Shown here: positions 1-64,000 of the stretch, piece after piece
How positions within the stretch are numbered: position 1 is the stretch's first letter
How the letters are laid out: each line of letters begins with the position of its first letter
NCBI RefSeq assembly: GCF_016597815.1
Contig: NZ_VCHA01000001.1
Span: 186,001 to 250,000 of the forward strand
DNA from: Marinobacter sp. DY40_1A1
Lineage (GTDB): Bacteria; Pseudomonadota; Gammaproteobacteria; Pseudomonadales; Oleiphilaceae
Length of the DNA stretch: 64,000 bases
Reading direction: 5' to 3'
Notes under the pieces: model-generated
Databases searched by the model: none
Told to the model about the DNA's origin: nothing
What the model saw: only the letters and a program-made list of their open reading frames with translations
Translations under genes and position numbers: made by a program

Positions 1-1161
1 TCCCGGGGGTTGATAAAAACCGGGTTGGGCGAGCGTATTGGCTACTATTTTATTGCCGTTTTTGGCAAAAGAACCCTTGGTATTGGTTACGGACTGGCCC
101 TTTCGGAATTGGTGATCGCACCGGTTACGCCCAGCAATACCGCAAGGGGGGGCGCGATTATTCACCCGATCATGTTGTCCATTGCTCAGAGCTATGGCTG
201 TACGCCAGACAAGGAAAATACCAATAAGATTGGCAAGTACCTGGCATTGGTCAATTACCACGGCAATCCCATCACTTCCGCAATGTTTATTACTGCTACT
301 GCGCCCAACCCGCTGACGGTCAAGTTGATTGCCGATGCTACCGGTTCTGCAATCAGCCTGAGCTGGACAACCTGGGCGCTGGCCATGTTGCTGCCTGGCC
401 TCGTCGCCATCGCGTTAATGCCCCTGGTTATCTATCTGATGTACCCTCCAGAGATCAAGGCCACTCCCGACGCAGTCAGTTTCGCCCGGGAGCGCTTGGC
501 GAGGCTCGGTAAATTGACCCGCGATGAAGGCATAATGCTGGGGGTTTTTGTTATTTTGCTGTTGCTGTGGGCAGACATACCGGCCTTGATTTTCGGTGCC
601 GCGTTCAAGCTGAACGCAACCACCACTGCTTTCGTGGGGCTGTCGATTCTTTTGGTCACCGGCGTATTGAACTGGAAGGATGCGCTATCTGAAAAGAGCG
701 CCTGGGATACGCTGGTCTGGTTTGGTGCTTTGGTGATGATGGCCACCCAGTTGAACGAACTGGGTGTTATTGCGTGGTTCTCTGAGGAAATTCAGGAGGG
801 CATAGTCAGCACCGGCCTGGCTTGGCCGGCCTCTACCGCGATTCTGGTTCTGGTGTTTCTGTATTCCCACTACTTTTTTGCCAGCACCACGGCTCATATC
901 ACTGCCATGATGGGGGCCTTTCTGGTGGTTGGCCTGGGCCTCGGCGCGCCGCCCATGGCCTTTGTTCTGATGATGGCTGCTACTTCCTCCATCATGATGA
1001 CCCTGACCCATTACGCTACTGGTACATCACCGGTTATATTCGGTTCCGGTTATGTGAGCCTGAGCGAATGGTGGAAAGCCGGGTTCGTAATGAGCCTGGT
1101 GAATCTGACCATCTGGGTGGTGGTTGGCGGGCTTTGGTGGAAACTGCTGGGGTACTGGTGA
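1..1161 (+). CDS. DASS-family anion:Na+ symporter (5' end missing)
   Basis: The reading frame is open from base 1, so the true start lies outside the window; the TTG at base 10 is only the first start-like codon. The visible 386 codons are almost entirely hydrophobic membrane segments. The segment with S-E-L-V-I-A-P-V-T-P-S-N-T-A-R matches the conserved hairpin of divalent-anion:sodium symporters (CitT, TtdT, SodiT1 type), and a second S/T-rich hairpin, HYATGTSPVIFGSGY, lies near the C-terminus. The family imports di- and tricarboxylates or exchanges them across the inner membrane. The exact substrate cannot be told from this part. Confidence 0.88.
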   Translation, partial: SRGLIKTGLGERIGYYFIAVFGKRTLGIGYGLALSELVIAPVTPSNTARGGAIIHPIMLSIAQSYGCTPDKENTNKIGKYLALVNYHGNPITSAMFITATAPNPLTVKLIADATGSAISLSWTTWALAMLLPGLVAIALMPLVIYLMYPPEIKATPDAVSFARERLARLGKLTRDEGIMLGVFVILLLLWADIPALIFGAAFKLNATTTAFVGLSILLVTGVLNWKDALSEKSAWDTLVWFGALVMMATQLNELGVIAWFSEEIQEGIVSTGLAWPASTAILVLVFLYSHYFFASTTAHITAMMGAFLVVGLGLGAPPMAFVLMMAATSSIMMTLTHYATGTSPVIFGSGYVSLSEWWKAGFVMSLVNLTIWVVVGGLWWKLLGYW

Positions 1162-1171
1162 GTTGGCTACA

Positions 1172-1540
1172 ATGAAATTTCCGATCGTTACCGTAACCCT
1201 GGTTTCAGCAGCGCTGCTATTCGTTTTGTGGGATCAAACCCGCGAGCAACCACAAGCTGTTGATGCCAGCCGGTTTACCAACCTTCAGGCGAATCCCGTA
1301 AAACTCAGCACAACCGTGGATTGGCTGATTACCCAGCTGCCTTCGCTGTGTGAGCAAGCGACAGGCAAGGCTGAGGGAACTGACGCCAACGCCAGCTGTG
1401 TTAAGCAGGCAAAAACACGCACCTCAACATGCCGGCGTAGCATTTACGACGGCTTTCCGAGCGTTGTAGCGTCAGAGGCCGCTTTTCGGGATGTGTCGAT
1501 TACGCTGATTAACTGCCTTGTTCAGGATGCGTCACCTTAG
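1172..1540 (+). CDS. Small exported or membrane-anchored hypothetical protein
   Basis: This 122-residue protein starts at ATG 1172, eleven bases after the transporter stop codon, so the two are probably co-transcribed. It opens with a hydrophobic N-terminal segment (about residues 3-20) that looks like a signal peptide or anchor. The rest is polar and holds four cysteines (near residues 66, 81, 92 and 119), which would suit disulfide bonding in the periplasm. Its last nine bases overlap the convergent P450 gene. I do not recognise the family. A longer frame from base 1124 exists but would overlap the transporter and hide the signal-like start. Confidence 0.6.
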   Translation: MKFPIVTVTLVSAALLFVLWDQTREQPQAVDASRFTNLQANPVKLSTTVDWLITQLPSLCEQATGKAEGTDANASCVKQAKTRTSTCRRSIYDGFPSVVASEAAFRDVSITLINCLVQDASP

Positions 1541-2674
1541 CACCACCGGCACTCGGTGGTATCCACCCACTGGCGCCACTTCCCGTTCTGGTGGCTCGCC
1601 TGGCACCAAATCTATTGCCTGTACTGATGTGAGTATGGTTTGCAGCGCGATGCGCAATTCCCAGGTCGCTAGCAGTCTGCCTGGGCACACGTGCTTGCCG
1701 GCTCCATAGAGCAGGTTATTTGCTGCGTTGCCTTGAGGATCAAACCGGCTGTTGTCGAAGACAGATTCATCGCGGTTGGCGGAGGTCCAGTTCAGTTTTA
1801 CCCGGGCGCCGGCGGGGATATCCCGGCCACCGATATGAACGGGGCAGGTGGTTACTCTCCGGTTGGATACAAACGGGTTGTCGAGGCGAAGTATTTCATC
1901 GATGATCGCTTCTGCTTCTGTATTGGAAGCTCCTCGTATCCTCTCAACAAGATCGGGTTGTTGGGCCAGGTGGGCGATGAGTACGCCAACACACAGAGCG
2001 ATCGAACCCAGATCTCCGCCTGTCCAGTTGCGCAGAATTGATACCAGTTCTGGCTCTGTCAGTGGGCGCCCATTTACCGTCTCGCGGCACAATCTTGTAG
2101 TCAGATCGTCCGGGGCGCTTGCACCGGCAGCACGCCGCGGCTGGATAACCGAACGAATAATCTCATCAAACTGTTCGGCTACTTCTGCCATTAATGTATT
2201 GTCGCCAGAGCGGGTAGCGGCATGGTTTTCCTTCATCCAGGCCAGCAGTTTTGGTTCCAGTTCTGCAGGCCATCCCAGCCAGGCGCACTGGGCACGAACG
2301 GCAAACACGGCACCTATGTCATTTACGGCGTCCAGCACTTTACCTTTGGGCAGCTCTGCTACCAACTGATGTGCGACGCGTGTGAAAACCGGAACGAATG
2401 GCTCCACCGCTTCCCGGGTAAGATATCGCTCGATCACGTTTCGGTAGAGCGTGTGTTCCTCTCCATCAAGCCCGTTCGGAACTTGCAGGTAGCGAGACAC
2501 CTGGCTGGAAAATCGCTCATGATCCAGAGCAGCGGCCAAAACGTCGGCATGCCTTAGCAGCACCCATTCGCCTTTGATGTTTCGCACGACAGGATGTTTG
2601 GGGCGCAGTTCATCGGTGTAGGCCCTCAAATCACGGCCAGCTGCGGACAAATCATCCGGCATGTGGTCTGTCAT
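1532..2674 (-). CDS. Cytochrome P450
   Basis: This 380-residue protein is a soluble bacterial P450, a haem monooxygenase. The haem loop YGAGKHVCPG places the thiolate ligand at Cys330. The K-helix ExxR motif is E260-I-L-R263. The I helix reads T-G-G-D-L-G-S at residues 218-224, so the usual acid/threonine pair used for oxygen activation is not obvious. I chose ATG 2674 because AAAGGAGT lies just upstream; an earlier frame start at 2716 has no such site. No ferredoxin or ferredoxin reductase gene is adjacent, so its redox partner must be elsewhere. The substrate is unknown. Confidence 0.9.
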   Translation of the reverse strand: MTDHMPDDLSAAGRDLRAYTDELRPKHPVVRNIKGEWVLLRHADVLAAALDHERFSSQVSRYLQVPNGLDGEEHTLYRNVIERYLTREAVEPFVPVFTRVAHQLVAELPKGKVLDAVNDIGAVFAVRAQCAWLGWPAELEPKLLAWMKENHAATRSGDNTLMAEVAEQFDEIIRSVIQPRRAAGASAPDDLTTRLCRETVNGRPLTEPELVSILRNWTGGDLGSIALCVGVLIAHLAQQPDLVERIRGASNTEAEAIIDEILRLDNPFVSNRRVTTCPVHIGGRDIPAGARVKLNWTSANRDESVFDNSRFDPQGNAANNLLYGAGKHVCPGRLLATWELRIALQTILTSVQAIDLVPGEPPEREVAPVGGYHRVPVVLR

Positions 2675-2811
2675 ATTGACTCCTTTTCCATCAACAATAG
2701 CTTGCCTGATCAGCATACCCGCAATTGCTCAAATCAAAAATGCGAAAGGACAAGAGCAGCCAGGCGCTGCGCCAATTGCAGGAAACCTGCGTGGGCTAAC
2801 GGCCAAAATTA

Positions 2812-4239
2812 TCACTGTGTTTGCAGGAGTGACTTCAGTGCCAATACAGCCGCTTTGATTTCGCACTCGCTGGCGCTGGCAAAGCCCATCACCAGACCGC
2901 TTCTCGTGTCCTCCCCGATAAAATGAACGCTCAAGGGTGTGCTGCCAAACCCTTTGGCTCTGAGTTGTTGGCTGATGTCGGCGTCGTCGAAGTCGCCCTC
3001 CAGAACCAGGTGCATGCCGGCACTCTCCGCTACAGGCGTTACCAACCCATCCAGTTGCTCTAGCACAAGCTTTTGGAAGTACGTCCATTTCTCCTTGTAG
3101 AGCTGCCGCATGCGGCGCAGGTGGCGGGTGAACTGCCCGCTTGTAATGAATTCCGCAATGGTCGCCTGGGTGAGCAGCGGTGTTTCACCGCCGGTAACCC
3201 GTTTGGCCCACAGGAACGCCTCCACCATGGATTCGGGCACAACCAGATAGCCAACTCGCAAGCCGGGAAGCAGGGTTTTACTGAAGCTGCCAACGTACAA
3301 AACGGGGGTGTTGTCGAAGAGCCCCTGAATGGCGGCGAAGGGTTTGTTGTGGAAGTGGAATTCGCTGTCGTAGTCGTCTTCTACAATCCAGGTCTGATTA
3401 CACTGTGCCCACTGAACCAGGGCCATACGCTGCGCAATATCCAGAATTCCGCCCATGGGATATTGGTGGGTAGGTGTGCAAAACAACAATTTGGCTGAGC
3501 CCATATCCGCAAGTGCCTCCACATCCAGCACCTGGCCTTTCAAGGGCACGGGCAATAACGGATTGCCATAACGCCCCAGGGCATAACGGGCGCCGCGATA
3601 GCCTGGGTTCTCACAGAAAACGCGGTCACCAACTTGAAGCAGTACATCTGCAATCAAAGACAGTGCCTGCTGCGCACCGTTGGTAATGATGATTTGATGC
3701 TCATGGCAGCGCACCCCGCGAGACTCCCGCACATAGTCTGCGACAGCTTGCCTCAGAGGTTGGTAGCCTTGAATGCAGTCGTACCCTCTGAGCAGTCTGC
3801 GGCTTTCCTGATGATGCAGGATCCGGTTCCAGCTGCGGATCGGGAAGGCGTCCAGATCTGGCAGGCCCGGCTGGAAGGGCAGGTTGGCGTCTTCCCCTAG
3901 TCGCATACTGTGTCTCGGCACGATGGGTAGCGGTGGCAACGGCTCAGCATTGCATGGTAAGTGCGAGACCGCCTGGTCGGGCTTGTTCAGGCTGGCGCGG
4001 ATGTCATCGTTAACGAACACCCCTTTGCCCGGACGGCTCAGCAGAAAGCCTTCTGATTTAAGCTGGTCGTAAACCGCATTCACGGTGTTTCTGCTCACCC
4101 CGATATCTGTTGCCAGCTGCCTGCTTGATGGCAGTTGGCTGCCGGGAAGGTAGCGCTGGTCTATGATGCGTTGGGACAGTTGTCGATAGAGCTGTTGTTG
4201 CAACGGTGTGGCTGAATCCAGCTGAATATCGTTTATCAC
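2812..4239 (-). CDS. MocR-type transcriptional regulator (GntR wHTH + aminotransferase-like domain)
   Basis: This 475-residue protein has a GntR-type winged helix at residues 10-75 (with PSSRQLATDIGVSRNTVN), a linker, and a class-I aminotransferase-like domain from about 115 to the end. The Schiff-base lysine is K321 in the motif SFSKTLLPG. MocR proteins such as PdxR, GabR and TauR use bound PLP to sense a ligand and control a divergent gene. Here the divergent neighbour is a PNPOx-like flavoprotein 93 bp away, which suggests that it is the target. A role in vitamin B6 homeostasis is plausible, but no pdx gene is present to confirm it. Confidence 0.92.
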   Translation of the reverse strand: MINDIQLDSATPLQQQLYRQLSQRIIDQRYLPGSQLPSSRQLATDIGVSRNTVNAVYDQLKSEGFLLSRPGKGVFVNDDIRASLNKPDQAVSHLPCNAEPLPPLPIVPRHSMRLGEDANLPFQPGLPDLDAFPIRSWNRILHHQESRRLLRGYDCIQGYQPLRQAVADYVRESRGVRCHEHQIIITNGAQQALSLIADVLLQVGDRVFCENPGYRGARYALGRYGNPLLPVPLKGQVLDVEALADMGSAKLLFCTPTHQYPMGGILDIAQRMALVQWAQCNQTWIVEDDYDSEFHFHNKPFAAIQGLFDNTPVLYVGSFSKTLLPGLRVGYLVVPESMVEAFLWAKRVTGGETPLLTQATIAEFITSGQFTRHLRRMRQLYKEKWTYFQKLVLEQLDGLVTPVAESAGMHLVLEGDFDDADISQQLRAKGFGSTPLSVHFIGEDTRSGLVMGFASASECEIKAAVLALKSLLQTQ

Positions 4240-4332
4240 TTTAACTGGCCCTATTGAAAATCATAATGTGGATCTTTTGATGGTATCAGATGTTTTCTTT
4301 AATAGCGGGGTACTTAACGAAAGGAACCTGTG

Positions 4333-4929
4333 ATGTCTTTGAAGGAAACCGACCCAGCCGCAATGTCTTCCCTTTCCTGTTGCCCGCGCAGCCGGGTGAA
4401 GCGCGCTACGAAACGTGCGAGCTATGAGCGCTCGGAAGCTTACGCTCTGATCGACCGCTTAAAGACGGCCCATGTTGGGTTTGTGGAGGAGGGGGAGCCC
4501 AGAATTATCCCGCTTACGGCCTGGCGCCTGGGGGATGATCTTTATCTCCATAGCTTGAACGGTGGTCGCTTGTGCAAGCAGCTGGAATCCGGTGCGCAGC
4601 TTTGTATTTCGTTTGCGGTAACCGAGGAGTGGGTGATGAGTAAATCGGCCTATCACCATAGCGCAAACTACTCATCGCTGGTGCTGTTCGGAAAGGCCCG
4701 GCGAGTGCTGGATGAGGCGGCATTCGACGAGGCGTTCAAGGCTATTATCAACCAGCTTTCGCCGGGGCGATGGGATCAGGTTCGCGCGCCCAGTGTTAAA
4801 GAGCGTAAAGCCACCGCGCTGTTTCGTGTGCCCATTGAAGAGGGAGCTTTCAAAAGCCGAACCGGTGGGCCTAACGAGGAGCCGGAAGATATGGCGCTGC
4901 CTGTATGGCATGGCACGCAGGCGGTTTAA
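4333..4929 (+). CDS. Pyridoxamine 5'-phosphate oxidase-like flavin-binding protein
   Basis: This 198-residue protein of the PNPOx-like split-barrel superfamily resembles the NimA/COG3467 group more than true PdxH. Seen features are the N-terminal alternation YALIDRLKTAHVGF, the strand pair with R-I-I-P-L-T-A-W and L-Y-L-H-S, and the S-x-x-Y-x-S-L-V-L-F-G-K-A core typical of FMN or haem binding. The start is ATG 4333 with AAGGAA six bases upstream; a GTG lies directly before it. The gene is divergent from a MocR regulator and is probably controlled by it. The substrate is not known. Confidence 0.85.
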   Translation: MSLKETDPAAMSSLSCCPRSRVKRATKRASYERSEAYALIDRLKTAHVGFVEEGEPRIIPLTAWRLGDDLYLHSLNGGRLCKQLESGAQLCISFAVTEEWVMSKSAYHHSANYSSLVLFGKARRVLDEAAFDEAFKAIINQLSPGRWDQVRAPSVKERKATALFRVPIEEGAFKSRTGGPNEEPEDMALPVWHGTQAV

Positions 4930-5051
4930 GTTTCAGTATTTCTCTAATCCGCTATATAACCTGTCTTGCAAGCATGCTAAAAGATGGCCGTCTCGGTGGC
5001 GGCCTTGCTCAAGAGCGAATAGCCCCTCTATTAATTCATCAGGGTTTCAGC

Positions 5052-5396
5052 ATGTCTGACAAGTTTTTCTTCAAAGGCCGGCAGGATGCACGGCAGCATC
5101 ATACGGCCTATGGCGGCTTCAAAACCAACGCCAGTCAAAAAAGCGGAAGCAAGAAGTTTCCTCTGCAGCTGGTTGTAACCAGCGAGGCGCGCAAGCAAGA
5201 GGTTGAGGCGCTGGTGGCAGAAGCGCAGCTGCATGCGAACATTACCATCGATTCCCGCGAAGGTGCTGTCGAATCCATAGCCGAGCTTACCGCTATCCTG
5301 AATAAGGGTGGTACCGTAACTCAGCCCAAGATGCCGTCTCGGAATGATCCCTGCAGTTGCGGCAGTGGGAAAAAGTTCAAAAAGTGCTGTGCCTGA
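5052..5396 (+). CDS. SEC-C metal-binding motif protein (PBPRA1643 type)
   Basis: This 114-residue protein ends in a SEC-C zinc motif, C-S-C-G-S-G-K-K-F-K-K-C-C. The N-terminus starts M-S-D-K-F-F-F-K-G, and a middle section looks like a small alpha/beta fold. The arrangement matches a family of short gammaproteobacterial proteins annotated only as SWIM/SEC-C motif proteins. The function is unknown. Zinc binding is expected from the motif. An upstream extension of the frame to 4905 is not believed because the conserved part begins at 5052 and AGGG lies just before it. Confidence 0.82.
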   Translation: MSDKFFFKGRQDARQHHTAYGGFKTNASQKSGSKKFPLQLVVTSEARKQEVEALVAEAQLHANITIDSREGAVESIAELTAILNKGGTVTQPKMPSRNDPCSCGSGKKFKKCCA

Positions 5397-5433
5397 TACA
5401 CAGATAACTTTAGCTACCGAAAAAGGAGTGCCC

Positions 5434-5865
5434 ATGCTTATTTGTGGTGTTGAGCTCAGTGGAAGCGACGCCGTTGTGTGTTTGCTGAGTCTGGATGGTG
5501 GGCAGTTCACCCTGCCTGAGAGCAATGTTCGCAGGATCACCCTGAAGAAGAACCACACTCGCAGGGATCTGCAGGAATTTCAGGCGTCTTTTGCGAAATT
5601 TCTGGCAGAGCACGATGTGAAAAAAGTGGCTATCAAAGAGCGCATGCCCAAAGGCAAGTTTGCCGGTGGTGCCATCAGTTTCAAAATGGAAGCGGCTCTT
5701 CAGTTGATGCCAGAGGCGGATGTTGAGGTGGAACTGCTTTCATCTGCAACCATCAAAGCGACACTGTCTGCCAAGCCGATGCCCATTCCTTTTGCAGCGA
5801 CGGGATTGAAGGTGTTCCAGGAAGCCGCATTTGTTGCGGCTTATGTAGGGCATCTGGCGAAGTAA
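5434..5865 (+). CDS. DUF3010 family protein
   Basis: This 143-residue protein starts M-L-I-C-G-V-E-L-S and contains the conserved I-K-E-R-M-P-K-G-K-F-A-G-G-A block and the C-terminal A-T-G-L-K-V-F-Q-E-A motif of DUF3010. The G-V-E-L start together with the K-E-R block is reminiscent of an RNase-H-like fold. That is inference; the family has no assigned function. The start is ATG 5434 with AAAAGGAG upstream. It lies 37 bp behind the SEC-C gene on the same strand, so the two may be co-transcribed. Confidence 0.87.
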   Translation: MLICGVELSGSDAVVCLLSLDGGQFTLPESNVRRITLKKNHTRRDLQEFQASFAKFLAEHDVKKVAIKERMPKGKFAGGAISFKMEAALQLMPEADVEVELLSSATIKATLSAKPMPIPFAATGLKVFQEAAFVAAYVGHLAK

Positions 5866-5901
5866 CCAGGTTCTTTATACTTCGCCGGATGCTTCAGGCA
5901 A

Positions 5902-6345
5902 TTACTGTGCAGTTGTAACGTACTTCAGAATCTCGACCACCTGCTCGGGAGTTTGCGCCCACGCCATGGCGGATGCGTCTACTTCTTTCAGCGGGTGAAT
6001 AATGTCGTCGTTGTGAAGAGTAACGTAGGGCGTGCCCATAGCCGCGCAGAAGCCGGCATCAAAGGCTGCGTTCCATTGCTTGTACTTGTCACCAAAACGA
6101 ATCACTGCCAAATCGCATTGTTCCAACAGGGTTTTGGTGCGAATGCCGTTTACCTTGGATGACTGGTGATCACGCCAGAATGCCACTTCCGGCTTGCCCA
6201 GCATGTCGCCGGCTGCATCGCTGGCTTCGTGGTTGGTAACAGGCGCAGTAAATTCCACCGGCAACCCGGCAGCTTCTGCCCCAGCCTGAATTTGTTCACG
6301 CCAATCAGTGTGAATTTCGCCAGAGAGATACACAGTCCAGATCAT
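5902..6345 (-). CDS. YtoQ family protein
   Basis: This 147-residue protein begins M-I-W-T-V-Y-L-S-G-E-I-H-T-D-W-R, the signature of the YtoQ family, and continues with a nucleoside 2-deoxyribosyltransferase-like fold (V-I-R-F-G-D-K-Y-K-Q-W-N-A-A-F-D-A-G). The family has no proven activity; similarity to nucleotide-sugar hydrolases or transferases is only structural inference. The start codon at 6345 has AGGAGAACTCC just before it. It is convergent with DUF3010 and codirectional with the thioesterase gene upstream. Confidence 0.87.
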   Translation of the reverse strand: MIWTVYLSGEIHTDWREQIQAGAEAAGLPVEFTAPVTNHEASDAAGDMLGKPEVAFWRDHQSSKVNGIRTKTLLEQCDLAVIRFGDKYKQWNAAFDAGFCAAMGTPYVTLHNDDIIHPLKEVDASAMAWAQTPEQVVEILKYVTTAQ

Positions 6346-6432
6346 GGAGTTCTCCTAAGTAAAATGGGTAGGGGTGGGTTTGAATCTGCGAGACCCTATC
6401 ATAGCCCAGCGCTCTACAGAATCTCAGCCCGG

Positions 6433-6942
6433 TTAATCCCTATCGTCATCGGTTACTTTCGCCAGCTCGGCTCGGGTCTTCAGCCGCCCCTCGCGGCGAA
6501 TCTCGGCGTTCTCAAAACGCTGTCGCTGTTTAGCGGTTTCCGGAATAACGGCAGGAACATCTGCGGGCCTGTCGTTCTCGTCGAGGGCTACGAAGGTGAA
6601 AAAGGCAGAGAGGATATGTCGTGTTTCGCCGGTGTAACTGTTCTCCGCCACAACCTTGGCGCCGATTTCCATAGATGAGCCCCAACTGCGATTCAGAGCT
6701 AAACTGAACAGCAAGGTATCGTTGCCTTTCGCCGGGGCGCGGAAGTGGATGGAGTCCACCGCTGCGGTCACACAAACACAGGTTGAATGACGCTCGGCAA
6801 CCACCAGAGCCAGGCGGTCGCATTTTGCCATGATCATTCCGCCGAATACGGTTTCGTGGGAGTTCATGTCATTGGGGAAAACCTTGTACACGTGCTTCTC
6901 AATGGCAGAAGCAGATACGGGCTTGGATGGCTTGTCAGGCAT
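6433..6942 (-). CDS. Acyl-CoA thioesterase, hotdog fold
   Basis: This 169-residue protein has the single hotdog domain of the BACH/YciA thioesterase family. The motif N-S-H-E-T-V-F-G-G-M-I-M-A lines the catalytic helix, followed by D-S-I-H-F-R-A-P-A-K-G and a V-A-x-N-S-Y-T-G-E block. Such enzymes hydrolyse acyl-CoA esters in the cytoplasm. The start at 6942 has AAAGGA upstream; the frame extension to 7062 is outside the conserved fold. The C-terminal tail is charged. Chain-length preference cannot be read from the sequence. Confidence 0.88.
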   Translation of the reverse strand: MPDKPSKPVSASAIEKHVYKVFPNDMNSHETVFGGMIMAKCDRLALVVAERHSTCVCVTAAVDSIHFRAPAKGNDTLLFSLALNRSWGSSMEIGAKVVAENSYTGETRHILSAFFTFVALDENDRPADVPAVIPETAKQRQRFENAEIRREGRLKTRAELAKVTDDDRD

Positions 6943-7104
6943 AAGATCCTTTCTCGATAATGGTATTAAGCTAAGGTTTATAGTGAGGCTATTCATAAGG
7001 GTACTACACCCTCTACGAAAGCGCGGGGCTGAGCTTGTATTTCCAGCGTTTGCGCCAATCATATATAACCAGAGAACAACGTTTAATCAGATGCGAGGAG
7101 TTCA

Positions 7105-8058
7105 ATGGACTTCAAAGACTATTACGCCGTGCTTGGTGTGAGCGAGTCTGCCTCCCCCGAGGAAATCAAAAAATCCTACCGGAAACTGGCCCGGAAATAT
7201 CACCCGGATGTCAGTAAAGAAGACAACGCCGACGAGAAGTTCAAAGATCTTGGCGAAGCCTACGAAGTACTGAAAGACCCGGAAAAGCGCGCGGAGTACG
7301 ACCAGCTGCGAAAATACGGCGCGCAGGCCGATGGCTCTTTCCAGCCACCTCCCGGTTGGCAGAGTGCCTCGGGGTTTGGTGGTGGTGGATACACTGATGC
7401 CGACTCCCGACAGTTCAGCGATTTTTTTGAGCAGATGTTTGGCGGTGGGCCTGGCCCTGGTGCTGGAGGTTTCCGGCAGAACATGCGCATGCGTGGTGAG
7501 GACGTTCATGCACGGTTGGCGCTGTTCCTTGAGGAAGTGTTTAATGGAACCGAAAAGCAGGTTTCCTTTGCAGTGCATGAAGCCGACGAGCATGGCCGTG
7601 TTATAGCGCGACAGAAAACACTGAATGTAAAAATCCCCGCCGGAATGCGCGAAGGGCAGCATTTGCGCCTGAAAGGCCAAGGGTCCCCTGGCTTTGGTGG
7701 TGCAGCACCTGGTGACTTGCTGATAGAGATTGAATTGGCTCCGCACCCACTGTTCAGCGTTGAGGGGCGGGATGTTGTTGTAACTGTGCCGGTGGCACCA
7801 TGGGAAGCGGCGCTCGGTGCTACAATCACTGTGCCCACTGTAGGCTCAAAGGTGAATGTGAAAGTGCCCAAGGGAACCTCCTCGGGGCGAAAGCTCCGCC
7901 TGAAAGGCAAGGGGCTGCCAGGCAAGCATCCGGGCGATCAGATTATTATTCTGCAGATTGTGATACCGGAACAGCATTCTGCAGAGGCTGAAAAGCTATA
8001 CGAGCAGCTTGCCGAGGCGGAAAAAGCATTCAACCCACGCAGCAAACTCCATCTGTGA
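7105..8058 (+). CDS. cbpA: Curved DNA-binding protein / DnaJ-type co-chaperone CbpA
   Basis: This 317-residue protein has a J domain at residues 1-70 with the Hsp70-stimulating HPD motif at 33-35, then a glycine/phenylalanine-rich linker (about 75-125), then two C-terminal substrate-binding beta domains. It lacks the cysteine-rich zinc finger of DnaJ, which defines the CbpA type. CbpA works with DnaK and also binds curved DNA in stationary phase. The next gene, 15 bp on, encodes its modulator CbpM, so this is the usual cbpAM operon. The start is ATG 7105 with GCGAGGAG upstream. Confidence 0.96.
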
Positions 8059-8073
8059 AGGGGAGAGTAAAGG

Positions 8074-8418
8074 ATGAGTGATAGAAGCAGTATTCTGACT
8101 GTTGAAGTAATGGACTCCGATGGCAGCACCTTTACCCTTCACGAAGTGTGCGAGCGAGGTGAGTGTCACGCTGAGTTTGTCATCAAACTGGTGAGCTACG
8201 GCATTATTGCGCCGGTGGAGCCAGCGGCAGAGGCGCGCCAATGGCTGTTTGATGTGGCGGCACTCGCCCGGCTGCATAAAGCCAGGCGTTTGCAGCGTGA
8301 TCTGAAGATGAACCTGCCGGGCCTTGCGATGTCACTGGAACTCCTTGATGAGGTTCAGGAGATGCGACGCGAAGTAGAGCGCCTCAGCCGACAGTTGCAG
8401 CAGCTGACGGAGGAATAG
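8074..8418 (+). CDS. cbpM: Chaperone modulator CbpM
   Basis: This 114-residue protein has a MerR-like fold: the segment around L-H-E-V-C-E-R-G-E-C-H-A-E-F-V and Y-G-I-I-A-P is the helix-turn-helix part, and the C-terminal half is a coiled coil (L-D-E-V-Q-E-M-R-R-E-V-E-R-L). In E. coli CbpM binds the J domain of CbpA and blocks both its co-chaperone and DNA-binding activity. The position directly behind cbpA supports the same role here. The start is ATG 8074 with GGGGAG just before it. Confidence 0.92.
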   Translation: MSDRSSILTVEVMDSDGSTFTLHEVCERGECHAEFVIKLVSYGIIAPVEPAAEARQWLFDVAALARLHKARRLQRDLKMNLPGLAMSLELLDEVQEMRREVERLSRQLQQLTEE

Positions 8419-8442
8419 TGTGGCGCGTTTATAAACTCTGGA

Positions 8443-8616
8443 TTACCGGTTTTCGTCGAGAGCCCTGATCTCGGCGTAAATCCTTTCTGCCTCCTCTGTC
8501 AGGGTGCCATGGCTCCTTAAGTCCCCATTGCGCTGCGCATGCAGCGCTTTGGTCAACTTGGCTTCATACGCTTTCTGCAGCTTTTTCCTCGGATCACCTT
8601 TTAAAAAACCCAGCAT
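8443..8616 (-). CDS. Small DUF6435-type protein
   Basis: I translated this 57-residue protein by hand because it is short. It begins M-L-G-F-L-K-G-D-P-R-K-K-L-Q-K-A-Y and continues as a charged amphipathic helix (A-H-A-Q-R-N-G-D-like core, then E-E-A-E-R-I-Y-A-E-I). This matches the small DUF6435 proteins that start with GFLK-x-DP-x-KKL and are common in gammaproteobacteria. The function is unknown. It is convergent with cbpM, ending 24 bp from that gene's stop codon. The ribosome-binding site is weak (GACGGG). Confidence 0.78.
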   Translation of the reverse strand: MLGFLKGDPRKKLQKAYEAKLTKALHAQRNGDLRSHGTLTEEAERIYAEIRALDENR

Positions 8617-8716
8617 TTTCCCGTCTCGCTTTTCTGGTTCGTGGTCATAACTTTACGCAGATTCTGTCTGAAAGTTCATAAATTATCCGTGTCTGTTGCT
8701 GGACAAAATTGATTAG

Positions 8717-8732
8717 TGGGATTAAATTCCCA
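8717..8732. promoter_or_regulatory. Operator-like palindrome, site 1 (TGGGA-N6-TCCCA)
   Basis: The 16-bp element TGGGATTAAATTCCCA has perfect 5-bp arms around a six-base A/T spacer. It lies about 90 bp before the first DUF5666 lipoprotein gene, in a very A/T-rich stretch that probably holds the promoter. Two further copies with the same arm and spacer lengths occur at 8743 and 10283. A dimeric repressor or activator site is the natural reading, with the DUF6502 protein encoded nearby as the candidate binder (inference). Confidence 0.6.
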
Positions 8733-8742
8733 ATTATAAATT

Positions 8743-8758
8743 TGGGAAAATAATCCCA
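8743..8758. promoter_or_regulatory. Operator-like palindrome, site 2 (TGGGA-N6-TCCCA)
   Basis: The element TGGGAAAATAATCCCA is the second 16-bp copy, 26 bp centre to centre from site 1, which is about two and a half helical turns. Together the pair brackets an A/T-rich segment containing a TATAAA-like sequence at 8735-8740. The pair lies upstream of the lipoprotein gene that starts at 8820, whose own ribosome site is GGAG. Confidence 0.6.
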
Positions 8759-8819
8759 TTAATTGATTGGGCGATTGAAAATTGATTGCCAGAGCCTATA
8801 AGCAGCCCGGAGAAGTACG

Positions 8820-10247
8820 ATGAAACACAACTTATTAGCGACCGCCGTAAAGTTAGCTCTGACCGGAGCCCTCGCGGGCTCACTTGCAGCCTGCGGTGGT
8901 AGCTCAGGCGGCTCGGATTCTGCCGGCGTATCATCCGGCACCAGTGTTGGCCCGGTTTCCGGCTTTGGAAGCGTATTCGTAAATGGAACAAAGTTCAGTA
9001 CCGATGGCACTGTTAAGAGCAATGACGGCATTGAGCGTGAAGATCAGCTAGAGAAGGGCATGATCCTGAAAGTTCGGGGTGATTGGAGCGGCCATGGTGA
9101 GGGTAAAGCAAGAACTGTCTCCTACGATGACACCTTGCGTGGACCGGTTACCTCTATGACCTGGGATGCTGCTAGTCGCACAGGTAAAATCGTAATGCTT
9201 GGTCAGACGGTCGTTGTGGATGGCCGCACGGTATTTCGGGGCGCAACGCCGGGCTTTCTGGAAAGTAACGCCACCGGGTATCGGGTTCGCATTAGTGGCT
9301 GGCGCACCGCAGAAGGTGAATTCCGCGCAAGTTTTGTGGGCGCAAGGGCCGATGGTGTGGAATTTGATGGCGCCAATGATGTTGAAATAGAAGGGGTTGT
9401 GAAAGATCTCGATACATCTGCTCAAACCTTCACCATCAACGGCTTTTTAATCGACTACGAGCGTGCGAAGCCGGAAGACGGTTTCGCTTTGGAAGATCTG
9501 GCCAACGGCATGGTTGTGGAAGTAGAAGGTGCCTTATCTGCTGATAATAAAACGCTTCTGGCAACTGAAATTAGTGATGAAAGCGATTGGCTTGGCGGTG
9601 AAGATGACGACGTAGAGATTTCCGGTGAACTTTATGACTACGACGAAGCAGGCCAGCTGTTCTACATCAACGGCGTGTTGGTGCAGATAACCACCAACGC
9701 CGAGTTTGACGATATTCGCAAATCCGACCTGAAAAACGGTGTGCACGTGGAGGTTGAGGGCGAGTACCGCGATGGCGTTTTGTATGCTGAGGAAATCGAA
9801 GGCCAGGAAGCAGATGTTGAGCTTGAAGGTTTTGTTGAGTCCATCGATCTTGAGAATGAAACACTCATGGTCAGTGGGGTGAAGGTTCAGCTCACCACCA
9901 GCACTCTGATCGACGAAGGCGATGACAACGAACGGCGCAGTCGGGTTCGGGATATTCAAAGCTTCAAGGCAGGGGATTTTCTGGAAGTGGAAGGCTACCA
10001 GCGCAGCGACGATGGCGGCTATCTGGAAGCAGTGAGCGTGAAGTATGAAAGTGGAGACCCAAGTGGCTGCGCAGAACTGGAAGCCCGTGTCTCTGTGACT
10101 GATCCGGGTTCAATCCGCGTTATGAACCTGGAAATTCTACCAGGCGCATACAGCCTTGCTGGTTTGGATCTCGATGAAGAGGTTGAGCTTGAGTATTGCC
10201 CAACAGGCGCTGGCGAGTACGATTTGAGCGGCAGCCCTGAGCAGTAG
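8820..10247 (+). CDS. DUF5666 repeat lipoprotein (first copy)
   Basis: This 475-residue exported protein has a lipoprotein signal peptide with the lipobox L-A-A-C, lipidated at Cys25. A segment S-V-G-P-V-S-G-F-G-S-V-F-V-N-G follows at about 42-56. The rest is built from beta-rich repeats of roughly 65-75 residues (about 187-251, 265-329, 333-409 and a divergent last one), each with a TFxxNG strand, a D-L-x-x-G turn and a V-E-V-E-G strand, as in DUF5666. It is very acidic, so calcium binding or surface exposure is possible. A homologue lies at 11630. The function is unknown; the context links it to two DUF6502-type proteins. Confidence 0.87.
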   Translation: MKHNLLATAVKLALTGALAGSLAACGGSSGGSDSAGVSSGTSVGPVSGFGSVFVNGTKFSTDGTVKSNDGIEREDQLEKGMILKVRGDWSGHGEGKARTVSYDDTLRGPVTSMTWDAASRTGKIVMLGQTVVVDGRTVFRGATPGFLESNATGYRVRISGWRTAEGEFRASFVGARADGVEFDGANDVEIEGVVKDLDTSAQTFTINGFLIDYERAKPEDGFALEDLANGMVVEVEGALSADNKTLLATEISDESDWLGGEDDDVEISGELYDYDEAGQLFYINGVLVQITTNAEFDDIRKSDLKNGVHVEVEGEYRDGVLYAEEIEGQEADVELEGFVESIDLENETLMVSGVKVQLTTSTLIDEGDDNERRSRVRDIQSFKAGDFLEVEGYQRSDDGGYLEAVSVKYESGDPSGCAELEARVSVTDPGSIRVMNLEILPGAYSLAGLDLDEEVELEYCPTGAGEYDLSGSPEQ

Positions 10248-10282
10248 GTCCCCAACTGTGTTTCTGGCTATTAGCGCCAATA

Positions 10283-10298
10283 TGGGAATATAATCCCA
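10283..10298. promoter_or_regulatory. Operator-like palindrome, site 3, overlapping a TATAAT at the DUF6502 start
   Basis: The element TGGGAATATAATCCCA ends three bases before the ATG of the DUF6502 gene. It contains a perfect TATAAT at 10289-10294, seven bases before the ATG, and no Shine-Dalgarno sequence is present. If that hexamer is the -10 box, transcription would begin at or next to the ATG and give a leaderless message whose promoter is covered by the palindrome. No convincing -35 box is seen, which could mean an activator is needed. Read-through from the upstream gene, 54 bp away, is the alternative. Confidence 0.6.
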
Positions 10299-10301
10299 AC
10301 C

Positions 10302-11180
10302 ATGAGCGAGTCCAATACCAACCCATTGCACCAGGCCCTGTTCCGCATTCTGCGACCTCTTGCGAGGTTGCTGCTGCGGAACGGAATTCCATTTGGTGAG
10401 TTCGCCGAGCTGGTCAAGCGAGCCTATGTGGAAGCGGCACTGGAGGACTTCCCCGGTGATCGGCGCAAACCTACCGACTCCGGGGCGGCTGTTATGACGG
10501 GGTTGACGCGCAAAGAAGTTAAGCGCCAGCGAGAGATTCTTGCGGGCCAGCACATAGGAAAATCCGACGTGCTGCACGCTAATCGTGCTTCTCGCGTTGT
10601 GTCTGGCTGGGTGCACGATGCTCTATTTCAGAGTCCTTCCGGAGAGCCAGCTATACTTACCTTTGACGGGGCGTTGAGTTTCAGCGAACTGGCAAAAAAG
10701 TACAGTGGAGATATGCCGCCACGTTCTGTACTGGATGAGCTGTTAAGGGTTGGTGTGGTGTCTGTAGATAGCGATACCGGTAAGCTCGCACTGATGAAAA
10801 GAGCCTATGTGCCCGCTGGAGATAGCCAGGAAATGCTCCAGATCTTTGGTGAGGATGTATCAGATCTTATAGCGACAATAGACCATAACCTGGTCTGCGA
10901 TGCTGGCAGGCAGCGGCCGTTGTTCCAGCGCACACTGACGTATAACAACATTCCACCGGAAGTTATGGAAGCGTGGCGCAGCCACGCGGCGGAGCAATCC
11001 CAGAAACTGCTGGAGCAGTTGGACTCCTGGCTGGGGCCAAAAGACCGGGATGTCACGGGCAGCCAGACGGCCGCCTCACCCCAGGATTCTTACAGAACGG
11101 GCATCAGTATTTTCTATTTCGAAGAAGCTACTGCTGCAGAAACATCCCCACTCGGCTCCAAAAGAGAGAAAGTACTATGA
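10302..11180 (+). CDS. DUF6502 family protein, putative DNA-binding regulator
   Basis: This 292-residue cytoplasmic protein begins with helices around L-H-Q-A-L-F-R-I-L-R-P-L-A-R and F-G-E-F-A-E-L-V-K-R (residues 9-40). A helix-turn-helix-like stretch follows at 57-80 (T-D-S-G-A-A-V-M-T-G-L-T-R-K-E-V-K-R-Q-R). A central domain (about 98-170) contains V-L-D-E-L-L-R-V-G-V-V, and a C-terminal part is of unclear fold. This matches DUF6502, a family without proven function. The layout suggests a transcription regulator. Its stop codon overlaps the start of the next gene (ATGA). A palindrome at its own start suggests autoregulation. Confidence 0.82.
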   Translation: MSESNTNPLHQALFRILRPLARLLLRNGIPFGEFAELVKRAYVEAALEDFPGDRRKPTDSGAAVMTGLTRKEVKRQREILAGQHIGKSDVLHANRASRVVSGWVHDALFQSPSGEPAILTFDGALSFSELAKKYSGDMPPRSVLDELLRVGVVSVDSDTGKLALMKRAYVPAGDSQEMLQIFGEDVSDLIATIDHNLVCDAGRQRPLFQRTLTYNNIPPEVMEAWRSHAAEQSQKLLEQLDSWLGPKDRDVTGSQTAASPQDSYRTGISIFYFEEATAAETSPLGSKREKVL

Positions 11181-11578
11181 AATCCGGCAGCCAGCCAAAG
11201 TTTGTGAGTCGCTGGGAACCTACCGAGCTTGCCAGCACCCTGTTGTCTGCTCCAAGCCGCGAAGTTGTTAGACATTGGATCAGTGAGATTGGGTTTCTTG
11301 ATGAAAACCTGCACCCGGTTCTTTTGTCGATGAATGATCAGAAAGAACCGTCGTTGGACCAGCTTGTCCAGGCGGTTAATCCCGGTTTTTCCACTTCTGT
11401 GGTTCTAAACGAACTGCTGCGCAAAGGCGTGGTTGAGCAGTTGGAGAACGGGCAAATCTTGCTAAGGCGCAGCACCTATATACACGATGTGCCCAGCTTT
11501 GAGGTTTCACCCGGGGTTAGGCGCCGAAAGCACAGATCCGACGGCAGCGCGGGACGCCGGCACAGCGATGATTTTTGA
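11177..11578 (+). CDS. Half-length DUF6502-related protein
   Basis: This 133-residue protein overlaps the preceding gene by four bases, so the two are translationally coupled. Residues 29-102 align by eye with residues 98-170 of the DUF6502 protein before it: V-x-x-W, then V-L-N-E-L-L-R-K-G-V-V against V-L-D-E-L-L-R-V-G-V-V, then a G-x-x-x-L-x-R-x-x-Y end. It lacks the N-terminal helix-turn-helix region and the long C-terminus, and ends in a basic tail rich in R, K and H. It could heterodimerise with its full-length neighbour and modulate it. The frame is intact, so it is not an obvious pseudogene. Confidence 0.72.
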   Translation: MKSGSQPKFVSRWEPTELASTLLSAPSREVVRHWISEIGFLDENLHPVLLSMNDQKEPSLDQLVQAVNPGFSTSVVLNELLRKGVVEQLENGQILLRRSTYIHDVPSFEVSPGVRRRKHRSDGSAGRRHSDDF

Positions 11579-11592
11579 TTTGGGGACCCAAA
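11579..11592. promoter_or_regulatory. Short palindrome before the second DUF5666 gene
   Basis: The sequence TTTGGGGACCCAAA has 6-bp arms around GA, starting at the base after the previous stop codon. It shares a GGG/CCC core with the three 16-bp palindromes of this cluster but has different spacing. It may be a diverged operator or an unrelated site. Confidence 0.3.
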
Positions 11593-11629
11593 ATATGATG
11601 CCGCGGGCCTATCCTACATGGTGAGCACA

Positions 11630-13126
11630 ATGAAACTGATATCCCGAAAACGTCCTTTGACTGCACTCGCGACGGTCCTGCTTCTAGGCCTTTTTTCAGC
11701 CTGTGGTGGTGAATCTCAGGTAGCAGATGGGGGCATTCGTGGCACCGGGTCGAGCGTGGGACCGGTATCGGGGTTTGGCAGTGTTTTTGTGAATGGGGTC
11801 GAGTTTTTTACGGATTCAATTCTTAACGAGAAAGTAGAAAGTAACGATGGGATTGATACAGAAGGCGATCTCAACGAAGGCATGATTCTCCGAATCGAAG
11901 GGCAGTGGCGCATCGACGGCACCGGTGCAGCGGATTCCATGGAGTATGACGACACCTTGCGCGGTGACCTGTCCAACTTGGTCCGTGGCGCGCCTGGAGA
12001 GCCAGTCAGGTTTGAAATATACGGACAACAAGTTGTCGCAGACAGGCAAACCGTCTTGAAAGGAAGGACGCTTGCAACCTTGGCCAACAATGATTTTGTA
12101 CGAGTCAGTGCCTGGCGGCAGCCAGATGGCAGATACCGTGCCAGCTATATTGGCTTCAACCCAGTGTTTTACGGTGCTGACCCTATAGAACTCGAAGGCC
12201 CGGTTGATGCGGGTTCTGTTGAAGCTGACCAGTTCACTATGAACGGTGCTGTGATCAAGTTTGGTGATGACAGCTTTGCGGAAGGAATATCAGCTGAAGA
12301 TCTGAAGCCTGGTGCCTATTTTGAAGTGGAAGGGTACAAAGAGTTGGCGGGAGGCGCGATTGTCGCGACACGAATCCAGCTTGATGATTTCCGCCGCTAT
12401 CGCCCGGTAGGTGAAGATATTGAGATAGCCGGTCCTGTGTCATCAGATTACAACAGAACCGACAATACGTTCGGACTGAACGGTTTGACGATCCAGGTAA
12501 CGAGCGCTACAGAGCTGGATGATATAACTCTCGATGACCTCAAGGCTGGCTTGCTTGTGCAAGTTGAAGGCGAGTTTGTTTCGGGTGATCTGGTTCGGGC
12601 CACGGAGATCGAAGTCCGGGATGGCGATGCGGAAGTCTCCGGGACTATAACGGCCAATGATGTAAATGTGGGCCAGGACAGCCTCACTGTGGGTGGCGTG
12701 CGTGTTCAAATAACCTCAAGGACCATCATTACCGATGACAGTTCTGGCGACAGATTAACGATCTACAAACTTTTGGGACCTGATGCTGATCACGGTGCAC
12801 AGTTTGTAGAGGTTGAGGTGACAGGTCTCCAAAAAAAGGATGATCAAGGTGCGGTGTATATTGAGGCCTTGCAGATAGAGAGAGAACTCTCGGACGAGCC
12901 GGGTTTAGAATATGAGCTTGAAGGTACGCTGGCTGCACTGGCTAAAAAAGACCTCTCCACTTCGATCATAACCGTTCTGGGTGTGCGAATAGAGGTAGAT
13001 AGTGACATATTGCCTTATGAGAATTTGGAGGAGTACCTGCGAGAGAATGTGTCGGTTTTGCTCGAAGTAGAGTACATAAGAAACGACCTTGACCAGTACG
13101 AAGCGCTCAGTGTGGAGCTGGATTGA
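11630..13126 (+). CDS. DUF5666 repeat lipoprotein (second copy)
   Basis: This 498-residue exported protein is a paralogue of the one at 8820. The signal peptide ends in the lipobox F-S-A-C, and the mature start again holds S-S-V-G-P-V-S-G-F-G-S-V-F-V-N-G followed by S-N-D-G-I and Y-D-D-T-L-R-G. At least four DUF5666-type beta repeats follow, each with an N-G-x-x-I or G-V-R-V strand and a V-E-V-E-G-like strand. I prefer ATG 11630, which has GGTGAG upstream, over ATG 11618, which adds four residues. The gene lies 51 bp after the half-length DUF6502 gene and is probably in the same transcription unit. Confidence 0.85.
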   Translation: MKLISRKRPLTALATVLLLGLFSACGGESQVADGGIRGTGSSVGPVSGFGSVFVNGVEFFTDSILNEKVESNDGIDTEGDLNEGMILRIEGQWRIDGTGAADSMEYDDTLRGDLSNLVRGAPGEPVRFEIYGQQVVADRQTVLKGRTLATLANNDFVRVSAWRQPDGRYRASYIGFNPVFYGADPIELEGPVDAGSVEADQFTMNGAVIKFGDDSFAEGISAEDLKPGAYFEVEGYKELAGGAIVATRIQLDDFRRYRPVGEDIEIAGPVSSDYNRTDNTFGLNGLTIQVTSATELDDITLDDLKAGLLVQVEGEFVSGDLVRATEIEVRDGDAEVSGTITANDVNVGQDSLTVGGVRVQITSRTIITDDSSGDRLTIYKLLGPDADHGAQFVEVEVTGLQKKDDQGAVYIEALQIERELSDEPGLEYELEGTLAALAKKDLSTSIITVLGVRIEVDSDILPYENLEEYLRENVSVLLEVEYIRNDLDQYEALSVELD

Positions 13127-13237
13127 TACCGACCAGCTTAACCCTCTGCAACAAATCCCTGCATAAAGAAGTCCCCCTTTGTCGCGTGCTTTGCTACAAC
13201 TAGTATAAAGAAGCATTCAGATTACAAAAAGAACAGT

Positions 13238-13256
13238 TACCCCGATTGCCGGGGTA
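13238..13256 (+). other. Short inverted repeat before the chemoreceptor gene
   Basis: The arms TACCCCG and CGGGGTA flank a five-base loop, ending 20 bases before the ATG of the chemoreceptor gene. There is no T run, so it is not a typical terminator. It could be a leader hairpin or a protein-binding site. Confidence 0.35.
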
Positions 13257-13276
13257 GCAGGTTGGGGGATTGTTTT

Positions 13277-15217
13277 ATGGCCTCTCGTTTCCTGAAAAAC
13301 CTGATCTCCAGCAGGTTGTTTCGGCCAGTTTTTATTGTGCTCGTGTTTGCCGGTCTGGCTCAGGTTTTTATCAGTCAATGGCTGATCACAGACCAGGTTG
13401 AACGCTTGATAAGCACTGCCAGTTCAGCACTTGAAGCCAGCAGCGATCAGCTCAGCGAGTCCTTTGGAACTACCCGCGATGATGTTCGGCTGCGCTTGCA
13501 AACCATGCGTGAGGAAAGTGTCAGGGAGCTGGCTGAAGAGCTTACGCTCAAGCAAAGCCAGCAGCAGGAGCGCGTGGCCGAGAATGTTCGCACTGCGGTT
13601 ATGGCAGAAGCGCAAGGGTTGGCAGACGTGCTGGCGGCGGTCGCTGCACCCTTGATCTGGGACAGGGATATTCCGCGGTTGACCGATCTTGTGGAACTGG
13701 CAGACGCACGGGAGTCTGTGCTCTTCGCGATCTATTTTGATCAGTACGGTGAGCGCCTGACCCGCTACGTTGACCGTACTGACGAGCGGGTGCTCGCGTT
13801 GATGGAACAAGGGGAAGGGGGCGGCGCGGCCAATAGGGTGCTGGACGCTGCAAGCCGTGACTCGAATGTTGTCATTATAACGGCAGATATCAAGCCAAAA
13901 GGCTCATCAATTGGGCAGCTGAAGATCGGGTTGTCACTGGATGGTATTAATCGCGACCTGACGGATTTAAAAGAAGAGTTCAGTGCCGCCCTTGCGAGCA
14001 GTATTGATGCGTCAAGGCAAACCCTTGAAACTGAAACCGATCAGGTTAATCAGCGCCTTCAGCAACAGCTGACAGAAATTGGAGCTGCAACTCAATCTCA
14101 TATCAGCAAGACAGTTGATGCCCTCCGCCTCGAAGCGGCAGGCTTGTCGTCGAGCCTTTCATGGGTTGCTGTTAGCTCCATGGTTATTCTTTTGATTTTG
14201 GTGGCAGCGGTCCTTGGAGGTAGTGTGTTGCCCAGGGTTCTGCGCCTGAATTCGGCCATCCGCGGCATTGCCGATGGCGAGGCGGATCTCACTCGGCGGG
14301 TTAACCTGAAAGGCAATGATGAGCTGACGGAGATGGCTCGAGGTGTTAATCAGTTTATCACCCGCATTCAGGGGCTGGTTACCGATGTTAAAAACTCTGC
14401 TGAGAACGCTGCCGGGAAAGCCCGGGCACAGGGTGAGGTCAGCCGGGATGCGGTTGCCGCAGTCAGTACACAGCAGCAGGAAGTTGTGGACGTATCAGAA
14501 ACCATGGCGGCCATGTCCCACAGCATTGGAGGTGTTGCACAGAACATTCAGGAAGTGGCTGGCGCAGTGCAAAGTGTTAGCACAGAGAGTGATGCAACCG
14601 CGGCTATCTCGCGGGATGTCCTGAAGCGCCTCGATGATGTCGTGCTCAATGTACAGAAGGCCGTAGAAGCGGTCAGTGCACTGGATAAACAAAGTACACA
14701 AATTACCTCGGTTTTGTCGGTAATCGGAGCTATTGCAGAGCAGACAAACTTGCTGGCGCTTAACGCGGCGATAGAGGCTGCCAGAGCAGGCGAGTCCGGC
14801 CGTGGGTTTGCCGTTGTTGCTGATGAAGTAAGAACCCTGGCAAGCCGCACACAGGCTTCCACCACCGAGATTGAAGCCATCATTGCGCAACTGCAACTGG
14901 GCAGCAAACAGGCTGTTTCGGTGATTGGCACCGTATCAGAGGAGGTTGTGGAATCGTCTGCAGAGTTCCGCCGTGCAGATGAGCATTTTGAACAGATCAA
15001 TCAGTTGCTCAGCAGCTTGCAGAAGCAAGCATTGAGCATTGCCTCGGTGGCCGAGCAAGAAGGCCGGCAGGCACAAAGGGTAAGTGTAAGCGTTGAAGGT
15101 ATTGCGCACTCGGCTGAGGTGACCGTGGAGGCCATCCAGCGTTCAGATAAGGCCAGCCATGAAATCAGTGAGCTGCTGGTGGCTCTTCAGCGCAATGCAT
15201 CCCAGTTCCGTGTTTAA
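13277..15217 (+). CDS. Methyl-accepting chemotaxis protein
   Basis: This 646-residue receptor has an N-terminal membrane segment (about residues 14-34), a large periplasmic section with long helices rather than a recognisable PAS or Cache domain, and a second membrane segment (about 295-320). A HAMP linker and the cytoplasmic signalling domain follow. The hairpin tip reads [21 protein letters not shown], the hallmark that contacts CheA and CheW. The start is ATG 13277, with GGGGG upstream; an in-frame TTG lies earlier. No che genes are nearby and the ligand is unknown. No C-terminal NWETF-like tether is seen. Confidence 0.94.
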
Positions 15218-15244
15218 CGGAACCGGGGCATTTGCAGTGATACC

Positions 15245-16210
15245 TTAAGTGCAAAGCCGCGCACGGGCACTCTGATATTCCTGCTTCAACTTTGATACCA
15301 GAGCCTCCACGCTGACCACATCGTTAATCTGGCTCACACCTTGGCCGGCGGACCAAACGGTCTTCCAGGCTTTGGCTTCATCATCCATTGGTTTCAGTTT
15401 TTCACCGTAATTGATTTCGCCCGCCTGGTTTAGTTGGGCCATATCGAATCCGGCAGCTTCCAGACTTTGCCTCATGAAACTGGCAGGAACGCCAGATACC
15501 GCTGGCGTATGAATGATGTCACTGGATTCAGATTCGATAATCATGTTGCGGTAGGCATCTTCCGCTCGGGATTCAGTGGTGTTGATAAAACGCGTGCCCA
15601 TATAGGCCAGGTCTGCACCCAAGGCTTGAGCTGCCAAAATATCTTCACCATGGGTGAGCCCGCCAGCCAGCAAAATAGTGCCATCAAACACTTCGCGGAT
15701 TTCGTGAACCAGCACAAACGGGTTGATTGTGCCCGCATGCCCGCCAGCGCCGGCGGATACGGCAATAACACCGTCCACGCCGGCCTCGGCTGCTTTGCGA
15801 GCATGCTTTTGGTTGGTTACATCGTGGAACACTACACCACCATAGCTATGCACGGCTTCTACCACCTGGCTGGCGGCCCCTAGTGACGTAATGATGATGG
15901 GCACCTGATGCTTGACGCAAAGTTCCAGATCTGCCAGCCAGCGGGGGTTGGAGCGATGTACGATCAGGTTGACAGCATAAGGCGCAATATTGGCTTCCGG
16001 GTGTGCTTCTTTCAGTTTGCCAAGACCCTCGTTCATCTTGATCAGCCACTCTTCAAAGCCTTCACTTGTGCGCTGGTTCAGGGCCGGGAAGCTCCCAACA
16101 ATGCCCTCCCGACAGCATGCAAGTGCCAACTCAGGTCCAGAAATAAGAAACATGGGAGCTGCAATCAGTGGCAAGCTTAAAGAATCTGCGCGAAAGGCTG
16201 GAAGTGGCAT
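15245..16210 (-). CDS. Nitronate monooxygenase family flavoprotein
   Basis: This 321-residue TIM-barrel FMN enzyme belongs to the nitronate monooxygenase / 2-nitropropane dioxygenase family. Motifs are the N-terminal P-L-I-A-A-P-M-F, the FMN loop S-A-G-A-G-G-H-A-G, and L-A-G-G-L-T-H-G with A-D-L-A-Y-M-G-T-R-F. The family oxidises alkyl nitronates such as propionate-3-nitronate; some members act instead as trans-enoyl reductases. It is convergent with the chemoreceptor gene. The start at 16210 has AAGGAG upstream. Confidence 0.9.
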   Translation of the reverse strand: MPLPAFRADSLSLPLIAAPMFLISGPELALACCREGIVGSFPALNQRTSEGFEEWLIKMNEGLGKLKEAHPEANIAPYAVNLIVHRSNPRWLADLELCVKHQVPIIITSLGAASQVVEAVHSYGGVVFHDVTNQKHARKAAEAGVDGVIAVSAGAGGHAGTINPFVLVHEIREVFDGTILLAGGLTHGEDILAAQALGADLAYMGTRFINTTESRAEDAYRNMIIESESSDIIHTPAVSGVPASFMRQSLEAAGFDMAQLNQAGEINYGEKLKPMDDEAKAWKTVWSAGQGVSQINDVVSVEALVSKLKQEYQSARARLCT

Positions 16211-16337
16211 GAGATCTCCTTAATTTGTATTGGAACTTATGTAGGATATAGAGGATCTTAGCCTGCCTGAGCGATTGTGGGAATGTTCGCCTGCTAACAA
16301 TTATCAGGTTACCTCTGCAAAATAAAAGGAGTCAAAA

Positions 16338-17069
16338 ATGGGTGAAGCAAAACGTCGTAAAGAAACCGGTGCACCGCCACCCCGGCAAGCCCAGTCGAAA
16401 AAACCTCTGGTGATCGTGGTGAGCGTGTTGGTTCTCGCTGCTATTGTTATCGGCGCTTTTTTCCTGACCGCCGCCCCGACACCCTCATCTGATGAGTTGC
16501 CGGTTGCCGCACCAAATGCAGAGGCCTTCCCGGCGGACCTGGACCAGTACGGTGTTTCCGTTGGTGCTGCCGAGGCGCCAGTGGTTGTGCGGGAGTTTGC
16601 AGATTACCAATGCCCGGCTTGTGGCCTTTTTGCCTCAGCCAGCAAGCGCTTGAAGCAGGAATATGTAGAGGCAGGGAAAGTTCGCTTCGTGTATTTCGAT
16701 CTGCCCTTGCAACAGCACCAGAATGCATTCCCGGCAGCGCAGGCTGCCCGCTGTGCTGGCGACCAAGGTGCATATTGGGAAATGCACGAACGCCTTTATG
16801 GTTCGCAAACGGAATGGAGTGGGTCGAATGACCCGGTCGCCACATTTACCCGTTACGGCAAGGATTTGGGCCTGGAGGAACGTCGCTTTCGCCGCTGCAT
16901 GACCACAGAACTGCACAGAGAAGCTGTTGAAGCCAGCCGTCGTGTTGCCATGCAGTTGCAGGTGACAAGCACGCCAACCGTTCTTGTGGATAACATTCGC
17001 CTTACCCGTCCGGGTTGGGGCCAGCTTTCGGCGATTGTTGAGCGTGAGCTCTCCAGCGCTGGAAAGTAA
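16338..17069 (+). CDS. DsbA-family thiol oxidoreductase, membrane-anchored
   Basis: This 243-residue protein starts with the short basic motif M-G-E-A-K-R-R-K, followed by a proline-rich patch and one membrane segment (about 23-45). The rest is a periplasmic DsbA-like domain. The active site is C-P-A-C at residues 92-95 and the cis-proline loop is S-T-P-T-V near the end. The domain matches DsbA/DsbG-like or thioredoxin_4 proteins, which oxidise or isomerise disulfides. Having the anchor at the N-terminus rather than a cleaved signal is typical of the subgroup. ATAAAAGGAG precedes the start. Confidence 0.9.
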   Translation: MGEAKRRKETGAPPPRQAQSKKPLVIVVSVLVLAAIVIGAFFLTAAPTPSSDELPVAAPNAEAFPADLDQYGVSVGAAEAPVVVREFADYQCPACGLFASASKRLKQEYVEAGKVRFVYFDLPLQQHQNAFPAAQAARCAGDQGAYWEMHERLYGSQTEWSGSNDPVATFTRYGKDLGLEERRFRRCMTTELHREAVEASRRVAMQLQVTSTPTVLVDNIRLTRPGWGQLSAIVERELSSAGK

Positions 17070-17209
17070 CTGCCTATGCTGGCTTCGGCCAGCCCTGACT
17101 TGAACAAAAGCCTGAGTGGGTTAGAATCTGCGCCCTCTCTGGCTTTAACCTTCCAGATAAAACAAACCGATGCTCCGGATTTACGATCCGGCCTGCAGGA
17201 GATATCCCC

Positions 17210-18226
17210 ATGAGCAACAGCGTTGTTGTGTGCGCGCTCTATAAGTTCGCCGTTCTGAATGATTACAAAACCCTTCGCCAACCACTGCTGGATATCATGC
17301 AGTCCAACGGTGTGCACGGCACCTTGTTGCTGGCCCGTGAAGGCATCAACGGCACCATTGCCGGGAGCCGAAGCGGGATCGATGCCGTACAGGCATGGTT
17401 GAACGCGGATGAACGTTTTGATGGAATTGATTACAAAGAGTCCTTCGTAGATATCCAGCCATTCAAACGTACCAAGGTGAAACTCAAAAAAGAGATTGTC
17501 ACCATGGGCGTCGATGGTATTGACCCCAAGCGCATTGTGGGTACTTACGTTGAGCCCGCGGAATGGAACGCGTTGATCTCAGACCCGGACGTGCTTCTTG
17601 TTGATACCCGTAACCAGTACGAAGTTGAAATTGGCACCTTCGAGCACGCCATTAACCCCGCCACGGATACGTTTCGTGAATTTCCCGAATACGTAAAACA
17701 AAACCTCGACCCTGCGAAACATAAAAAAGTCGCCATGTTCTGTACCGGCGGCATTCGTTGTGAAAAGTCCACGGCTTACCTGAGAGAGCAAGGCTTTGAA
17801 GAGGTTTATCACCTTAAAGGCGGCATCCTGAAGTATCTGGAAGAAGTGCCAGAAGAGCAGAGCCTGTGGAAAGGTGAATGTTTTGTATTTGACGACAGGG
17901 TTACGGTCAATCATCGTTTGGAGCGCGGCGGCTATGACCAGTGTCATGCCTGCCGGCGGCCAATCACCGAGGCTGATAAGGAACACCCGAGCTATGCGCA
18001 GGGTGTGAGCTGCCATAGGTGTATTGATTCCCTGAGTGAAGAGCAGAAGGCGCGCTTCGCGGAGCGAGAGCTTCAGATGCGACTGGCCGAGGCCCGGGGA
18101 GAGGCACATGTGGGTGGAGATGCCGCCCGTGTTATTGCTGAACGTAAAGCGCGCAAGAAATCAGAACGTGAGCGCCAGGCCCAAAAAAGCTTGAAAGGTG
18201 AGCGTCAGAACGCCCCCGCTCGTTAA
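17210..18226 (+). CDS. trhO: tRNA uridine(34) hydroxylase TrhO (rhodanese family, YceA)
   Basis: This 338-residue protein has an N-terminal acylphosphatase-like domain (1-100), a rhodanese domain (about 115-215) with the loop C-T-G-G-I-R-C (Cys178 and Cys184), and a C-terminal zinc-like C-x-x-C pair region (C-H-A-C and C-H-R-C). TrhO makes 5-hydroxyuridine at position 34 of certain tRNAs, using oxygen. The length and domain order fit the family. The last 30 residues are a basic tail rich in K, R and Q. The start at 17210 has AGGAG upstream. Confidence 0.95.
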
Positions 18227-18267
18227 TATTAGTTCATGCGCTTGAACCGACTATTCAAGGAGCTTTC

Positions 18268-19017
18268 ATGAGTTTTAAGAAAACCGTTGCCATCATCGCC
18301 ATCACAGCTGCACCACTGGCCTACGGCCAGGATGCCAAAAACTGGGAAGGCGAGGCAGAGCTCGGTGTACTTATGACTTCTGGTAATACTGAAGAAACCA
18401 ATATTAACGGGCGCCTGGGGCTCGTGCATGAGGTAGTAGACTGGCGCAATATTGCTGATTTCAGTTCCAACTACTCTGAATCTCAAAATGACACCACCGG
18501 CGCCGATCAAACCACAGCCGAGAAGTATAAAGCGGCTCTGGAAACCAACTATAAGTTTGATGAAAGCCAGTATTGGTTTCTGCGCGGCACATACGAGAAA
18601 GACCGCTTTTCAGGGTATGATTTTGAATCCACCGCTACCACCGGTTATGGAAACCGTATTTGGCAGCGGGGCGAACGCTCGTTCCTTGATCTCTCAGCGG
18701 GTGCTGGTTACCGCTACAACAAGCTGGAAGTCGTGAATTCTGACGGTGAAGATGTTGAAAAAGAAGCGATTGCGCGGCTTGCGGCCCAATTCAACTACGC
18801 CCTTTCAGAAAATGCGTTGTTTCATCAGAAGCTGAGTACGGAAATCGGATTAGATGAGAACAACGTGATCAGTCAGTCAGAGACCGCCATCAAGGCTAAC
18901 CTGGTGGGTAACCTGTCGATGAAGGCAGCCTATCGGTGGAAGCATGTTTCTCACCCCCCAGCGGGTGCAGAGTCCACGGATACCGAAACTGCGATCACCT
19001 TGCTCTACGGTTTCTGA
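18268..19017 (+). CDS. DUF481 outer-membrane protein (YdiY type)
   Basis: This 249-residue protein has a cleavable signal peptide (cleaved near A-Y-G-Q) and then alternating beta strands as in DUF481. Markers are the first strand W-E-G-E-A-E-L-G-V-L-M-T-S-G-N-T-E, repeated aromatic-ended strands, and a final L-L-Y-G-F ending in phenylalanine, as expected for an outer-membrane barrel. The family is sometimes described as salt-induced. The function is not known. AAGGAG precedes the start. Confidence 0.9.
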   Translation: MSFKKTVAIIAITAAPLAYGQDAKNWEGEAELGVLMTSGNTEETNINGRLGLVHEVVDWRNIADFSSNYSESQNDTTGADQTTAEKYKAALETNYKFDESQYWFLRGTYEKDRFSGYDFESTATTGYGNRIWQRGERSFLDLSAGAGYRYNKLEVVNSDGEDVEKEAIARLAAQFNYALSENALFHQKLSTEIGLDENNVISQSETAIKANLVGNLSMKAAYRWKHVSHPPAGAESTDTETAITLLYGF

Positions 19018-19034
19018 GGCTGGCCCCGCCTGTG

Positions 19035-19982
19035 CTACACCTTGTTTCTGAGCCCCAGCTCATCCGGGTAGGGGCTCAGGTACTGCTGCAGTAACAGGTA
19101 ATCGGCCGGTTCCCTGCGCTGCGCCATTCTCAGCAGTGTCATGGGGACAATGAGCGGCACTTCGCCGCGACCGTAGGCTTCAATTTGCTCGATCAGAACC
19201 TTGCGATCCTCGCCCTCCATTGCATCCCTCAGATACCCCATCAGGTGCTGCATCACGTTTATATGTGAGCCGCGACTTACTTTTCGGGTCATGGCTTCCA
19301 TAAAGCCCTGGATATAGCGGTTGGCAATAGTTTCCAAAGCATCTGATTTAAGGTCGCTCAACATGGGACCGAGTTGCCGGTAGATCTTTTCCGAGTGCGC
19401 AAGTAGCTGGAACTTGTGGCGGGTATGGAACTCGATCAGCGCTTTTGCGGTGAGGTTTTCGCCGGCAACATTTTGCATCCAGTCGTCATAGGCAAATACC
19501 CGCTCAATGAAGTTTTCCCGCAGCGCGTCATCATTCAGCCGGCCTTCTTCTTCAACTGGCATCAGCGGGTATGCGCGCATCAGTGCTTCGGCGAACATTC
19601 CTTGCCCATCACGTCGCACTACCTGGCCTTCCGGGTTGTGAACTTTGATGCGCGCCATGCCGCAGCTAGGGGATTTGGCCATCAGAATGTAACCGCGCAA
19701 ATTGGCCAGTTCTGGCATGATCCCGCTGGTGAAGTCCTGCATGGCACCGGTGTGGTCAGCAGTGCCTTTGGTTTCTGTCAGGCGCATGCCTTCCGGGTAT
19801 TCGCGCAGATGAATGGCGGGGCGGGGGACACCCAGGCCAGCCTCCAGTTCAGGACAAATTGGACGGAAATCAAAATGCCGTGACAGCACCTCAGTGCAAT
19901 AGCGGGAATGCTTGTGGCCACCATCATGACGGACTTCTTTGCCTAACAGGCACGTGCTGATACCTACAGGGATGCCGCTCAT
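19035..19982 (-). CDS. DUF523 + DUF1722 protein (YbgA type)
   Basis: This 315-residue protein has two domains. DUF523 (about 5-155) has G-I-S-x-C-L-L-G-x-x-V-R-H-D-G-G, P-E-L-E-A-G-L-G-V-P-R and A-K-S-P-S-C-G, with cysteines that could bind metal. DUF1722 (about 190-310) is helical, with F-H-T-R-H-K-F-Q-L-L-A-H-S. The pairing is seen in YbgA-like proteins often linked to photolyase genes, but none is present here. Recent family knowledge suggests a role in sulfur or thiouracil handling, which I cannot confirm. Its start overlaps the end of the glycosyltransferase gene by four bases. Confidence 0.9.
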   Translation of the reverse strand: MSGIPVGISTCLLGKEVRHDGGHKHSRYCTEVLSRHFDFRPICPELEAGLGVPRPAIHLREYPEGMRLTETKGTADHTGAMQDFTSGIMPELANLRGYILMAKSPSCGMARIKVHNPEGQVVRRDGQGMFAEALMRAYPLMPVEEEGRLNDDALRENFIERVFAYDDWMQNVAGENLTAKALIEFHTRHKFQLLAHSEKIYRQLGPMLSDLKSDALETIANRYIQGFMEAMTRKVSRGSHINVMQHLMGYLRDAMEGEDRKVLIEQIEAYGRGEVPLIVPMTLLRMAQRREPADYLLLQQYLSPYPDELGLRNKV

Positions 19983-22213
19983 GCATTTCTCCGTTTTAGT
20001 TGACGCTTCTCGCTGACTGCCAAAGTGGTAGCGTAGATCTCGCGAACATTCGAGGCAAATTGTTCAACGGAAAAGTCTTTCGAAAATGCCAGAGCTTGCT
20101 CTGAAAGAGTGTTTCTCAATTCCTCATCCTCCAGCAATTGTTTTACCTGAGCACACCATAGATCTTGCCTTTCGGGAGTTTTGAAGCCATTTATACCGTG
20201 TCGCACAACGTCGTCGATACCACTGGAACGCACCGCAACCACAGGCAAACCAGCAGCCATAGCCTCCAGAATGACCATGCCCTGAGTTTCAGATTTGGAG
20301 GCAAACAAAAAGGCGTCACCCAAACGATACCACGTTGCCATTTTCTCCGGCGGCACGGCACCAACCAAAGTGATCTGATCTTCCAGTCCCAGTTCTTGAA
20401 TTTTGTTTTGCAGGCGCTCTTTTTGGTGGCCTTCGCCGATCATCAGAAAGTGAAAGGGTTTGGTCGACTCCTGATGTAGCCTGCCGATGGATTCGATCAT
20501 GAAATCGATGTTTTTCTCGTTCGATAATCGCGACACGCTGATGAAAACCGTTTCGTTTTTAAGGTTCAGAGCCTGTCGGAGTTCTGTGATCTCCTCATCC
20601 GCTACCGCTTGAAACCGGGTGTACTCAATGCCCGTAGGCTGCACAAAGGTGGGTGTTTTCACCCCAATCATCCGCAGATACTCCTCAGTGGAATAGGTGG
20701 GTACGATAACGCCATCGCATTTATTGGCGAAGCGTTTGATAAGAGCGTGAGATATCAGGTTGCGGAAAATAAGCCCCGGCAAGGGTACGAAGTGGGCGTA
20801 GTGCTCAAGCCGGGTGTGGTAGGTATAAATGGCTGGCACCTTAAGACGGCGCGCCATGAATAACCCGAGCGAGCCCAGCCAGAAAGGGTGGTGCAGGTGG
20901 ATTATATCTGGATGAAAGGCGCGCACACGTTTGCGGATACGACCAAGAAATATGTTTGCCAGGCGGAACTCCCGCTTCTCCCCCATGGCAAGCAATGAAG
21001 GTACCCGCAGCGTATGTTCTTCTACAGCGGGTTGATCTTTGTAACGCGGTGCGACTACCAGAAGCTTGTCGCCAAGCTGCTCCAGCCCCTTTTTTAGTCG
21101 TGCAATGGAAATAGGCACACCGCCGATGAAGGGTAGATAGTTATTGGTGAACATGGCCACCCTTAATGGTTTGTTCAGCCAGGGAGTGGGGTCCAGGTTG
21201 TAGTCGGGGTAGTAGTCCTTGCCAATGAAAATCATGGCGTAGAGTTTGATGGTGATGGCGGCAAACACTGCCACTATAAGAATGAAATTAAGGTAGCCGG
21301 CATAGAACAGTGAATACACAAAGAACCAGAGGCTTTCGAGCTGTTTGAGTATAGGGTGCTGGCCAACTTCCAGTTTCCGGAGCGTGTGGCTGACTTCGCC
21401 CGCAGGGCTGACGCTGACGTGCACGTAGTGATAAAAGCTGGTGTTGTTGTTCAGTATTAAGCCACCGGCTCCCCCTGTGGTGACGAACAGCGTGTTGCCC
21501 AACTGTTTTTCTGAATACAGCGAGAGGTTGGAGGAGAACACGAATTTAATGTTGTGTTTTTCAACCATCTTCAGGAGTGCATCCCTGAACTCCGGCGGCT
21601 GAAGATAATCTTCGGGCTGATCGAGCAAGACATCTTCTTCGGGCTTTAATAGCGGGTGACCAATAAACAGGATTCGTGCCTTTGAGGCGTCTTGGTTCAG
21701 GAGGTCTTCCAGCCAACGCACCTGCCATTCCCAGGGTGTCTTTCCAGTGCTGTCGAGAAAGATAAGCCGGCTGTTGCCCACCTGAATGCTATAGAAGTGC
21801 GGACCAAAGTGGTCATAAAAACGGAAGCTGCCAAAGTTGTTGAATTCATGGGCGCCGAATGTGAGGAGGTAGGGAATGTCGAGATGGCTGAGACTTCCAT
21901 AGAGCGCGCGATACTTGTCCTCGCCGCCGCCGCTTACTGCGTTGCCGGCAGAAACCAGAAAGTCCGTTCCCGAGGCGTTTAGCTCCGGAATAATGCGATC
22001 TTCGAAAACCCCGACAGAGTTGTTGATGTTTCCCAGCACAGCAAAACTGAAGGCTTGGTCGGTTGTGACTTTGCGCTGAATATGTTCCACCTGGGTAGTA
22101 TGCACGCCCGCAAAATCTTCCAGAAATACGTTCAGGTAGGTTTTGTAACCCAAGAGAAGAATGACGGTCAGCAGGCAGAGATAGAATAGTAACTTGAGTG
22201 GATTTCGAAACAT
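19979..22213 (-). CDS. Degenerate metallophosphoesterase fused to a GT4 glycosyltransferase
   Basis: This 744-residue membrane protein has a first membrane helix (about 10-28) and a metallophosphoesterase-fold domain (about 53-285). Membrane helices follow (about 295-330), then a GT4 glycosyltransferase (about 349-735) with the T-G-I-E loop and an E-x7-E motif (Glu642, Glu650). Most metal ligands of the phosphoesterase are altered: the DxH site is G-N-I-N (61-64), GD is G-N (90-91), GNHE is G-A-H-E (120-123), and GHxH is S-N-L-S; only G-H (185-186) remains. This suggests a dead or structural domain. The start overlaps the flippase gene stop (TAATG). A role in making a sugar-lipid is inferred. 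Confidence 0.86.
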   Translation of the reverse strand: MFRNPLKLLFYLCLLTVILLLGYKTYLNVFLEDFAGVHTTQVEHIQRKVTTDQAFSFAVLGNINNSVGVFEDRIIPELNASGTDFLVSAGNAVSGGGEDKYRALYGSLSHLDIPYLLTFGAHEFNNFGSFRFYDHFGPHFYSIQVGNSRLIFLDSTGKTPWEWQVRWLEDLLNQDASKARILFIGHPLLKPEEDVLLDQPEDYLQPPEFRDALLKMVEKHNIKFVFSSNLSLYSEKQLGNTLFVTTGGAGGLILNNNTSFYHYVHVSVSPAGEVSHTLRKLEVGQHPILKQLESLWFFVYSLFYAGYLNFILIVAVFAAITIKLYAMIFIGKDYYPDYNLDPTPWLNKPLRVAMFTNNYLPFIGGVPISIARLKKGLEQLGDKLLVVAPRYKDQPAVEEHTLRVPSLLAMGEKREFRLANIFLGRIRKRVRAFHPDIIHLHHPFWLGSLGLFMARRLKVPAIYTYHTRLEHYAHFVPLPGLIFRNLISHALIKRFANKCDGVIVPTYSTEEYLRMIGVKTPTFVQPTGIEYTRFQAVADEEITELRQALNLKNETVFISVSRLSNEKNIDFMIESIGRLHQESTKPFHFLMIGEGHQKERLQNKIQELGLEDQITLVGAVPPEKMATWYRLGDAFLFASKSETQGMVILEAMAAGLPVVAVRSSGIDDVVRHGINGFKTPERQDLWCAQVKQLLEDEELRNTLSEQALAFSKDFSVEQFASNVREIYATTLAVSEKRQLKRRNA

Positions 22214-23271
22214 TATCCGGATTTCCTGCGGCGTTTAATGAGTTCTTTTTGCAGCACGGCCAGGCCGATGAACATGCCGAGATAGATAGTCAGCAGGCGC
22301 CAACTCACAATAACCAGAATCAGATGGTTTCCTGAGAGAATGCCGCTGAAGAAACTTCCGAATACACCTTCTGAAACGCCCGATGCGCCCGGGGTTGGTG
22401 AGAAATACATTATAAATGTTGTCACAACCAGCAGCCCCAGCGACATCAGGTAGTCGACATCGTAACCCAGGCTATGAATCAGCAGAGCAGGGAAACTGAA
22501 CAGGCTCAGCAGGAATATGGCTGTAAATAGAACGGAAAGCATTACAAAGAGCGGCCTGCCCTGGAGGTAGTCACCAAAGCTGTGGGAAAAGCGCAGCATC
22601 TCTCGCTTAGCCTTGAACTGCCAGTGCATATGGCGGGTATCGGTTAAGAGTTTCCAGCGGTTAAGAGCCCTGAGTAGTCCGCTGAGCGGCCCGATAAGCC
22701 AGCGTGTTCGGAACAGCAAAATGACGAAAAAGCCCAGATATATAAGGATGAATATTGCTAATGCCAGACCCAGATCACCCGTGATGCTCTGGCCGTTAAA
22801 TGCATCCAGAGTCAGCAGAAAGACAGGCGTTAGGGAGAAAATGAAAAGCACTGCCAGCACGGTTCTGATGGTGGTTGCAGCCGTGGCTCTGCCTACCGGC
22901 ACCCCATGGCGATGCAGATACCATATCTGAGCGAAGCCACCACCGGTGGCCATAGGCGTGACGTTGGAAAAGAGCAAGTTGATAAAAACCAGACGGAAAA
23001 TAACGGGAAAGGATAAATCGTGGCCGAGCGCACGCAGCGTGAAATGCAAACGTAAGCCATCAGAAACGAAATATACCAGCATCAACCCAGTGAGTGCGGT
23101 CAGCGTTTGTGGTGCAATCAACCGGGTATCGAAACTGATGTTCTGCCCTGCGAACTGATCGTACACAGCGAAAAGCCCTGCCGCCGTGAGCGCGATGAAG
23201 AGCAGGCTGAACAGTGCGAGGCGTTTTGCAGAAGCTGGATGCTGATCGTTGGTATTAATGTGGTCGTTCAT
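22213..23271 (-). CDS. Flippase-like / lysylphosphatidylglycerol synthase TM-domain protein
   Basis: This 352-residue protein has about eight membrane helices and the UPF0104 pattern (F-x-x-V-T-P-M-A-T-G-G-G-F-A-Q and, near the end, P-T-P-G-A-S-G-V-S-E-G). It lacks the soluble aminoacyl-transferase half of MprF. Relatives (AglD, YbhN, GtrA-like) are thought to move lipids or lipid-linked sugars. Overlap with the fused glycosyltransferase gene suggests that the two act together on a glycolipid. A perfect 10-bp hairpin ends two bases before its ATG and there is no visible Shine-Dalgarno site. Confidence 0.86.
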   Translation of the reverse strand: MNDHINTNDQHPASAKRLALFSLLFIALTAAGLFAVYDQFAGQNISFDTRLIAPQTLTALTGLMLVYFVSDGLRLHFTLRALGHDLSFPVIFRLVFINLLFSNVTPMATGGGFAQIWYLHRHGVPVGRATAATTIRTVLAVLFIFSLTPVFLLTLDAFNGQSITGDLGLALAIFILIYLGFFVILLFRTRWLIGPLSGLLRALNRWKLLTDTRHMHWQFKAKREMLRFSHSFGDYLQGRPLFVMLSVLFTAIFLLSLFSFPALLIHSLGYDVDYLMSLGLLVVTTFIMYFSPTPGASGVSEGVFGSFFSGILSGNHLILVIVSWRLLTIYLGMFIGLAVLQKELIKRRRKSG

Positions 23272-23273
23272 GG

Positions 23274-23300
23274 ACTGCCCGTCAAAGATGGACGGGCAGT
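23274..23300 (-). other. Hairpin abutting the flippase start codon
   Basis: Ten-base perfect arms (ACTGCCCGTC / GACGGGCAGT) with a seven-base loop occupy the whole space before the ATG at 23271. It could end transcription of the gene at 23311, although it has no T run on that strand, or it could restrict translation of the flippase gene. Confidence 0.5.
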
Positions 23301-23310
23301 TTACAAGACT

Positions 23311-24333
23311 CTAGTGACCGTAAACCATCATGGTGGTATCTGTAATGGCGAAATCGGTGAAACTAACGCTGCCAATACTGGCCTGGCCCACTTTGAATAT
23401 GGGCATGTCGATATCAGCCCGGAATTCGACGTCGTGAATCGAAAGGCCGTCTTTTCCAGTAGCGGCGCTGGTGCCCCGGGAGATTTTTGCCGTTGCGCTC
23501 GCCATTCCGAAGTGGCCCAGCGTGTCGTTGCCGCGCCGGTTATGAATTTGCAGGCCTTCAATTCTCACGGCTGCAAAGTTAAACAGGAAGATTAAATCCG
23601 CTGCTTCCCAGTTCAGGCTGCCGTTGGTTACTTCAAAGTGGGTGTCCAGTTGTAATTCCGCTCCGGATACTTGGTTGCCATTGGCCAGAGTGCGGGTAGT
23701 AGCACTATCGTTTCGGATAACCAGATCTGTAGGGCCTACATAGCCTTGCAGTAATACATCAGAAAACAGAGTGGCAGAGCCCTCTGTGCCAGTGGTTGTG
23801 AGGCTTCCTACGGCGAGCTCAAAATCTATCGCTTGAAGGTAGTCGGTCAGGCTGGTTTCGGCGCCGTAGTTGGTTGCACCCAAGTGAATAACCAGATCGC
23901 CGCTATTGAATTGCTTGCCAAACTCGCCGTTTACGGAATATTTCGCCAAAGCATCTGCTACATCGGGATCGCTGGTACTAAGGAGCCCGGCATTTGCCCG
24001 GCGTGCTATCTCTGAGAAGCCGTGCTCAAGAACTTCACCTGTGCCAGCAATATCCACTGTTAGCTTCAGGTTATCCAGTGTGGTGTCGTTGTGCCCGGAA
24101 AGTCGCATGTTGTTCACACTCAGTGTGCCTTCATCCGTCCACGACAGGCGATCAATGTTGATTTTGGTTTCCAGCTCAATGGTAATGCCGGCCTGGCCTG
24201 ATACACCCGACAGTGTGCTGTCATCCAATGGCTGAAATTCGGCCATGGCAGTAGAGGGTAGGGAAAGTGCAAGCACCCAGAATGAAAGCGCTGTTGATCG
24301 CGTGGTGCGGCGACAGGTGTGCGGATGAATCAT
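23311..24333 (-). CDS. Exported beta-rich protein with SGQAGI motif (DUF6160-like)
   Basis: This 340-residue protein has an N-terminal signal peptide cleaved near S-T-A-M-A-E. The mature start has L-D-D-S-T-L-S-G-V-S-G-Q-A-G-I-T-I, a motif shared by DUF6160 and FilA-type surface proteins of Acinetobacter, Pseudomonas and Marinobacter. The remainder looks like beta strands with G-L-Q-I-H-N-R-R-G and regular F-x-A-D-I-D-M-P segments. The function is unknown; an envelope or pilus-related role is suggested only by family. A 7-bp hairpin (24373-24393) lies 40 bp upstream of its start. Confidence 0.65.
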   Translation of the reverse strand: MIHPHTCRRTTRSTALSFWVLALSLPSTAMAEFQPLDDSTLSGVSGQAGITIELETKINIDRLSWTDEGTLSVNNMRLSGHNDTTLDNLKLTVDIAGTGEVLEHGFSEIARRANAGLLSTSDPDVADALAKYSVNGEFGKQFNSGDLVIHLGATNYGAETSLTDYLQAIDFELAVGSLTTTGTEGSATLFSDVLLQGYVGPTDLVIRNDSATTRTLANGNQVSGAELQLDTHFEVTNGSLNWEAADLIFLFNFAAVRIEGLQIHNRRGNDTLGHFGMASATAKISRGTSAATGKDGLSIHDVEFRADIDMPIFKVGQASIGSVSFTDFAITDTTMMVYGH

Positions 24334-24526
24334 GACGGCCCCGGCTTCATGGTTTGATTTGTTGTTGTTAGCAGGGAGTCTTTCTCAGACTCCCGGGCCG
24401 CAGGGGACAGCATAACCAATGCAGCGGGAATAAAGTTTTGTTACATGTTGTTACGATAAGTGGGGGGCAGCGATATGTCTGTGCGTTTGGTCACAGTTGG
24501 TGGGTTAGCTTGGAGTATGGACAGCC

Positions 24527-24625
24527 CAGCAGACAGGCCTATTCAAAACACGCTGTGAATACCTCCCTGTACGCTCGGCTCCGCCATCCATGGCTCCGCA
24601 CGGTTTTGAATAGGCCTGCCTGCTG
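24527..24625. repeat. Palindromic intergenic repeat (99 bp)
   Basis: The 23-base arms at 24527-24549 and 24603-24625 pair with one mismatch around a 53-base loop. The loop contains its own small palindrome, CCATCCATGG, flanked by GGCTCCG and GGCTCCG-like words. The gap between the exported protein and the GntR gene (24334-24636) is otherwise without coding signal. It resembles REP- or MITE-like intergenic elements; I see no other copy in this window. Confidence 0.6.
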
Positions 24626-24636
24626 AACTGCCGCCT

Positions 24637-25299
24637 CTAACTGGAGCTCAGGGCCCTTTGAATCATTACTTTCTGGTGCTCCGCAAACTCCCGAATAAGA
24701 GTTTGAGCCTGCTCCACATCCCGCGCTAGAACAGCCTGCGGGAGGCGGGTGAAAAAGTGGCTTGTCTGGGTTAAACCGTGGCGATAACGTTCGGCACTCA
24801 AATAGTACGCGCGACTGACCGCTGGCTTGAAGTTTGAAAGAGCCTCAGTGAGATACGTGTTGCCTACTAAATCACAGCAAGCCTCCATCACCTCAAAGCT
24901 GGCTTCCACCACTGCCGTAATGTCTGCCGAGGGCGCTCGCATTTGCTCCACCGCTTGAGTAACCACGGCCAGTACTCGCTCCCGGTCACTTTCTTGCCAG
25001 CGTTCGCACAGCCGTGCCGCAAGCATCATTAGCAAATGCATGTAAACGTCGTATAGCTCAGACGCATGATTAGCATCAAGCTTCGAGGCAGATGCGCCTT
25101 TTCTGGGGGTGATTTCTACAAGGTGCCAGCGCTCAAGGGTATACAGAGCCTCTTTCACGGACGCGCGGCTGACTTTTAGCTCAGTAGCCAGTGTGGCCTC
25201 CTGGATGCGCTTACCAGGCTGGATCTGCCCGGTCATGATGCGCTCTGCCAGGTAGTTGGCAATCTGCTCCGCCAGAGTATTAGGCACCTTGAAATCCAT
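24637..25299 (-). CDS. GntR family regulator, FadR/FCD type
   Basis: This 220-residue protein has an N-terminal winged helix (about 8-70; I-Q-E-A-T-L-A-T-E-L-K-V-S-R-A-S-V-K-E-A-L) and an all-helical FCD ligand domain (about 80-215). FCD regulators often sense organic acids; LldR, for lactate, is an example. The gene is divergent from gloA and lies near the lutABC operon, so regulation of lactate or methylglyoxal metabolism is plausible but not shown by sequence. Confidence 0.9.
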   Translation of the reverse strand: MDFKVPNTLAEQIANYLAERIMTGQIQPGKRIQEATLATELKVSRASVKEALYTLERWHLVEITPRKGASASKLDANHASELYDVYMHLLMMLAARLCERWQESDRERVLAVVTQAVEQMRAPSADITAVVEASFEVMEACCDLVGNTYLTEALSNFKPAVSRAYYLSAERYRHGLTQTSHFFTRLPQAVLARDVEQAQTLIREFAEHQKVMIQRALSSS

Positions 25300-25497
25300 A
25301 CAGGTTCTCTTACCACAATCTGAAGGCTGGCAGTCCGGAAACAGACACGAAACCAGCGGGATAGGTTATGGGCGCAAGTTTAACATAGCTTGAACGCCGC
25401 TTTTCATCTGCGTTGCAGGATAACCACCCCTTGAAATTGTGCAGAAGAGGACACAGATATAGCCCTTGAATTTTCGATAGCTAAAAAGGGAAGCCCC

Positions 25498-26046
25498 ATG
25501 CCCAAGCACTTTGAACAAGCCCCCGGATTATATGAAGAGCCCGTTCCGGAAACGGAAGGCTACGTATTTAACCAAACCATGCTGCGCATCAAAGATCCAG
25601 AGCGCTCAATGGACTTCTATACCCGTGTGCTGGGAATGCGGTTGGTGCGTAAGCTCGATTTCCCGGAAATGAAGTTTACGCTCTATTTTCTTGCCTACCT
25701 TGATGACCGCCAAGCCAACTATGTGCCTGCAGACGATGGGCATCGAACCACTTACACGTTCGGGCGCGAGGCGATGCTGGAGTTGACCCACAATTGGGGA
25801 ACTGAAAACGACGCGGACTTTGCCTACCACAACGGCAACGATCAGCCGCAGGGTTTTGGCCACATTGGTATTGCAGTGCCAGACGTCTACGCGGCAGCCG
25901 AGCGCTTCGAGAAGTTGGGGGTTGATTTCGTCAAGAAGCCCGACGATGGCAAGATGAAAGGCCTGGCCTTTATCAAGGACCCCGATGGCTACTGGATTGA
26001 GATTCTGCAGCCCAACATGCTGGAGAAACAGCGCAAGAACAACTGA
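25498..26046 (+). CDS. gloA: Lactoylglutathione lyase (glyoxalase I)
   Basis: This 182-residue glyoxalase I converts the methylglyoxal-glutathione hemithioacetal into S-lactoylglutathione. It shows the N-terminal [18 protein letters not shown], the metal ligand segment [21 protein letters not shown] and the last ligand region D-P-D-G-Y-W-I-E-I. The length is that of the longer, zinc-type form. Its neighbour set (lutABC) uses lactate, the end product of the pathway. AAAAAGGGAAG precedes the start. Confidence 0.95.
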
Positions 26047-27003
26047 TCAGGCTGAAGTGCCGGTGTCGTCGTTCGTGACGGCACCGGATTTCCCGCCATA
26101 GCGCGAAGCCACAATCACCGCGGCGGTGAGTATGAACGCGCCTGCAATGCCAACCGGCCCCAGAACCTCTTCCAGAAAGATCCACGCGAGCAAGGCGACA
26201 AACAAAGGTTCCAGCGTAACGATGATGCTGGAAAGTGTGGCCGGAGTTGTTTTCATGCCGGCAAAGAAGCTCACATAGCCGATGCAGGTGGGTACAATCC
26301 CGATAACCGCAACCATCAGCCAATGCCGCAGTTTCAGTTCTTCAAGCCCTTCAAAGCCACCGCTGAGCAGCACCAAGGGCAGCAGAATGAGCGCTGCTGT
26401 GAAAAAGCATATAAATGCCGTGGTGAAAACTGGCGTGCCAGTGGAGCTGTATCGGCTTGTAAGCGTGAAACCGGTGTACACAAGCGCTGCCAGAAGCGCC
26501 ATGAGAATACCCGCAAGACGCAGAGTACCGCTGGTATCCATGTCGCTGATCACCAGCATGAAGGTGCCGATCACTGCGGTGATCAACGCCATAATGGTGA
26601 TCAGGCTTGGTTTTTCTCCCAGTAAGGGCGCAGCTAATAATGCGACCAGTATCGGGGGCAGACACAGGGCTATCAGTGTGGCGATACCTGCGCCGGTGAG
26701 ATCCACGGCCAGTAGGTAGCTGCCCTGGTAAATGGCCTGGAAGAGCCCGAGTGCTGCCAGTGGCGCGAGGGACTTCAGACTTAATTGCCGCAGTGAACTG
26801 CCTGGAGCATTGGGGCCGATTTTATGAAGCTGTCGCTGCTCCCTGCGCATCAGCATCCAGAAAAACGGCAATGCCACAGCCAGCCTGAGAAAGGCCAGGG
26901 TGGTGGCTTGTAGGTCGGTCTCGGTGAACAGGAATTTGGCGACGATTCCCGTGGTCGCCCAGAGCAGGGCAGCCAGGGCGATTAACAGGGCACCTCGAAT
27001 CAT
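26047..27003 (-). CDS. EamA/DMT-family transporter
   Basis: This 318-residue membrane protein has ten predicted helices in two EamA repeats (first repeat W-A-T-T-G-I-V-A-K-F-L, second G-I-V-P-T-C-I-G-Y-V-S-F-F-A-G). The drug/metabolite superfamily exports small metabolites, amino acids or nucleotides. It overlaps the end of lutC by four bases and is therefore the last gene of the lut operon. A role in lactate or related acid movement is inferred. It is convergent with gloA, with the two coding regions abutting. Confidence 0.9.
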   Translation of the reverse strand: MIRGALLIALAALLWATTGIVAKFLFTETDLQATTLAFLRLAVALPFFWMLMRREQRQLHKIGPNAPGSSLRQLSLKSLAPLAALGLFQAIYQGSYLLAVDLTGAGIATLIALCLPPILVALLAAPLLGEKPSLITIMALITAVIGTFMLVISDMDTSGTLRLAGILMALLAALVYTGFTLTSRYSSTGTPVFTTAFICFFTAALILLPLVLLSGGFEGLEELKLRHWLMVAVIGIVPTCIGYVSFFAGMKTTPATLSSIIVTLEPLFVALLAWIFLEEVLGPVGIAGAFILTAAVIVASRYGGKSGAVTNDDTGTSA

Positions 27004-27659
27004 TCTATAACCAGCACAATAAGTTCTTTGGGGCCGTGAACACCGTAAGCCAGAGTTTGCTCAATGTCAGCGGTTTTGGATGGCCCGGAGACTAGCAGAG
27101 CGTTTGTGGGCATGCCAGCTGCCCAGTTCTGAGCGAGCATCGCCTCATGGAAGGTTGTGTAGAGTTCTGAGGCTTCCAGTACTGCAATATGGATAGGCGG
27201 CACCAGGCTCATCAAGCGGGGTTCGTCCGGTGTTGGCCACAGGATCAATGTTCCCGTTTCGGCAATTCCGCCCCGGGTGGACGTGATGCCTGCATCGACT
27301 TCGTTGAACAGGTGGGGCTGCCAGCTTTCGATGGGTTCGTCGTAAATCAGAAGCTCTGGCAAATAATCCTGCTTCGATTCACGCAGTGCCCGACCAATCT
27401 GGTGTTCTGCCGGGATCAGCAGATTGCGCACTCCACGAGAGGAAAGCGCACTGGCAAGCTGGGCTATCCAGGAGTCCTGTGTGCACCTGAGTACTTCACC
27501 ATGTACGGATTCAATGGTTTTCTGAAACTGATCGATTCGCTCAGGCACTGATGATGCCGGTTGTCGCATGACTGAGAAGTCACACTCTGGAACACTCAGT
27601 TCGCCCCCGCTACGGTTACGGTTACGCAGGCGTTGTAAAATGGTGTCTCGGGAGCTCAT
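27000..27659 (-). CDS. lutC: Lactate utilization protein C (LutC/YkgG)
   Basis: This 219-residue LUD-domain protein has T-S-T-R-G-G-I-A-E-T-G-T-L, the conserved I-A-E-T-G-T block, followed by R-L-M-S-L-V-P-P-I-H-I and G-P-S-K-T-A-D-I-E. LutC joins LutA and LutB in an iron-sulfur complex that oxidises L-lactate to pyruvate. It overlaps lutB and the EamA gene by four bases on each side. Confidence 0.93.
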   Translation of the reverse strand: MSSRDTILQRLRNRNRSGGELSVPECDFSVMRQPASSVPERIDQFQKTIESVHGEVLRCTQDSWIAQLASALSSRGVRNLLIPAEHQIGRALRESKQDYLPELLIYDEPIESWQPHLFNEVDAGITSTRGGIAETGTLILWPTPDEPRLMSLVPPIHIAVLEASELYTTFHEAMLAQNWAAGMPTNALLVSGPSKTADIEQTLAYGVHGPKELIVLVIE

Positions 27660-29095
27660 TCACCGCGCTCCTTCATTCTTTCATGGAGAGTTTTGTTGGC
27701 GAGCTTTGGGGCTGTGCGATATTTTGTCCAATCGCCAAGCTTTCCGGGTTGCAGTTTGCGCAGGCGCGCAGCCACAGCTGTGCCGAACCGATAAACGCCA
27801 GGCCGTGCATGCATCCAGCTCCAGCCTTTCCATATCAATGCTTCCAGAGTGCCGCGTTTTGCGCCATGGCCGCGCACTTTGGCGGGGTTCAGTTTGTCGC
27901 CATCTACAGATTCCTGGCGCAGTCGTACCAGTAAATCCGGGATCGGAATCTTAACCGGGCACACTTCACCGCAGGCACCACACAGGCTTGAAGCCGTTGG
28001 TAGGTGCCTGCCTTCATCCAGGCCAATCAGATGCGGCATCAGAATCTTGCCGATGGGGCCGGGGTAGGTGGTGCCATAAGTATGACCACCCACGCGGGTA
28101 TATACCGGGCAGTGGTTCATGCAGGCGCCGCAGCGAATGCAACGCAGGGTGTCCAGTAGCTGATCATCCTGATAGATAGTTGAGCGGCCGTTATCCACCA
28201 GTACGAGGTGAACTTCTTCCGGGCCGTCCAGCTCATCTGGCTTGCGCGGGCCGGAGATCATATTGAAGTAGGTGGTGATGTGTTGCCCGGTAGCGGACCG
28301 GGTTAGCAGGGCGAGTAGTGGAACCACGTCTTCCAGGTTGCCCACGACTTTCTCTATGCCAGTAACGGCAATGTGACATGGCGGTACCGTGGTGGTCATG
28401 CGGCCGTTGCCTTCATTCTCCACCAGGCAAAGGGTGCCGGTTTCGGCCACCGCGAAATTAACGCCAGACACGCCCACATCGGCATTCATAAACTTTTCAC
28501 GCAACTGCTGGCGGGCGCTGGCGGTGAGATATTCCACATCATTGGAAAGGTCGGTGCCGGTTTTCTCATGCATCAGCTCGGAAATTTCACCGGTGTTCTT
28601 GTGAATCGCAGGCATGATGATATGAGAGGGTGTTTCGTCGGCAAGCTGAACAATATATTCACCCAGATCCGATTCCAGGGCTTCAATACCGCGCTCTTCG
28701 AGGTAATGATTAAGCTCCATCTCCTCGGACACCATGGATTTGCCTTTGATCACCGTCTTGGCGTTTCTGGCGACACAGATATTGCGCACAATCCGGCAGG
28801 CTTCGTCGCTATCAATGGCCCAGTGCACTTTGACGCCGTTTTCGGTGAGCTTTGCCTCAAGTTGTTCAAGCAGGTCAGGCAGGTTGGCCAGTGCCCTTAG
28901 GCGGATGTTGGCGCCAAGCTCTCTCAGGGCTTCCAGATCCATGCCCTCAAAGGCATTTTTACGCTTGCTGATTAACCCATCCATCGCCTTACGGAAGTTC
29001 TGGCGAATTTTAGGGTCGGCAATCGCTGCACGGGCTCGGGGGTGAAATTCTTTCACATCAATGTGATGTGAGTTTTCTGAAGGCGTTTGGCTCAT
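27656..29095 (-). CDS. lutB: Lactate utilization protein B (LutB/YkgF), iron-sulfur
   Basis: This 479-residue protein has a LUD domain (about 70-300, with A-V-A-E-T-G-T-L-C-L) and two 4Fe-4S motifs: C-I-R-C-G-A-C-M-N-H-C-P and C-G-A-C-G-E-V-C-P. It is the electron-transferring part of the LutABC lactate oxidase. I chose ATG 29095 (M-S-Q-T-P-S-E), which overlaps lutA by four bases and has GGGGGCAAG upstream, over the long extension to 29212. Confidence 0.94.
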   Translation of the reverse strand: MSQTPSENSHHIDVKEFHPRARAAIADPKIRQNFRKAMDGLISKRKNAFEGMDLEALRELGANIRLRALANLPDLLEQLEAKLTENGVKVHWAIDSDEACRIVRNICVARNAKTVIKGKSMVSEEMELNHYLEERGIEALESDLGEYIVQLADETPSHIIMPAIHKNTGEISELMHEKTGTDLSNDVEYLTASARQQLREKFMNADVGVSGVNFAVAETGTLCLVENEGNGRMTTTVPPCHIAVTGIEKVVGNLEDVVPLLALLTRSATGQHITTYFNMISGPRKPDELDGPEEVHLVLVDNGRSTIYQDDQLLDTLRCIRCGACMNHCPVYTRVGGHTYGTTYPGPIGKILMPHLIGLDEGRHLPTASSLCGACGEVCPVKIPIPDLLVRLRQESVDGDKLNPAKVRGHGAKRGTLEALIWKGWSWMHARPGVYRFGTAVAARLRKLQPGKLGDWTKYRTAPKLANKTLHERMKERGE

Positions 29096-29871
29096 GACTT
29101 GCCCCCTTTGCCCGAGTCTGTGCGTTCCCAAAGAAAACTCAAAATATGTTGGCCAGCCAGGGGCTTGCGATTCTTCTCTGCGTACCCGGCAATATTCATA
29201 AGGCAGCCACAATCCGTTGTCACAAACTCACTTGCGCCTGTATCGGTGAGGGTGTCTACCTTCTCGCTGACCATGGCCCCGGAAATTTCCGGGTGGCGCA
29301 CGGCAAAGGTGCCACCAAAACCACAGCACTCTTCTGCCCGCACCTGCTCAACCAGGTTTACGTTGGAGAGCTGACCAAGAAGCTTTGGCCCAACCTCCGC
29401 AATACCCATCTCCCGACGAGCCGAGCAGGACGTATGCATGGCAAGGGTAGTGGGTTGGCCTAAGTCCCGGAGCTTTATGTGACAAACGTTCAAAAGGAAA
29501 TCCGTCAGCTCCCAGGTTCTGGCGGCAATTTCAGAAGCTTTCGCCTCCTGGCCGGTGTGCTTGAACAGGTCTGGGTAATGCTTTCGAATCATTCCGCCAC
29601 AGGACCCGGAGGGTACAACGATGGGCCAGTTTTCCGGGAATAGATCGAGCTGAGCTTTGGCGACTACCCGAGCCTCATCATGGTACCCGGAAGTGTACGC
29701 CGGTTGGCCGCAGCAGGTTTGATCTTCGGGAAAGCAGACCTTGATGCCTTCACGCTCGAGCAATTGTATGCCGGCCATTCCCGCGTCCGGGTAGAACATG
29801 TCTATCAGGCAGGTTGCGTAAAAATAGACGTGGGTTGGTTTTGGCGGGTATACCTTGATGGGATCTACCAT
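29092..29871 (-). CDS. lutA: Lactate utilization protein A (LutA/YkgE), CCG-domain
   Basis: This 259-residue protein has two CCG repeats (Q-T-C-C-G-Q-P-A-Y and E-E-C-C-G-F-G-G-T), the cysteine-rich domain that holds a 4Fe-4S cluster in LutA and heterodisulfide reductase relatives. The N-terminus V-Y-F-Y-A-T-C-L-I-D-M-F matches the family. I prefer ATG 29871; an in-frame TTG at 29913 is possible. It is the first gene of the lutABC-EamA operon. Confidence 0.93.
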   Translation of the reverse strand: MVDPIKVYPPKPTHVYFYATCLIDMFYPDAGMAGIQLLEREGIKVCFPEDQTCCGQPAYTSGYHDEARVVAKAQLDLFPENWPIVVPSGSCGGMIRKHYPDLFKHTGQEAKASEIAARTWELTDFLLNVCHIKLRDLGQPTTLAMHTSCSARREMGIAEVGPKLLGQLSNVNLVEQVRAEECCGFGGTFAVRHPEISGAMVSEKVDTLTDTGASEFVTTDCGCLMNIAGYAEKNRKPLAGQHILSFLWERTDSGKGGKS

Positions 29872-29990
29872 GACGTGCCACTCGAGCTGGTTAGCGTTGT
29901 TGTTATCCAGCAATCATAGAGTGGTGGCCGGGCCCTTGCCAGACGACTTTTGTGTAAGCAGATATTGAGGGGAGAGCGGGGGGTGAACAA

Positions 29991-30011
29991 ACGGCGGCTG
30001 AAGGCCGCCGT
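29991..30011 (-). terminator. Terminator-like hairpin after the ComEA-like gene
   Basis: The eight-base arms ACGGCGGC / GCCGCCGT surround a five-base loop, 23 bases after the stop codon of the HhH protein on the minus strand. They are followed by TTGTTC, so the T run is weak. It also separates the gene from lutA. Confidence 0.55.
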
Positions 30012-30033
30012 CTGGAACGCTATAGCGCGGAGC

Positions 30034-30303
30034 TTACTTTACAGTTAACCGCTCAGCGTTCTTTTCAACAGTGCGTGCGCCAATGCCTTTAACCTTGGAC
30101 AGTTCCTCTGGTGTTTGGAACGGGCCGTTGGTGTCACGATACGCAACTATGGCTTCGGCCTTGCTTGCGCCAATACCGTCGAGGCTGGCGAGAGTTGCTG
30201 CGTCTGCGCTATTGATGTTAATAGTTGGCTGGTCTGCATAGGCAAATCCGGTTGCCAGGCTGAACAACAGTACGAGTGTGGCGAAAAAAGAGGTGTGCTT
30301 CAT
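30034..30303 (-). CDS. ComEA-like helix-hairpin-helix DNA-binding protein
   Basis: This 89-residue protein has a signal peptide (about 1-23, ending A-Y-A-D) and a ComEA-type double helix-hairpin-helix (I-N-I-N-S-A-D-A-A-T-L-A-S-L-D-G-I-G, then S-K-V-K-G-I-G). Such periplasmic proteins bind double-stranded DNA non-specifically; in naturally competent bacteria they help pull in DNA. No other competence gene is nearby. The start is ATG 30303. Confidence 0.9.
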   Translation of the reverse strand: MKHTSFFATLVLLFSLATGFAYADQPTININSADAATLASLDGIGASKAEAIVAYRDTNGPFQTPEELSKVKGIGARTVEKNAERLTVK

Positions 30304-30431
30304 GCAAATGACTCCTGAGAATAACGAGTGTTGTTATGAATGTGAGTCAGGGTGCAATGCAGCAAAAGCAGGTGTTCTGGCTTATTACGGGGAAAGATTA
30401 AAGTGCGAAGAAAGTTGGGATAAATTGCTTT

Positions 30432-30691
30432 AAAAGTGCAGTGCACGGACAAGGACTACATTCCATGTAATCCTCTGTACCGTGGCTGACCCCCGCCTGT
30501 TCCTTCAGGCTGCACTCTTCCTGAGCGCTTCATCCCTGGTCGTCCTTGAAAGCCCCTATCCTTTGGGCAGTTCCAAATCCTTTTGACCGTTCAATATCCC
30601 TTTGATCGTCCCAAATCCATTTGGGCGCTCCAACTCCGTGGAGTACTCATTCCCTGTGCCAACGTTCCTTGCTGGCTTGTCATCCCTGACA
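30432..30691 (-). ncRNA. CsrB/RsmZ-family regulatory RNA (CsrA sponge)
   Basis: This stretch of about 260 nt on the minus strand has no convincing gene but carries 17 GGA motifs by my count. Many sit in the loops of short hairpins: TGTCA-GGGA-TGACA at the very start, GCCAGC-loop-GTTGGC with AAGGAAC, CCCAAA-TGGA-TTTGGG, TCAA-AGGGATA-TTGA, CAAA-AGGA-TTTG, CTC-AGGAA-GAG, GCCTG-AAGGAA-CAGGC, and GGATTACAT-GGA-ATGTAGTCC. This is the architecture of CsrB, CsrC and RsmY/Z, which titrate CsrA/RsmA. A -10 box and a GacA-type box lie upstream at the expected distances. The 3' end is set at a small hairpin plus TTTT and is uncertain. Confidence 0.85.
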
Positions 30692-30697
30692 CTGCCT

Positions 30698-30703
30698 ATT
30701 GTA
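30698..30703 (-). promoter_or_regulatory. -10 box of the CsrB-like RNA
   Basis: TACAAT on the minus strand lies seven bases before the proposed 5' end, which begins directly with the TGTCA-GGGA-TGACA hairpin. It differs from consensus by one base. No strong -35 box is visible, as expected for a GacA-activated promoter. Confidence 0.65.
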
Positions 30704-30746
30704 GCGAGGAGGTATTTGTGGGCCACGGGAGATTGGCTCATTGGCT

Positions 30747-30764
30747 TGTGAGACATTTCCTACA
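30747..30764 (-). promoter_or_regulatory. GacA/UvrY/LetA-type upstream activating box
   Basis: The minus-strand sequence TGTAGGAAATGTCTCACA matches the GacA box TGTAAGNNATNNCTTACA at all but two defined positions. Its centre is about 64 bases before the proposed RNA start, the place where such boxes occur before rsmY, rsmZ and csrB. This makes control by a GacS/GacA (BarA/UvrY) system very likely. Confidence 0.75.
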
Positions 30765-30803
30765 GGGCGCGTAGGTTCGAGCCATATTGAGGAAAACGAT
30801 ATG

Positions 30804-30947
30804 TTATAGCGAGTGCCCCAAAAGCCCCAGAACGCCAAGAGTAATCAGATAGCCTGCAACGATATAGTTGAGCAAACGGGGAAATACCAGAACGCCAATG
30901 CCTGCCCCTAAACTGATGAGCGGGGCGAGTTCCAGGTGAATGGTCAT
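30804..30947 (-). CDS. DUF3096 small membrane protein
   Basis: This 47-residue protein, translated by hand, starts M-T-I-H-L-E-L-A-P-L-I-S and holds the family's F-P-R-L-L-N-Y-I-V-A-G-Y-L block inside two hydrophobic stretches. It is the usual length for DUF3096 proteins. The function is unknown. TTGAGGACAG precedes the start. It lies 15 bp behind the DUF3185 gene and ends about 40 bases before the GacA box. Confidence 0.8.
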   Translation of the reverse strand: MTIHLELAPLISLGAGIGVLVFPRLLNYIVAGYLITLGVLGLLGHSL

Positions 30948-30962
30948 AACTGTCCTCAATAA

Positions 30963-31166
30963 CTATTTTTTAAAGAATGAAAGAAATCCACCGGCGGCGA
31001 TCAGCGCGGCACCACCGATGAGATACCACATGGTGTCGTCAGTAAAACGCCCGGTAAGCGTTTCACTTATCTGGTCGCCAACAGATTGGGTTGATTGATA
31101 ACCAAAAAACAGCAGCGCGATGCCTACTACGAGCAAAACGATACCAACGAGTTTCGAACTTCCCAT
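30963..31166 (-). CDS. DUF3185 small membrane protein
   Basis: This 67-residue protein has two membrane helices (G-I-V-L-L-V-V-G-I-A-L-L-F-F-G-Y and the C-terminal I-G-G-A-A-L-I-A-A-G-G), with S-E-T-L-T-G-R-F-T-D-D-T-M-W-Y between them, as in DUF3185. The start at 31166 has AAGGAT upstream; the longer frame to 31217 lacks support. The function is unknown. It forms a pair with the DUF3096 gene. Confidence 0.82.
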   Translation of the reverse strand: MGSSKLVGIVLLVVGIALLFFGYQSTQSVGDQISETLTGRFTDDTMWYLIGGAALIAAGGFLSFFKK

Positions 31167-31340
31167 GTCATTATCCTTATCTGTGTGAGTTTCTGACTCG
31201 TGCTGAAAGCTTGGCACCGAATGTTTACATCAGCAACTCTCGCCGAGAGTGTTCGTGTAGGCGGAGATTTTAAATAGACTTGTGAATTATGTAATCATGG
31301 CGAACAGGTTTTTTTATCAACCATTTCGGAGTAAACAGCA

Positions 31341-32135
31341 ATGTCTGACAGAACTATCTGGATTACCGGCGCATCCTCAGGCATTGGCGAGGCGCTGGCT
31401 GCCCGATTTGCACAGGAGGGTGCCAACCTTGTGCTTTCTGCTCGTCGTGAAAGTGAGTTAGCTCGAGTAGCGCAGCGTTGCCGAAATAAAGGCTTAAGCG
31501 CTGATCAGGTTCTGGTTCTACCTCTGGATGTCACAGATTGGGATGCCTTACCAGGTGCGGTACAAACAGTGCTCGACCAGTTTGGCCAAATTGACCTGTT
31601 GATCAACAATGCCGGTGTATCCCAGCGTTCGCTGTGTGTGGATACAGATATGTCGGTATACCGCCAGTTGCTGGACGTGGACGTGTTGGGGCAGAGTGCT
31701 CTTACCAAGGCGGTGTTGCCTCACATGCTTGCGCGTGGTGCCGGCCATATTGCTGTAACAGCCAGTGTGGCTGGCAAGGTTGGTGCACCTCTGCGCACTG
31801 GCTATTGCGCCGCCAAGCATGCAGTTATGGGCTTCTTCGACTCTTTACGGACAGAAGTAGAAGGCCAGGGCATTCATATTTCCACAATCGTGCCTGGCTT
31901 TATCCGAACGGACATTGCCCGCAGTGCGCTGGACGGTGATGGCAAAACCTCAGATATGGAAGATGAAGATATCATCAATGGTATGGATGTGACCGACTGT
32001 GCTGAGGTGGTGGTTAAGGGCTTGAACAGCAAAAAACGTGAGATCGCGGTAGGTAAAGGCAAGGAAATGGCGGCCCTCTGGGTCAAGCGGCTCTCGCCGG
32101 AGCTGTTGTTCCGGCTTGCCAGAGCGCCCAGGTAG
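31341..32135 (+). CDS. Short-chain dehydrogenase/reductase
   Basis: This 264-residue Rossmann-fold SDR has the cofactor loop T-G-A-S-S-G-I-G near residue 9, N-N-A-G at about 91, and the catalytic Ser with Y-C-A-A-K (S-V-A-G-K-V then T-G-Y-C-A-A-K). The arrangement is that of classical SDRs acting on steroids, keto-lipids or similar alcohols with NAD(P)H. The substrate is unknown. GAGTAAACAGCA precedes the start. A strong bidirectional terminator follows. Confidence 0.9.
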   Translation: MSDRTIWITGASSGIGEALAARFAQEGANLVLSARRESELARVAQRCRNKGLSADQVLVLPLDVTDWDALPGAVQTVLDQFGQIDLLINNAGVSQRSLCVDTDMSVYRQLLDVDVLGQSALTKAVLPHMLARGAGHIAVTASVAGKVGAPLRTGYCAAKHAVMGFFDSLRTEVEGQGIHISTIVPGFIRTDIARSALDGDGKTSDMEDEDIINGMDVTDCAEVVVKGLNSKKREIAVGKGKEMAALWVKRLSPELLFRLARAPR

Positions 32136-32157
32136 CCGCCTCGCAAACTGCGCAGTT

Positions 32158-33003
32158 CTAAAACAGCCCCATCTGGGGCTGTTTTTCATTGAACCGGACG
32201 GCTTCTAATCCGTCCACACGCTCGCTTAAAAGCTCTGTCCATAGTTCGGTGAGGGCAAGCGCGTCGCCAATATCCGGCATGTGCAGGAAAAACCATGGGC
32301 GCCGATTATCCTCAATCCATGTGGCTACGCGCTCAACCCAGGGCGCCAGAAAACGGCGGTTGGCTTCCAGGTTCGGGTGACCGATGTAGCGAATGACCGG
32401 TGCTGCATCGCCGGGAAGCAGGTGCACAGGCACTTGGGGTTTCTTGCGTTGGGCTTCAATTGTGATGTCGTTATCCGGCACCGCTGAAAATAGTGCCCGG
32501 GTATCCATACACACCCGCGCGATGTTGCGCTCACGAAGACCCCGGTTTAGTGCTTTTTCGGCCTCGCCCTTGCTGAAAAACGCACTATGCCTCACTTCTA
32601 CGGCGCACCTTAACGGGGCAGGGAGTGCATCAATAAATTGCCAGAGATTATTCAGGTGCATTGGGCCAAAGGCGGCTGGAAGTTGCAGTAGAAAAGGGCC
32701 GAGCACATCTTCCAGTGGCGCAACAATGTTCAGGAAGTCTCGCATGTCTGCGTCTCCGCCAGATAACAGCCGGTCGTGGGTGATGGCGCGGGGAAATTTG
32801 AGCAGAAAGCGAAAGTCGTCTGGCACCTGAAAACGCCATTGCTGGCATTGTTCCTGACTGGGTGTCGCGTAAAAGGTTGTATTGCCCTCAACACAGTTAA
32901 ATACTTGGCTGTAACGGCGCAGCGGGCTCGTATCTGGCGGCAGCAGACTGTTCCAGGCGGTGTGTTGCCACTGAGGGCAGCCAAGGAAGTAGGGGAGTGC
33001 CAT
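32158..33003 (-). CDS. DUF72 family protein
   Basis: This 281-residue TIM-barrel-like protein of the DUF72 family (YecE type) has L-G-C-P-Q-W near the start, V-F-N-C-V-E-G-N-T-T-F-Y-A-T-P-S, F-L-L-K-F-P-R-A-I-T-H-D and A-V-E-V-R-H-S-A-F-F. The family is widespread and without proven activity. Its last codons form one arm and the loop of the terminator shared with the convergent SDR gene. Confidence 0.92.
   Translation of the reverse strand: MALPYFLGCPQWQHTAWNSLLPPDTSPLRRYSQVFNCVEGNTTFYATPSQEQCQQWRFQVPDDFRFLLKFPRAITHDRLLSGGDADMRDFLNIVAPLEDVLGPFLLQLPAAFGPMHLNNLWQFIDALPAPLRCAVEVRHSAFFSKGEAEKALNRGLRERNIARVCMDTRALFSAVPDNDITIEAQRKKPQVPVHLLPGDAAPVIRYIGHPNLEANRRFLAPWVERVATWIEDNRRPWFFLHMPDIGDALALTELWTELLSERVDGLEAVRFNEKQPQMGLF
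32161..32186. terminator. Bidirectional terminator inside the end of the DUF72 gene
   Basis: AAACAGCCCC / GGGGCTGTTT (ten-base arms, four-base loop ATCT) is followed by further T on the plus strand and preceded by A-rich sequence, so it can stop both the SDR and the DUF72 transcripts. The same bases encode the last residues (P-Q-M-G-L-F) and lie against the stop codon of DUF72. Confidence 0.85.
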
Positions 33004-33040
33004 TGTCAGTGGTTCCGGGGGCTAAGGCTTGAAAGTTGCC

Positions 33041-34177
33041 TTATAGCTTACCGTATCCGGATTGGCGATGCCGCCTGCCGCTCAGCGCAGCCACCAAAAG
33101 GCTCAAGGCACGGAACAGCACCATCAGCACTGGCGCCAGCAACCATAGCAGCCAGCTGCCGATATAGAGCGCAGGGATCAGTAGCAGCAACCAACCGGCG
33201 AACTGAACGGCCAATACCGGGTACCCGAGTACATCCGCCACACCTGCCAATAGGTCATTTATCAGACTGGGGTGGGTAATAACGAGGTAGCCCGCACCGA
33301 CAGCCAGGGGCCATTTGGCATACCGGGCGCTGTTTAGCACCATTTTCCCGCTGCGGGTAACCCGTGCGGCCAAAGCGGCGGAGCGAGTGCCCCGGCTTGC
33401 ACTCTTTGTGGTGACGGCTGCAACACGGCCAGCCTGGAGCACTTTGACTGCACTGGCAAAGATCAGCATGTCCACCGAAGCCCACCCAACGTCGCTGGCT
33501 GTGATCTCAGTTCCAGAGCGGTAGTTTCGCTCCAGATCACGAATGCCGCTGGCAAAAAACTGATTCAGCCCTTCAAGCACCCTTTCGGTGCCTATCCATT
33601 GAGTCTTGCCTTGGTTATCGACAATAAACTGGCCAAGAAAATCGTGGCCTTCACTTTCAATAAAGTTGACGGCATACCAGCCTCGTTCTTCCGGCGTGAG
33701 ATCTTTGCGCTCGTTGGATGCTTGGGTGTCGGGCTCCGGTAACTCTTTTGGTGCCGGAGTGCCGGCAAAGTAGCGTTTGGCAGCCTGGTACTGACGAGAT
33801 GCTTTATTGATCCATTCAATGGTGCTGATGGGCTGGCTTACAAAGTGCTGAATGGGGGGCAAAACATCTTCACCGTAGCGCCGCAGAATATCCCTGAACC
33901 CCTGCTCTTCAGCGTAAAGCGGAAACAGGTTCCGAGCCATCTCAGGGTAGCGCATGAAGGCAGCCTGAGCCTTTAAAAGCAGGAGAGGGTCATCGGACAT
34001 ATCCAGCAGTATTGCCTGAATCTCAACTGTTTCCTGATCAATGCCGGGAAAGTCGCCGAGTACGTCTGCGGCATGAAGGTTAATCAGCTTATGCTCAATG
34101 GGCACAGGCTTGGCGATAGTGGTAAAAATCGCCGCCATAAGCAGAGCCATTGCAAAAATCAGGAGCAGTTTTTTCAA
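33041..34177 (-). CDS. Membrane protein of unknown function
   Basis: This 378-residue protein has an N-terminal signal or anchor (about 3-21), a long soluble part (about 25-250) with an acidic W-Y-A-V-N-F-I-E-S-E-G-H-D-F-L-G-Q-F segment, and three or four helices at the C-terminus (about 290-365). The tail is basic (R-R-H-R-Q-S-G-Y-G-K-L). The soluble part should be periplasmic. I do not recognise a family. It lies 37 bp downstream of the DUF72 start on the same strand but has its own start with AAGAAAC-type spacing. Confidence 0.75.
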   Translation of the reverse strand: MKKLLLIFAMALLMAAIFTTIAKPVPIEHKLINLHAADVLGDFPGIDQETVEIQAILLDMSDDPLLLLKAQAAFMRYPEMARNLFPLYAEEQGFRDILRRYGEDVLPPIQHFVSQPISTIEWINKASRQYQAAKRYFAGTPAPKELPEPDTQASNERKDLTPEERGWYAVNFIESEGHDFLGQFIVDNQGKTQWIGTERVLEGLNQFFASGIRDLERNYRSGTEITASDVGWASVDMLIFASAVKVLQAGRVAAVTTKSASRGTRSAALAARVTRSGKMVLNSARYAKWPLAVGAGYLVITHPSLINDLLAGVADVLGYPVLAVQFAGWLLLLIPALYIGSWLLWLLAPVLMVLFRALSLLVAALSGRRHRQSGYGKL

Positions 34178-34308
34178 AGAATCTCTCGCGGGCTTCGGAT
34201 GTTTATACCTACCAGTCTAGCGTGAACTCAGAGAGTTGGATTTGCTGCTTATCTGCTATCGTAATCAGAATGCTACCGCGCTGATGCCAACTTCCGGATT
34301 TAGTGTAA

Positions 34309-36171
34309 ATGACTAGAATGAAATCGTTTGTGCTGCCAACACTTGCGCTGGTGATATTGTCGACCAGTTTCTGGTACAGCTCTGGCTGGCTGCAGCTCTG
34401 TGCTGGCCTGGCGCTATTTCTGTTTGGTATGCAATGCCTTGAAGAAGGCTTGAAGGAGCTTGCGGGGGGGCGGCTGGAACAGCTTCTGGAACGCAGCACG
34501 GCTACCCCGTTCAAAGGTTTGATGTTCGGTGTGGGCGGCACGATGATTCTGCAATCCACCACCTTGATGTCCCTCTTGACCATTGCCTTCATTAGTACCG
34601 GGCTGATTCATCTGGCGGGTGGTATCTCCATTCTTCTGGGTATTAATCTGGGAACCAGCGGAGGCATCTGGCTGCTTGCTGCAGCGGGCCAGAACTTCAG
34701 TCTGAGCCCTCTGGCATTGCCGTTGCTGGTATTTGGCGTGCTCGCCGGCTTCAGCTCCCCGAAAGGCAAGGCATTTGGCCGCATCGTGTTGGGCATTGCC
34801 TTTATCTTTCTGGGTATCGACCAGATCAAAAACGGGTTCAGCGAATTTGGCGGTGCTATTGATTTTGCCGGCTCCGTAGACAGCAGCTTTCTCGTTCAGC
34901 TCAGCTTTGTTGCGATCGGCTTGCTGTTAACGGCCGTTTTGCAGTCCAGTCACGCTACCTTAATGCTGGTTCTGGCTGCGCTGGCAGGCGGGCAGATAGA
35001 GCTTTGGCAGGGTATTGCTATCGCAATTGGTGGCAACATTGGCAGTAGCGTGACCACTGCCATTGTGGGTTGGCTGGGGGGCAATCGCAGTGGCCAGCGG
35101 CTTGCCTTGGTGCATGCCTTGTTCAATATCCTAACAGGCGTGGTTACCTTCCTGCTTTTGTCGCCACTCACCTGGCTATCCCAAATGCTGATGGCCGTGT
35201 TTGGCGCTGGAGAAAATACGCTCTTGCAACTGGCCATGTTTCAGACCCTGTTCAACGTAATTGGTGTGCTGCTGTTCTGGCCTTGGCAAAAACAGCTGGA
35301 GCGCGGGTTGCGCAGAGTATTGCCTGACAAGGCAGAGCCAGCAGTTTTGATTACCGATGCTACCACTGGCCCGCGCAACCCTGTGGAACAGCGGGAACTG
35401 CCTGAAAGCCACGCACGCTACCTGAACGAAGCCGCGCTGGCCTCTGTTGATACGGCCTCCCGGGCGGTAGTCCAGGAATTGCAGCACCTTGGGCGACTTA
35501 GCCTTGAGGTGATCTGCCATGCGCTGTACCAGCCTGTAGAGCAATTGATCTCCCGCGAAGTGGATGAGGCGCGCTTGGATGCGAGGCCGGATGAGTCTGA
35601 GGGGCTGGATACCGAGGACCTTTATCGGCGCCATATCAAAGTGGTCTATTCCGATCTGCTGGGTTTTATGAGCCGGCTGGACACCACGAAAGAAGAGGAG
35701 CACCAGCAATTCTGGATGACCTGCCAGATGACAGCTCTACAGCTGGTAGATGTAGTGAAAGATGCAAAGGCACTGCAGAAAAACCTAGGTCGATATCTGC
35801 GCGATGAGCGCTCGCTTGCGCACGAACATTACATGGAACTGCGCCGGCACCTGTTGTGGGTGTTAAGGCAGGTGCGTGAGGTCAGCAGGCTGGAGGTTCC
35901 TGATGAAGTTTGGCGCAACCGGTTGGACTGGGTGGATAGCGAAGCCGCAAAGTTTGATGCTGGTTTTCGGCACAGAATTTTCACGGATGTGCGCAAAGGC
36001 CAGCTCAATAACCTGCAAGCCAGCTCGCTCATGCACGACCTTGGCTATTCCGTACGCATAACGCAAAGCTTCCGAAACGTGTTGCAGTTGGGGCTTGCGG
36101 ATGGGAATGAGCTGCTGCGGGAAGTGCGCAGGCTGGGCAATGATGATGATTTGCCGCTTATCAGGATGTAA
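34309..36171 (+). CDS. Na+/phosphate cotransporter family protein
   Basis: This 620-residue protein has an N-terminal membrane half (about 1-320) with two Na/Pi repeats. Each contains a Q-S-S or Q-S-T motif: L-Q-S-T-T-L-M-S-L-L in the first and L-Q-S-S-H-A-T-L-M-L in the second. The C-terminal half (about 340-600) is helical and PhoU-like. Relatives are YjbB, which exports phosphate, and NptA, which imports it with sodium. The start is ATG 34309. It is divergent from the 378-residue membrane protein gene. Confidence 0.92.
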   Translation: MTRMKSFVLPTLALVILSTSFWYSSGWLQLCAGLALFLFGMQCLEEGLKELAGGRLEQLLERSTATPFKGLMFGVGGTMILQSTTLMSLLTIAFISTGLIHLAGGISILLGINLGTSGGIWLLAAAGQNFSLSPLALPLLVFGVLAGFSSPKGKAFGRIVLGIAFIFLGIDQIKNGFSEFGGAIDFAGSVDSSFLVQLSFVAIGLLLTAVLQSSHATLMLVLAALAGGQIELWQGIAIAIGGNIGSSVTTAIVGWLGGNRSGQRLALVHALFNILTGVVTFLLLSPLTWLSQMLMAVFGAGENTLLQLAMFQTLFNVIGVLLFWPWQKQLERGLRRVLPDKAEPAVLITDATTGPRNPVEQRELPESHARYLNEAALASVDTASRAVVQELQHLGRLSLEVICHALYQPVEQLISREVDEARLDARPDESEGLDTEDLYRRHIKVVYSDLLGFMSRLDTTKEEEHQQFWMTCQMTALQLVDVVKDAKALQKNLGRYLRDERSLAHEHYMELRRHLLWVLRQVREVSRLEVPDEVWRNRLDWVDSEAAKFDAGFRHRIFTDVRKGQLNNLQASSLMHDLGYSVRITQSFRNVLQLGLADGNELLREVRRLGNDDDLPLIRM

Positions 36172-36207
36172 GCGGCTATCGTGCAGGATTTTACAGTAAT
36201 TTGACGG

Positions 36208-36250
36208 TATAATTCTGCGCGCAGTTTGAGCGCCCCAAGGTAGGGGCGCT
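36208..36250 (+). promoter_or_regulatory. TATAAT box and leader hairpin before the DUF3592 gene
   Basis: A perfect TATAAT at 36208-36213 is followed by a hairpin with 8-bp arms, AGCGCCCC / GGGGCGCT (36229-36250). There is no T run, so the hairpin is unlikely to be a strong terminator. No good -35 hexamer lies at the right distance. The gene start is 37 bases further on. Confidence 0.4.
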
Positions 36251-36287
36251 GCATGCCAAACCTCAACGCTTAAAAAGGAAGATATCG

Positions 36288-36986
36288 TTGAAGACTCTGA
36301 ATGTAATCAAATACGTTTTTGCCATTGTTGGTGCCGCCATGCTGGTCGGCGCCTTTGCTTTGTACACCAACACCACATCATTTTTGGAACGTTCCGAAAC
36401 CGCACAGGGCACCGTCGTTGAGCTAATACGCTCGCGCTCCAGTGACTCCACCAGTTACTTCCCTGTTGTTCAATTCAGGGCCGCCGGCGGTCGCGAAATT
36501 GAGTTTCAGTCTAACTCGGGTTCTAACCCGCCTTCATACAACCGGGGCGAACAGGTAACCGTGTTTTATGAGCCTGCTAACCCTGAAGACGCCATGATCG
36601 ATGGATTCTTCTCTCTGTGGGGTGCCGCTTTAATCATTGGTGGCATAGGCTCAGTGTTCGGGCTGATTGGCGTTGGAATAATCGCTTTTGGCGTGATGAA
36701 AAGCCGCTCAAAAGCCTATCTTCAGAAAAACGGTGTCCAGATCCACGCGTCGCTTCAAGGGGTAGAGCAAAACACCAGTCTGACGGTAAATGGCCGCAAT
36801 CCGTTCAGGATTGTATGCCAGTGGCAGCACCCGCAAACTCGTGAACTTCATGTGTTTCGTAGCGATAATTTATGGTTTGATCCGACCGATCACGTTGACC
36901 AGGAGAAAGTTCCGGTGTTGGTAGACGAAGGCAATTTGAAGAAGTATTGGGTGGACACTTCGTTTTTGCCTAAGTTGGCGGGGTGA
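36288..36986 (+). CDS. DUF3592 membrane protein
   Basis: This 232-residue protein begins with TTG at 36288, supported by AAAAAGGAAG seven bases upstream; no ATG lies near the conserved start. It has two membrane helices (about 10-30 and 108-135) around a periplasmic beta-rich DUF3592 section (F-P-V-V-Q-F-R-A-A-G-G-R and F-Y-E-P-A-N-P-E-D-A), then a second, cytoplasmic beta section. The function is unknown. It is codirectional with the SUMF1 lipoprotein gene at the edge of the VgrG island. Confidence 0.83.
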   Translation: MKTLNVIKYVFAIVGAAMLVGAFALYTNTTSFLERSETAQGTVVELIRSRSSDSTSYFPVVQFRAAGGREIEFQSNSGSNPPSYNRGEQVTVFYEPANPEDAMIDGFFSLWGAALIIGGIGSVFGLIGVGIIAFGVMKSRSKAYLQKNGVQIHASLQGVEQNTSLTVNGRNPFRIVCQWQHPQTRELHVFRSDNLWFDPTDHVDQEKVPVLVDEGNLKKYWVDTSFLPKLAG

Positions 36987-37054
36987 TTAGGAAGGGATTT
37001 ATTTGTCGGGCGCCCTGCGAGTGATTGCGGGGCAAGTCATTGCAAGGAGCATCC

Positions 37055-37975
37055 ATGCGGTACGTTTTACTTTTTGTCGCAATAGTTCTGACTTCAGGCT
37101 GTACATCGGTGACCAGCGAGACATTGAGCGAATTCGAGATAAATGCGATACAGGCCCGTGTTGAGGAGCGCCATCCGGATTTGTCGCGGTCACAGCAAAA
37201 GGCTGTCACAGACTTAGTGGTTCGCGCCTTGGATAACATGGTTTTTGTTGAGGGTGGAAGTTTTATGATGGGCGAGTTTGGCTGGCCCTGTGAACCTGCC
37301 TCTGAACAGTTATGCAATATTGATATCTGGCCCCACAATGACTATCTCCACAAAGTGACCCTCGACGACTATTACCTTTCAAAATACGAAACAAGCTTGG
37401 GTGACTTCGACTTGTACCGGGAAGTCATGGGCCGTGAGCCTTATGCGCCCGAGCTGCGTGCTCGCGAGGATCGGCAACATTTGTTTCAATCCAATTTGCC
37501 TGCCTGGACCAAGACTTGGCAAGAAGCCAAAGACTATTGCTTGTGGATAGGGAAGTTGGCTGAACGATCTGTTTCTTTGCCGACTGAAGCTCAGTGGGAA
37601 TTCGCTGCCCGAAATAGGGGCGAGAAGGTTCGCTTTGCTACAAATAATGGCGAGTGGCTTCCTGGAGAGAATGCTCCCCCTAACGATGGGATGCGGCGTC
37701 TGTATCCTGTGGATAGTTTTCCGCCAAACCCGTTGGGTATACACCACATGACATCTAATAGCGCCGAGTGGGTTGGTGATTGGTATTCGGAAACCTATTA
37801 TGAAAGTAGTCCAGAGCTAAATCCATCAGGCCCAAAAATAGGGGAGAAAAAGGTTATTCGCTCAGGAGGTTATCGCACTGGAGCCTCTAGCAAGACGACT
37901 ATCCTCAGAGATAGCCGTCCTCCAATTGGATCAAACTATTACGAAGCCCAAGGTTTTAGGTGTGGGCTTCGTTAG
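37055..37975 (+). CDS. SUMF1/FGE-fold lipoprotein, possible immunity protein
   Basis: This 306-residue protein has a lipoprotein signal with L-T-S-G-C (lipidated Cys16), then a spacer, then a formylglycine-generating-enzyme-type domain (about 60-300). Markers are F-V-E-G-G-S-F-M-M-G, W-Q-E-A-K-D-Y-C-L-W, S-L-P-T-E-A-Q-W-E-F-A-A-R, S-A-E-W-V-G-D-W and F-R-C-G at the end. Sulfatase-activating function would need a sulfatase, and none is near. Its stop codon overlaps that of the convergent LysM protein. A periplasmic lipoprotein beside a T6SS cargo gene fits an immunity role, which is inference. The start is ATG 37055 with AAGGAG. Confidence 0.82.
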   Translation: MRYVLLFVAIVLTSGCTSVTSETLSEFEINAIQARVEERHPDLSRSQQKAVTDLVVRALDNMVFVEGGSFMMGEFGWPCEPASEQLCNIDIWPHNDYLHKVTLDDYYLSKYETSLGDFDLYREVMGREPYAPELRAREDRQHLFQSNLPAWTKTWQEAKDYCLWIGKLAERSVSLPTEAQWEFAARNRGEKVRFATNNGEWLPGENAPPNDGMRRLYPVDSFPPNPLGIHHMTSNSAEWVGDWYSETYYESSPELNPSGPKIGEKKVIRSGGYRTGASSKTTILRDSRPPIGSNYYEAQGFRCGLR

Positions 37976-40482
37976 GCTAGATACTGATCCTGACTTTTCT
38001 GGAGCATCGCGATGCGCGTAACTAGACGCTCGGATTTCTGATGAATGGGTATTGGCGTCCATGCCAGTTTCAATGACTTTTTTGTAGGCTTGACTGCTAA
38101 GTCAGTCATTATCCATTTGTGGAACTGAGAAAGTTGGTTGTCCGAGAGCCCGTCGTCCAATATTGACGAGAGCTTTCTCAAGCTATTCATCGGATTTACT
38201 TTTTTTCCGTCCTCTGACATGTGTTCGAGCGTTTCGAAAAATTTGCGCCAAGTAGCGATTTGTGAAACTAGGATCAGGAGGGCCTTTTCTTGATCCTCTT
38301 CCCAACTGTCGATAAAAGTATCGCAGAGTGTCGACATCATCATCCCTAAGGTTTCCGGTGGAAGTTGATGATATGGCAAACCGTTAAACGTCATATCTTC
38401 TAAATAATCCTTGTTTTTTGCTTCTTTTAGAATCTGAGAAGCGAGCTTTTCAGCAGCAGATTTTTTATTCGCACGTGCTGCCCAAATTCGCGAGAAATCT
38501 TCTACAGGACTAACCAATAAATCGGTTATAGTTTTTGTTTGATCGGAAAGAGCCAAGAATAGCGATTGCGCCCACTGTGTGAAGAGTTCAGCTTGAATAT
38601 TGGATAAAAAGTGATAATCCGCTTCCGCTAATACTTCGAAAACAGTTTTCGCAAGAGTCCAAACCTTGTCAGCTCCTATTTCTGATCCAAAAGAGCCGCT
38701 GGCACCGGGGCCGAATACCAAGCGCCCTTTGCAGATAAGAATTATTTTGTTTTGCTCTGCTCTGAGTTGAAAATCAAAGCCTGCCCCAGCGCCAAGCGCC
38801 AGAGTTCCACCAGCTGATATCTTGAATAAGTCCTTCCAGTCAGCATTGTTTTTATACCGTTCACTGGGGTGCACCCAGCTAAACATCCCGCCCACTGAGC
38901 CCCCAGCTTCCGCGCCGGCAAAGGCGTTGCCTGTTACGGCAAGGCCCGCGGTCGGGCTAGCTTCTATTTTTTTCTTGTCAGACAGCAGGAACGAGGCGGC
39001 GCCCGTAGAAAGCCTGGCGCTTGCTTCGCCACTCACTCTTCCGCCAGCGAAACAATTCAGGGTAATCTCACCAGAGAATCGAAAGGCCCCAAAGGCCATG
39101 TCCGTCAGCTCACCGTTTCGGTTTTTATAGGTGAATCGGCAGTCCCAACCATTCTCATGTGGGACAAATACCTCGGCAAGTTTCACCTCGGCTTCCAGCA
39201 GCGCCATAGACGCGCTCGCTTTGGTGCCTATATCGATCTCCCCGGTGCTGAGATCGAAGGCATTTACACCGGCGCTTGCCTGCATTGCAAAGCGCATGAG
39301 ATGTGCTTCAGCGCTGACTTGGAAATTATTTTCGACAGGGCTTTCGTCATCGTCGCCGGATGACCACGTCAGTTTCGAGTGTTCTTCGCCGAGTAAATAG
39401 TGCTGGTCGCTGGTTTCTGCAAATGTTATCTCGATGTTACCCACAAGACTTTTCGCTGCATCTGCAGAAATGCCTTCTAAAATTTGGCCGGCTAGAATAG
39501 AGCCTGTCCCAGATTTGTTTTTCAGTGCATTAGCTATAGCGCGGGTTTTCTTAACGTACCGAACCGACGCGTAAGTTGTCACCAGCCTTTGATACGCTTC
39601 TCGCCGAATGTAATGCCATCGTCCGGGGCGGCTGACGATCATCACTTCAATTACACCGGTTTCGTTGCGCGTACTTCGGCTTGCTTCAAAACCATAGTCA
39701 TTGGTGTTTCCATGGGAGGCTAGAAAATCCGATGACTTTACTCCGTTACCCTTCACCCCACTGGAGGCGCTACCTTCCTCAAGTTGACTTACTAAAAAGC
39801 GCCGCTCTTCGCGCAGCATGGCCAAGCGCTTCTCTTTGGCCGTAGTTTCAACTTCTTCCCGCTTCTGCGCATCGTCGCTGATATAGGACATCAAGTAGTC
39901 AGAATCGTAATCGTTGTACCACTTGATTTGTTCATCTATCGCAGCAATTTGTGAGCTGATCTGTGAAGCTTTGTTTGCATTATCGCCTTCGCGTTCATCG
40001 GGAGATGGCGCGATTACGCCCATTTTTTCGGCTTTTTGCATCCACCGACGTTTGGGGCTCTTCTCACTAGACTGTGGGTCATGGTGAGCGTTTTGAGCTT
40101 CTTTAAACTCTGCCATTAGCCCATCAACGAGTTCGACTTCTTGTAAAAGTTCTTTAGCCGCACTCTCTGGCAGGGCTACGCACCATTCGTCATCACTTGC
40201 TCCTGTGACGTGAATGATTTCGGTGTACTCTACTGAGCACTCCGTGCAACTGGCTTGGCCTTTGGATTTATTATTGGTGGAGCGAGGTGCGCGCATGGCT
40301 TTAGAGCCATTTACCTTAGCTGAATCCCCATTCGCAGGGATTTTTAGCTCCCAGCCAATCTGAATGTGATCCTTGTTGGTGATCTGTGGATTGATGGCCT
40401 GCAGTTCTGCAATAGATGTTTGATGCTGCACAGCAATGGCAGAGAGAGTGTCTCCGCTTTGGACTCTATAGGTTGTTTGCAT
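37972..40482 (-). CDS. LysM-headed putative type VI secretion effector
   Basis: This 836-residue protein has an N-terminal LysM domain (about 4-50; [13 protein letters not shown], then I-G-W-E-L-K-I-P), then a C-T-E-C pair and a charged coiled-coil region (about 120-250). An alanine/glycine-rich section (about 380-610, including F-A-G-A-E-A-G-G-S-V-G-G-M-F and G-A-G-A-G-F-D-F) and a helical C-terminus follow. No known enzyme motif is visible; the Gly/Ala part could insert in membranes (inference). It follows the DUF4123 and VgrG genes and overlaps the former by 17 bases, the standard place for VgrG-loaded cargo. The DNA here looks richer in A/T than its surroundings, which suggests transfer. 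GGAGAG precedes the start. Confidence 0.75.
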   Translation of the reverse strand: MQTTYRVQSGDTLSAIAVQHQTSIAELQAINPQITNKDHIQIGWELKIPANGDSAKVNGSKAMRAPRSTNNKSKGQASCTECSVEYTEIIHVTGASDDEWCVALPESAAKELLQEVELVDGLMAEFKEAQNAHHDPQSSEKSPKRRWMQKAEKMGVIAPSPDEREGDNANKASQISSQIAAIDEQIKWYNDYDSDYLMSYISDDAQKREEVETTAKEKRLAMLREERRFLVSQLEEGSASSGVKGNGVKSSDFLASHGNTNDYGFEASRSTRNETGVIEVMIVSRPGRWHYIRREAYQRLVTTYASVRYVKKTRAIANALKNKSGTGSILAGQILEGISADAAKSLVGNIEITFAETSDQHYLLGEEHSKLTWSSGDDDESPVENNFQVSAEAHLMRFAMQASAGVNAFDLSTGEIDIGTKASASMALLEAEVKLAEVFVPHENGWDCRFTYKNRNGELTDMAFGAFRFSGEITLNCFAGGRVSGEASARLSTGAASFLLSDKKKIEASPTAGLAVTGNAFAGAEAGGSVGGMFSWVHPSERYKNNADWKDLFKISAGGTLALGAGAGFDFQLRAEQNKIILICKGRLVFGPGASGSFGSEIGADKVWTLAKTVFEVLAEADYHFLSNIQAELFTQWAQSLFLALSDQTKTITDLLVSPVEDFSRIWAARANKKSAAEKLASQILKEAKNKDYLEDMTFNGLPYHQLPPETLGMMMSTLCDTFIDSWEEDQEKALLILVSQIATWRKFFETLEHMSEDGKKVNPMNSLRKLSSILDDGLSDNQLSQFHKWIMTDLAVKPTKKSLKLAWTPIPIHQKSERLVTRIAMLQKSQDQYLA

Positions 40483-41353
40483 AAACGCTCTCCATAACAC
40501 TCTCCATCAAGCTTTCCATAGCAACCAGGCGATCCGTAGTGAGGAGCTCTTCATTGGAAAATACAGTGTGAACGGGCTCGGTAAGATAGAACTCTTTCCC
40601 GTATTGAATGGCCATTCTCAGCCAGCGTTCCAGTAGCTCCGCATTAGCAAAGCCAGCGTTCTGTGCAGTATGCAGGGTATCGAAAACCCAACGTTCAGGT
40701 GCTTTGGGCTCAGGCAGAGAGTCAGTGTAGTAGGTGGCATACCCGCATGCCTCGCCAGCGAGCCAGTAAAGCTCTGAGCCCTGCAGTTCGAGTTGCGAAA
40801 CCAATGCCTCCTCAAGGCCGATTTCCATGCTGCTGGCGCCTTTTTTTGGCATTGCTTGGCGCCAGTTATGGGCGTCATGCCACCACCAATGAGTGCCAGC
40901 GGATAGCAATTTTTGGGACCTTTGATCGGCCAGAACACACAGCAGTGGGCCAAACATTCGGGGTTCATGGAACCGCAGAAGCTGCCCGGACCCGGGGTTG
41001 GATTCTGTTAACCAGTGAGATAGGTGTTCACGGAGCTCATCCACAGGGATATCCGATTTAAACACGATACCTTGCGACGAGGATTCAAGCCGGGAGCTCA
41101 GCTGCGCGCGAAAACTCGCGGCGTTTCTGAGATCCACAAGTACCGGGCCATTGTCCCATTCGGCCTGCCAATTGGTGCCTTCGAAGAGACTCCACCACTG
41201 GATCGGCTCATTTGTCATGCCCGCATAAATCTCCTCAAGAAGCTTGTCTGAGCTTGCGAGATCCAATACAGCGAAATCATAGTCGCTGGGTTTGGCGGCC
41301 CGTGGGGCTCTAGTTTCAAGTGTGTTGATGTAGTGCGCAGCGTCCATGCTCAT
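40466..41353 (-). CDS. DUF4123 type VI secretion adaptor/chaperone
   Basis: This 295-residue protein has the DUF4123 pattern: D-Y-D-F-A-V-L-D near the start, [25 protein letters not shown] and W-W-W-H-D. DUF4123 (Tap/TEC) proteins load a cargo effector on the tip of a cognate VgrG. Its place between vgrG and the LysM protein gene matches that role. ATG 41353 is followed two codons later by another ATG; both overlap the end of vgrG. The ribosome site is weak, so coupling with vgrG translation is likely. Confidence 0.88.
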
Positions 41354-43448
41354 CAAACTCGCAAGCAGTTACAGTTAATGCCCCTTCCCGGGCACCTTGT
41401 TTCAATAACGGTGCTTTGCCGCTATTCGCAGAAGCCAATGACCACCGAGGCTCTTCAGATGCATTTGTCCGCTGAGATGTCTCCGCTAAAGGGTTAGTCG
41501 CATTATCTGGTTGCGTATGATCCGCAATTATCGCCGGCTTTTGGGGTTTCTTAGCCCCAGCCGAACTCCCACTCCCCGGCCCACCCCCAGAATTAATCCT
41601 AACCAACGGCCCCGAAATCGTCACACCACTAGGATCCACCTTCACAAAGCTCCCGCCGGCCTTGAGCGTCACTTCCGCCCCCGCCTCGATAACAATCTTC
41701 ATCCCCGCTTTGTGATGAATCTCATTCCCCGCTTCCACAAGCTGGGCTTTGCCGAGTTTGCTGTGGTGGCTGCCGTTAACGGTGAGGCTGTAGTCGCCGC
41801 CGATCCTTTCCCGGTGTTCTCCGTCTACCGTTGAGTGGTCGTTGGCTTTCACCTGGCTGAAGCGATCGTTTTCGACCGTCAGGTGGCTGTCGTTTTTGAT
41901 GACTTCGGTGCGGTTGTTTTCGGTGAGCAGGTCCAGGTCTTTTTGAGCGTGGACGTAGATCTGCTCTTTATCTGCTTCATCTTCAAACCGCAGTTCGTTG
42001 CTGCCTTCGCCCTTGTGGGTCTGGGTTTTCAGGGTGGTGCGGGTTTTATGCTCGGGCAGCGAGTAGGGCGATGTATTGGTGGCGTGGTGTGTCCGTCCCG
42101 TGATGATGGGCTGATCCGGGTCACCATCCAGGAAGGAGACGATCACTTCGTGGCCGATTCTTGGCAGGGCCATGAACCCATATTGCCCACCGGCCCAGCC
42201 CTGGCTTACGCGCAGCCAGGCGCTGCTGTGTTCGTTATTTTCGGAGTAGCGATCCCAGGGGAAGCGTACTTTTACCCGCCCGTATTCATCACAGTGGATT
42301 TCCTCCCCTTCAGGGCCGGTGACTATGGCTATCTGCGGGCCGTCCATCAGCGGGCGGTGTTCGCACAATGGCCGCCAGGTTTTGCTGGCGGGAACAGCAC
42401 TGAACAGGTTGTGGTAGGTGGTTGGTCCGGTGCCACCTTCTTCTGCCAGTGCCTGGGGCTGTTGGCCGGTGTGTGTGACGGCGGTCAGCAGCCAGTCGCG
42501 GTTTAGTCTGGCGCTGTCGTGGTTGGTGAGCTCCACTTTGGCACCGCAGGTGAAATCCGGGCGATTGCTTTCGCCATTGGCTGTGTTGGCGTCGTTTCTG
42601 AGGGCGTCCAGCTTTGCCTCGGTAAAGGGCTGGCCGCTGGCATCGGCCTTGAATCGCCCCGGGTAATCGAAGTGCTGGTAATCCTGCCGTTGGTTCTCAG
42701 CGGAAGCCGCGCTTTCGTGCATCAGCCCATAGGCGGGGTTTTTGAAGGTGTAGTCTTTGGTGGCTACCGAGGCGGCACGAACCCGCTCTTCGTAGCGGAA
42801 CCGGAACACGGCGGGTTGTTTGGTGCTGCCGCCGGCTTTGCCGTTGTATTCGGCAGGCTGCAGCCTTGGTGCGTCGCCGTGGTGGTCGGCAATCATCAGG
42901 CCGGACTGTTCTGTTCCATCCACGCTTCCGTGTTGGTAGCGGTAGTGCCAGCCTTCTTCGGCGGCCAGGCGTTCGATAAAGGCCAGGTCGCTTTCCCGGT
43001 GCTGTACACAGTATTCCCGTTCCTGGGGGGCGCGCTTGAGAACAAGTACCGAGTCTACAATGCCTCGTTCCTCCAGCAGGGTGCGCACGATGGTGTCTGT
43101 GGTTTGGGTCTGGAAAATGCGGCTGTTGTGCATTAAGCCCAAGCGCCACAGGGGCGGCTGGATAATCAGTTCGTAGCAAGTGCGGCGATGGCCAGTGTCG
43201 CCCCGGGCAAACTCGTTTACCACACCTGTGAAGCGGCGTAGGGGCATGCTGTCCTGCCAAACCATCAGATCTATGGATTGCTCCAGAACTTCTGTAGCCT
43301 GGAGGTCAGGGTCAGCGCTTGCCAATATCAGGCGGCCATGAAAAAGCTTCGATAACCCTTCGGTAAGCGCAAAGCTGACAACAGAAAATACGTCTGGGGG
43401 AAGCTCACCGACACGCACGGTGAACTGCAATCCGTTTGCCTGAGGCAT
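41316..43448 (-). CDS. vgrG: Type VI secretion spike protein VgrG
   Basis: This 710-residue protein has a gp27-like N-terminal half with [11 protein letters not shown] and [14 protein letters not shown] gp5-like OB-fold lies about 375-465 ([10 protein letters not shown], then [14 protein letters not shown]), and a needle of short beta repeats runs to about 640 (ending [17 protein letters not shown]). It ends in a tail of about 75 residues that is polar and not part of the spike core. Tails of this kind often bind the DUF4123 adaptor. No tss core genes are in the window, so this is an orphan VgrG island. Confidence 0.95.
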
Positions 43449-43534
43449 ATCTTCAATCCTTGAAGGTATGTTTATCTGGAGATAAATGTGAGCCGAAACT
43501 TACCAGTGCTAGCCTTTAAAATCCAGTAACCAAG

Positions 43535-44278
43535 CTACGCTTTCACACAAACAAAGATCGCATTCCCCGAAGTGCCATCCCAGGGCACGATCTTTTCATA
43601 GTCGTGCTCAAGAATATGCACATCAAAGTTAGGCTTTAGAATATTCTCCAGCTCTTCGAAATTCACTGCCACCATAGGATGCTCGTCGTCCCATGATTGA
43701 GTGACGCTGCCGGTGGCTTTCGTGATGCTCAGCTTGAGGCCTTGCTTATCGCCTTCGCCACGGTAATGCCATGCAGAGCTGAAGGAGAACAGGCTGTCCC
43801 CCTGAGTAACGGTATGCCGCTCAAATAATCTGTTATCAATCTTGTCTTTATCAACGGAATTGAAGCAAAACACGCCACCGGGTTTTAAAGCTCGATGTGC
43901 ACTGGCAATGCATTGCTTCAGGTTTTCGATGTCACCGCTGTAGTGGATGGAGTACAAGAAGCAGGTGATCAAATCCAGCGGTTCATCCACCTGAAAGTCG
44001 CACATATCCCCTAATGAAAATTGGGCCTCGGGGCACCGGGCCTTCGCTTGCTCCAACATGGGCTGGTTTATATCCAGACCATTGCTTTGATACCCGAAGT
44101 CAATGAAGTGGCGCACGTGGGGCCCGGTTCCGCAGGCCAGGTCCAGATGAGTGTTGCCGTCATTCCCAAACAGCTGATGCAACCTGCGCACGCCGTGGCT
44201 TTGGGCGTGGTAGTTAATATCCGCACACATCAGGTCGTAATAGGCGGATAAATCGGTATACAGGTAATTGGAGGACAT
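43535..44278 (-). CDS. Class I SAM-dependent methyltransferase
   Basis: This 247-residue protein has the Rossmann-type methyltransferase motif I, L-D-L-A-C-G-T-G-P-H-V (about 43-53), motif II near L-D-I-N-Q-P-M-L-E-Q-A, and L-D-L-I-T-C-F-L-Y-S-I-H-Y. It has a small beta insert at the end. The target is not clear; small-molecule methylation is the usual role. It lies 86 bp upstream of vgrG on the same strand and may or may not belong to the island. Confidence 0.88.
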   Translation of the reverse strand: MSSNYLYTDLSAYYDLMCADINYHAQSHGVRRLHQLFGNDGNTHLDLACGTGPHVRHFIDFGYQSNGLDINQPMLEQAKARCPEAQFSLGDMCDFQVDEPLDLITCFLYSIHYSGDIENLKQCIASAHRALKPGGVFCFNSVDKDKIDNRLFERHTVTQGDSLFSFSSAWHYRGEGDKQGLKLSITKATGSVTQSWDDEHPMVAVNFEELENILKPNFDVHILEHDYEKIVPWDGTSGNAIFVCVKA

Positions 44279-44381
44279 GGCGGCCTGATGGTATTAGAAG
44301 CTATTAGCTGGAACAGTGTGTGGCGGCGCATCGTAAACCAATCTGCTGTGTTTGCGAAGCGGATAAATGGGTGGCTTGGAG

Positions 44382-46256
44382 CTAGCTCGCCTCCGTAGCT
44401 TCCAGCCTTGGATTTCGGGGGTAATAACGTTCTGGTAACCGCTCGATGTAAGGGAAAAAGCGCGCGTCTTTGTATGGCATTTTCATAAAGCCGGATACGC
44501 CCAGCCCGGTAATCTGATCCACGGCGGCAAGGATTTCATCCAGCCGTTGGCGGAATTCATCTTCCTTCTCCGGATCCAGCAGTCGGTACTGGCTGTGGAT
44601 TTTGAGGTGAAGTGGTAAGGCCTCAAAGATAATCATGCCGGTATGGCGGATGCTATTGAGTGCTTCGAGGGATTTGATGATGGGGTCGGGTAATACAAGA
44701 AATTCCTCCGGATCTGGCCCGTCCTCAAAGTAGGAGTGTATTCGTGAGCGATCTTCCACTTCCGGGGCCGAGCTTACCTGATACGGAAGCCGCATTTTTG
44801 GTGGCGCTATGAAGGGTTGGTCCTGTTCTTCCCGCTCAATATGCAAAGTGTCCCGGGCGTTGAACAGACAGCTTTTGAAGATGCCTTGGCGATAGATAGC
44901 CTGAGCCAGGTTCACCATGTTGTTCACAGCAGTGGTAAAGGATGTGCGTAGCTCAGGGTCGTGCAGGTTCAGGGAAGTATCGACGTAAACGCCGTCGGGC
45001 TCCCAGCGAACTGCGAGCCCGCCCTCTACCGGATAACGGCCCAACCGGCTGACAGCGGCCAGGAAAGCTTTTTCAGTGTCCCCCATGCCTTGCATGAAGT
45101 TTTTGTAGTAGCGATCCAACTGTACGTCGTCTACATCACTCAGCGACTGGTCCGAACCCTCTTGGCGCAAGAAAGCCTTTCGGGAGCTGTAAACTACGGT
45201 GTCGATTTCTCGATCTGAAATACGTGTCCAGATGGGCACCAATGGCGTAGGAGGCGGTTCCGGTAAATCAATCATCACTGTGCGCGCCATACGCGGCATC
45301 TCGTTCAGGTAATGATCGCCGGCTCGCATGCGCATGGCTGGATCCGGGTCCAGCATCCCATCGAGCATGCGGGCAAATTCCATGGGTAAGCCAAGAGATG
45401 TTGCGGGTATGGCCAGATGGCCAAAGCGGCAAGACTGCCCAGAGGCCAGAGCATAAAGCGTGGCCGCCGCGCCTTGTTCATCAAATCGTGGTGATGAGAG
45501 CCCGCCGTAGAGTTGCTCTTCACCAATAAAGTACACATCGCCCAAACGGGCATTGGTTTGTTGCAGGTTGTCGGACATCAGCTCCATTACGCTGGGGCTG
45601 AGGAACTGCTGGTTAGCATCCAGTTGAGCGAAGACCGAGGAGCCCCAGTCGATCAGGGCGATGTTCTCGGTTTCTGCATCAAACACCAGATTGGACGGTT
45701 TGATATCTCCGTGCACAATTGGGCGCCTCCCGCTATCGGTTTCACGTCGCAGATTGCGCAGAATGTCGGCTAATTGATCGGCAATGCGGATGATCAGGCG
45801 CGGGCTCAGGCGGCCTTGCCGGAGAGAGACCTCTTCCAGATTAAAGCCCGGTGCGCGCTCCATCACCAGAATCGGTTGGCTGCCAGCGCGGTGGTAGGCA
45901 ACCAGGGCGGGCACCCGGGGGTGCTCCACCTGTTCCAGAATATAGGCTTCGTCTTCCAGCCGGTCATGCAGGTGCTGGGGTAGGGTGATGCGGGTGAACT
46001 TGAATACATGCTCAAGGTCCCGCGCACCCTCCAGCGGCAACCGGCCGGCAAAGACAAAGCCAAAGGCGCCCTTGCCAATCATTGCTATGTCCGCGTAGCC
46101 CATTTGCCTGAGCTGATCTGTGCACAGCTCAACCCAGTTTTTCAGCTTCTTGGCATCGTCGTGACTGAGCAGATAAATCGACTGCTCTTCCGGGATGTAG
46201 AATTGCTGAAGCTGGGCCTGTTGCGGCATCGGCAATGATTGGTTCGGCGGCGCCAT
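44382..46256 (-). CDS. Hanks-type serine/threonine protein kinase, bkd-linked
   Basis: This 624-residue protein has a kinase domain (about 55-330): glycine loop G-K-G-A-F-G (61-66), ATP lysine K86, H-G-D-I-K-P-S-N (182-189) and D-W-G (203-205) in place of D-F-G. A C-terminal part of about 290 residues has unknown fold and no membrane helix. I set the start at ATG 46256, five bases after the E2 stop, so it is probably the last gene of the dehydrogenase operon. The arrangement suggests that it acts on that complex, but nothing in the sequence proves it. Confidence 0.85.
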   Translation of the reverse strand: MAPPNQSLPMPQQAQLQQFYIPEEQSIYLLSHDDAKKLKNWVELCTDQLRQMGYADIAMIGKGAFGFVFAGRLPLEGARDLEHVFKFTRITLPQHLHDRLEDEAYILEQVEHPRVPALVAYHRAGSQPILVMERAPGFNLEEVSLRQGRLSPRLIIRIADQLADILRNLRRETDSGRRPIVHGDIKPSNLVFDAETENIALIDWGSSVFAQLDANQQFLSPSVMELMSDNLQQTNARLGDVYFIGEEQLYGGLSSPRFDEQGAAATLYALASGQSCRFGHLAIPATSLGLPMEFARMLDGMLDPDPAMRMRAGDHYLNEMPRMARTVMIDLPEPPPTPLVPIWTRISDREIDTVVYSSRKAFLRQEGSDQSLSDVDDVQLDRYYKNFMQGMGDTEKAFLAAVSRLGRYPVEGGLAVRWEPDGVYVDTSLNLHDPELRTSFTTAVNNMVNLAQAIYRQGIFKSCLFNARDTLHIEREEQDQPFIAPPKMRLPYQVSSAPEVEDRSRIHSYFEDGPDPEEFLVLPDPIIKSLEALNSIRHTGMIIFEALPLHLKIHSQYRLLDPEKEDEFRQRLDEILAAVDQITGLGVSGFMKMPYKDARFFPYIERLPERYYPRNPRLEATEAS

Positions 46257-46261
46257 ACCTG

Positions 46262-47536
46262 TCAGCTCATGTGCAGAAGCATGGATTGTGGTGACTCCAG
46301 ATAGCTTTTCCACAGGTTATTGAAACGGGCAATGGTGCCGCCATCAATAATGCGGTGGTCGCCCGCCCAGCTGACGGTCATGATGGAGCGTTCTACCACT
46401 TGCCCATTGGTATCAAATCTTGGCAGTTTCTGGGTGCGCCCCAAAGCCACGATTGCCACTTCCGGAGCATTGATAATGGGTGAGGCGTAAGTGCCGCCCA
46501 GTGCACCAATGTTGGAAATGGTAATGGTGCCGCCTTTGAGATCCGCCTGGCTAACCCTGCCTTCTCTGGCAGATTCGGTGAGGCGGGTGACTTCGTCGGC
46601 TATCTCCAGCAGAGTGAGCTGGCCCACGTTTTTCACGTTGGGTACGAGCAGTCCTATTTTGCTGTCCACGGCCATGCCGATGTTGCACTGTGGCTGGTAG
46701 TGGATTTCGGTTACATCCTCATTGATCTGGCTATTGAGTATTGGATACTCACGAACGGCCAGTGCAATAGCCTTCATGATGAACGGCATGAGCGTGAGGC
46801 GGGAACCACGTGCTTCGGCTTCTGGCTTGAGCTGCTGGCGCAGGGCGAGCAATTCCGTCACATCAATGTCTTCACTGAAGTTGAAGTGGGGAATGGTGGA
46901 GGCCGATGCCACCATGCGTTTGGCCATGACAGCCTGCATGCCTTTGATGGGCTCTATGCGGACTTCCTGGTTTTGCGCTTCAGCTCTTGGACTACTGCCT
47001 GCTGAGACGAATGAGCCGCCGGATGCAGGTTGCTCCAAATGGGACAGCACATCGGCTTTGAGTACGCGGCCATCCTTGCCCGATCCCTGAATATTCTCCA
47101 ACGCCAGGTCGTTCTCGCGAACCAAGCGGCGCACCGCTGGGCTGGCGGGCGTCCGCTCACCGTCTTTCCGCGCTGAAGGAGCGGCTGAGGCGACAGTTTC
47201 GGCGCGATCAGGGCTTTTCTCAGGTTCCGCTTGCCTGGCCTCTGGTTCGGCGTGTTTGCCTTCGTCGCTGGCTTTGGGTTGTTCTCCCGAAGCTTCACCG
47301 CTTTCATCCACCAGTTCAAACAGCGGCGCATGCACCTTGGCTATATCGCCTTCCTTCCAGTACAGGCGTGTTACCCGCCCTGCATAGGGGGCAGGTATTT
47401 CCACCAGCGCCTTGTCGGTCATTACTTCTGCAACCGGCTGATCTTCTTCGATCAGATCGCCTTCACTTACCAGCCATTTGACCAGCTCACATTCCACGAT
47501 ACCTTCGCCGATATCGGGCAGTATAAAATCGCTCAT
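46262..47536 (-). CDS. bkdB: Branched-chain ketoacid dehydrogenase E2 (dihydrolipoyl acyltransferase)
   Basis: This 424-residue protein has one lipoyl domain (about 1-77; the lipoyl lysine is in M-T-D-K-A-L-V-E-I), a linker, a peripheral subunit-binding domain (about 128-165; S-P-A-V-R-R-L-V-R-E) and the acyltransferase core (about 190-424), with D-H-R-I-I-D-G. It takes acyl groups from E1 to CoA. One lipoyl domain and the E1alpha/E1beta neighbours point to the branched-chain rather than pyruvate form. No E3 gene is adjacent. Confidence 0.9.
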   Translation of the reverse strand: MSDFILPDIGEGIVECELVKWLVSEGDLIEEDQPVAEVMTDKALVEIPAPYAGRVTRLYWKEGDIAKVHAPLFELVDESGEASGEQPKASDEGKHAEPEARQAEPEKSPDRAETVASAAPSARKDGERTPASPAVRRLVRENDLALENIQGSGKDGRVLKADVLSHLEQPASGGSFVSAGSSPRAEAQNQEVRIEPIKGMQAVMAKRMVASASTIPHFNFSEDIDVTELLALRQQLKPEAEARGSRLTLMPFIMKAIALAVREYPILNSQINEDVTEIHYQPQCNIGMAVDSKIGLLVPNVKNVGQLTLLEIADEVTRLTESAREGRVSQADLKGGTITISNIGALGGTYASPIINAPEVAIVALGRTQKLPRFDTNGQVVERSIMTVSWAGDHRIIDGGTIARFNNLWKSYLESPQSMLLHMS

Positions 47537-47562
47537 AATTGTTCTCCTGTCCGGATATCTGC

Positions 47563-48540
47563 TTAGAATTCGACGCTTTCCCGAATGGCCTCATAGACCT
47601 TCAGGTGGTTGGGGAAGTGCTCTTTTTCGAGCACCAGCGGGAAGGGGGTGTCCATCCCGGTCACCCGAGCGATCGGCGATTCCAGATAGAGGAAGCAGCG
47701 TTCCTGAATGGTGGCGGCAATCTCGCCCGCAAAACCACCCGTAAGCGGCGCTTCGTGAGTGATCACCAGGCGCCCGGTTTTAAGCACCGATTCGGCAACG
47801 GTGTCCACATCCCAGGGCAGGATGGTGCGCAAATCAATCACTTCGCAGGAGAAGCCGTCTTTTTCTGCCATTTCGACGGCTTTATCGATGACTTCCATTT
47901 GAGCACCCCAGCCCAATACCGTTACATCGGTGCCTTCCTTGAGAACTTCGGCTTCGCCCAGTGGTAATTGGTATTCCCCCTCAGGCACCTCGCCAACAGA
48001 GGCTCGATACAAGCGTTTTGGCTCAAAGAAGATCGTCGGGTTGGGGTCATTGATGGAGGCCAGCAACAGCCCTTTCGCTTGGTGCGGGTTGCGTGGCACC
48101 ACAATCTTCAAGCCTGGAGTGTGGGCGAAGTAGGCTTCTGGTGACTGGGAGTGGTACAAGCCGCCGGCAATTCCGCCGCCGTAGGGCGTGCGAATGGTCA
48201 TGTTGCCCACATTGAACAGGTTGCCCGAGCGGTACCGGAACTTGGCGGACTCGTTAACAATCTGATCAAAGGCCGGGAATATGTAATCGGCGAACTGAAT
48301 CTCGGCTACCGGGAAGGAGCCCTGAGCGGCCAGCCCGTTGGCGAAGCCGATAATGCCTTGCTCCACCAGAGGCGTGTTGAAGCAGCGATCTTTACCGTAT
48401 TTCTGTTGCAGGTTGCTGGTGGCCCGGAAAACACCGCCAAAGACACCCACATCTTCACCAAAGCACAACACCTTGTCGTTCGCAGCCATCGCCAGATCAA
48501 GGGCGTCGTTGATGGCTTGTAGCATGTTCATTTTAGCCAT
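47563..48540 (-). CDS. bkdA2: Branched-chain ketoacid dehydrogenase E1 beta
   Basis: This 325-residue E1 beta subunit has the N-terminal [21 protein letters not shown] and the transketolase C-domain with [10 protein letters not shown]. It pairs with E1alpha to decarboxylate 2-oxoisovalerate and its homologues, using thiamine diphosphate. I chose ATG 48540, one base after the E1alpha stop and preceded by GGGAGG, over an extension to 48585 that would overlap E1alpha. Confidence 0.92.
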
Positions 48541-48541
48541 G

Positions 48542-49726
48542 TTATGCCCCTCCCTGAACGTGGATAGCCGACTTGGGATACTCATCGGGATATTTGCGAA
48601 TGTGTGCCTTCAGTTTTTCAAACTGCGCGTTCAGCAGCGGGGGCACTTCGTCGTAAACATCCGTTACCAGGGTTTCCAAAGGAGGAGGGGGGAGCTTTTG
48701 GGCTCGCTTCATGGTTTCCAGCACTTCACGGCGCATACGTTCCTGCAGCTCTTTTTCTTCGCTCTCGCTCCACCATTTTTTCCTGGTGAGCCAGTTTTGC
48801 ATGCGCAAGATAGGATCTTTTTCACGCCACACGGCCTCTTCATCTTTGCTGCGGTAGCCGGAGGGATCATCGGATGAGGAATGCGCCGCCAGGCGATAGG
48901 TCATGGCTTCGATGAGTACCGGGCGGTTCTCTTCCACGGCCAGTTTGCGGGCGGCTTCGGTGGCCTGATAAACGGCCAGTATGTCGTTGCCGTCGACACG
49001 AATGGTATCCATTTTATAGCCGAACCCACGAGGCGCTATGCCGTCGGCGGCAAACTGTTCATTCGCGGGGGTGGAAATGGCGTAACCATTGTTACGGCAG
49101 AAGAAAATAGCGGGCACACGGTGTACGGCGGCCATGTTAAGGCCCGCGTGGAAGTCGCCTTCCGAAGCTGCGCCCTCACCAAAGTAAACAATGGTGCAAT
49201 GGCCGTCGCCGGCCATTTTCTGGCCATAGGCATAGCCGGTTGCCTGGGGGATCTGAGTGGCAAGGGGGGATGAAACAGTCATGTAATTGAGTTTGCTGGA
49301 ACCATAATGAACCGGCATCTGGCGGCCTTTGCCGTAGTCCCGCTCATTACCGAACAGCTGGTTCATGAACTCATCAATAGTGAAGCCGCGATAGGCCAAA
49401 GCACCTTGCTCACGGTACTGGGCCATGATCATGTCAGCGTCGTTCAGGGCCGCAGCGCTGCCGATAACGGAAGCCTCTTCACCGGTGCATTGCATGTAGA
49501 AGCTTAGGCGGCCTTGTCGTTGGGCGCCCAGCATGCGTTCATCCAGAATGCGGGTGGTGACCATGGCGCGGTAAATTCGTAGCGCTTTGTCTTTGTCGAT
49601 GACAGGCGCTTTGCTGCCTTTGTAGAGCGAGCCGTCCTGTTTCAGGAGTTTGAGTGTCGGAATGTGATATTCCGAGCCGTCTGTAAAGACAGGGGTGTAA
49701 ACGGATTTGTACTTTGTTGTTGTCAT
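48542..49726 (-). CDS. bkdA1: Branched-chain ketoacid dehydrogenase E1 alpha
   Basis: This 394-residue E1 alpha subunit has a thiamine-diphosphate motif from F-G-E-G-A-A-S-E-G (182-190) to R-N-N-G-Y (211-215). The loop [13 protein letters not shown] (277-289) closely resembles the serine-bearing regulatory loop of the mitochondrial enzyme. The rest matches BCKDH better than pyruvate dehydrogenase. It starts the operon E1alpha-E1beta-E2-kinase. AGGAAGAGG precedes the ATG. Confidence 0.93.
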
Positions 49727-49755
49727 AATCCTCTTCCTGGGGTGATGGCTTGAGG

Positions 49756-49778
49756 AACAAAATGCCCCTTGTGGGGGC
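49756..49778 (-). terminator. Hairpin with U-rich tail in the bkd leader
   Basis: On the minus strand GCCCC-CACAA-GGGGC is followed by ATTTTGTT, about 30 bases before the E1alpha ATG. It has the form of a short intrinsic terminator yet lies upstream of the operon, so it could be an attenuator or stop stray transcripts. Confidence 0.4.
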
Positions 49779-50062
49779 CTCGTTAAGTTATGGAGCCTTG
49801 TTCTATTTGCCGGTGATTTTCCAGAGTATAGAACGCATTGAGCAACCCTGCCGGTGTTGCAATATGGCTCTTATTGCCAGTTCGCCCGGTTTGGATAAAA
49901 CCGGATTAAACAGGACAAAGTTGACCTTAACGTAAAGTGCGAGCTTTGGGTAGTGTCCTTTACGGGTGAGCTATTGCTTCAGAGAAGTTAGACTGCACAC
50001 TGCACCAGCGACTCGCGCTGCACCAGATGGAAACTTCGAAAGGATAAAGGGATTTGGAAGCA
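49779..50062. other. Divergent intergenic region, no gene seen
   Basis: Together with the leader hairpin, about 336 bases separate the bkd operon from the DUF2339 gene. I find no ORF with a ribosome site, no repeat and no RNA fold that I can support here. It should carry the two divergent promoters. Confidence 0.5.
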
Positions 50063-52678
50063 ATGCTCATTTTGCTTGGCGTGGGCCTGGCACTGTTCAT
50101 ACCCGTGGGCTCTGTTCTGGGCTTCATGGCTTTTCAGCAGCGGAATGCACACTCTGCACGCATTGAATCCCTGGGTCAGGAGGTCTCGGAGCTGCGCCGG
50201 GAAATTGAGATTCTCCGAAGCTCTGGTGGATCAAATAAGCAACAGCCAGACGGTCCTCTGCCTGCAGCCGAAGGCTTGGCCTATGTCCAGCCGCCGGCGC
50301 CAGAGCCTGCACCGGTTCCTGTTGCAGCGAAGACTGAATGGGCCGAAGAGCCTGGCGTTGAGGCAGGTGATTGGCTGGATTCAGTTGCACCGGGTCGTGA
50401 TTATTCAGGCATCAAAAAGGCCCTGAAAGAAAACTGGATGGTCTGGCTGGGTGGCCTGAGTGTGGCTCTGGCGGGGATATTCATGGTCAGCCACTCCATC
50501 AGCGCCGGGCTGATTGGCCCTGTACAGCAACTGTTGCTCGCTCTGGTTACGGGCCTTGCCCTGCACGCAGGCGCGGAATACCTGCGCAGGCGGCACATGA
50601 GCACAGATCAGGTGTTTGCCGCCTTGGCGGGCGGGGGCAGTATCACGCTATACGCCGCATTGCTTGCCGGTGTTCACCACTACCAGCTAATCAGCCCGGT
50701 TGTCGGGTTAATCCTGCTTGCGGCTGTGTCTCTGGCTACCATGGCTTTGGCTCTGGTGCATGGCCCACTGCTAGCCATTATGGGGCTGAGTGGCGCCTAT
50801 ATCGTGCCTTTGCTTATTGGTGGCGAGGACGGCAGCGTCGCCTTTGTGCTCTCGTACAGCTTTCTGATTACGATCAGTTCGCTGCTATTAATGCGTTACG
50901 TTTTCCGTGATTGGCTCTGGTACGCCACACTGGCCGGTGCCTTGCTTTGGTGGGCAGCCACCGTGGCTGCAGCCCCTGCTGAGTTGGCAACGGCGATGTA
51001 TTTGGCCGCCTTGTTTGTTGCTTTTGCATTCTTGCCGGGCGAAGAGCAGGCCGCACCTTCACGTTTGCGTGAGGCGCTTCTACCGCTGTTGGCGATTTGG
51101 GGTATTTCGATTGCACATCAATCTGTTGATAACCCGTCGTTGTGGAGTTGGCTGCTCATTCTGCCGGTCGCATCCCTGATTCCTCAGAGCCGGGGTACGC
51201 TGTGGTTTTTGCCTTGGGGTGCCGTGTTAGCCAGTGCTGCCGGTTGGCTGCTGTATATGGGCCGAATGGAGGGCGATCTGTTTTTCCTGATGCAGATTCC
51301 CCTGGCGCAGCAAGCGGGTTTTGTCAGCTACCTGATTGCCGCTGCCATCACCACCACTGGTTTGGGCCTCTGGCTGTGGGGGCGCTATGCCGACCAGCGG
51401 CGATGGGCCTCGTTAACCCTGCTTTCGCCGCTGGTATGGCTGGTGCTTGGCTGGCTGTTGCTGCAAGGCTATGGCGAAACATCGGTTGTGTGGGCGGTCG
51501 CCACCTTGGTACTTGGCGCAGTTTACGGCGTTCTGGCCTGGCGTATGGAAGGGCTGGCTCGCTATGGGAACGGCGTGGTCTGGGCCTTGATGGCGGCGCA
51601 CGTCAGTTACTCACTGGCCACAGTGATGGCCTTCCGTGAAGCATCACTCACCCTGGCCTTATCGGTTCAGTTCGTCAGCCTTACCTGGCTGGCTCGGCGC
51701 TATCAGATGCCGGAGCTGTACCTGTTACTGAAGGGCGTATTGGCGCTGGTGGTTGCGCGGCTCACTTTCAATCCATGGATACAAGGTTACGATGCCAGCG
51801 TGCACTGGACGCTATGGACCTATGGTGGTGCTACATTGCTGGCGGCGGTTGCTACCAGGCTTTCAGAGAAAGGCCATTCGATTCGCCCCTGGCTGGAAGG
51901 CGCAACCCTGCACTTGCTGGTGCTGTTCCTGGGCGCGGAGTTGCGTTACTGGCTGTACGATGGCGACATTTTTGTTCACGAATACAGCTTGATCGAAGCA
52001 ACCATGAATACGCTGCTTTGGGGCGCGCTCAGTGTGACTTATGCTTTCCGGGCAAAGTCCAGTCAGTCATTGGCCTGGCTCTACCGGTTGTTCTCATGGG
52101 TTCTGCTGGCGCTCTCCGCCCTCAGCTACCTCATGCTGCTCACTTTGCATAACCCCTGGTGGAGTGGCAGTTTCATTGGCAGCACGCCCATCTTCAATAT
52201 GCTGTTACCTGCTTTTGGTGGCCCGGTACTGCTGGCTCTTGTTATCAGCCGGTTCCCGCAGATTGCACCCAAGCTCTGGTCAATGTGTGTCGCAGGGGCA
52301 GGGTTTCTTTTATTCACTGCTCTGGAAATTCGCCAGCTCTGGCAGGGTAGCGATATGGCCTTGTGGCATGGCATGACCGAGGGCGAGCTGTATACCTATT
52401 CGGTAGTCGGCATGCTTTACGCCATAGTGGCAATCCTCTACTCCACTGTTTATTCCGCAAAAAGCACCCATATCATCTTGTACAAGGTGGGCATGGCTTT
52501 GCTGGGGATTGTGATCGGCAAGATTTTCCTGATCGATATGGCCGGCCTGCAAGGGTTCTGGCGAGTTGCGGCCTTTATGGGTTTGGGGCTCGCTCTCTTG
52601 GGCCTTGCATGGATGTACCGAAAAGCTCAGGGAGTTAACCCTGAGCCTGATTCATTAAACAGAGATTCAGATTTATGA
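50063..52678 (+). CDS. DUF2339 multi-pass membrane protein
   Basis: This protein of about 871 residues has an N-terminal helix, a short coiled coil (E-S-L-G-Q-E-V-S-E-L-R-R-E-I-E), a proline-rich linker, and then more than twenty predicted membrane helices to the end, as in DUF2339. One hallmark is E-N-W-M-V-W-L-G-G-L-S-V-A-L-A-G. The function is unknown. ATG 50063 and an in-frame TTG at 50054 are both possible starts; neither has a clear ribosome site. It overlaps the next gene by four bases. Confidence 0.87.
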   Translation: MLILLGVGLALFIPVGSVLGFMAFQQRNAHSARIESLGQEVSELRREIEILRSSGGSNKQQPDGPLPAAEGLAYVQPPAPEPAPVPVAAKTEWAEEPGVEAGDWLDSVAPGRDYSGIKKALKENWMVWLGGLSVALAGIFMVSHSISAGLIGPVQQLLLALVTGLALHAGAEYLRRRHMSTDQVFAALAGGGSITLYAALLAGVHHYQLISPVVGLILLAAVSLATMALALVHGPLLAIMGLSGAYIVPLLIGGEDGSVAFVLSYSFLITISSLLLMRYVFRDWLWYATLAGALLWWAATVAAAPAELATAMYLAALFVAFAFLPGEEQAAPSRLREALLPLLAIWGISIAHQSVDNPSLWSWLLILPVASLIPQSRGTLWFLPWGAVLASAAGWLLYMGRMEGDLFFLMQIPLAQQAGFVSYLIAAAITTTGLGLWLWGRYADQRRWASLTLLSPLVWLVLGWLLLQGYGETSVVWAVATLVLGAVYGVLAWRMEGLARYGNGVVWALMAAHVSYSLATVMAFREASLTLALSVQFVSLTWLARRYQMPELYLLLKGVLALVVARLTFNPWIQGYDASVHWTLWTYGGATLLAAVATRLSEKGHSIRPWLEGATLHLLVLFLGAELRYWLYDGDIFVHEYSLIEATMNTLLWGALSVTYAFRAKSSQSLAWLYRLFSWVLLALSALSYLMLLTLHNPWWSGSFIGSTPIFNMLLPAFGGPVLLALVISRFPQIAPKLWSMCVAGAGFLLFTALEIRQLWQGSDMALWHGMTEGELYTYSVVGMLYAIVAILYSTVYSAKSTHIILYKVGMALLGIVIGKIFLIDMAGLQGFWRVAAFMGLGLALLGLAWMYRKAQGVNPEPDSLNRDSDL

Positions 52679-53058
52679 ATAGCGAAGAGCTAGCCAGCGT
52701 ACTCGAAATGGATGGTGAAGAGAGATACGACTACTTCCTGAGCGAAGTATTGGAAGAGCGGGAGATCTGGATACTCGTTAATTCGGAGAGCCGCTTCCTG
52801 TCCATAGTGTCGGAGGATGACGGTGTAGCACATTTGCCGGTTTGGCCCAGCTCCGAATTTGCCGTTGAATATGCCAAGGGCGCAGATGGTTTGACCCCGA
52901 AAAGTATCTCGCTGCCAGATTTCTTCAAGAAATGGGTACCTGGATTATCGAAAGACGGCCTGCAAGTGGGCGTATTCCCGGGGGCCGATAAAACTCTGTG
53001 GATAACAGAAGCAGATGAGCTGAAAAAAGACCTGCAAGATGAACTGTCCAGTTTCTGA
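52675..53058 (+). CDS. DUF2750 family protein
   Basis: This acidic 127-residue protein has the DUF2750 pattern: R-Y-D-Y-F-L-S-E-V near the start, the W-P-S-S-E-F-A-V-E-Y core and the S-L-P-D-F-F-K-K-W-V-P-G-L end, then V-G-V-F-P. It is cytoplasmic. The function is unknown. The start codon overlaps the stop of the DUF2339 gene (ATGA), so translation is coupled. Confidence 0.87.
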   Translation: MNSEELASVLEMDGEERYDYFLSEVLEEREIWILVNSESRFLSIVSEDDGVAHLPVWPSSEFAVEYAKGADGLTPKSISLPDFFKKWVPGLSKDGLQVGVFPGADKTLWITEADELKKDLQDELSSF

Positions 53059-53104
53059 TGTATAGATAGCCAAACTGACATTATAAGTGTGATGAGGTGA
53101 ATGC

Positions 53105-53545
53105 ATGACTGACGATCTTAAACATGTTGTTTGTCCACATTGCGACAAGTTGAACCGTGTGCCGGCTGAGCGGCTGGCATCTGGCGGTAACTGTGGAGCC
53201 TGCAAGCAGCCATTATGGCCGGGCGAAGTGCTTGAGCTGACGGGGCAAAATTTTGCTCCCCACACCGGGCGCAGCGATGTGCCTGTACTGGTAGATTTCT
53301 GGGCAAGTTGGTGTGGCCCCTGCAAAATGATGGCACCCCAGTTTGAGCAGGCGGCTCAGGGCTGGAAGGGCAAAGTACGTTTTGCCAAGCTCAATACCGA
53401 AGAGCACCCGGCACCGGCAGGTCAGTACAATATTCGCAGCATCCCTACCTTGATACTGTTCCGCAATGGCCGCGAGCTTGCACGGCAAAGTGGTGCAATG
53501 AACCAGGGCCAGATTGATCAGTGGTTGAAGAGTAACGGTTGCTGA
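53105..53545 (+). CDS. trxC: Thioredoxin 2 (zinc-finger thioredoxin)
   Basis: This 146-residue TrxC has an N-terminal zinc site made of C10-x-x-C13 and C30-x-x-C33, then a thioredoxin domain with W-C-G-P-C (Cys70, Cys73) and the cis-proline I-P-T-L. TrxC reduces cytoplasmic disulfides and is often induced by oxidative stress via OxyR. AGGTGA precedes the start. A second thioredoxin-like gene follows almost directly. Confidence 0.95.
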   Translation: MTDDLKHVVCPHCDKLNRVPAERLASGGNCGACKQPLWPGEVLELTGQNFAPHTGRSDVPVLVDFWASWCGPCKMMAPQFEQAAQGWKGKVRFAKLNTEEHPAPAGQYNIRSIPTLILFRNGRELARQSGAMNQGQIDQWLKSNGC

Positions 53546-53547
53546 AG

Positions 53548-53907
53548 ATGGGTGGCAGCATGAGGGTGATTGATAGTGAAGACGCACTGGTAGAGCTTGT
53601 TAATACGAGTTCTGCAGCCCTTGTGCTGTACGGTGGTGCAAGCTGTGGCGTGTGCCAGTCGGTGAAACCACAGCTGGAGCGCATGGCCAGGGAGGAATTT
53701 CCTGAGCTGATTATGGCGTATGTAGATTGCCAGGCGTCTGCACCAGTGTGTGCCTCGCGGGGCATTTTTTCACTGCCAGTCATTCACCTCTGGTTTCAGG
53801 GGCAACGCTTCGCCGAGTTTTCCAGAGTCTTCTCTATGGGCGATGTGCGTTCGGCGTTAGAGCGTCCATATTGTTTGACGATTCAACAAGATATCGCTGA
53901 GCAGTAA
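53548..53907 (+). CDS. Thioredoxin-fold protein with CGVC motif
   Basis: This small protein of about 119 residues has a thioredoxin fold: L-V-L-Y-G-G-A-S-C-G-V-C (Cys at about 33 and 36) and S-L-P-V-I as the cis-proline. Two further cysteines lie at D-C-Q-A-S-A-P-V-C. Without a signal peptide it is cytoplasmic. Start codons at 53548 and 53560 are both possible; the later one has GGGTGG. It is two bases behind trxC and so co-transcribed. Its partner or substrate is unknown. Confidence 0.82.
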   Translation: MGGSMRVIDSEDALVELVNTSSAALVLYGGASCGVCQSVKPQLERMAREEFPELIMAYVDCQASAPVCASRGIFSLPVIHLWFQGQRFAEFSRVFSMGDVRSALERPYCLTIQQDIAEQ

Positions 53908-53991
53908 ATGATCTGATCAGTTAACGGTCATGTTTGTCGAACGCCCGTTTTAACTGGCCTGAGCAGGCTTGTCCCGCGCCTTTTCACAAAG

Positions 53992-54014
53992 TTATCCACA
54001 GATTTTGTGGGTAT
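53992..54014. promoter_or_regulatory. Consensus DnaA-box sequence with inverted partner
   Basis: TTATCCACA at 53992-54000 is the exact DnaA consensus. An inverted copy with two mismatches (TGTGGGTAT) follows at 54006-54014. The pair lies in the 169-bp gap before the 53-codon ORF. A single pair is not an origin. Confidence 0.35.
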
Positions 54015-54076
54015 ACTTAAAACTATGTCAGCTTCTCGGTAAATGACTGCGTTCATTTGAATTCAGAGGGGCTCTT

Positions 54077-54238
54077 ATGGATGTTATTGGCCGCTCGGAC
54101 ACAGTCGCCAAAAGGGTCTATGCTGATTTTGATTACCAGAAATCGGCTTGGATTTACGACCGGAGCCAACTCAAGGTGCGCCGTATCGAAGCGCATGGCC
54201 ATTATTACCTGCCCCAGACAGGAAGAAACTACATATGA
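54077..54238 (+). CDS. Small ORF coupled to the GGDEF gene
   Basis: This 53-residue ORF, translated by hand, has a good ribosome site (GAGGGG, six bases upstream). Its stop codon overlaps the ATG of the GGDEF gene (ATGA). The product is polar with several tyrosines (W-I-Y-D-R-S-Q-L-K-V-R-R and H-G-H-Y-Y-L-P-Q-T-G). I do not recognise it. It may be a real small protein or a leader that couples translation. Confidence 0.55.
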   Translation: MDVIGRSDTVAKRVYADFDYQKSAWIYDRSQLKVRRIEAHGHYYLPQTGRNYI

Positions 54239-55611
54239 CATCGGATCAGTCCTGGAAAGAAAAATATTTTCATGAGCTGGAGTCTGTAAAGCATAGAGAA
54301 GAGCGCTGGAAGATCGAGCGCAATGCACTTGAGCGCATGCTGGTGTGCATCAGCCTGGCCTCTGAAGGACAGACGCAGGAGCTGGATCGCTTGCTTGCCA
54401 GAGTCCGATCTGACCTCCTCAAGAACAGCGTTGATGTAACTATCTGGGAAGATTTGCAGGCACAGATCGATCGTCAGGTTGCTCAGTTGGATGCTGCTGC
54501 TCCCCGTACTTCCAGAAACCGCAGCGAGCCATCTACCGGAACTGCCACTGAAGTAGAAAATAGGCAGCGACTTTTGATCGCCCGGCGTGTTGGACATCTG
54601 ATTGGTCAGCTGCTCAGCCAGGTTTCTTTAGAGGCGGAAGCAGAGACGCATGCAAGGAATTTGCAAAGATCGCTTCTGACCAGTGACAGCTGGGAAGAGT
54701 TGAGGGAAGGGCTAAACCAGGTGGCAGATCTGGTGATAGCAGCAGTCACCCGTGGCCAGCGCGAATTCGAGAGCTTCCTGAAGCGTCTGGATGAGCGACT
54801 CGAGGCGCTGAAGCAGCATTTTTCGGTTCAGTCGAGTGCTCAAACCGGCCGTCAGGCAGCTGCAGAAGCCCTTGAGCGGGAAATTCGTGAAGAGATCGAG
54901 CTGGTTAGCCGGCATATCGAAGCCAGTGATGATCTGCAGGAATTGAAAGATTCAGTTGGCCGCCATCTGGAAGGTATCGGCATGGTAGTTAGTCGGTTCC
55001 AGGCTCAGGAATCCGAACGGGAAAAAGCGCTATCCCAAGAGCTGGCGGCAATGCGTGAGAAGGTGGCTCTGATGGAGGCCTACTCGGGTCAGATGCAGGG
55101 CCAGGTTCGTAAGGAACGCGAGCGTGCCATGACGGACCAGCTTACCCAACTTCCCAATCGTGAAGCATGGCGAGAAAGGATGGCCTTTGAGCTGAATCGC
55201 TGGCAGCGCTATCAGTATCCACTGACACTCAGCATTCTTGATATAGATTTGTTCAAACGCGTGAACGACTCATATGGCCACAAGGCTGGCGACAAAGTGC
55301 TTCAGGTCGTAGCCCGGGAGATAAAAAAACGCGTGCGCACCACCGATTTTGCGGCCCGCTTTGGTGGCGAGGAGTTTGTCGTACTGTTTCCGGAAACGCT
55401 TCCCGACGAGGCACATGCTGTGCTGGATAAAATTCGAGCCCATGTCAGTGCTTTGCCATTTCATTTTGGCGGGGAGCGGCTGACGATTACGTTCTCTGGT
55501 GGTCTGGCGGGCTTTGGCCCCGATGATACCGAAGAAATGGTGTTTAACCGAGCCGACCGGGCACTCTATCTTGCCAAGGATAGTGGCCGGAATTGCATCA
55601 AGGTCGGCTAG
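54235..55611 (+). CDS. GGDEF diguanylate cyclase
   Basis: This 458-residue protein has a long helical N-terminal part (about 1-290) with coiled-coil stretches, no membrane helix and no recognised sensor domain. The C-terminal GGDEF domain has the active site G-G-E-E-F and an intact inhibitory site R-T-T-D five residues before it. It should make cyclic di-GMP and be feedback inhibited. The start at 54235 has AGGAAG upstream; a frame from 54148 would overlap the small ORF. Confidence 0.92.
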   Translation: MTSDQSWKEKYFHELESVKHREERWKIERNALERMLVCISLASEGQTQELDRLLARVRSDLLKNSVDVTIWEDLQAQIDRQVAQLDAAAPRTSRNRSEPSTGTATEVENRQRLLIARRVGHLIGQLLSQVSLEAEAETHARNLQRSLLTSDSWEELREGLNQVADLVIAAVTRGQREFESFLKRLDERLEALKQHFSVQSSAQTGRQAAAEALEREIREEIELVSRHIEASDDLQELKDSVGRHLEGIGMVVSRFQAQESEREKALSQELAAMREKVALMEAYSGQMQGQVRKERERAMTDQLTQLPNREAWRERMAFELNRWQRYQYPLTLSILDIDLFKRVNDSYGHKAGDKVLQVVAREIKKRVRTTDFAARFGGEEFVVLFPETLPDEAHAVLDKIRAHVSALPFHFGGERLTITFSGGLAGFGPDDTEEMVFNRADRALYLAKDSGRNCIKVG

Positions 55612-55625
55612 CTAAGGAGTATTTT

Positions 55626-55805
55626 ATGGGCGTACTGCTAACAATACTTGCCGTTTTGTTCATTGCGTTGATTATTATTCTGCCTTTGGTCGAGAAATAT
55701 GCGCCAAAAGACGAAACGGGAAACTATGGCAACATAACGCGTTTTATCTTTCCGCTGGTGGCGCTCTTGATCGTTGCCCAAATGGTTCGGTACTACTTTT
55801 CCTGA
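55626..55805 (+). CDS. Small two-helix membrane protein
   Basis: This 59-residue protein has two hydrophobic helices (V-L-L-T-I-L-A-V-L-F-I-A-L-I-I-I-L-P-L and I-F-P-L-V-A-L-L-I-V-A-Q-M-V) joined by Y-A-P-K-D-E-T-G-N-Y-G-N. It has AAGGAG eight bases before ATG 55626 and lies 14 bp behind the GGDEF gene, so it is likely co-expressed. I do not know a family for it. Confidence 0.72.
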   Translation: MGVLLTILAVLFIALIIILPLVEKYAPKDETGNYGNITRFIFPLVALLIVAQMVRYYFS

Positions 55806-55963
55806 GAGCATTTTTGGGCCCGGCCTCGTCAGTCTTCTTTACACATTCTTCAAAGCCAGTTGGGCCGATAGGGCGCAAGTCCTCGCCTCTACCAGAGAAT
55901 TAATCTTCCGGAACGAATATCGCATGCATCAATGCAGGATCAGCCTGAAAGGATGCACGACTC

Positions 55964-57445
55964 ATGAGCCAGTTCCACCCCATTATCTACGTTCGTGGCT
56001 ACGCCATGACCGCCAGCGAAATTGCCGATACCGTTTCCATGCCCTATATGGGCTTCAATCTGGGCGCGACCAAAGTGCGTCAATCCTGGGACGGAAGTAT
56101 TTATAAACAGGTCTTCGAATCGCCCATGATGCGCCTGATGAAAGACTACGGCTACACAGATGCGTTTTCCGATGGTGCCGAGGTCGACCGCGACATCACG
56201 CCTAAAACCGTTGTTATATACCGCTACTACGATCAGGCAGACCGGGATTTCGGCGAAGGAAAGCCACTTTCAATTCCCGCGGCAGCTCTGCAATTGGGTG
56301 ATTTGATTCTGAATATCCGCGACCAGCTATGCGGCGACGATATGGATCGCCGGGCAGAGTTCCGGGTGAATCTGGTGGCGCACTCCATGGGTGGCCTGGT
56401 GTGTCGGTGTCTTTTACAGAATGGTGGAATCAGCAGCCCGGCCGTTCGGCAGATAGTGGACAAGGTGTTTACCTATGCCACCCCGCACAATGGTATTGAA
56501 ATGGCCGGTATCAACGTGCCGGCGTTTCTCGGGCTTTGGGATATCAACAACTTCAACCGGTCAGTCATGGCAGACTATCTTGGGTTTGACGGCAAGCCTT
56601 CCAGAGTGGATTCCCTGGATGGCAAATTCGATCCGGACCGGTTTTTCTGCCTGGTGGGAACAAACCAGCAAGACTATGGTGCCGCCAAAGGCGTGTCCAA
56701 GTGGCTTGCGGGCAAGATGAGCGATGGGCTGGTTGCGATCGAGAATGCGGCCGTTCAGGGTGCGCCCAGAGCTTTTGTATATCGCAGCCACAGCGGCCCC
56801 TACGGCATTGTTAACTCCGAAGACGGCTATCAGAACCTGGTACGCTTTCTGTTTGGTGATGTGCGCGTAGACGGGGTGATGAATGTGGAATCCTTGCCAC
56901 TGCCGCCTTCGGTAGAAAAGGCCAGAAAAGAAGGTCGTCGGGTTCGCGCCTCCTATTATTTTGAAGCGACTGTTTCCCCCCGGGGCGCTCGCAGTTTTAG
57001 GCTTACAGAAAGGCGTAAAGAAACCTTCAGCGCAGTATTGCGAAAATTCGACGAGATGATGAAACCAAAGCGGGCAGGGCTGGACTCTGCGCGTTCTCCA
57101 ATGCTGTTCTCCGCATTTCTCGATAGTTCAAAAATTACGGTTGATCGGGGTCGAACCATGGTGATGACTGTCGAGCTTGCCGTTTCTGCCACCGATTATT
57201 TTGTAGATGGAGCCCCTTGGACAGAGCACCGGGTGGAAGGGGAATACCTGTATCGGGATACACTCACGTTGAAAATGACGCCCACTGAAGACGGATGGAA
57301 TCTGCGTTATGTCACCACGGATGAACAGTGGAGCGAGCGCGGTGGCAGTAAGGCCGAGCAGGATGGTGACAACTATCTGATCCCCCTGGCGTCAAAGAAG
57401 GGTTTCAAGGCCCAATTGCAGGTGAAACTCCGGCGTAGAAGCTGA
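55964..57445 (+). CDS. Alpha/beta hydrolase, lipase/esterase-like
   Basis: This 493-residue protein has an alpha/beta-hydrolase core in the first 290 residues: P-I-I-Y-V-R-G-Y, the nucleophile elbow A-H-S-M-G-G with Ser141, and Y-A-T-P-H-N-G. This resembles PGAP1/lipase-type enzymes. The C-terminal 200 residues are beta-rich and without a known match. No signal peptide is seen. The substrate is unknown; the shape suggests a lipase or acyl-ester hydrolase. The start at 55964 follows GAAAGGATGC. Confidence 0.82.
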   Translation: MSQFHPIIYVRGYAMTASEIADTVSMPYMGFNLGATKVRQSWDGSIYKQVFESPMMRLMKDYGYTDAFSDGAEVDRDITPKTVVIYRYYDQADRDFGEGKPLSIPAAALQLGDLILNIRDQLCGDDMDRRAEFRVNLVAHSMGGLVCRCLLQNGGISSPAVRQIVDKVFTYATPHNGIEMAGINVPAFLGLWDINNFNRSVMADYLGFDGKPSRVDSLDGKFDPDRFFCLVGTNQQDYGAAKGVSKWLAGKMSDGLVAIENAAVQGAPRAFVYRSHSGPYGIVNSEDGYQNLVRFLFGDVRVDGVMNVESLPLPPSVEKARKEGRRVRASYYFEATVSPRGARSFRLTERRKETFSAVLRKFDEMMKPKRAGLDSARSPMLFSAFLDSSKITVDRGRTMVMTVELAVSATDYFVDGAPWTEHRVEGEYLYRDTLTLKMTPTEDGWNLRYVTTDEQWSERGGSKAEQDGDNYLIPLASKKGFKAQLQVKLRRRS

Positions 57446-57552
57446 CAAATCAGACAAGAAACGGGTTCCTGGTGAATAATGATTTGTGGCTGCAGGCATA
57501 AGCTGGCAAAGTTCTGCGAAATCAGACCTATCTCCACCAAGAGGAAACGCCG

Positions 57553-58251
57553 GTGACCGACCTAGTAAGCTACTCACTCAATGACGGTGTTGCGACCGTA
57601 GTACTCAACAACGGCAAGGTGAATGCCCTGAGCCATGAAGTGTTTGAACAGTTGCACAAAGCTCTCGATCAGGCAGAACAGGATAAAGCAGTGGTTATCC
57701 TGACCGGGCAACCTGGTATTTTCTCCGGCGGCTACGATCTGAAAGAAATGCAAAAGGGCATGAAGGAAGCCGCTGCCCTGGTGACTGTTGGCTCAAAGTT
57801 CACCCGCCGTCTGGCCGCATTTCCGTATCCGATTATCGGAGCATGCAGCGGCCATGCACTTGCAAAAGCAGCGTTTGTTCTGCTCTCTGTAGATTACCGT
57901 GTAGGTGTTGAGGGCAGTTTCAAGCTGGGACTGAACGAAGTGGCTATCGGCATGACCATGCACAATGCAGGTATCGAGATTGCCCGCCACCGTCTGGCGC
58001 CAGCACATTTTTACCGGTCGGTGATCAATGCAGAAATATACAGCCCTGAAGGCGCTGTAGTTGCAGGATACCTGGATGAAGTGGTTGCTCCGGAACAGCT
58101 TATGAGCCGAGCGAATGAACTCGCCCAGGGCTTCCGTAAACTGAACATGAGAGCCCACGCCCAAACCAAGGTGAAAACCAAAGCGGGTTATCTTGAGTTG
58201 CTGGATCGCAGCATCGAGATGGATGCGCAGAGTCTCGGCCTTAACGGTTAA
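57553..58251 (+). CDS. Crotonase/enoyl-CoA hydratase family protein
   Basis: This 232-residue protein has the crotonase fold: N-N-G-K-V-N-A-L-S, F-S-G-G-Y-D-L-K-E and A-C-S-G-H-A-L-A-K-A-A-F, the oxyanion-hole region. The usual second glutamate region reads G-L-N-E-V-A-I-G-M. It is shorter than typical EchA (about 260). It starts with GTG supported by AGAGGAAA. Hydratase or isomerase activity on acyl-CoA is expected; exact chemistry is unknown. Confidence 0.88.
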   Translation: MTDLVSYSLNDGVATVVLNNGKVNALSHEVFEQLHKALDQAEQDKAVVILTGQPGIFSGGYDLKEMQKGMKEAAALVTVGSKFTRRLAAFPYPIIGACSGHALAKAAFVLLSVDYRVGVEGSFKLGLNEVAIGMTMHNAGIEIARHRLAPAHFYRSVINAEIYSPEGAVVAGYLDEVVAPEQLMSRANELAQGFRKLNMRAHAQTKVKTKAGYLELLDRSIEMDAQSLGLNG

Positions 58252-58269
58252 ACCGCCAATCTTGCGGGG

Positions 58270-59097
58270 CTAGCTCGGGGCCAGCTCTCCAGGATCCACT
58301 CTGTAGAAGTCCCGAAGCAGATCATACACTGCCGGCTGTTGTTCTTTCAGGTGTTGCGGTTGCTGATAGAAGGTTTCTGTCAGCACAGCAAAGAACTCAG
58401 CCGGCTTTGTTGCGCCATAAGGATCGAGCCAACTTGTGCTCCGATGCATGAGCGAGTGCCTTAGGTTGTTAAAGGCAGTGGTCATAATCTCCTGCCATTC
58501 TTTTGCTTGCTCGCCACCAAGAGGCGGAGCGCCGTCTGCAGAGCCATCCAGGTAATCAAGCTGGTGGGCAAATTCGTGAAGAATTACATTGTGCTCGCTG
58601 CCCGCACGCATAGCCCCGCTTTCACACTCTGACCAAGCTAACACTACCTGGCCTAGTGAGGATGCTTCTCCGGCCCTGATCTGATCGCTCACGCCAACCA
58701 CCATGCCATCACGCTCGGATGCCTGCACCCGGTATACATCCGGGTATACAAGGATGCTGCGAACGTCATCAAAATCCCCATATGAGCGCTTCACCGTGAG
58801 AAGGCATGCGTGCCCGGCAATGGCTACCCGAACGCGATCGTCTATTTCAAATCCGTCGCATCCGTAAAAGTTCTTTTCTGCGATGAAGAGCTGAACCTGA
58901 TCCCTTAGAGTTTTCTGCAGCGGTGTTGGCAATTGGCGATACAGGGGTACCGTTGTTTGGAGGTGTTTTCGCCAGGCTTTTGGGAAGGGCTGTTTCAGCT
59001 CTCTTTCACGTCGCCAGGTGCGGTAGAAGAACAGATAGAAAACAGCCAGTGCAATGAGAGCTGCGGAGAATAGTGCAAATACAGATGCTGACGACAT
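58270..59097 (-). CDS. mtfA: MtfA-type zinc metallopeptidase
   Basis: This 275-residue protein has one N-terminal membrane segment (about 5-24) and the M90 peptidase domain with the zinc motif H174-E-F-A-H178, then Q-L-D-Y-L-D-G. In enterobacteria MtfA binds the repressor Mlc and has peptidase activity. I chose ATG 59097 over an extension of 67 codons that runs into the divergent efflux operon. The membrane anchor differs from E. coli MtfA and is common in marine members. Confidence 0.88.
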   Translation of the reverse strand: MSSASVFALFSAALIALAVFYLFFYRTWRRERELKQPFPKAWRKHLQTTVPLYRQLPTPLQKTLRDQVQLFIAEKNFYGCDGFEIDDRVRVAIAGHACLLTVKRSYGDFDDVRSILVYPDVYRVQASERDGMVVGVSDQIRAGEASSLGQVVLAWSECESGAMRAGSEHNVILHEFAHQLDYLDGSADGAPPLGGEQAKEWQEIMTTAFNNLRHSLMHRSTSWLDPYGATKPAEFFAVLTETFYQQPQHLKEQQPAVYDLLRDFYRVDPGELAPS

Positions 59098-59296
59098 GTT
59101 CTTAAGCTCGCTTCGTGCGTATGTGCCGGCTGTTTGCTGTAATCTCAAACCATTCGTGTTTGGCAGAGCAAATTCAGGCTGCGGAGAAATCATCACGTTG
59201 CTAGCATACGCTAGTTGGCTGATAGCTTGAATCGCACCTATCATCAGACACTTGATTGCAAAAAAACGATGGCAGAGCAGCAGCAATAGGGATGAC

Positions 59297-59497
59297 ATGC
59301 TTCACGAGATGAGTATTGGTGGGATGTTGTTTAGTCCGTTTGTGGTGCTGGTGCCTTTTGCGTTTGTTATGGCGGCCATCACCCGGGGCGTTTTGCACTA
59401 TACAGGCCTGCGCACCTACATCTGGAAGAAAGCCTGGTTCGACGTGGCAACGTTCGTCTGCTGGTTGGCTGCTATTGTTTATCTGTTTGCGAATTAA
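59297..59497 (+). CDS. DUF1656 small membrane protein (AaeX type)
   Basis: This 66-residue protein has two membrane helices (F-S-P-F-V-V-L-V-P-F-A-F-V-M-A and F-V-C-W-L-A-A-I-V-Y-L-F). It starts M-L-H-E-M-S-I-G-G, as DUF1656 proteins do. AaeX-type proteins come with HlyD- and FUSC-type efflux partners, as here. Their role is not known. The start at 59297 has AGGGATG upstream. Confidence 0.88.
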   Translation: MLHEMSIGGMLFSPFVVLVPFAFVMAAITRGVLHYTGLRTYIWKKAWFDVATFVCWLAAIVYLFAN

Positions 59498-59506
59498 AGG
59501 GCTCTC

Positions 59507-60391
59507 ATGGGAAGGCTAGGGCGTATAGGACTGACATTGCTTGTGGTGGCTGCGGCGGTTGTTGCCGGAACCTGGGTATGGGATCACTATCTCTATTCGC
59601 CCTGGACACGGGACGGGCGAATTCGCGCAGACGTCATCACGATCGCTCCCGATGTGTCGGGCTGGGTAACCGAGTTGAGCGTTAAAAATAACCGACTTGT
59701 GAATAAGGGTGACCCTCTGTTCACAATTGACGACACTCGTTACCGGGCAAAATTTGCCGAGAGCAATGCGCGGCTTGCTCAAGAGCGTACGGGTTGGGAC
59801 TTGGCCAGGCATCAGTATGAGCGCCGGCAGCGCATGGCTGACCTTCAGTCTATCAGTGAGGAAAGTCTTGAGGCTTATCGTATTCGTGCCGAGGCGGCGA
59901 AGGCCAGCTACCAGCTTGCACAAGCGGAACTTGATACGGCCAGAATCGACTTGGAGCGAACACAAGTGCTGGCGCCGGAAAGCGGTATCGTGAATAACCT
60001 CAGCCTGCGGCGAGGCAACTATGTGGCCCGGGGGGAGGCGGTTTTATCGCTTATCAACAATGACTCCTTTTATGTGACAGGGTATTTTGAAGAGACCAAG
60101 TTGCAGCAAGTGCATGTTGGGCAAAAGGCCCGAATTACTCTGCTTTCTGGCGGGGAAAAGCTGAGTGGTGAAGTGGTCAGCATTACCCGCGGAATTGCAG
60201 ATTCAAACACCACCAGCGACAGCCTTATGTTGCCGAAAGTGCAGGCAGCGTTTAACTGGGTGCGGCTGGCTCAGCGTATACCTGTTGATATTGCACTTGA
60301 CCCATTCCCTGACAATCTCAATATCAGTGCGGGCATGACGGTTTCCATCTATCTGGAAACAGACACGGAAAACACTCCGGAAGAAGAGTAG
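59507..60391 (+). CDS. HlyD-family periplasmic adaptor (AaeA type)
   Basis: This 294-residue protein has one N-terminal membrane helix (about 5-24), a beta-barrel/lipoyl start (R-I-R-A-D-V-I-T-I-A-P-D-V-S-G-W-V), a short helical hairpin, and R-T-Q-V-L-A-P-E-S-G-I-V-N-N-L before the barrel end. This is the layout of AaeA/EmrA adaptors. It probably links the FUSC pump encoded next to an outer-membrane channel. No outer-membrane factor gene is in the operon. Confidence 0.92.
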   Translation: MGRLGRIGLTLLVVAAAVVAGTWVWDHYLYSPWTRDGRIRADVITIAPDVSGWVTELSVKNNRLVNKGDPLFTIDDTRYRAKFAESNARLAQERTGWDLARHQYERRQRMADLQSISEESLEAYRIRAEAAKASYQLAQAELDTARIDLERTQVLAPESGIVNNLSLRRGNYVARGEAVLSLINNDSFYVTGYFEETKLQQVHVGQKARITLLSGGEKLSGEVVSITRGIADSNTTSDSLMLPKVQAAFNWVRLAQRIPVDIALDPFPDNLNISAGMTVSIYLETDTENTPEEE

Positions 60392-60395
60392 CAAC

Positions 60396-62468
60396 GTGGC
60401 ATCCCTGGCGCTCCCACAACTTGCGACACAACTCTTTACCCCAAACCGGCGCACGGTGATATTCGCCCTGAAAGGGGTCATATCCATGGCGCTGGCGTTG
60501 TTTGTATCCATGTATTTGCAGCTTGATCGGCCCTACTGGGCGGTGGTGTCTGCTGTCTTTCTGCAGATTCGCCCCGAGAGCGGATTGGTGATTGAAAAAG
60601 CCCTGTGCCAGATTTCCGGATCAGTGGTCGGTGGCGGCGCGGGGATTTTAATACTGGCGCTGTTTATGCCATACCCGTTGCTGGCGCTTGCGTGCCTCAC
60701 TCTCTGGATAGGCCTCAACTCTGCAGCCTCGTCTATGGTGCATAACGCCAACTTTATCTACGCCTTTGCCATGTCGGGAATGACGGCTGGCCTTGTTGTA
60801 ATTATGGTTGTGGCGGACCCCAATGCGAACGATGGCCGTGCGGTCTTTGATATTGCCCAGTCCCGTATCAGCGAAATCAGCGTGGGGGCCCTCTGTGCCA
60901 TGTTGGTCAGCCGGCTGTTGTGGCCGGTCACAGTCAAGGAAAGCCTTCGAAATCACGCCCGGAATGTCATCAACAAAACGCTTGAATACCTCTCGCTGGA
61001 GCTGGACCCTAAGAGTACCCATGAACAGCGCCACCAGCATGCGGATGAGATTCTGGAAACGCTGATTGTACTGAACGATGACTCCAGTGCAGTGGCCTAT
61101 GAAGGGCCCGAAGGGCCGGGACGCAGCCGGGCAGCACATCTGTTAGTTAACAAGGTGATGTCGCTGCTTGCGGTCACACAGATAATGGGGCGCTTTCCCC
61201 GCAACCATCCGGAACTGGTTTCGCCCGCGTTTGGTGTACTGCTCAAGGATATGCGGATGTTGTTCATTGCTATTGCAGAGGCGCCCAGTTACGAAGAATC
61301 CTACAACCAGGCTCAGGAACTCAGGCGCGCGCTTCTGGAGCACAAGGCGGCCTATGTAAACGAATCTGCCATCGTTATACGCCTCACCCAAACCGCAGTG
61401 GAATTGGTGGCGGACCTGGTTATGGTACTGCGAGCGTATAATGCGCTGGAAAATCGCGACCAGACACTGCTCAAAGCGTCCAAGCTGAAAACCCACAGGG
61501 ATCCCCTGATAGGCGTAGTAAATGGCTTCAGGACAGCTGTGGTGTTCGCAATTGGGGCAGGGGTGTGGATGAGCACAGGTAGCCCTGCAGCCATAATGCT
61601 GATGATCATGCCGGTTGTGTTTTCTATTGTGTTTGCCCGGTTTTCACTGGCGGTGTTGATTAACATGCTGCGGCGCCTGTTACTCAGTGTGGTGGTGGCG
61701 ATTCCCGTGGCACTGGTTTATGGGTTGGGGTTGCTTGCCAAAAGCAGTGGGGATTTCGAGATATTGGTGCTGGTGCTTGCCGGCCCATTTTTCATCGGCC
61801 TGCTTGCCCTTGCCGAACGCCCGACCCTGCCTTATGGCTTAGGCATTTGTATCCCCTTCACGCTTATTGTTCAGCCTGGCAACCACATGGCATTCAATGC
61901 CGATGCAGCCACCAGCAATGCTCTGGGGCTGTTTGTGGGAATCAGCATTCTCTACTGGGTGTTCAAGCTGATCACCCCGTTGGATGGGCAGTTCATGCAG
62001 CGGCGATTGCTGAAAGCAACCGCCCGCGACCTGACCAGCATTGATTATCAAAATCGGCCGGAGAACTGGCTTAACGGGCGTATGGGGGAGCGCCTGTTGC
62101 GGTTAGCCAATTACGATCAAGGGTCGGGTAACCCCAGTCGCCATATGACAGACCTGGGCTTCACCGGTCTGAACATAGGCCACATGTCCATTCGCCTGAG
62201 GAGGCGCATCGAGAACCATCGAAGTGCCGAGGTAGATGCGAAACTCGCCGAGTGGCAGCAGGTACTTGCAGATACCTACCTTGTGAGTTCCCAAGGAAAA
62301 AAGAACCCCCGGTTCAGAGAGGTGAGTGCGGAACTGTTGGCGGCGATCCACTCGGCCAGGGAACCCGATGCACAAACGTCAACCGTTGAGGGCATGTTCG
62401 AGCGTATAGCGCTGACCTTTGAACGAACCGCCAAAGGTATTGCCGAAACCAAAAGCCAGAGTGTTTAG
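60396..62468 (+). CDS. FUSC-family efflux protein (AaeB type)
   Basis: This 690-residue membrane protein has two clusters of membrane helices (about 20-170 and 380-540) separated by a cytoplasmic section, as in AaeB/YccS fusaric-acid or aromatic-acid efflux proteins. The motif R-P-Y-W-A-V-V-S-A-V-F-L-Q-I-R-P-E is typical. It starts with GTG at 60396, four bases after the adaptor gene stop. Aromatic carboxylic acids are the likely substrate by family, not proven. Confidence 0.92.
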   Translation: MASLALPQLATQLFTPNRRTVIFALKGVISMALALFVSMYLQLDRPYWAVVSAVFLQIRPESGLVIEKALCQISGSVVGGGAGILILALFMPYPLLALACLTLWIGLNSAASSMVHNANFIYAFAMSGMTAGLVVIMVVADPNANDGRAVFDIAQSRISEISVGALCAMLVSRLLWPVTVKESLRNHARNVINKTLEYLSLELDPKSTHEQRHQHADEILETLIVLNDDSSAVAYEGPEGPGRSRAAHLLVNKVMSLLAVTQIMGRFPRNHPELVSPAFGVLLKDMRMLFIAIAEAPSYEESYNQAQELRRALLEHKAAYVNESAIVIRLTQTAVELVADLVMVLRAYNALENRDQTLLKASKLKTHRDPLIGVVNGFRTAVVFAIGAGVWMSTGSPAAIMLMIMPVVFSIVFARFSLAVLINMLRRLLLSVVVAIPVALVYGLGLLAKSSGDFEILVLVLAGPFFIGLLALAERPTLPYGLGICIPFTLIVQPGNHMAFNADAATSNALGLFVGISILYWVFKLITPLDGQFMQRRLLKATARDLTSIDYQNRPENWLNGRMGERLLRLANYDQGSGNPSRHMTDLGFTGLNIGHMSIRLRRRIENHRSAEVDAKLAEWQQVLADTYLVSSQGKKNPRFREVSAELLAAIHSAREPDAQTSTVEGMFERIALTFERTAKGIAETKSQSV

Positions 62469-62491
62469 CCATCCGATGAAGGAGTGCTGCC

Positions 62492-63523
62492 GTGTCACGG
62501 TCAGAACAGTTTGCCAGCGATAATTACAGTGGTGTTTGTCCGCAGGCATGGAAGGCCATGGAAGCGGCAAACCGGGTAGACGAACCAGCCTACGGTGAGG
62601 ACAGTTGGACACAGCGGGCGGCCGATGGTTTGCGATCTTTGTTTGATACAGATTGCGATGTCTACTTTGTATTTAACGGTACGGCTGCCAACTCGTTGGC
62701 ATTGGCGTCCATAGGGCAATCCTTCCATAGCGTGATCTGCCATGAGTTGGCGCATATTGAAACTGATGAGTGCGGCGGGCCGGAATACGCCTCCAATGGT
62801 GCCAAGCTATTACTGGGGCAGGGCGAAAACGGAAAGCTGACCCCCGAAAGCATTGAGCACCTGGTGACCAAACGCACAGACATTCACTACCCCAAACCCA
62901 AGGCACTAAGCCTCACTCAGGCAACGGAAGTGGGCACAATCTACACCCCGGATGAGCTTCGGGAGATCCGCATGCTGGCGGATCAATACAAGCTGAATAT
63001 CCACATGGACGGTGCACGCTTTGCGAATGCGGTGGCGGCGCTGGATGTGCATCCGTCAGAAATCACCTGGAAGGTGGGTGTTGATGTGCTGTGTTTCTCC
63101 GGGACCAAGAATGGTTTGGCCCTTGGCGAAGCGGTGGTTTTCTTTAACAAGGCACTGGCCGAGGACTTTGAATGGCGCTGCAAGCAGGCAGGGCAGCTGG
63201 CCTCCAAAATGCGGTATATCTCTGCGCCCTGGTGTGGTTTGCTGGAGAACAACGTGTGGCTGGACAATGCCCGCCATGCGAATGCCAGTGCGAAAAGGCT
63301 GGCTGACGGGCTGGCGGGGTTGCCGGGCATCAAGCTCCGCTACCCACGGCAAATAAATGCTGTTTTTGTAGAAATGCCCGAGCCTTTGCAGGCGGCTTTG
63401 CGGGCAAAAGGGTGGCGCTTCTACAACTTTATCGGAGGTTGTGCTCGTCTCATGTGTTCCTGGGCCACTACCCCGGCAGTGGTTGATCAGTTTCTGGCGG
63501 ATGTGCGGCAACTGCAGGCGTAG
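62492..63523 (+). CDS. ltaE: Low-specificity L-threonine aldolase
   Basis: This 343-residue PLP enzyme splits L-threonine or allo-threonine into glycine and acetaldehyde. The PLP lysine is K206 in C-F-S-G-T-K-N-G. Other landmarks are N-G-T-A-A-N (cofactor loop), H-M-D-G-A-R-F-A-N-A and the C-terminal F-x-N-F-I-G-G-C-A-R. It starts with GTG 62492 after AAGGAG. The symbol follows the E. coli enzyme; activity on serine-type analogues is possible. Confidence 0.9.
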   Translation: MSRSEQFASDNYSGVCPQAWKAMEAANRVDEPAYGEDSWTQRAADGLRSLFDTDCDVYFVFNGTAANSLALASIGQSFHSVICHELAHIETDECGGPEYASNGAKLLLGQGENGKLTPESIEHLVTKRTDIHYPKPKALSLTQATEVGTIYTPDELREIRMLADQYKLNIHMDGARFANAVAALDVHPSEITWKVGVDVLCFSGTKNGLALGEAVVFFNKALAEDFEWRCKQAGQLASKMRYISAPWCGLLENNVWLDNARHANASAKRLADGLAGLPGIKLRYPRQINAVFVEMPEPLQAALRAKGWRFYNFIGGCARLMCSWATTPAVVDQFLADVRQLQA

Positions 63524-63625
63524 GTCTGTGGTTTACCCGCCGGACGATTTCCACCACAATCGGCGCCATCCCCGATAAGGAGCTCATACTATGCTGTACT
63601 CATCAACCTCACCCAAGGCGATCTG

Positions 63626-64000
63626 ATGAGAGCCCTCTTTAATAAATATCTGAATTCCTCACTCATTCTTCGCGTAAGCATAGCGCTGGTGCTGGGCGTG
63701 GCCGTGGGCCTGATCGGTGGCCAGCAAGCAGCTGATTGGCTGGCGCCTTTCGGGGAGCTTCTGCTGCGTCTGCTCAAGTTTCTTATTGTGCCTATCGTAC
63801 TGTTCACGCTTATGGTTGGCATCAATCAAGCCAATATTGGCAGCATGGGCCGGGTTGGGCGGAAGCTGTTCGGGTTTTACGTGATGACTTCAGCCTTGGC
63901 CATTGTGGTCGGTTTGGTGGTGGCAACTCTGCTTGAGCCGGGAAGCGGCATTGCTCTGGACGAAAACGCTGAAGTAAACGTACCGGACAACCCCGGGTTT
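63626..64000 (+). CDS. Dicarboxylate/amino-acid:cation symporter (3' end cut)
   Basis: Only the first 125 codons are in the window. They show the start of a DAACS (GltP/DctA-like) carrier: helix 1 S-I-A-L-V-L-G-V-A-V-G-L-I, then F-G-E-L-L-L-R-L-L-K-F-L-I-V-P-I-V-L-F, then the helix Y-V-M-T-S-A-L-A-I-V-V-G. The substrate is set by later residues that are not present. AAGGCG precedes the ATG. Confidence 0.85.
   Translation, partial: MRALFNKYLNSSLILRVSIALVLGVAVGLIGGQQAADWLAPFGELLLRLLKFLIVPIVLFTLMVGINQANIGSMGRVGRKLFGFYVMTSALAIVVGLVVATLLEPGSGIALDENAEVNVPDNPGF

Follow-up and report, generated by a model that had tools for sequence, protein, structure and literature searches.

Three copies of the palindrome TGGGA-N6-TCCCA stand before genes of two protein families, DUF6502 (PF20112) and DUF5666 (PF18914), to which Pfam gives no function, in a 64,000-nucleotide stretch of the Marinobacter sp. 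DY40_1A1 genome, the whole of which we call the window. Which protein reads these sites, and with what effect? In the open-licence literature searched, DUF6502 is named nowhere, and DUF5666 is named in gene tables in the excerpts that matched. At the upstream side of the locus lie genes for a DnaJ/CbpA-type protein (7105-8058) and a MerR_2 protein (8074-8418), which we take to be CbpM-like and which sits just upstream of the first DUF5666 promoter. Then follows, on the plus strand, a gene for a putative lipoprotein of 475 aa with DUF5666 (OB-fold-like) repeats (8820..10247; PF18914, 4.6e-41, 4 stretches). The DUF6502 gene (10302..11180, plus strand) encodes a protein of 292 aa, which we propose to be a dimeric helix-turn-helix repressor with a HetR-like predicted fold; it matches the full-length PF20112 profile with 200.5 bits, against a curated cut-off of 27, over residues 11-279. 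Its stop codon is overlapped (ATGA) by a partial DUF6502-like gene of 133 aa (11177..11578, plus strand; PF20112, 7.1e-7, profile positions 91-164), and a second DUF5666 lipoprotein (11618..13126, plus strand; PF18914, 2.9e-39, 4 stretches) has a GGIRGTG segment after its lipobox; lipoboxes of DUF5666 proteins were called by eye. These three genes, from DUF6502 to the second DUF5666 gene, are probably co-transcribed as one unit. Because the small gene is matched in 8 of 44 Marinobacter genomes without full-length DUF6502 (G008, G027, G034, G044, G045, G072, G091 and G094), it may have an independent role.

The initial annotation had described three sites whose 5-bp arms are perfect and whose spacers contain only A and T, and its positions proved correct: the candidate operators, dyads without assigned strand, are O1 (TGGGATTAAATTCCCA, 8717..8732), O2 (TGGGAAAATAATCCCA, 8743..8758, 26 bp past O1) and O3 (TGGGAATATAATCCCA, 10283..10298), with spacers TTAAAT, AAATAA and ATATAA. 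Three copies are indeed too many for chance, with 0.09 expected in the window and none of 100 shuffles reaching three. The host genome (3,858,407 bases, 17 contigs) contains the pattern in 6 places, just 3 of which, O1, O2 and O3, have an A/T-only spacer; the spacers of the other three contain G+C. Two sites were said to precede the first DUF5666 gene, and O1 and O2 do so, beginning 103 and 77 bp before its ATG (8820). The third had been placed on the start of the DUF6502 gene: it is at the DUF6502 promoter but not on the coding start, since O3 ends 3 nt before the ATG (10302), on the predicted -10 element. In the gap that separates the small gene from the second DUF5666 gene (11579-11617) there is also a short TTGGGGACCCAA dyad, with a spacing unlike that of the operator.

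The claim that the palindrome marks these promoters was checked at orthologous loci in the best 80 of 217 relatives, of which 46 are Marinobacter loci, the nearest to that of the host among these 80, and 34 are not. A palindrome precedes DUF6502 in 46/46 Marinobacter loci, and 41/46 have a tandem pair before the first DUF5666 gene; the exceptions have one exact site (L102, L104) or none (L069, L078, L107). Spacing between the tandem sites is 26 bp in 29 of the 41 loci, 25 in 9, 27 in 2 and 24 in 1. For the DUF5666 promoter we predict a -35 element TGGACA (8700..8705, plus strand), at the same offset in 36/41 tandem-site loci, and a -10 element TAAATT (8723..8728, plus strand; TAAATT in 29/41 loci) inside O1 after a 17-bp spacer; the -10-like hexamer of the first palindrome follows TGGACA by 17 bp in 36/41. 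O2 would then occupy about +8 to +23 of the transcript. Inside O3 lies the predicted -10 element of the DUF6502 promoter, TATAAT (10289..10294, plus strand), with the predicted transcription start approximately at the ATG; the hexamer is TACAAT in 39 of the 46 loci, TATAAT in 6 and TAAAAT in 1. The gap between palindrome and ATG measures 3 nt in 45 of 50 Marinobacter sites (a few loci are counted twice), 4 nt in 3 others and 2 nt in the remaining 2. Comparison across Marinobacter places a weak -35-like TGGCTA 18 bp upstream (10265..10270, plus strand), at whose offset TGGCTT stands in 18/46 loci and other hexamers elsewhere. This poor -35 counts against the promoter model in Marinobacter; in other taxa a TTGACA-like -35 lies one base nearer.

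The palindrome recurs at DUF6502 loci of other phyla. The 34 non-Marinobacter loci come from Nitrospirae, Deltaproteobacteria, SAR324, Desulfobacterales, Burkholderiales, Chromatiales, Thiodiazotropha and others, and GGGAN6TCCC is present somewhere in 33 of them; the sole locus without it (L126) carries TTTGGG-N8-CCCAAA, by eye. In 19/34 there are 3-4 nt between its end and the start codon; elsewhere it stands farther upstream, by up to 1.8 kb. A DUF5666 frame, usually overlapping or after DUF6502, is found in 30/34 (not in L117, L121, L122 or L139). In a class-wide search, DUF6502 was found in 99 of 369 genomes, from which we took the 30 loci returned and 80 further regions. Matches covering fewer than 180 profile positions were dropped first; removing duplicates, judged on the last 180 residues, and any locus with less than 160 nt upstream then took the set from 202 to 189. 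The 143 unique non-Marinobacter DUF6502 promoters, of 205 bases each, were scored against plain letter shuffles. GGGA-N6-TCCC occurred in 60/143, against 0.35 in shuffles; with N5 there were 12 (0.25 in shuffles), with N4 2, with N3 1 and with N7-N10 none. Within the 205 bases, 72/143 promoters had neither the N5 nor the N6 form, a point against the proposed DUF6502 repressor; some of these 72 carry the motif farther upstream or before DUF5666. The controls CCCT-N6-AGGG and AGGG-N6-CCCT were each found in 0/143; TCCC-N6-GGGA was found in 7/143 (0.40 in shuffles) and in 1/46 Marinobacter promoters, and of five listed among these eight control sites, four overlap a real operator and one does not. 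The 59 non-Marinobacter sites that lie close to a start (duplicates kept) give the consensus TTGACA, 17 bp and a TANAWT within the palindrome; the start codon comes 3 nt past the palindrome in 25 and 4 nt past it in 12. This geometry places the predicted transcript start within about 2 nt of the ATG, and the mRNA would therefore be leaderless.

As to the protein, a helix-turn-helix-like stretch had been noticed in DUF6502; a helix-turn-helix is predicted, and the AlphaFold model resembles the DNA-binding protein HetR. HetR, with its DNA-binding, flap and hood domains, is the heterocyst regulator of Anabaena and Fischerella and is known from cyanobacteria. In a Foldseek search with the DUF6502 model, HetR structures 4yrv, 4j00, 4izz and 3qod took ranks 1-4 of 350,542 PDB chains, with nearly full-length alignments and a TM-score of only 0.29-0.35. 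Among the 50 matches listed by VIA-align, and for the families within that listing, non-HetR rows span at most 98 residues, mostly about 29-87. The link to HetR rests on predicted fold, because sequence methods miss HetR: profiles searched against PDB sequences returned no HetR chain (three weak non-HetR matches in one search, zero in a second), a Pfam scan of 46 DUF6502 members at E 10 did not find the HetR family, and hhalign gave a probability of 0.1-0.3%, with 32/160 shuffled HetR pairs scoring as well and 2 sequences on the HetR side. A search for HetR in plasmid records gave no match, and among the excerpts of open-licence literature listed as matches we found no HetR relative outside cyanobacteria. 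The best local alignment paired residues 164-251 of DUF6502 with 210-284 of HetR, close to the C-terminus in each protein; it was not significant and was rejected as evidence.

HetR binds an inverted repeat as a dimer and requires GGG-N5-CCC, in which GGG/CCC is indispensable, according to excerpts of PMC4649674; it also binds its own promoter region (PMC4192349). The candidate DUF6502 operator shares with the HetR site an inverted repeat of GGG/CCC half-sites, yet at GGG-N8-CCC (N7 in one clade) it has a longer spacing than that of HetR and does not follow the HetR spacing. DUF6502 Lys71, invariant in the 46 proteins of the alignment, lines up by eye with HetR Lys73, which contacts GGG. Should the resemblance prove genuine, HetR, the master regulator of heterocyst patterning, would have relatives in ordinary bacteria, and this would bear on its origin.

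The likeness might extend to a peptide, since the PatS peptide RGSGR inhibits HetR (PMC12756182, in excerpt). A GGI-x-GTG segment just after the lipobox of DUF5666 lipoproteins encoded with DUF6502 could be released and feed back on that protein, which would itself be a remote non-cyanobacterial HetR homologue, as RGSGR does on HetR; we regard this as very improbable, and the likeness of GGIRGTG to RGSGR as speculation by analogy. In Marinobacter, the DUF5666 protein downstream of DUF6502 reads GGIRGTG among the matches listed. Of 143 DUF5666 frames, 116 have a GFGS motif, and in the N-termini of these RG[ST]G occurs in 46/89 from Marinobacter and 0/27 others, GGTG in 14 of the 27 non-Marinobacter ones and RG[ST]G[RK] in 0/116.

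From these comparisons we consider it likely that a DUF6502 dimer is an autorepressor and also represses the DUF5666 lipoprotein gene, through TGGGA-N6-TCCCA. That DUF6502, as a dimeric helix-turn-helix transcription factor, would bind the palindrome is very likely; repression, should it bind, is a good deal more likely than the converse, and we infer it from the predicted promoter geometry. The candidate operator overlaps the predicted core promoter of DUF6502, as an autorepressor's operator should: because it lies on the -10 box, a bound dimer could block RNA polymerase at a promoter whose mRNA would start at or adjacent to the ATG. At the upstream DUF5666 promoter, one dimer would cover the -10 box and a second would sit 26 bp downstream, so that the lipoprotein would be co-repressed. 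A signal, perhaps sensed by the C-terminal part, would release the repressor. Lambda CI is a classical autorepressor with an operator over the -10 box, and some such systems have leaderless mRNA. The DUF6502 arrangement is alike in that the operator overlaps its own predicted core promoter and the ATG stands at the predicted start site; it differs in protein family, in operator and in having an envelope lipoprotein as second target.

Repression is not a given, because HetR activates at least some of its targets, and DUF6502 could bind these sites and activate, at all or some promoters, in the manner of HetR. HetR, to which the model is closest in fold, activates patS (PMC12756182, in excerpt) and, according to excerpts of PMC4192349, binds upstream of genes whose expression rises in heterocysts. 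Against this, relative to the predicted transcripts O1 and O3 have their centres near -10 and O2 near +15; an activator usually binds at -35 or farther upstream. We consider activation unlikely.

The palindromes might instead belong to a different regulator, the CbpM-like neighbour or a global factor, which would control both DUF5666 and DUF6502; the MerR-type gene is directly upstream, and binding by DUF6502 is itself deduced from comparison. The distribution of the motif makes this distinctly improbable. In a sample of 100 Marinobacter genomes from the larger genus, TGGGAW6TCCCA occurs in 55 and a reversed-pattern control in 1. Full-length DUF6502 (E below 1e-50) is present in 56, of which 55 carry the A/T-spacer motif, against 0 of the 44 without it (Fisher 9e-28, a value that ignores the relatedness of the genomes). 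The one DUF6502 genome missed, G052, has TGGGATTGTATTCCCA and TGGGAATGTTTTCCCA (plus strand of the record), with G in the spacer, before both genes. Among the sites listed, all 75 that were placed relative to DUF6502 (39 genomes) lie 21-1682 bp upstream of it. G008, G027 and G034 keep the MerR-type gene (by eye) but have lost DUF6502 or carry it broken, and they no longer have the tandem sites. The A/T-only pattern is narrow: G027 and G034, which are among the 44, each have one TGGGAATACAATCCCA, with C in the spacer, ahead of a broken DUF6502, and fall outside it; no palindrome was found at the G008 locus on inspection. DUF5666 matches occur in 56/100 genomes. In G056 (clearly) and G060 (one weak match, 1.4e-4) DUF5666 is present while DUF6502 and the A/T-spacer motif are absent, and G074 and G095 have DUF6502 and the motif without a Pfam DUF5666 match, the G095 operator lying at the DUF6502 start and G074 retaining a short DUF5666 frame by a custom profile. 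The motif therefore tracks DUF6502 rather than DUF5666, on the few genomes that separate the two.

Also against a different regulator, motif and DUF6502 stay together in other phyla, and the spacing of the operator follows the DUF6502 tree. We built a FastTree tree of 151 proteins (the 143 non-Marinobacter ones and 8 of the 46 from Marinobacter), 79 of which carry an N5 or N6 label. The label changes once on the tree; in 200 label shuffles it changed at least 8 times (mean 10.5). Of the 32 proteins in the N5 clade, 17 have TGGGA-N5-TCCCA with no more than 1 mismatch and 0 have the N6 form; with no more than 2 mismatches, 20 have GTGGGA-N5-TCCCAC and 1 has its N6 form. Of the 110 non-Marinobacter proteins outside that clade, 71 have TGGGA-N6-TCCCA with no more than 1 mismatch and 0 have the N5 form. 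With at most 2 mismatches, N5 and N7 rise to 66/110 each against 81 for N6, which we take to be the N6 palindrome one base out of register, and for this reason used the 1-mismatch counts. With one clade having GTGGGA-N5-TCCCAC, operator and protein thus co-vary. Position 69, numbered as in the window protein and within the helix TG-x-x-RKEV, is His in 11/11 N5 proteins and 1/68 N6 proteins (L176), and in 24 proteins without a detected site; as this reflects a single evolutionary event, the link is suggestive only. Symmetric changes in single promoters, CGGGA..TCCCG (L234) and AGGGA..TCCCT (L216), also suggest that a dimer recognises the dyad. The profile, the other phyla and the single spacing change together support what the initial annotation proposed, that one shared regulator, DUF6502, would run a self-regulated envelope-protein system.

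That the palindromes act as RNA hairpins, as attenuator or terminator, is scarcely credible: O2 is within the predicted transcript and could form a 5-bp hairpin, but O3 is at the -10 box, ahead of the predicted transcript, and folding of the leader does not support an attenuator hairpin (z -0.76; 42/200 shuffles at least as good).

If control by a DUF6502 repressor is true, a domain present in several phyla gains a role, as a transcription-factor family with an operator, targets and a testable mechanism, and DUF5666 lipoproteins gain a regulator. The system is simple to test, because among the sites listed the Marinobacter A/T-spacer operator is confined to the DUF6502 locus.

Sites away from DUF6502 occur in other genomes, and those before DUF5666 genes speak for the proposed regulation. 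The genome that contains L143 has a tandem pair (L163), spaced 26 bp, before a DUF5666 gene distant from DUF6502, with a promoter read by eye as TTGACC-N17-TATATT. A single site precedes an unlinked DUF5666 gene in Thiodiazotropha (L172); sites precede DUF4382 genes (L161, L177), and Nitrospirota sites stand beside a sigma-70-like gene (L148, and L146 by likeness). In Thiodiazotropha genome G145, TGGGA-W6-TCCCA precedes multihaem cytochrome genes (MtrC/MtrF-like, Paired_CXXCH; L170, L173). Summed by hand over 33 far genomes, the any-spacer pattern occurs 138 times and the reversed control 67 times, which means that many of the single sites in these genomes are due to chance. In G145 the reversed control, at 9, exceeds the pattern, at 5, and the cytochrome-gene sites may well be chance.

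In two Nitrospirota records the core palindrome lies within longer inverted repeats of about 30-42 bp, by eye (L149, L150, L154, L159), whose outer arms vary by site yet remain complementary. Two contig ends, L152 and L153, start within what is apparently the DUF6502 promoter of L155. L060 and L061 are decayed DUF6502 loci in which the gene is broken or partly deleted, the DUF5666 gene and tandem sites are gone and one intact palindrome precedes the remnant. Both contain sequence similar to a small minus-strand open frame of the window, about 57 codons by eye, at about 8450-8620, in the interval from the MerR-type gene to the DUF5666 promoter.
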